From positions 1-22,057 of the forward strand of contig JACPHL010000116.1 of assembly GCA_016188625.1 (NCBI GenBank): a DNA stretch of 22,057 nt, read 5' to 3'. The translations under genes were made by a program, and so were the position numbers. Source of the stretch: Candidatus Rokuibacteriota bacterium. GTDB lineage: Bacteria > Methylomirabilota > Methylomirabilia > Rokubacteriales > JACPHL01. Positions 1-22,057 of the stretch are shown here, piece after piece; the stretch's first letter is position 1; each line of letters opens with the position of its first letter. Under the pieces are notes generated by a model. That model did not search any database. It was not told the origin of the DNA and was given only the letters and a program-made list of their open reading frames with translations.

Positions 1-210
1 GGCCCCCTCGAGGGCCCCCAGGGTGGCCCGCCACTCCTCCTCGGAGCCCAGGATGCTCACGAAGACCTTGGCGGCGCGGAGGTCCCGCGAGACCTCGACC
101 TCGGTGACGGTCACGAAGCCGAGGCGCGGGTCCTTCAGCTCCCGCTGGAGGGCCCCGGAGATCTCCTCCTTGATGACCTGGTTCACCCGCTCGAGACGCT
201 TGCTTTGCAT
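1..210 (-). CDS. rbfA: Ribosome-binding factor A, partial (C-terminus beyond window)
   Basis: RbfA binds the 30S subunit and helps mature the 5' end of 16S rRNA, notably in the cold. The first 70 codons are visible, from ATG at 210 to the window edge. They begin MQSKRLERVNQVIKEEISGA and continue with the family's ELKDPRLGFVTVTEVEVS stretch and a following AKVFVSIL strand, the start of the single KH-like domain. Full-length members are about 110-130 residues, so roughly half is outside. The gene starts 4 nt after the DUF503 stop, and a weak GAGG lies upstream, so translational coupling to the preceding gene is likely. It is the last visible gene of the rimP-nusA-infB operon, its usual place in bacteria. 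Confidence 0.93.
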   Translation of the reverse strand, partial: MQSKRLERVNQVIKEEISGALQRELKDPRLGFVTVTEVEVSRDLRAAKVFVSILGSEEEWRATLGALEGA

Positions 211-214
211 AGTG

Positions 215-499
215 TTAGAGGACCTCGATGCTCACGTCGATGACCGAGGCGTCCGGGAGCCGCTCGAGGAAGTGGACCGCCTTGGCCACCACCTCGTTGG
301 CGTGGCGGGCGTCGTTGGCGACGCAGGCCACGGCCAGGGTGGCCCGCTGCCAGGCATCCTGGTGGTCCACCTCGGCGATGGAGACGTTGAAGCGCTGCTT
401 GACGCGCTCCTTCACCCCCTGGAGGATGTGGCGCTTGCCCTTCAGGGAGCCCACCTCGGGGAGGTGGAGCTCCACCAGCCCCACCGCCACCCGCGTCAT
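215..499 (-). CDS. DUF503 family protein (YlxP-like)
   Basis: Small protein of 94 residues of the DUF503 / YlxP family, commonly found between infB and rbfA. Its molecular role is not firmly established; the location suggests a link to ribosome biogenesis or translation. Visible family features are the opening VAVGLVELHLPEVGSLKGKR strand, the helix with ILQGVKERVKQRFNVSIAEV, and the conserved DHQDAWQRATLAVACVAND stretch. An ATG further upstream would extend the protein into infB coding sequence. The ATG at 499 is preferred because GGAGGG lies 6 nt upstream and family alignments start here. It lies 31 nt after infB and 4 nt before rbfA. Confidence 0.9.
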   Translation of the reverse strand: MTRVAVGLVELHLPEVGSLKGKRHILQGVKERVKQRFNVSIAEVDHQDAWQRATLAVACVANDARHANEVVAKAVHFLERLPDASVIDVSIEVL

Positions 500-530
500 C
501 GACAGCCCTCCAGCGGACGCGGCGCCCGCC

Positions 531-2876
<2,346 letters not shown>

Positions 2877-2877
2877 A

Positions 2878-3219
2878 TCACCTCTCCCTTCCGATCGATC
2901 TTCCCCCGCCGTCACCCCCGCCGGGATCGCCGGGCCGGGACCCCTCCTCCCGCTGGGCCGCGAAGAGGGCCAGGAGCCGCTCCCGGGTCCCGGGCCGGAG
3001 GCTCGCCGACGCCCGGAAGGCCCGGGCGAGCCGCCCCTTCTTCTCGGCCTCCCTGAGGCACCGCTCGTCCGGGCAGAGATACGCCCCCCGCCCGCCCCGG
3101 CGGCCCAGGAGGTCGGGCTCGACCCACCCCTCCGCCGTCCGGCACAACCGAATCAGCCCTGCCTTGTCCTGCACCTTTCGGCACCCCAGGCACGTCCGGA
3201 GGGGGCGGCGGACGGTCAC
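2878..3219 (-). CDS. ylxR: YlxR / DUF448 family nucleic-acid-binding protein
   Basis: Product of 113 residues, typical of the YlxR family encoded between nusA and infB. Members are thought to bind RNA or act as nucleoid-associated regulators; the exact role here is unknown. The family signature is present: RRPLRTCLGCRK near the start (CxxC pair), a central RGAYLCPDERCLREA motif (second Cys pair), and a basic helix with KKGRLARAFRAS. The C-terminus is a Gly/Asp/Arg-rich tail of about 25 residues that looks disordered. The start is a GTG at 3219 overlapping the nusA stop as GTGA, so it is probably translationally coupled to nusA. Confidence 0.9.
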   Translation of the reverse strand: MTVRRPLRTCLGCRKVQDKAGLIRLCRTAEGWVEPDLLGRRGGRGAYLCPDERCLREAEKKGRLARAFRASASLRPGTRERLLALFAAQREEGSRPGDPGGGDGGGRSIGRER

Positions 3220-4565
3220 GACCCCCCGGACGCCTCGGGTGGCGCCGGCGGCTCCCCGGGGGGGGCCGCGGGCTCGGCCGGCGGCTCGGGGGCGGGCGGC
3301 TGGTGCTCGGCGACCCACGCCTCGGCCGCCGCCAGGATCTTCTCGGCCTTCTTCTCGCCGATCCCGGGGACCTCCATCAGCTTCTCGAGCCCGGCGCGGA
3401 TGATGCGGGCCGGCGAGAAGAGCCCGTGCTCGGCGAGGTTCTGGGCGAGCTGCGGGCCGACCCCGGCCAACTCGACCAGGGCCGCCATCCCCTGGGTCCG
3501 CTCCTCCTCGAGGCGCCGGCGCTCCGCCTCCAGCTCGGTCTCGCTCTTGATGTCGATCCTGAGGCCCGTGAGCTTGGCGGCCAGGCGGGCGTTCTGCCCC
3601 TTCTTGCCGATGGCGAGGGAGAGCTGGTTGTCCGGGACGACGATCAGCGCCGAGCGCTCCTCCCCCTCCCCCGCGATGGTCACCGAGGCCACCTTGGCGG
3701 GAGACAGGGCCCGGGCGACGAGGGTGGGGAGGTCGTCGGACCACTCGATGATGTCGATCTTCTCCCCCCGGAGCTCGCGGACGATGACCTGGATCCGGGT
3801 GCCCCGGAGCCCCACGCAGGCCCCGATGGGATCGACGTCGCGCTTCGTCGAGGCCACGGCCAGCTTGGCCCGCTCCCCGGGCTCCCGGGCCGCGCCCTTG
3901 ACCTGGACGATCCCCTCGGCGATCTCGGGGATCTCGGTCTCGAAGAGCCGGATGAGGAAGCCGGGATGGGTGCGGGAGAGCGCCAGGAGGGGCCCCTTGG
4001 GCGTCCGCTTCACCTCGACCAGGTACGCCCGGACGCGGTCCCCGGGGCCGACGCGCTCCCCGGGGATCTGCTCCCGCTCGGGGAGCACGGCCTCGGTCTT
4101 CCCCATGTCCACGATGATGTTGCGCTTCTCCAGGCGATGGACGACCCCGCGCAGGAGCGTCCCCTCCCGGCCCTTGAACTCGGCGAAGATCCCCTCCCGC
4201 TCGGCCTCCCGGACCCGCTGGAGGATCACCTGCTTGGCCGTCTGGGCGGCGATGCGGCCGAACTCCTGGGGGGGGAGCTCCACCTCGACGAGCTCCTCGA
4301 GCTGGGCGGCGGGGTTCACGCGCCGGGCCTCGTCGAGGCTCATCTCCAGCTGGGGGTCCGTCACCCGCTTGACGACCTTCTTCTGGCAGAGGACCCGGAT
4401 CGCCCCGGTCCCGCGGTCCAGGTGCATGCGGACGTTGTCGGCGGTCCCCATGGTCCGCTTGGAGGCCGAGAGGAGGGCGGACTCCAGGACCTCGAAGAGG
4501 ACCTCCTTGTCGATCCCCTTCTCGCGGCCGATCTGCTCGATGACGTACAGGAGCTCACGGTTCAT
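3216..4565 (-). CDS. nusA: Transcription termination/antitermination factor NusA
   Basis: RNA-polymerase-associated factor that modulates pausing, intrinsic termination and antitermination. The product is 449 residues. The N-terminal RNAP-binding domain covers about 1-125, the S1 domain about 133-200, and KH1 follows at about 235-280 with DPIGACVGLRGTRI. KH2 contains LAIGKKGQNARLA (318-330). The C-terminal region 362-420 is a helix-hairpin-helix pair (LAGVGPQLAQNLAEHG and MEVPGIGEKKAEKIL), followed by a Pro/Ala-rich tail of about 30 residues. The ATG at 4565 overlaps the rimP stop as ATGA. NusA could regulate its own operon, which begins with a hairpin plus U-tract just ahead of rimP. Confidence 0.97.
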   Translation of the reverse strand: MNRELLYVIEQIGREKGIDKEVLFEVLESALLSASKRTMGTADNVRMHLDRGTGAIRVLCQKKVVKRVTDPQLEMSLDEARRVNPAAQLEELVEVELPPQEFGRIAAQTAKQVILQRVREAEREGIFAEFKGREGTLLRGVVHRLEKRNIIVDMGKTEAVLPEREQIPGERVGPGDRVRAYLVEVKRTPKGPLLALSRTHPGFLIRLFETEIPEIAEGIVQVKGAAREPGERAKLAVASTKRDVDPIGACVGLRGTRIQVIVRELRGEKIDIIEWSDDLPTLVARALSPAKVASVTIAGEGEERSALIVVPDNQLSLAIGKKGQNARLAAKLTGLRIDIKSETELEAERRRLEEERTQGMAALVELAGVGPQLAQNLAEHGLFSPARIIRAGLEKLMEVPGIGEKKAEKILAAAEAWVAEHQPPAPEPPAEPAAPPGEPPAPPEASGGS

Positions 4566-5065
4566 CGCTGTCTCGGGGTCCGCTCCGGCCCGGGGACCTC
4601 CTCCAGGCGCGCCTTGGCCAGGAGCGCCCGCGGCACCGCCCAGCGGCGCGCCCCTTCCTCCACGGTCAGGGCCTCCTCGGCCACCGCCGCGAGGCGCCCG
4701 GCGAACTCGCGGCGCCCCTCGATGGCCTCCACGGTCCAGAGCCGGACGCGCTTCCCGACCGCCCAGCGGAGCTCCCGCTCCTTCTTGAGCTCGCGGTCGA
4801 GCCCCGGGGACGAGACCTCCAGGTCGTAGCTCTCCGCGACGAGGTCGGAGACGTCGAGGAGGTCGCCGAGCTCCTCGCTGAGGCGCCGGCAGTCCTCGAT
4901 CCCGACCCCGCCCGGCTTGTCGATGAAGACGCGGAGGAGCCCCCGGCGCCCCTGCCGGCGGAACTCCAGGTCCACCAGTTCGAGGCCGTAGCCCCGGAGG
5001 AGGAGGCCCGCCAGGGCCTCGATCTCCGCCACCAGCTCCTGCGGCGCTCCGATCCCCTTCGTCAT
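4562..5065 (-). CDS. rimP: Ribosome maturation factor RimP
   Basis: RimP is needed for 30S subunit maturation. The 167-residue product has the typical two-domain layout: an N-terminal alpha/beta domain with GYGLELVDLEFRRQG, RVFIDKPGGVGIEDCRRLS and the conserved DLEVSSPGLDRELKKERE motif, then a C-terminal SH3-like domain (VGKRVRLWTVEAIEGRREFAG). The ATG at 5065 is chosen because family members begin about here. In-frame ATG (5080) and TTG (5089) codons lie upstream, the latter inside the U-tract of the preceding hairpin. The Shine-Dalgarno is weak for all three. It is the first gene of the rimP-nusA-ylxR-infB-DUF503-rbfA operon and overlaps nusA by 4 nt. Confidence 0.93.
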   Translation of the reverse strand: MTKGIGAPQELVAEIEALAGLLLRGYGLELVDLEFRRQGRRGLLRVFIDKPGGVGIEDCRRLSEELGDLLDVSDLVAESYDLEVSSPGLDRELKKERELRWAVGKRVRLWTVEAIEGRREFAGRLAAVAEEALTVEEGARRWAVPRALLAKARLEEVPGPERTPRQR

Positions 5066-5087
5066 CGTTCCGCTCGTCATCACGAAC

Positions 5088-5109
5088 AAAAAAGTGGGCG
5101 TCGCCCACT
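5088..5109 (-). terminator. Hairpin plus U-tract immediately upstream of rimP
   Basis: On the minus strand a 7-bp stem AGTGGGC / GCCCACT with a 3-nt loop (GAC) is followed by six T residues, the form of an intrinsic terminator. It lies only about 23 nt before the rimP ATG. It may end the rpsB-proS operon, or be a 5' leader attenuator or protective hairpin of the rimP transcript, since the best promoter candidate is directly upstream. The short stem makes termination efficiency uncertain. Confidence 0.65.
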
Positions 5110-5117
5110 AGCAGGCC

Positions 5118-5146
5118 AGCATAGCACCCTTCCCATACCCCCGCAA
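5118..5146 (-). promoter_or_regulatory. Candidate sigma70-type promoter for the rimP-nusA-infB operon
   Basis: On the minus strand TTGCGG (5146-5141) is followed by a 17-nt spacer and TATGCT (5123-5118). This is a plausible -35/-10 pair with three and four consensus matches. The start point would fall near 5111, so the transcript would open with the hairpin at 5109-5093. No other reasonable promoter was seen between proS and rimP. Confidence 0.45.
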
Positions 5147-5170
5147 GGGGAGCCCGGGCCGGCTAGGAGC

Positions 5171-5298
5171 CCGTCCAAATAACGCTGCGCGCTCTGGACC
5201 TTCGGCTCGCGGATTGGGTGATCCGCTCCGAGCGCCGGCTCTGCCGGCGCAACTTTTCGGGGGGAGGTTTCGGAAGGGGGGCAGCGCCCCCCTCCGAG
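5171..5298 (-). repeat. Dispersed multi-hairpin intergenic repeat, copy B
   Basis: Begins directly after the proS stop codon. Read on the minus strand it contains hairpin 1 (GGGGGGC, 3-nt loop, GCCCCCC), a spacer with AACCTCCCCCC, hairpin 2 (GCGCCGG / CCGGCGC), and hairpin 3 (GCGGAT / ATCCGC, loop CACCCA, with a TCGG / CCGA outer stem), ending in a GAGCGCGCAGCGTTA-like tail. The same order and most of the sequence recur on the opposite strand at 18426-18551 (copy A). Stem sequences change in a compensatory way in hairpin 2. Hairpin 1 may also help end or stabilise the proS transcript. With the promoter and hairpin above, it fills the roughly 230-nt gap between proS and rimP. Confidence 0.8.
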
Positions 5299-6996
5299 TT
5301 ACCTAGCGAGCCGCTCGGCCAGCTCGCGGACCCGCTCGACCACCGCCGCCGCGGGGACTGGGATGTCCTGGCGCTCCCGGCGGGTCCGCACCTCGACCTT
5401 CCCTTCCCTGGCGAGCAGGGCCCCCACCGTCACCCGGATCGGGAGCCCCAGGAGGTCGGCGTCCTTGAACTTCACCCCCGGCCGCTCGTCCCGGTCGTCG
5501 AGGAGGGTCTCGAGGCCGGCGGCCTGGAGGTCGCGGCCCAGGGCCTCGGCCGTCTCCAGCATGGCGGCGTCCTTGACGTTGACCGGGAGGATGTGGACCT
5601 GGAGGGGGGCGATGGCCCAGGGCCAGATGATGCCGTCGGCGTCGTGGTGCTGCTCGATGGCGGCGGCCGCGATCCGGGCCGGACCGATCCCGTAGCTCCC
5701 CATCACGATCGGCCGCTCCCGGCCGTGCTCGTCCAGGTACACGGCCTTGAGCGGCACCGAGTACTTGGTCCCGAGCTTGAAGATGTTCCCGACCTCGATC
5801 ACCCGCTCCACCACGATCGGCTTCCCGCACTGGGGGCACCCCTCGCCCGCCTGGGCGACGTGGAGGTCGGCGAAGGTCGTCACCGTGAAGTCCGTCCCGG
5901 GCCGGACGCCCCGGAGGTGGTAGCCCTCGCGGTTGGCCCCGGCGACGTACACCCCGTCCCGGAGCGCCTCGTCGGCGAGGATCGGCACGCGCGCCCCCAT
6001 CGGCCCGACCGAGCCGACGGGCGCCCCGAGGGTCTCCCGGACCTCGTCGGGGTGGGCGGGCCGGACCTCGGCCTTGAGGAGCCGGGCGAGCTTCTTCTCG
6101 TGAAGCTGCTGGTCGCCCCGGACCAGGACCAGGACCGGGCCGTCCGGGGCCACGGAGAGCAGGGTCTTGATCGTCTGGGCCGGCTCGACCCCGAGGAAGC
6201 CCGCCAGCTCGGCGATGGTCCGGACCCCCGGCGTCGCCACCTCCTCGCGCGGCCCCGCCGCGGCCGGCGTCGGGGCGGGGACCGAGCGGGCCAGCTCGAT
6301 GTTGGCCGCGTACCCGCAGGCCGGGCAGCGGGCGATCTCGTCCTCCCCCGCCGGGCTCGGGGCCATGAACTCGTGGGCCCCGGCCCCGCCCATCATCCCG
6401 GGGTCGGATTCGACGACGTAGAAGGTGAGGCCGCAGCGGCCGAAGATGCGGGCGTAGGCCTCCTTGTGGAGGTCGTAGGCCTTGCCGAGCCCGGCCTCGT
6501 CCACGTCGAGGGTGTAGGAGTCCTTCATCCAGAACTCCCGGGTCCGGAGCACGCCCGAGCGGGGGCGCGCCTCGTCGCGCTCCTTGGTCTGGATCTGGTA
6601 CCAGATCTGCGGGAGCTCCCGGTAGGAGCGGATCTCTCTCGAGGCCAGCCAGGCGATGACCTCCTCGTGGGTCATCCCGAGGCACATGTCACGCTGGTTG
6701 CGATCCTTCAGCCGGAACATCTCCTCCTTGATGTCGTGCCAGCGGCCCGAGGTCTGCCAGATCTCGGCGGGGTGGAGGACCGGCATGGTCATCTCCTGGC
6801 CGCCGATGGCGTCGATCTCCTCGCGGAGGATCCGGTTGATCTTGTCGATCACCCGCTGGCCCATGGGGAGGTAGACGTAGATCCCGGCCGCGAGCTGGCG
6901 GACCAGCCCCGCCCGCACCATGAGCCGATGGCTGATGGCCTCGGCCTCGGCCGGGTCCTCGCGGAGGGTGGGGATGAAGGCGCGGCTCCAGCGCAC
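5299..6996 (-). CDS. proS: Prolyl-tRNA synthetase, bacterial type
   Basis: Charges tRNA-Pro. The product is 565 residues, the expected length of the bacterial-type enzyme with an insertion domain. The N-terminus RWSRAFIPTLREDPAEAEA is diagnostic. Class II motif 2 is seen at YQIQTKERDEARPRSG (133-148) followed by REFWMKDSYTLD (153-164). Two Cys pairs (CPAC 224-227 and CPQC 387-390) bracket the YbaK-like editing insertion at about 240-385. Motif 3 is GSYGIGPAR (433-441). The C-terminal anticodon-binding domain starts near 462. The GTG at 6996 is chosen from homology; GGGGAGGGG lies about 12 nt upstream and ispG ends 23 nt before it. The frame is open far upstream through out-of-frame ispG and the intein, but only this part is ProS. 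Confidence 0.96.
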   Translation of the reverse strand: MRWSRAFIPTLREDPAEAEAISHRLMVRAGLVRQLAAGIYVYLPMGQRVIDKINRILREEIDAIGGQEMTMPVLHPAEIWQTSGRWHDIKEEMFRLKDRNQRDMCLGMTHEEVIAWLASREIRSYRELPQIWYQIQTKERDEARPRSGVLRTREFWMKDSYTLDVDEAGLGKAYDLHKEAYARIFGRCGLTFYVVESDPGMMGGAGAHEFMAPSPAGEDEIARCPACGYAANIELARSVPAPTPAAAGPREEVATPGVRTIAELAGFLGVEPAQTIKTLLSVAPDGPVLVLVRGDQQLHEKKLARLLKAEVRPAHPDEVRETLGAPVGSVGPMGARVPILADEALRDGVYVAGANREGYHLRGVRPGTDFTVTTFADLHVAQAGEGCPQCGKPIVVERVIEVGNIFKLGTKYSVPLKAVYLDEHGRERPIVMGSYGIGPARIAAAAIEQHHDADGIIWPWAIAPLQVHILPVNVKDAAMLETAEALGRDLQAAGLETLLDDRDERPGVKFKDADLLGLPIRVTVGALLAREGKVEVRTRRERQDIPVPAAAVVERVRELAERLAR

Positions 6997-7019
6997 GGGC
7001 GGCGACGACCCCTCCCCGG

Positions 7020-7388
7020 TCAGTCCGGGTCCTGGACGGCCTGGCGCGCCAGGGCCTCCTGGTCGGCGAGGAAGGCCTGAACCTCCTCCCAGAGCGCGTC
7101 CACGATCTCGGCCTCGGGGACCTTGCGGACCACCCGGCCCTGGCGGAAGATCAGGCCGATCCCCCGCCCGCCGGCGACCCCCACGTCGGCGCCGCGGGCC
7201 TCGCCGGGCCCGTTGACCTCGCATCCCATCACGGCGACGTGGACGGTTTTTCCGATCCCCTTCAGGCGCTCCTCGACGTCGCGGGCCAGCTTGACCAGGT
7301 CCACGTCCATCCGGCCGCAGCCGGGGCAGGAGACGAAGGTCAGCCCCTGCTGCCGGAGCCCGAGGGCCTTGAGAATCTCCAGGCCCAC
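7020..7388 (-). pseudogene. ispG: ispG, C-terminal part (4-hydroxy-3-methylbut-2-enyl diphosphate synthase)
   Basis: Carries the C-terminal [4Fe-4S] domain of IspG (GcpE), which converts 2-C-methyl-erythritol 2,4-cyclodiphosphate to HMBPP in the MEP isoprenoid pathway. From the GTG at 7388 it encodes 122 residues: [16 protein letters not shown], the CPGC ligand pair, and the intact third-ligand motif VMGCEVNGPGEA with its Cys and Glu, to the stop at 7020. Joined to the N-terminal part at 9224-8487 it would give a normal IspG of about 366 residues with ligands C265, C268 and C300. It is separated from the N-terminal part by the intein-like insert and a duplicated segment, so no continuous IspG frame exists here. 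It could be translated alone only from the GTG. Confidence 0.88.
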
Positions 7389-7393
7389 CCGGG
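7221..7393 (-). repeat. 173-bp direct repeat of ispG coding sequence, copy 2 (intein-free side)
   Basis: Matches 8314-8486 at a constant offset of 1093 bp with three mismatches (7224, 7248 and 7251). All three are synonymous: GGA versus GGG, AAA versus AAG, and GGA versus GGC. It encodes the segment from [10 protein letters not shown] through VAVMG plus the third-ligand Cys codon. Its downstream continuation is normal ispG; its upstream neighbour is the broken end of the intein. Confidence 0.95.
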
Positions 7394-8316
7394 AGGCGGG
7401 CGAGGCCCGGCTCGGAGGTGACGGAGATCACCCAGTTCCGCCTCCGGCCCCGCTGATCGCGATGGTGGAGGAACGCCGCGATCCCGAGGCGGAGCAGGAT
7501 CTGGTGGACCTGCAGGGCGAGCGCCCACGAGGACGTGGAGTACGTCGCCCGCCCGTACCCCCGCACGCACCCCCGATAGCCGTCGCCCTCCCAGAGCGCC
7601 CGAATCAGCGCCCGCTGCTTCTCGTGGGGGAGTCGCACCATCCAGCCGGGAAGATGCTTGGTCGCGGCACCACGCCCGAACAGCCCCTCCAGCAGCGTTC
7701 CCAGGGCGAGCGAGTGGGTGACGACCGCCGCCGTATGCCGTCTGCGCTGGAAGCCGGGCCTGACCCCGAGATCCGTGAGGATGACGCGCAATTTCTCGAC
7801 ATAGGCGTCTTCCCGCTCGTGGAAGTAGAAGAACTGCTGGTACGGCTTTCCGCCTTTCCCGGACAGCGTCCCCTCCGCGAGGTAGTACCCGCACAGGGTG
7901 AGGAAGGCCTCGTCCACCGGGATCAGGCCGAACCCCTCGGCGGTCAAGGTCGCCCGGTCTTCTTTCTCCTGGAGGACCGGAGAGGCGAGCACCCAGCCCG
8001 CCTGAAGCTCTCCGGCCCTCACCCACCGCGGCTCGATTCCCTCTTTCAGCGCGCTCAGGATGTGCGGCCACCGGTCCCTGCCGCCCTTCCGCCTGGTCGG
8101 ACGGGGGAAGGCCCAGACCGGATGGGTGGGGGTGAGCCGGAACGGGGGGAAGCCGGTGGGGTGGATCTCGACCACGTCGCCCCGGTAGTGGTGGCGGGTG
8201 GTCCAGAGCACCTTCTGGTACGCGCCCTCGTGGGTGAGAATCTCCGCGTCCTCCTCCACGGCCTCGATGGGCCTCGGCCCCTCCCGCGTCACGACCTGCT
8301 CGCCCGGAGGCAGGCA
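7394..8316 (-). mobile_element. Intein-like insert with LAGLIDADG homing-endonuclease motifs, C-terminally truncated
   Basis: Read in frame with the preceding exon copy (from GTG 8481), ispG residues ending VAVMG are followed by a Hint N-terminal splicing domain starting with Cys1 (CLPPGEQVVTREG, block A). Block B is LTPTHPVW with the TxxH pattern at residues 62-65. Two LAGLIDADG-type motifs follow: LCGYYLAEGTLS (141-152) and ALIRALWEGDG (236-246). About 303-308 intein residues are present. The C-terminal splicing blocks (a conserved block F and a terminal His-Asn before Cys+1) are absent: after WVISVTSEPGLARL the sequence jumps at CCCGGGTGGGCC into a second copy of ispG sequence, out of frame. 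As assembled it cannot cis-splice. Insertion is precisely before the third Fe-S ligand Cys of IspG. Confidence 0.88.
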
Positions 8317-8486
8317 CCCCATCACGGCGACGTGGACGGTCTTGCCGATCCCCTTCAGGCGCTCCTCGACGTCGCGGGCCAGCTTGACCAGGTCCACGTC
8401 CATCCGGCCGCAGCCGGGGCAGGAGACGAAGGTCAGCCCCTGCTGCCGGAGCCCGAGGGCCTTGAGAATCTCCAGGCCCACCCGGG
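8314..8486 (-). repeat. 173-bp direct repeat of ispG coding sequence, copy 1 (intein-side exon)
   Basis: First copy of the duplicated ispG segment in transcription order. It includes the CPGC iron-sulfur ligand pair and runs in frame into the intein Cys1 codon (8316-8314). The mismatches to copy 2 (8317, 8341, 8344) all lie within about 35 bp of the intein insertion point, and the other roughly 140 bp are identical. Its upstream end coincides with the 11-bp tandem duplication at 8475-8496. Confidence 0.95.
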
Positions 8487-9224
8487 GCCCACCCGGACCT
8501 CCTCCACCGGGTCCGCGGAGAGGGAGACCCGGATGGTGTCCCCGATCCCCTCCGAGAGGAGCGTCCCGATCCCCACCGCCGACTTGACCGTGCCCGCCGT
8601 GGGGGTCCCGGCCTCGGTGACCCCGAGGTGGAAGGGGTAGTCCACCTGGTCGGCGAGCATCCGGTAGGCCTCGATCATCATCGCCGGGTCGGAAGCCTTG
8701 AGGGAGATCTTCATCTCGGGGTAGCCGCACTCCTCGAGGATCCGAATGTGGCGGAGGGCGGAGTCCACCATCCCCCGGGCGGTGGGCCCGCCGTCCCGCG
8801 CCAGGAGGTCCTTCTCCAGGGAGCCGGCGTTGACCCCGATCCGGATCGGGATCCGTCGCTCCTGGGCGCGCCTGACCACCTCCATGACGAACGGCTTGCC
8901 GCCGATGTTCCCCGGGTTGAGCCGGAGGCCGTCCACCCCCTGGTCCAGGGCCAGGAGGGCGAGCTTGTAGTTGAAGTGGATGTCGGCGACGAGCGGGATC
9001 CGGATCTGCTTCTTGATGGCGGCGAGCCGCTCCGCCGCCTCGCGGACCGGGACCGCCACCCGCACGATCTCGCAGCCCGCGGCCTCGAGGGCCCAGATCT
9101 GGTCCACCGTGGCCTCGACGTCGCGGGTGTCGGTCTTGGTCATGGACTGCACGGTGACCGGGGCGTCGCCCCCGATCTTGACGGGACCCACCTGGAGCTG
9201 CCGCGTCCGGCGTCGCGAGATCAT
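8433..9224 (-). pseudogene. ispG: ispG, N-terminal part (4-hydroxy-3-methylbut-2-enyl diphosphate synthase), frame broken
   Basis: Encodes the TIM-barrel domain of Isp[67 protein letters not shown] and SLKASDP, ending with [11 protein letters not shown] at residue 246. The correct frame is then lost because CCGGGTGGGCC is duplicated in tandem (8475-8496, +11 nt), and the as-read frame ends at 8433 after about 17 wrong residues. The ATG at 9224 has GGGGAGG 5 nt upstream, overlapping the rseP stop 11 nt away. It sits with dxr, uppS and cdsA, matching a role in isoprenoid and cell-envelope precursor supply. IspG is essential where the MEP pathway is the only one, so this break may be an assembly fault. 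Confidence 0.9.
8475..8496 (-). repeat. 11-bp perfect tandem duplication inside ispG
   Basis: GGCCCACCCGG on the plus strand occurs at 8475-8485 and again at 8486-8496. Removing one unit restores a continuous IspG frame (EEVRVG then LEILKALG). The same motif is the point where the intein fragment joins repeat copy 2 (7383-7393), so both abnormal junctions use the same sequence. Confidence 0.9.
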
Positions 9225-9235
9225 CGGGCCTCCCC

Positions 9236-10696
9236 TCACTCGAAGAACCGCACCAGGTCGTTCCAGAAGGCGAACCCCATGAGCAGGATCAGGAGGGCCA
9301 GCCCGACCTGGTGGGCCAGCTCGCGCTTCCGGAGCGAGAGCGGCTTGCCCATGACCACCTCGATGGCGAAGAAGAGGAGGTGCCCTCCGTCCAGGATCGG
9401 GACGGGGAGGAGGTTCAGGATGGCCAGGTTCACGCTGATCAGGGCCACGAAGAAGGCGTAGTTGACGAGCCCCTGCTGGGCCTGCTGGCCCGCCACCATC
9501 CCGATCTGGAGGGGCCCGCCGAGGTTGGAGGCCGGGATGGTGCCGGTGACGAGCTTCCAGAGGGCCTGGAGGGTCCGGTAGGTCACCTCCCAGGTCTGGC
9601 GGATCCCCTGCCCCACCGCCACCAGCAGGTTGACGCGGCGGTAGACGAGGGTCGTGGCCGGGGCGATCCCGATCCGCCCCTGCTGGATCTCCTCGCCGAG
9701 GGGGGTCCGGTCCCGCACCAGCTCGGGGATGACCTCGACATCGAGCTGCGCCCCGGCCCGCTCCAGGGTCAGCCGCACCGTCCGGCCGGGGCGCCGGTGG
9801 ATCGTCTCGGCGAGCTCGTCCCAGGTCCCGATCGGGCGCCCGTCGAGGGCGACCACCCGGTCCCCGCCCTGGAGCCCCGCCCGGGCGGCGGGCGAGCCCG
9901 GCAGGACCTCCCCGATCCTCGGGGGAAGGTACGGGGTGATCCCCAGATCCCAGACCTCGGTGGGCTCCCCGAAGACCGTCCGGCCCTCGGCGAGCCGGGG
10001 CGTGACGGTCACCTCCCGGGGGGCGTCGTCGCGGGCGACGCTCAGCACGAGCGAACGGCCCTGGGAGCGCTGGACGCGCGCCAGGAGCTCCTCCCACGCG
10101 GTGACGGGCTGGCCGTCCACGCGGACCACCCGGTCGCCGGTCTCGAGCCCCGCCGCGGCGGCGGGCGAGCCGGGCTGGACCCGCCCCACGGTGGCCGGCA
10201 GGATCGGGCGCCCCGCCGTCATGAAGATCAGGGCGAAGATGGCCGCGGCGAGGAAGAAGTTCATCCCGGGGCCGGCGAGGACGATGAGGGTACGGGCCCA
10301 GAGCGGCTTGAGGGAGAACCACTTGCTCCGGTCCGCGCGAAGGGCGTCCGCCGCCTCGACGGTCGGATGGACCAGCTCCTCCCCCTGCGCCTCCTCCCCG
10401 ACCATCTTGACGTAGCCGCCCAGGGGGACGGCCGAGACGCAGTACTCCGTCTCCCGGTGGCGCACGCTCAGGAGCCGGGGGCCGAAGCCGAGGGAGAACC
10501 GCTCCACGCCGACCCCCACGCCCTTGGCGACCAGGAAATGCCCCAGCTCGTGGATGAAGATCAGGATCCCCAGGGCGATGACGGCGCTCGCCACGTAGGA
10601 GGCCACGCCGCCCTGGCTGAAGAAGCGCGCGAGCAGGCCGCCGTCGGCGCTCGCCGTGACCAAGCCGGCGACGGCCATCAACATCATCAGCACCAT
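9236..10696 (-). CDS. rseP: RseP-type site-2 intramembrane zinc metalloprotease
   Basis: Inner-membrane protease of the RseP / site-2 family, which cleaves anti-sigma factors and leftover signal peptides within the membrane; the substrate here is unknown. The product is 486 residues. The first membrane segment (about 35-58) carries the zinc-binding HELGH at 49-53. A second segment is near 135-160. Two tandem PDZ domains follow (about 167-235 and 258-330), each with a GSPA.RAGL-like carboxylate-binding motif. The C-terminal membrane region contains [13 protein letters not shown] (428-440), the third metal ligand motif, and a last hydrophobic segment at the end. The ATG at 10696 has AAGGAG 4 nt away. 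It lies 19 nt after dxr and 11 nt before ispG. Confidence 0.95.
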
Positions 10697-10715
10697 GCTG
10701 CTCCTTTCGGTCGGA

Positions 10716-11885
10716 TCAGGACCGCGCCGCGACCGTCCCCAGGGCGACCTGGCTCCAGCGGCGCGTCTCCGCGTCGATCTCGGGGCACTCCTCGGGGCGC
10801 TCGACCGCGCGGGGGGGGTGGGCCTCGAGCGCCTCGGCGATCAGGCCGGGGATCCGGGTGAACCCGATCCGGCCGGCCAGGAACGCCTCCACCGCCACCT
10901 CGTTGGCCGCGTTCAGGACCACGGGGGCCGAGCCCCCGGCCTCGGCCGCCTGCCGCGCCAGCGCCAGGCACGGGAACTTCTCGGCGTCGGGGGGGAGGAA
11001 GGTGAGGGTCCCCACCCGGGTGAGGTCCAGGATCGGGGCCTCGGAGGCGACCCGGTCCGGATAGGTCAGGGCGTAGAGGATCGGGATCCCCATGTCCGGC
11101 ACCCCGAGCTGGGCCAGGACCGAGCCGTCCACGAACTCCACCATCGAGTGCACGATCGACTGCGGGTGGATGACGACCTCGATCCGGGAGAGCGGCAGCC
11201 CGAAGAGCCAGAAGGCCTCGATGATCTCCAGCCCCTTGTTCATGAGCGTCGCCGAGTCCACCGTGATCTTGGCCCCCATCCGCCAGGTGGGGTGCCGGAG
11301 GGCCTCGGCGGGCGTCACCCGCTCCAGCTCCTCGCGCGGGCGGCTCGCGAACGGGCCGCCGGAGGCGGTGAGGAGGATCCGCCGCACCTCCTCGCGCTTC
11401 CCCCCCGCCAGGCACTGGAAGACGGCGCTGTGCTCGGAGTCCACCGGGAACAGCTCCACCCCGGCGGCCCGGGCCGCCGAGGTCATGAGCGCCCCGGCCA
11501 TGACCAGGGCCTCCTTGTTCGCCAGGGCGACGCGCCGGCCGGCGCGGATGGCCGCCATGGTCGGGAGGAGCCCGACCCCGCCCACCAGCGCCGAGAGCAC
11601 GAGGGCGGCGTCGGTCTCCGCGGCCACCGCCGTGATCCCGTCGAGCCCGCCGAAGAGCTCGGGCCTCGGGGGCGGCAGCTCGCGCGCCAACCGGTCCACC
11701 GCCCCGGGATCGAGGAGGGCGACCGCCTGGGGGCGGTGCCGGCGGACCTGCTCGCGGAGCAGTTCGAGGTTCGACCCCCGCGCCGCCAGCCCGGCGACCG
11801 CCAGGCGCTCCGGGAACTGGGCCACCAGCTCGAGGGCGCGCCGGCCGATCGTCCCCGTGGATCCCAGGATCGTGATCCGCTTCAC
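10716..11885 (-). CDS. dxr: 1-deoxy-D-xylulose-5-phosphate reductoisomerase
   Basis: Catalyses the NADPH-dependent conversion of DXP to MEP, the first committed step of the MEP pathway. The product is 389 residues, the usual length. The N-terminal Rossmann motif is GSTGTIGRRALE (8-19). NKEALVMAG lies at 123-131, the metal-binding acids are in VDSEHSA (D149, E151), and SATLMNKGLE supplies E220. The substrate-binding IHPQSIVHSMVEF loop follows, then the C-terminal helical domain with LNAANEVAVEAFL. The start is a GTG at 11885, 3 nt after the cdsA stop, so coupling is likely. Together with ispG it places two MEP enzymes in one operon with uppS. Confidence 0.97.
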   Translation of the reverse strand: MKRITILGSTGTIGRRALELVAQFPERLAVAGLAARGSNLELLREQVRRHRPQAVALLDPGAVDRLARELPPPRPELFGGLDGITAVAAETDAALVLSALVGGVGLLPTMAAIRAGRRVALANKEALVMAGALMTSAARAAGVELFPVDSEHSAVFQCLAGGKREEVRRILLTASGGPFASRPREELERVTPAEALRHPTWRMGAKITVDSATLMNKGLEIIEAFWLFGLPLSRIEVVIHPQSIVHSMVEFVDGSVLAQLGVPDMGIPILYALTYPDRVASEAPILDLTRVGTLTFLPPDAEKFPCLALARQAAEAGGSAPVVLNAANEVAVEAFLAGRIGFTRIPGLIAEALEAHPPRAVERPEECPEIDAETRRWSQVALGTVAARS

Positions 11886-11888
11886 GCC

Positions 11889-12692
11889 TCACCCCGTCAC
11901 GACGAACTGAGCATAATAGTACAGGGCCGGGACGTTGAAGAGCAAGCTGTCCAATCGGTCCAGGAGGCCGCCGTGGCCGGGGATGAGCGAGCCGGCGTCC
12001 TTGGCGCGGGCGGTCCGCTTGAGGGCCGACTCCGTCAGGTCCCCCACCTGCCCGACGACCCCCAGGATCGCGCCGACCGCCGCCGCGTGCCCGGGCCCGA
12101 GGGCCGGGGCGAACCAGAGGGCCCCCGCCGGGGCGGCCACGGCCGAGACCAGGAGTTGGGCCACCGCCCCCTCCACGGTCTTGCCGGGGCTGAGCGTCGG
12201 GCTGAGCTTCCGCCGGCCGAGCACCCGCCCGACGAAGAAGGCCGCGGTCTCCCCCGACCAGGTCACCCACACCAGGAGGAAGATGAGGCCGATCCCGCCG
12301 GGGAGGTCGCGGAGCCAGAGGGCGTGCCCGAGGAGCCAGCCGACATAGAGGACCCCGAGGAGGGTGGAGGCCGCGCCGCCCCACCCGGGGCCCGGATTCC
12401 CGGCCTCGGCCAGCCCCAGGACCAGGAGCCCTGCCACCGCGAGGGAGAGCGCCAGGGGGAGGAGCCAGGGCCACTCGACCCCGAACCCCAGGAGGACCAG
12501 CCCGCCCAGGGCGAGCCCGGGACCCGGGTAGGTCGCGAGCCCTCCCTGGGCGAGCATCCGGTAGAGCTCCCACTGCGCGATCAGCCCCACGGCCAGGACG
12601 AAGGCGACGAAGAGCCAGCGGGGGCCGTAGGCCACCAGGAGGACGAAGAGGGGGAGGAAGACGATCGCGCTGGCGAGCCGCGGGAGCAGCAC
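11889..12692 (-). CDS. cdsA: Phosphatidate cytidylyltransferase (CDP-diglyceride synthase)
   Basis: Integral membrane enzyme that makes CDP-diacylglycerol from phosphatidate and CTP for phospholipid synthesis. The product is 267 residues with several hydrophobic segments from residue 5 onward. The family signature is near the C-terminus: SALKRTARAKDAGSLIPGHG followed by GLLDRLDSL. The conserved LSPGKTVEG loop is also present. The frame stays open upstream through uppS, but the GTG at 12692 is chosen because a GAGG lies 6 nt before it and the hydrophobic N-terminus starts there; uppS ends 23 nt upstream. No ATG start is available nearby, so the exact start is moderately uncertain. Confidence 0.93.
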   Translation of the reverse strand: MLLPRLASAIVFLPLFVLLVAYGPRWLFVAFVLAVGLIAQWELYRMLAQGGLATYPGPGLALGGLVLLGFGVEWPWLLPLALSLAVAGLLVLGLAEAGNPGPGWGGAASTLLGVLYVGWLLGHALWLRDLPGGIGLIFLLVWVTWSGETAAFFVGRVLGRRKLSPTLSPGKTVEGAVAQLLVSAVAAPAGALWFAPALGPGHAAAVGAILGVVGQVGDLTESALKRTARAKDAGSLIPGHGGLLDRLDSLLFNVPALYYYAQFVVTG

Positions 12693-12715
12693 GAGACGCC
12701 TCGGCGCTCGCCTGC

Positions 12716-13471
12716 CTAGACCCCGCCGAAGCGTCGGGAGCGCTGCTGGAAGTCGGCGATGGCCTGGTAGAGGTCCCGGGGGGAGAAATCGGGCCAGAGG
12801 GTGGGGGTCACCCAGAGCTCCGTGTAGGCGATCTGCCAGAGGAGGAAGTTGGAGATCCGCATCTCGCCGCTCGTCCGGATCAGGAGGTCGGGATCGGGCA
12901 CGCCCCGAGTGTCGAGGTGCTCGGCGAGGCGGGCCTCGTCGATCGCCTCCGGGGCGAGCTCCCCGGCCGCCACCCGGCGGGCGAGGGCCCGGATCGCCTC
13001 GACCAGCTCCCGGCGCGCCCCGTAGTTGAGGGCGATGACGAGGGTGAGCCCGCTGTTGGCTCGGGTGGCCTCCAGGGCGCGCTCCACCCCACGCCGGACG
13101 CTCGGCGCGAGGGCCTCGAGCCGCCCGATGACCCGGAGCCGGACGTTGGACTCGATCAGCTCGGGGAGCTCCCGGTCGATGGAGCTCTCGAGGAGCCCCA
13201 TGAGGAACTCCACCTCGCCGGCGGGCCGGCTCCAGTTCTCGGACGAGAAGGCGTAGAGGGTCAGGTAGCCCAGGCCGAGGCGCCCGGCGGCCCGGACGAT
13301 CTCCCGCGCCGCCTTCACCCCTTCGCGATGGCCGGCGATCCGCGGCAGGCCGCGGCCCCGCGCCCACCGTCCGTTGCCGTCCATGATGATGGCGGCGTGG
13401 CGGGGGAGGGGGCAGGCCTTGATCGCCGCCAGGAGGGCCTCTTCGGTGAGCTCCGCGGTGGCCCGGCTCAC
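12716..13471 (-). CDS. uppS: Undecaprenyl diphosphate synthase (cis-prenyltransferase)
   Basis: Extends farnesyl diphosphate with isopentenyl diphosphate to the C55 lipid carrier for peptidoglycan and O-antigen. The product is 251 residues. The catalytic MDGNGRWA motif is at 30-37 (D31), followed by [13 protein letters not shown], the [12 protein letters not shown] motif, and [16 protein letters not shown]. The C-terminal [20 protein letters not shown] binds the homoallylic substrate diphosphate. The start is a GTG at 13471 with GGAG 8 nt upstream, 25 nt after frr. It uses products of the pathway containing dxr and ispG in the same operon. Confidence 0.96.
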
Positions 13472-13496
13472 GGATCCGACTCCGCCGCGGGCGGCC

Positions 13497-14051
13497 TCAA
13501 AATTCCAGGATCTCCTGCTCCTTCTTCTTGAGGAGCTCGTCCACCCGCTCGATGAAGCGGTCGGTCAGCTTCTGGAGCTCGGCCTCCCCGCGCTTGGCCT
13601 CGTCCTCGGAGAGCTTCTTCTCCTTCTCCTGGGCCCGGAGCCGCTCCTTGGCCTCCCGGCGGACGTTGCGCACCGCGACCCGGGTCTCCTCGGCCAGCTT
13701 CCCCACCAGCCTGGCCAGCTGCCTCCGGCGCTCCTCGGTGAGGGGCGGGATGTTGAGACGGATCACCTTGCCGTCGTTGACCGGGGTGAGGCCGAGGTCG
13801 GATTTCTGGATCGCCTTCTCGATCTTGGACAGGAGGCTCGCGTCCCAGGGCTGGACTAGGAGGGTCCTGGGGTCCGGCACCGCCAGCGTGGCCACCTGGT
13901 GGACGGGCGTGGGGGTGTTGTAGTACTCGACCTTGATCCCCTCCAGGAGGGCCGTGGTGGCCCGTCCGGTCCTGACCCCGGCGAACTCCCGGGTCAGGGT
14001 CTCGATGGCCTTCTGCATCTTCGCTTCGGTGTCCTTGAAGTCCGCTGGCAT
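13497..14051 (-). CDS. frr: Ribosome recycling factor
   Basis: With EF-G, splits post-termination ribosomes. The product is 184 residues, close to the usual 185. It starts [18 protein letters not shown] and contains the hinge and domain II motifs [31 protein letters not shown] and [15 protein letters not shown]. The characteristic [16 protein letters not shown] and the long C-terminal helix [12 protein letters not shown]...[21 protein letters not shown] follow. The ATG at 14051 is preferred because GAGAGG lies 8 nt upstream and the length fits; an in-frame GTG three codons earlier lies only 3 nt from the pyrH stop. Confidence 0.97.
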
Positions 14052-14063
14052 GGCCGCCACCTC

Positions 14064-15258
<1,195 letters not shown>

Positions 15259-15277
15259 GTGGTCCGATCCTCCGCCC

Positions 15278-16060
15278 CTAGGGGCTCGCCTCCAACGATT
15301 TGACGGATTCCGCCAGCTCCTCGCCCTCCGGGACATCCTCGGCCTCGGGTGCCGGCTCCTCGGCGGCCACCTTCGCCTCCACGCCGCGCCCCTCGAGGAC
15401 GGCGTCGGCCATCCTGGCCGTGATCAGGCGGATGGCCCGGATGGCGTCGTCGTTGCCCGGGATGGGGTAGGCGATCCCGCTCGGGTCGCAGTTGGTGTCC
15501 AGGATGGCGACGACGGGGATGGCCAGCTTCTGCGCCTCGGCCACCGCGATCTTCTCCTTGCGGGTGTCCACGACGTAGACGGCCGAGGGCAGCCGGTCCA
15601 TCTCCTTGATCCCGGCCAGGGCCCGATCGAGCTTGATCCGCTCCCGCTCCAGGCCCAGGGCCTCCTTCTTGGGCAGGCGGTCGTACTCGCCGGTCTCCCG
15701 CATCTCCCCGAGCCGCCGGAGGCGGTCGATGGACTTGCGGATGGTCTGGAAGTTGGTGAGGGTCCCGCCCAGCCAGCGCTGGTTGACGTAGAACATCCCG
15801 CAGCGGGTCGCCTCCTCCGAGATCGCCCCCTGGGCCTGCTTCTTCGTCCCGACGAAGAGGACCGTCCCGCCGTTGGCGGCCAGGTCCCGGACGAAGAGGT
15901 GGGCCTCGCGGAACTTCTTCAGGGTCTTCTGCAGGTCGATGATGTAGATGCCGTTCCGCTCCCCGAAGATGAACTTGGCCATCTTGGGGTTCCACCGCTT
16001 GGTCTGGTGACCGAAGTGGACCCCCGCCTCGAGGAGCTCCTTCATCGTCACATGGGCCAT
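15278..16060 (-). CDS. rpsB: 30S ribosomal protein S2
   Basis: Structural protein of the small subunit, needed late in assembly. The product is 260 residues. It begins with [20 protein letters not shown], the first S2 signature. [30 protein letters not shown], the [17 protein letters not shown] signature, and the C-terminal [20 protein letters not shown] follow. The last 35 residues are an acidic Glu/Ala/Pro tail, longer than in E. coli-type S2. The ATG at 16060 has GGAGG 7 nt upstream; an upstream extension lacks homology. It lies 19 nt before tsf, the usual partner. Confidence 0.97.
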
Positions 16061-16140
16061 CAGCTCGCCTCCTTCGGTTCGCCTCCGCCCCCCGGCCCTC
16101 CCGGGCACCGAATCTGGGGGGCGTGTGAGATGGATGGTCA

Positions 16141-16156
16141 GGTCCCCGTCGGGACC
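16141..16156 (-). other. Short perfect hairpin between argJ and rpsB
   Basis: GGTCCC / GGGACC with a 4-nt loop lies 1 nt after the argJ stop, within the 97-nt argJ-rpsB gap. There is no U-tract, so it is not a convincing intrinsic terminator. It could be a processing or leader structure of the rpsB transcript. No promoter of quality was seen in this gap. Confidence 0.35.
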
Positions 16157-16157
16157 G

Positions 16158-17369
16158 TCACGAGTATCTCGTATTTATCTTGACATACTCTTCCGTGAGG
16201 TCGCACGTCCAGATTCGATCCCGGGCGTGCCCCAGCCCCAGGTCCACCTGGATCAGGACCTCCTTCTTCGCCAGCTCCGCCTTCATCCGCTCCCGGAGGG
16301 CGCCCTCCCGGAGCCTGCCGCCAGCGACCACCTGCTCGTCGCCGAACCAGAGGGCTACCCGGTCCTCCTCCACCGCCGCCCCGCTCGCCCCCAGGGCCGC
16401 GATCACCCGCCCCCAGTTCGGGTCCTCGCCCGCCAGGGCGGTCTTCACCAGGAGGGAGTTGGCGATGGCGCGGGCCGCGACCTCGGCGTCGCGCCGGCTC
16501 CGGGCCCCGCGCACCTGGACCTCGACGATCCGGGTCGCCCCCTCCCCGTCACGGACGAGCATGAGGGCCAGGCGCTGGGCGAGAGTCTCCAGGGCCTGCT
16601 GGAAGGCCCGGAAGCCCCTCCCGCCCCGCCGCACCGGCCGGTTCTCCGCCAGCCCGTTGGCCAGGGCGAAGACGGTGTCGCTGGTCGAGCGGTCGCCGTC
16701 CACGCTGATCCGGTTGAACGAGCCGGCCACCGCCCGGCGCAGGGCCGCCTGGAGGGCGTCCTGGGCGATCGCCAGGTCGGTGGCCAGGAAGCAGAGCATC
16801 GTCGCCATCCGCGGGTGCACCATCCCCGCGCCCTTGGCGATCCCGCCCAGCGTGATCGGCCGGCCGCCGATCTCGACCCGGAGGGCGGCCTCCTTGGGGT
16901 GGGGGTCGGTGGTCATGATCCCCTCGGCGGCGTGGCGGCTCCCCTGGGGCGAGAGGGCCTTGACCAGCTTGGGGAGGGCCGCCCGGATCTTCTCCATGGG
17001 CAGCGGCTGCCCGATGATCCCGGTGGAGGCCACCAGGACGCGCCCCACCGGGATGCGGAGGGCGGCGGCGACGAGCTGGGCCATCTCCAGGGCGTCCTCG
17101 ACCCCCTGCTCGCCCGTCGCCACGTTGGCGTTGCCGCTCGAGGCGACGATGGCCTGGGCCGCGCCCCCCTTGAGGTGCTCTCGCGAGACCTTGATCGGCG
17201 CCCCCTGGATCCGGTTGGTGGTGAAGACGGCGGCCGCGGCCGCGGGGACCGAGGAGTAGACGAGCGCCAGATCCGGCTTCCCCCCGGCCTTGATCCCGCC
17301 GTGGATGCCGGCCGCGAGGATCCCCGGGACCGCGGTAACGCCCCCCTCCAGCCACTCGACCTCGGGCAT
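16158..17369 (-). CDS. argJ: Bifunctional ornithine acetyltransferase / N-acetylglutamate synthase
   Basis: Transfers the acetyl group from N-acetylornithine to glutamate (cyclic arginine pathway); some members also use acetyl-CoA. The product is 403 residues. ArgJ is made as a proenzyme that cleaves itself before a Thr, and the motif [16 protein letters not shown] is present with T190 as the expected nucleophile. Other conserved segments are [47 protein letters not shown], and the C-terminus [12 protein letters not shown] and [14 protein letters not shown]. The ATG at 17369 is 7 nt after the argC stop; no strong Shine-Dalgarno is seen, so coupling to argC is likely. Whether it is mono- or bifunctional cannot be decided from sequence. 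Confidence 0.96.
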
Positions 17370-17376
17370 CGCCGGC

Positions 17377-18414
17377 TCAGGGGTAGAAGGGCGGGGCCTC
17401 GAGCCCGGTGCGCTCGTCCCACCCGTACATGATGTTCAGGTTCTGGACGGCGTTGGCCGCGCCGCCCTTGCCGAGGTTGTCGATGGCCGCGAGGCAGATG
17501 GCCCGGTGGGTCCGCGCCTCCGCCACCACCGTCACGTCGCAGAAGTTGGAGCCCAGGACGGCCCGCGTGCTCGGGAGCTCCCCCTCCCCCAGGACCCGGA
17601 CGAACGGCTCCCGCTCGTAGGCCTCGCGGTAGAGGGCGAGCATCTCGGCGGTCGTCGCGGCCCGCGCCAGCGGGACGTAGGCGGTGGTGAAGAGCCCCCG
17701 GTTCAGCGGGACCAGGTGCGGGGTGAAGGTGACGCGGACCTCCGCGCCGGCGACCTGCGTCAGCTCCTGCTCGATCTCCGGAGTGTGGCGGTGCCGGCCG
17801 ACCCCGTAGGCCTGGAGGTTCTCGTTCGCCTCGGTGAAGAGGTACATCTCCTCCAGCCGCTTCCCCGCGCCGGTGACGCCGGACTTGGCGTCGATGACGA
17901 GCCCCTCGCCCGCGAGCCCGGCGACGAGCAGCGGGAGGACGGCCAGGATGGCCGAGGCCGGATAGCACCCCGGGTTGGCCACCAGCTGGGCCTGGGCGAT
18001 CTCCTTCCGGTACCGCTCCGGGAGCCCGTAGACCGCCTCGGCGAGCCCGTCGGGGTCGGTGTGCGGGGTCCGGTACCAGGTCTCGAAGACCGCCGGGTCC
18101 CGGAGCCGGTAGTCCGCCGAAAGGTCCACCACCCGCCGCCCGTGGCGCCGGAGGACGGGGACGACGCGGTGGGCCTCGGCGTGGGGGAGGGCCAGGAAGA
18201 CGCACTCCGCGACCGTGGCCAGGCGCTCGGGGTCGAGCGCCTCGAGCACCAGCGGGGCGTGGCCGCGAAGGCTCGGGACGAGCCGCTCGAGCGGCATACC
18301 GGCCGAGCGCTCGGAGGTCACCGCGGCCAGGCGGACCTCGGGGTGGCGGAGGAGGAGCCGGAGGAGCTCCCCCCCCATGTAGCCCGAGGCCCCGGCCACG
18401 GCCACCTGGATCAC
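17377..18414 (-). CDS. argC: N-acetyl-gamma-glutamyl-phosphate reductase
   Basis: Third step of arginine synthesis: NADPH reduction of N-acetylglutamyl phosphate to the semialdehyde. The product is 345 residues. The Rossmann motif GASGYMGGEL is at 8-17. The catalytic cysteine is in VANPGCYPAS (C150). LSADYRLRD, DAKSGVTGAGK, the His-rich YGVGRHRHTPEIEQ and FTPHLVPLNRG are all family features. The start is a GTG at 18414 with GAGGG 9 nt upstream. The leader contains copy A of the dispersed hairpin repeat. It precedes argJ by 7 nt, so the two form an arginine pair placed between rpsI and rpsB. Confidence 0.96.
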   Translation of the reverse strand: MIQVAVAGASGYMGGELLRLLLRHPEVRLAAVTSERSAGMPLERLVPSLRGHAPLVLEALDPERLATVAECVFLALPHAEAHRVVPVLRRHGRRVVDLSADYRLRDPAVFETWYRTPHTDPDGLAEAVYGLPERYRKEIAQAQLVANPGCYPASAILAVLPLLVAGLAGEGLVIDAKSGVTGAGKRLEEMYLFTEANENLQAYGVGRHRHTPEIEQELTQVAGAEVRVTFTPHLVPLNRGLFTTAYVPLARAATTAEMLALYREAYEREPFVRVLGEGELPSTRAVLGSNFCDVTVVAEARTHRAICLAAIDNLGKGGAANAVQNLNIMYGWDERTGLEAPPFYP

Positions 18415-18425
18415 GTCCTAGGTCC

Positions 18426-18551
18426 CTCGGAGGGGGGCTCACGCCCCCCTTCCGAACCTCCCCCCAAGGTTGCGCGGGTCAAGCCCGCGCTCGGAGCGGA
18501 CCACCCAATCCGCGAGCCGAGGATCGAGAGCGCACAGCATTACTCCCACGG
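18426..18551 (+). repeat. Dispersed multi-hairpin intergenic repeat, copy A
   Basis: On the plus strand it has the same order as copy B: hairpin 1 (AGGGGGGC, 4-nt loop, GCCCCCCT at 18431-18450), AACCTCCCCCC, hairpin 2 (GCGCGGG / CCCGCGC, loop TCAAG), hairpin 3 (GCGGA / TCCGC inside a TCGG / CCGA outer stem), and a GAGCGCACAGCATTA tail. It is inverted relative to copy B (5171-5298, minus). It lies between argC and the rpsI terminator, so it forms the argC leader. Together with the terminator it accounts for the roughly 200-nt gap between rpsI and argC. Confidence 0.8.
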
Positions 18552-18568
18552 TAGTCCCCTCCGCAGAC

Positions 18569-18599
18569 AAAAAGGGGAAGGTCGCCCGGACCTTCCCCC
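18569..18599 (-). terminator. Intrinsic terminator of the rplM-rpsI operon
   Basis: On the minus strand a 10-bp perfect GC-rich stem GGGGAAGGTC / GACCTTCCCC with a 5-nt loop (18598-18574) is followed by five T residues (18573-18569). It begins about 20 nt after the rpsI stop, so it most likely ends the ribosomal-protein transcript and separates it from argC. Confidence 0.88.
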
Positions 18600-18616
18600 G
18601 AAGACGGCGCCGGCCG

Positions 18617-19012
18617 TCACCGCTTGGAGAACTGGAAGCGCTTCCGCGCACCGGGCTGACCGTACTTCTTGCGCTCCTTCATCCGGGGATCGCGCGTGAG
18701 GAACCCCGCGCGCTTGAGCTGGGCCCGCAGCTTGTCGTCGTAGACGAGCAGGGCCCGGGCGATCCCGTGGCGCACCGCCCCCGCCTGGCCCGACAGCCCG
18801 CCCCCCCCCACGTTGACCAGGACGTCGAACTGGGCGGCCGTGCCGGTCAGCTCCAGCGGCTGGGCGATGAGGAGCCGATGGGTCTCGCGGGGAAAGTACT
18901 CCGCCACGGCGCGCTTGTTGACCTTCATCTCCCCCCGGCCGGGCCGGAGCCAGACCCGGGCCACGGAGGTCTTCCGTCGCCCGGTCCCGTAGTACTGGAC
19001 CGTTGTCGCCAC
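18617..19012 (-). CDS. rpsI: 30S ribosomal protein S9
   Basis: Small-subunit protein whose C-terminal tail reaches the P-site tRNA. The product is 131 residues. It has [39 protein letters not shown], and the basic C-terminus [19 protein letters not shown] ending QFSKR, the hallmark SKR tail. The start is a GTG at 19012, 2 nt after the rplM stop, with GGAGGA inside the end of rplM. The pair rplM-rpsI is nearly universal. Confidence 0.97.
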
Positions 19013-19014
19013 GG

Positions 19015-19458
19015 CTATGCCTTCCTCCTCCCCACCTCGAGGGGCTCGGGGCGCTGGGACTGGTGGGGGTGCTCCGGCCCCCGGTACACCTTGAGCTTCC
19101 GGAACATGGCCCGCCCGAGCTTGGTCTTGGGGAGCATCCCCGAGACCGCCCACTCGATGACCCGCTCGGGGCGGGTCCGGAGCAGCTTCCCCGCGGTCAC
19201 TTCCCTGAGCCCCCCGATGTACCCTGAGTGGGAGCGGTAGACCTTGTCCGTGAGCTTCCGCCCCGTGAGGTGGACCTTCTCGGCGTTGACGACGATCACG
19301 TGATCCCCGACCGGGAGATGGGGCGAGTAGATCGGCTTGTGCTTCCCGCGCAGGATGGTGGCCACCCGCGAGGCCAGGCGCCCGAGCACCTGGTCCTCGG
19401 CGTCCACCACGTACCACTTCTCGGGGCCCTCGGCCAGCCCCGGATGTAGCGTCGGCAT
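19015..19458 (-). CDS. rplM: 50S ribosomal protein L13
   Basis: Early-assembly large-subunit protein. The product is 147 residues. Visible family segments are [60 protein letters not shown] and the L13 signature region [20 protein letters not shown]. The C-terminus [17 protein letters not shown] is typical. The ATG at 19458 fits family length; an upstream in-frame TTG would add 11 unconserved residues. A strong promoter lies 40-68 nt upstream. Confidence 0.97.
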
Positions 19459-19497
19459 GCTCCCGTTCCGTCCCTTCGGATCAAGTCGCAAAACCTA

Positions 19498-19526
19498 ACC
19501 TTAGCTGAAATGGCGCGATGTGTCAA
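19498..19526 (-). promoter_or_regulatory. Sigma70-type promoter of rplM-rpsI
   Basis: On the minus strand a perfect TTGACA (19526-19521), a 17-nt spacer and TAAGGT (19503-19498) lie between nth and rplM. The expected start near 19491 gives a leader of about 33 nt before the rplM ATG. The local AT-rich patch stands out in this GC-rich window. Confidence 0.75.
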
Positions 19527-19564
19527 GGCCCAAGCCGTTGCCGGGGGGGCGCGGCGCGGCAGGG

Positions 19565-20218
19565 TCAGGCGGACGGCTTCCCCGGCCAGGGGCAGAGGGC
19601 CCGGACCGGGCAGCGCGGGCACTTGGGGGCGCGGGCGGTGCAGGTCCTGCGGCCGTGGGTGGTCAGGAGGTGGGTGAAGGCGGTCCACCGGGCCTGCGGG
19701 ATCACCTCCGAGAGCTGCGCCTCGAGCCGGTCCGGGTCGTCGGAGGCGCCCAGGCCGAGGCGCTGGGAGACCCGGAAGACGTGGGTGTCCACGGCGATCG
19801 CCTGCTGGCCGTAGGCGTTGCTGAGGACCACGTTGGCGGTCTTCCGCCCCACCCCGGGGAGCTTCACGAGCTCTTCGAGCGTTCGGGGGACCTGGCCCCC
19901 GTGACGCTCCTCGAGCGCCCGCGCCATCCCAAGGATGCTCCGGGTCTTGGCCTTGTAGAAGCCGGTGGAGCGGATCTCCCCCTCGAAGGTGGCCGGGGCG
20001 GCCCGGGCGTAGTCGCGGGCGGTCCGGTACTTCCGGAACAGGCTCTCGGTGACCTGGTTGACCCGCTCGTCGGTGCACTGGGCGGCCAGGATGGTGGCGA
20101 CCAGGAGCTCCAGCGGGGTCGAGAAGTTGAGCGCGATCCCGGCGTCCGGGTAGGCCTTCTCCAGCTGGGTGATGATCCGCCTGGCCCGCGCCGTCTTCTG
20201 GGCCCGGGACTCGGTCAT
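19565..20218 (-). CDS. nth: Endonuclease III (DNA glycosylase / AP lyase)
   Basis: Base-excision repair enzyme that removes oxidised pyrimidines and nicks the abasic site. The product is 217 residues. The helix-hairpin-helix LVKLPGVGRKTANVVLSNAYG region contains the catalytic Lys, and AIAVDTHVFRVSQRLG holds the catalytic Asp. The C-terminal [4Fe-4S] cluster motif C-x6-C-x2-C-x5-C is complete (CTARAPKCPRCPVRALC). An early LLVATILAAQCTDERVN segment is also typical. The ATG at 20218 overlaps the aminotransferase stop as ATGA. It is the last gene of this upstream operon, before the rplM promoter. Confidence 0.96.
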   Translation of the reverse strand: MTESRAQKTARARRIITQLEKAYPDAGIALNFSTPLELLVATILAAQCTDERVNQVTESLFRKYRTARDYARAAPATFEGEIRSTGFYKAKTRSILGMARALEERHGGQVPRTLEELVKLPGVGRKTANVVLSNAYGQQAIAVDTHVFRVSQRLGLGASDDPDRLEAQLSEVIPQARWTAFTHLLTTHGRRTCTARAPKCPRCPVRALCPWPGKPSA

Positions 20219-21372
20219 GGCGAGGGGCGGGCCTGGAGGAACCCGCCGAGACGTCGGAGCCCCTCCTCGATCCTTGGGAGGGCGTTGGCGTAGGAGACCC
20301 GGAGGTACCCCTCGGCGTTGGCCCCGAAGTCGATCCCCGGGGTGAGGGCGACGTGGGCGTGCTGGAGGATCTCGAAGGCGAAGTCGTAGGAGCGCTGGGT
20401 GAAGCGCCGGGCGTTGGCCAGGACGTAGAAGGCGCCGGTGGGCTCCGGTCCCACGCCGAGCCCGATGGCGCGGAGGCCTGCGACGGTGGCCCGGCGGCGC
20501 TCGTCGAAGATCCGCCGGAACCGCACCACCTCCTCGCCGGCCTCCCGCAGGGCCGCCACCCCCGCCCACTGGATGAAGTCGTTGGCGGAGATGAAGAAGT
20601 TCTGGTGGAGCTTCTGGAGCGTCCGGATGAAGGTCTTGGGGGCGATGAGGTAGCCCAGGCGCCAGCCGGTCATGGCGTAGGCCTTGGAGAAGCCGTTGAG
20701 GACGAAGGCCCGGTCGGTGAACTCGAGGATCGTGTGCTCCTTCCCCTCGTAGACGAGCCCGTGGTAGATCTCGTCGGAGACGATCCACGGCCCGCGGTCG
20801 GTCAGGTCGGCCAGCGCGGCCATGCGCTCGGCGCTGAGGAGGGTCCCGGTGGGGTTGGCGGGGGAGTTGATGAGGATGACCTTGGTCCCGGCGCCGAGCC
20901 GCTCGGCCACCGCCTCGGGCCGGAACTGGAAGGCGTCGTCCTCGAAGGCCGGCACGTAGACCGCCCGCCCCTCGGCGTAGCGGATGAAGTTCGGGTAGCA
21001 GGCGTAGTGGGGGTCCGAGAGGATCACCTCGTCGCCGGACCCCAGGAAGGCGGTGAAGAGCAGGAGCATCGCCGGGGAGGTCCCGGCGGTGACCAGGACC
21101 TGATCGGGCGAGACCGCCACCCCGTAAGTCTTCAGGTAGTGCTCCGCGATCGCCTCCCGGAGGGGGAGGATCCCCAGGCTGTGGGTGTACTTGGTCCGGC
21201 CGTCGCGGAGGGCCCTCTCGGCGGCCTCACGGATCACCGCCGGGGTCTCGAAGTCGGGCTCGCCGAACTCGAGGTGGATGACCTCGTGGCCCTGGCGCTC
21301 CAGCTCCTGGGCCCGCTCGAAGACCTCCACGGCCAGGAACGGCGTGATCTCCTCGGTGCGCTTGGCGCTCAT
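20215..21372 (-). CDS. Class I/II PLP-dependent aminotransferase
   Basis: Fold-type I aminotransferase of the aspartate/alanine group, 385 residues. The PLP-binding Lys is K230 in LNGFSKAYAMTGWRLGY. D200 and Y203 lie in VSDEIYHGLVY, the Asn of NSPANPTG (169-176) contacts the cofactor, and R358 in LRVSYA should bind the substrate carboxylate. The N-terminal LEFGEPDFETPAVI is typical of the aspartate/alanine aminotransferase-like group. Substrate cannot be read from sequence; aspartate, alanine or another amino acid is possible. The neighbouring malic enzyme (22 nt upstream) would supply pyruvate, which is at most suggestive of alanine. The ATG at 21372 has GGAGG 12 nt upstream. Confidence 0.92.
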   Translation of the reverse strand: MSAKRTEEITPFLAVEVFERAQELERQGHEVIHLEFGEPDFETPAVIREAAERALRDGRTKYTHSLGILPLREAIAEHYLKTYGVAVSPDQVLVTAGTSPAMLLLFTAFLGSGDEVILSDPHYACYPNFIRYAEGRAVYVPAFEDDAFQFRPEAVAERLGAGTKVILINSPANPTGTLLSAERMAALADLTDRGPWIVSDEIYHGLVYEGKEHTILEFTDRAFVLNGFSKAYAMTGWRLGYLIAPKTFIRTLQKLHQNFFISANDFIQWAGVAALREAGEEVVRFRRIFDERRRATVAGLRAIGLGVGPEPTGAFYVLANARRFTQRSYDFAFEILQHAHVALTPGIDFGANAEGYLRVSYANALPRIEEGLRRLGGFLQARPSP

Positions 21373-21394
21373 CGGTCGATGGGTCCTCCGGCGT

Positions 21395-22057
21395 TCAGGA
21401 GCGGGAGAGGGGCGCCCGGCGGCGGCGGGCCACCCCGGAGCGGGAGGCGGCCCTGGCCACCTCCCGGGCGACCGCGGGGGCGACCTTCTTGTTGAAGACG
21501 CTGGGGATGATGTACTCCTCGTGCAGCTCGTCCTTCCCCACGGTCGCGGCGATGGCCTGGGCGGCGGCGAGCTTCATCTCCTCGGTGATGGAGCGGGCCC
21601 GGCTGTCCAGGACGCCCCGGAAGAGGCCGGGGAAGCAGAGGACGTTGTTGATCTGGTTCGGGTAGTCGGAGCGTCCGGTGGCCATCACGCGCACGTAGGG
21701 GTCGGCGTCCTCCGGCATGATCTCGGGGGTCGGGTTGGCCATGGCGAAGACGATGGGGTCCCGGTTCATCCGCTGGAGATCCTTCACCGTGAGGACCCCG
21801 GGGACCGAGACGCCGATGAAGACGTCGGCCCCCTCCACGGCGTCGGAGAGTCGTCCCCTGATCCCCTGCGGGTTGGTCTCGGCGGCGAGCCAGGCCTTCA
21901 TGAAGTCCATCGCCTCGCGTCCGGGGTAGAGGATCCCGTGCTCGTCCACCCCGAGGATCTGCCCGACCCCGGCCGCCCGGAGGATCTTGATGATCGCGGT
22001 CCCCGCCGCGCCGGTCCCCGAGACCACCACCTTGATCCCGCCCGGCTCCTTCCGGAC
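21395..22057 (-). CDS. Malic enzyme (malate dehydrogenase, decarboxylating), partial (N-terminus beyond window)
   Basis: Oxidative decarboxylation of malate to pyruvate with NAD(P). The last 220 residues are visible, the NAD-binding domain. The dinucleotide motif VVSGTGAAGTAI appears at once, then LGVDEHGILYPGR, the FIGVSVPGVLTVKDL strand, MANPTPEIMPEDA, and the very conserved TGRSDYPNQINNVLCFPG with LFRGVLDSRA. The C-terminus is a short Arg/Ser-rich tail. It matches bacterial MaeB / SfcA-type single-domain malic enzymes. Whether a phosphotransacetylase-like domain existed cannot apply, since the stop at 21395 follows the malic domain. Cofactor preference is not decidable here. Confidence 0.93.
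   Translation of the reverse strand, partial: VRKEPGGIKVVVSGTGAAGTAIIKILRAAGVGQILGVDEHGILYPGREAMDFMKAWLAAETNPQGIRGRLSDAVEGADVFIGVSVPGVLTVKDLQRMNRDPIVFAMANPTPEIMPEDADPYVRVMATGRSDYPNQINNVLCFPGLFRGVLDSRARSITEEMKLAAAQAIAATVGKDELHEEYIIPSVFNKKVAPAVAREVARAASRSGVARRRRAPLSRS

Follow-up and report, generated by a model that had tools for sequence, protein, structure and literature searches.

A probable class 1-type intein with a LAGLIDADG homing endonuclease domain before an iron-sulfur ligand cysteine of IspG in Candidatus Rokuibacteriota

The ispG gene analysed here most probably carries (we put this at roughly 85%) a class 1-type intein with a nested LAGLIDADG homing endonuclease directly before a cluster ligand cysteine, in a copy that was probably joined from two alleles during assembly. 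In the window (the whole 22,057-nt stretch of DNA that was analysed), the minus-strand genes follow the order rpsB, tsf, pyrH, frr, uppS, cdsA, dxr, rseP, ispG, proS, rimP, nusA, infB, rbfA, which is that of a common bacterial cluster (provisional names, taken from the ORF translations). The 5′ part of ispG (8486..9224, minus strand, as are all features below; start codon at 9224) encodes IspG residues 1 to ~246, after which the frame is broken upstream of the insert by a tandem 11-bp duplication, CCGGGTGGGCC/CCGGGTGGGCC (junction 1; 8475..8496). A first copy of a 169-nt ispG segment (...CPGCGR...VAVMG; 8317..8485) then runs into the intein fragment (7393..8316). A second copy of the segment (7224..7392) leads directly into CEVNGPGEARGADVG... 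across an intein-free junction, where the 3′ part of ispG (7020..7223; CEVNGPGEARGAD...) begins with the ligand Cys codon at 7223-7221 and ends with a stop at 7020. Both ispG parts contain the GcpE domain (Pfam, E 1.5e-106 for the 5′ part and 1.8e-36).

An intein-like element at 7394-8316 had been proposed by a sequence-only reading, and we confirmed it on the minus strand. After VAVMG, Cys1 (8316-8314) opens CLPPGEQVVTREG..., followed by RLTPTHPVWAF (block B), LCGYYLAEGTLS and RALWEGDGY in a frame open to 7393 (308 codons). The block B motif TPTH (TxxH) lies at 8122..8133, and its T62 and H65 are invariant in every alignment row. Two LAGLIDADG-type motifs with acidic catalytic residues were located by alignment, GYYLAEG at 7870..7890 and WEGDG at 7579..7593, the latter also by the Pfam model LAGLIDADG_3. 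The fragment covers residues 1-308 of ~371, and the C-terminal ~63 residues, comprising the C-terminal splicing region with its His-Asn, are absent. It matched LAGLIDADG_3 (E 1e-13), with GcpE immediately upstream (E 9e-17), and Hint_2 at E 1.6e-4 alone, which falls under the Pfam cut-off, or at 3.5e-5 together with the IspG sequence upstream; NCBIfam models of intein-containing DnaB, GyrA and RecA were also matched. These matches to both model types bear out the earlier proposal of a Hint domain with a TxxH block B and two LAGLIDADG motifs. An AlphaFold model of the intein (pLDDT 78, pTM 0.77) gave the TliVMA and PI-SceI inteins as its best Foldseek matches in the PDB (E 1e-20 to 1e-17), and its predicted endonuclease part matched I-DmoI, i.e. 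an I-DmoI-like fold.

The same insert is found at this cysteine in related genomes, and complete versions with a terminal His-Asn, as had been predicted, occur in ten relatives. Fifty-nine relatives, all within the same order, include 12 genomes with an insert at the IspG site: nine are complete, one is a mini-intein (L016), one is truncated (L012) and one is cut by a contig end (L015). The nine complete inserts (368-372 aa) lie in one open IspG frame and are 60-84% identical to the L005 insert; likewise, relatives 59-78% identical carry this insert at that residue too, within an uninterrupted frame. The tenth complete intein is that of G077, equated with L032 because length and position match, which represents a different order of the class; its contig is only 6 kb, and a binning error is possible. 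All ten include the endonuclease and end in His-Asn before CEVNGPGEA, and Pfam detected LAGLIDADG_3 in 10/10 and Hint_2 in 9/10. The 3′ half of L015 was located at the end of another contig (L107), ending LHN|CEVNGPGEA. The L012 copy (L109, G042:C266) is likewise broken, its intein being joined in frame after ILGLG to AADIGVAGG, and it is thereby without the intein 3′ end and CEVNGPGEAR, including two cluster ligands. Separately, an intein-free IspG (L108, G055:C532) was seen to miss ~37 residues in frame, including both CPxC ligands, which reflects either an assembly error or a dead gene.

Overall, the complete relatives show every testable hallmark of a class 1 intein with a LAGLIDADG endonuclease, as far as sequence can tell. 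Cys1 is present in the window copy and in all relatives, the complete copies all combine it with TxNH, His-Asn and Cys+1, and His-Asn is kept in the mini-intein as well; removal of the insert from the 738-761-aa frames of the relatives leaves a normal IspG. The window copy has Cys1 and TPTH, lacks the terminal His-Asn, has Cys+1 at the empty junction only, and its frame is broken. That absent C-terminal region, and the fact that Hint_2 is a general Hint model, would also suit a non-splicing Hint domain or homing endonuclease (a degenerate or hedgehog-like element), but we regard this as very improbable. The complete relatives retain all splicing residues despite differences of 16-40% in the remaining insert, their exteins are conserved and complete, and the 142-aa mini-intein L016, without endonuclease, still has both splicing blocks. 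Moreover, IspG is essential in bacteria using the MEP pathway, so non-splicing copies should vanish.

The [4Fe-4S] cluster of IspG is bound by three cysteines and one glutamate (PMC9919496). Joining the window flanks gives a GcpE domain with all four ligands (C265, C268, C300 and E307) and places the insert directly before C300. In a gap-free alignment this cysteine pairs with the MGC cysteine of the solved IspG 3noy, and Cys+1 aligns to the Cys of MGCxVN in the IspG structures 3noy, 4s38 and 2y0f. Judged by these alignments, Cys+1 is the third cysteine ligand of the cluster, in agreement with the earlier placement of the insertion exactly before it. In the intact relatives, a precursor of ~740 aa would be made, in which attack by Cys1 would be followed by transesterification to Cys+1; the terminal Asn, aided by the penultimate His, would then cyclise, and ligation would yield normal IspG. 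Before splicing, Cys300 would act as the splicing nucleophile, and because the cluster ligands are split across both sides of the insert (C265/C268 versus C300/E307), the unspliced precursor should be inactive.

The sequence-only reading had also held that the intein replaces a catalytic residue until spliced. This fits an intein with Cys+1 at the ligand, but not the window copy, which is not one intact intein gene: as assembled, without the C-terminal block, it could not splice, and the empty junction is present in the window as well. The likeliest reading of this copy, and in our view a probable one, is that two alleles, one with and one without the intein, were assembled into a chimera. The 169 nt of IspG upstream of the insertion site are present twice, which points to a chimera and not to one intact intein-containing gene, and the empty site behind the second copy indicates that both alleles are present. 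The first 141 nt of the two copies are identical, and their three differences, all synonymous, are confined to the final 28 nt ahead of the site, with the last one in the glycine codon that precedes it. The two copies have a common starting base, and from it exactly 141 nt pass before they first differ; a graph assembler using a k close to 141 would be expected to leave this pattern when separating two alleles. The shared 141 nt are close to the k of 141 in the contig names (k141_) of two sister MAGs, a k that may not hold for the assembly of the window genome itself; the unmasked contigs that were sampled showed no end overlaps from which its k could be read. Breaks within or at the site also occur in further MAGs, namely L012, L015/L107 and L106, an intein-free copy whose contig ends ~21 nt after it.

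An alternative explanation is a true genomic rearrangement, in which a partial copy of ~1.1 kb (the ispG segment and the intein 5′ part) was inserted into an intein-free ispG and left a dead gene. The window reads continuously and contains no Ns, which favours this explanation over a chimera. Furthermore, one 11-bp motif marks the start of both copies, and its doubling at junction 1 resembles a short target duplication, whereas a simple branch model of a chimera expects a long overlap at that junction instead of an unmerged 11-bp duplication; the in-frame loss in L012 supplies a second broken copy. We nevertheless consider a rearrangement unlikely. It would destroy the sole ispG found (no second one was detected elsewhere in the genome, which is ~84% complete), although dxr, uppS, cdsA and rseP adjoin it on the same contig as genes of the pathway neighbourhood, a fact that we count for a chimera. 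There is no biological reason why the copies should begin exactly 141 nt ahead of the point where they first differ. Junction 1 would not arise from a simple tandem duplication, nor would a repeat of the upstream exon be left by aborted homing. The missing 3′ end of the intein was not found across the rest of the genome. A survey of ~150 kb of the genome for local duplications (two contigs masked) gave one long repeat and some short ones; the long repeat was rejected as a sign of poor assembly, being an ordinary tandem pair of acyl-CoA dehydrogenase genes. If the window copy is indeed a chimera of two alleles, ispG genes with and without the intein coexisted in the sampled population.

The ispG intein was found in 14 of 95 genomes of the phylum, the window genome included, by a GTDB scan combined with a search of the phylum. 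The GTDB-wide scan gave 12 loci, all in Candidatus Rokuibacteriota/Methylomirabilota MAGs, and was built on two short conserved motifs that would miss distant relatives. The carriers, around a dozen, are related soil and groundwater bacteria, all uncultured, and most have a complete intein. On an IspG tree of 43 genes, the 14 carriers need 13 parsimony changes, which is no lower than the count obtained when labels are shuffled (mean 11.9, range 8-14), and the ispG genes of L005 (intein-containing) and L040 (intein-free) have only 12 differences in the 420 nt upstream of the site. Occupancy is therefore patchy, as for a mobile intein, and this patchiness is the one pointer to homing, in which the endonuclease would cut intein-free ispG alleles and the intein would spread; it fits gain by homing and/or repeated loss. 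In the intein tree, L005, L006 and the window copy group together with L032 (support 88/90), L009 and L013 form a pair, and L014 is an outlier among the inteins and not among the exteins. The intein and extein trees agree in part, making some vertical descent likely; for some carriers, the explanation may be vertical inheritance with loss and not homing. Not all copies are likely mobile, because in L011 the second motif (WEGGG) no longer has its acidic residue; this loss and that of the endonuclease in L016 would match the usual decay of homing inteins. Differences beside the insertion site were in neither excess nor deficit in five intein-containing/intein-free pairs, giving no sign of co-conversion there, and no copy of the intein was found in viral contigs.

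Other inteins were observed in the same lineage. Two radical SAM genes of the window genome contain inteins (L103, G000:C149; L104, G000:C192), as do genes of relatives (L017, L018). In the two inteins of the window genome, QN follows Cys+1 (GN|CQNF, GN|CQNYLTSQ), which places them before the third Cys of CxxxCxxC, a cluster ligand; the intein of L103 looks like a mini-intein. The window genome also has an intein in a UvrD/Rep-type helicase (L102, G000:C84; Intein_splicing E 4e-15), whose insert includes a GIY-YIG-like stretch (YVYLMERRGLGWRIGVTND) and gave no Pfam endonuclease match at E 0.1, and one in a DnaE-type polymerase (L105, G000:C256; HN|SHAASF) with a LAGLIDADG-like endonuclease region. 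A further intein lies in a glutamate-1-semialdehyde aminotransferase-like gene (L021, G051:C28).

Compatible with its identity as an intein is the idea that the IspG insert acts as a conditional switch, redox state or iron controlling splicing and hence isoprenoid flux. The position on a ligand cysteine, shared in the window genome by the inteins before the third Cys of CxxxCxxC, would suit such a role, and two papers report conditional, stress-sensitive splicing of mycobacterial DnaB inteins (PMC6195587, PMC8557812). We nonetheless consider it improbable, since the patchy presence even among close relatives shows the intein to be dispensable for regulation. Moreover, inteins often occupy active sites because such placement hinders their loss. 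Slightly more doubtful still is the broader proposal that the inteins of this lineage were selected for iron-sulfur ligand cysteines, in IspG and two radical SAM genes, with redox- or iron-tuned splicing switching isoprenoid synthesis post-translationally.

No IspG intein was described in the open-access literature searched under IspG, gcpE and the full enzyme names; the single match, PMC517821, cites an IspG paper and nothing more. The element is thus of a known kind, in a host (IspG) and at a site that are provisionally new. It would add an essential isoprenoid enzyme to the known intein hosts, with a catalytic cluster ligand as the first residue of the C-extein. The intein-containing, mini-intein and intein-free alleles of close relatives provide a ready set for studying gain and endonuclease loss, and likewise the cost of an unspliced essential enzyme. 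The finding also calls for caution, as MAG contigs can merge occupied and empty alleles.

Compared with known systems, the predicted architecture is that of the VMA inteins (TliVMA, 7qsu/7qss; PI-SceI, 1vde), a Hint splicing domain with a nested two-motif LAGLIDADG domain; the VMA host, however, is an ATPase with another insertion site, and sequence identity to the IspG intein is 12-18%. The radical SAM inteins of the same order (L017, L018, L104) are likewise LAGLIDADG inteins, with Cys+1 at a cluster-binding Cys and ~30% identity over the endonuclease, but they belong to another host gene and allele and have extra insert segments. The SufB intein of Mycobacterium tuberculosis (359 aa) shares with the IspG intein an iron-sulfur host, Cys1, a terminal Asn, Cys+1 and an endonuclease (PMC8891592). 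By description, they differ in that SufB assembles clusters, whereas the Cys+1 of the IspG intein would itself ligate the catalytic cluster.
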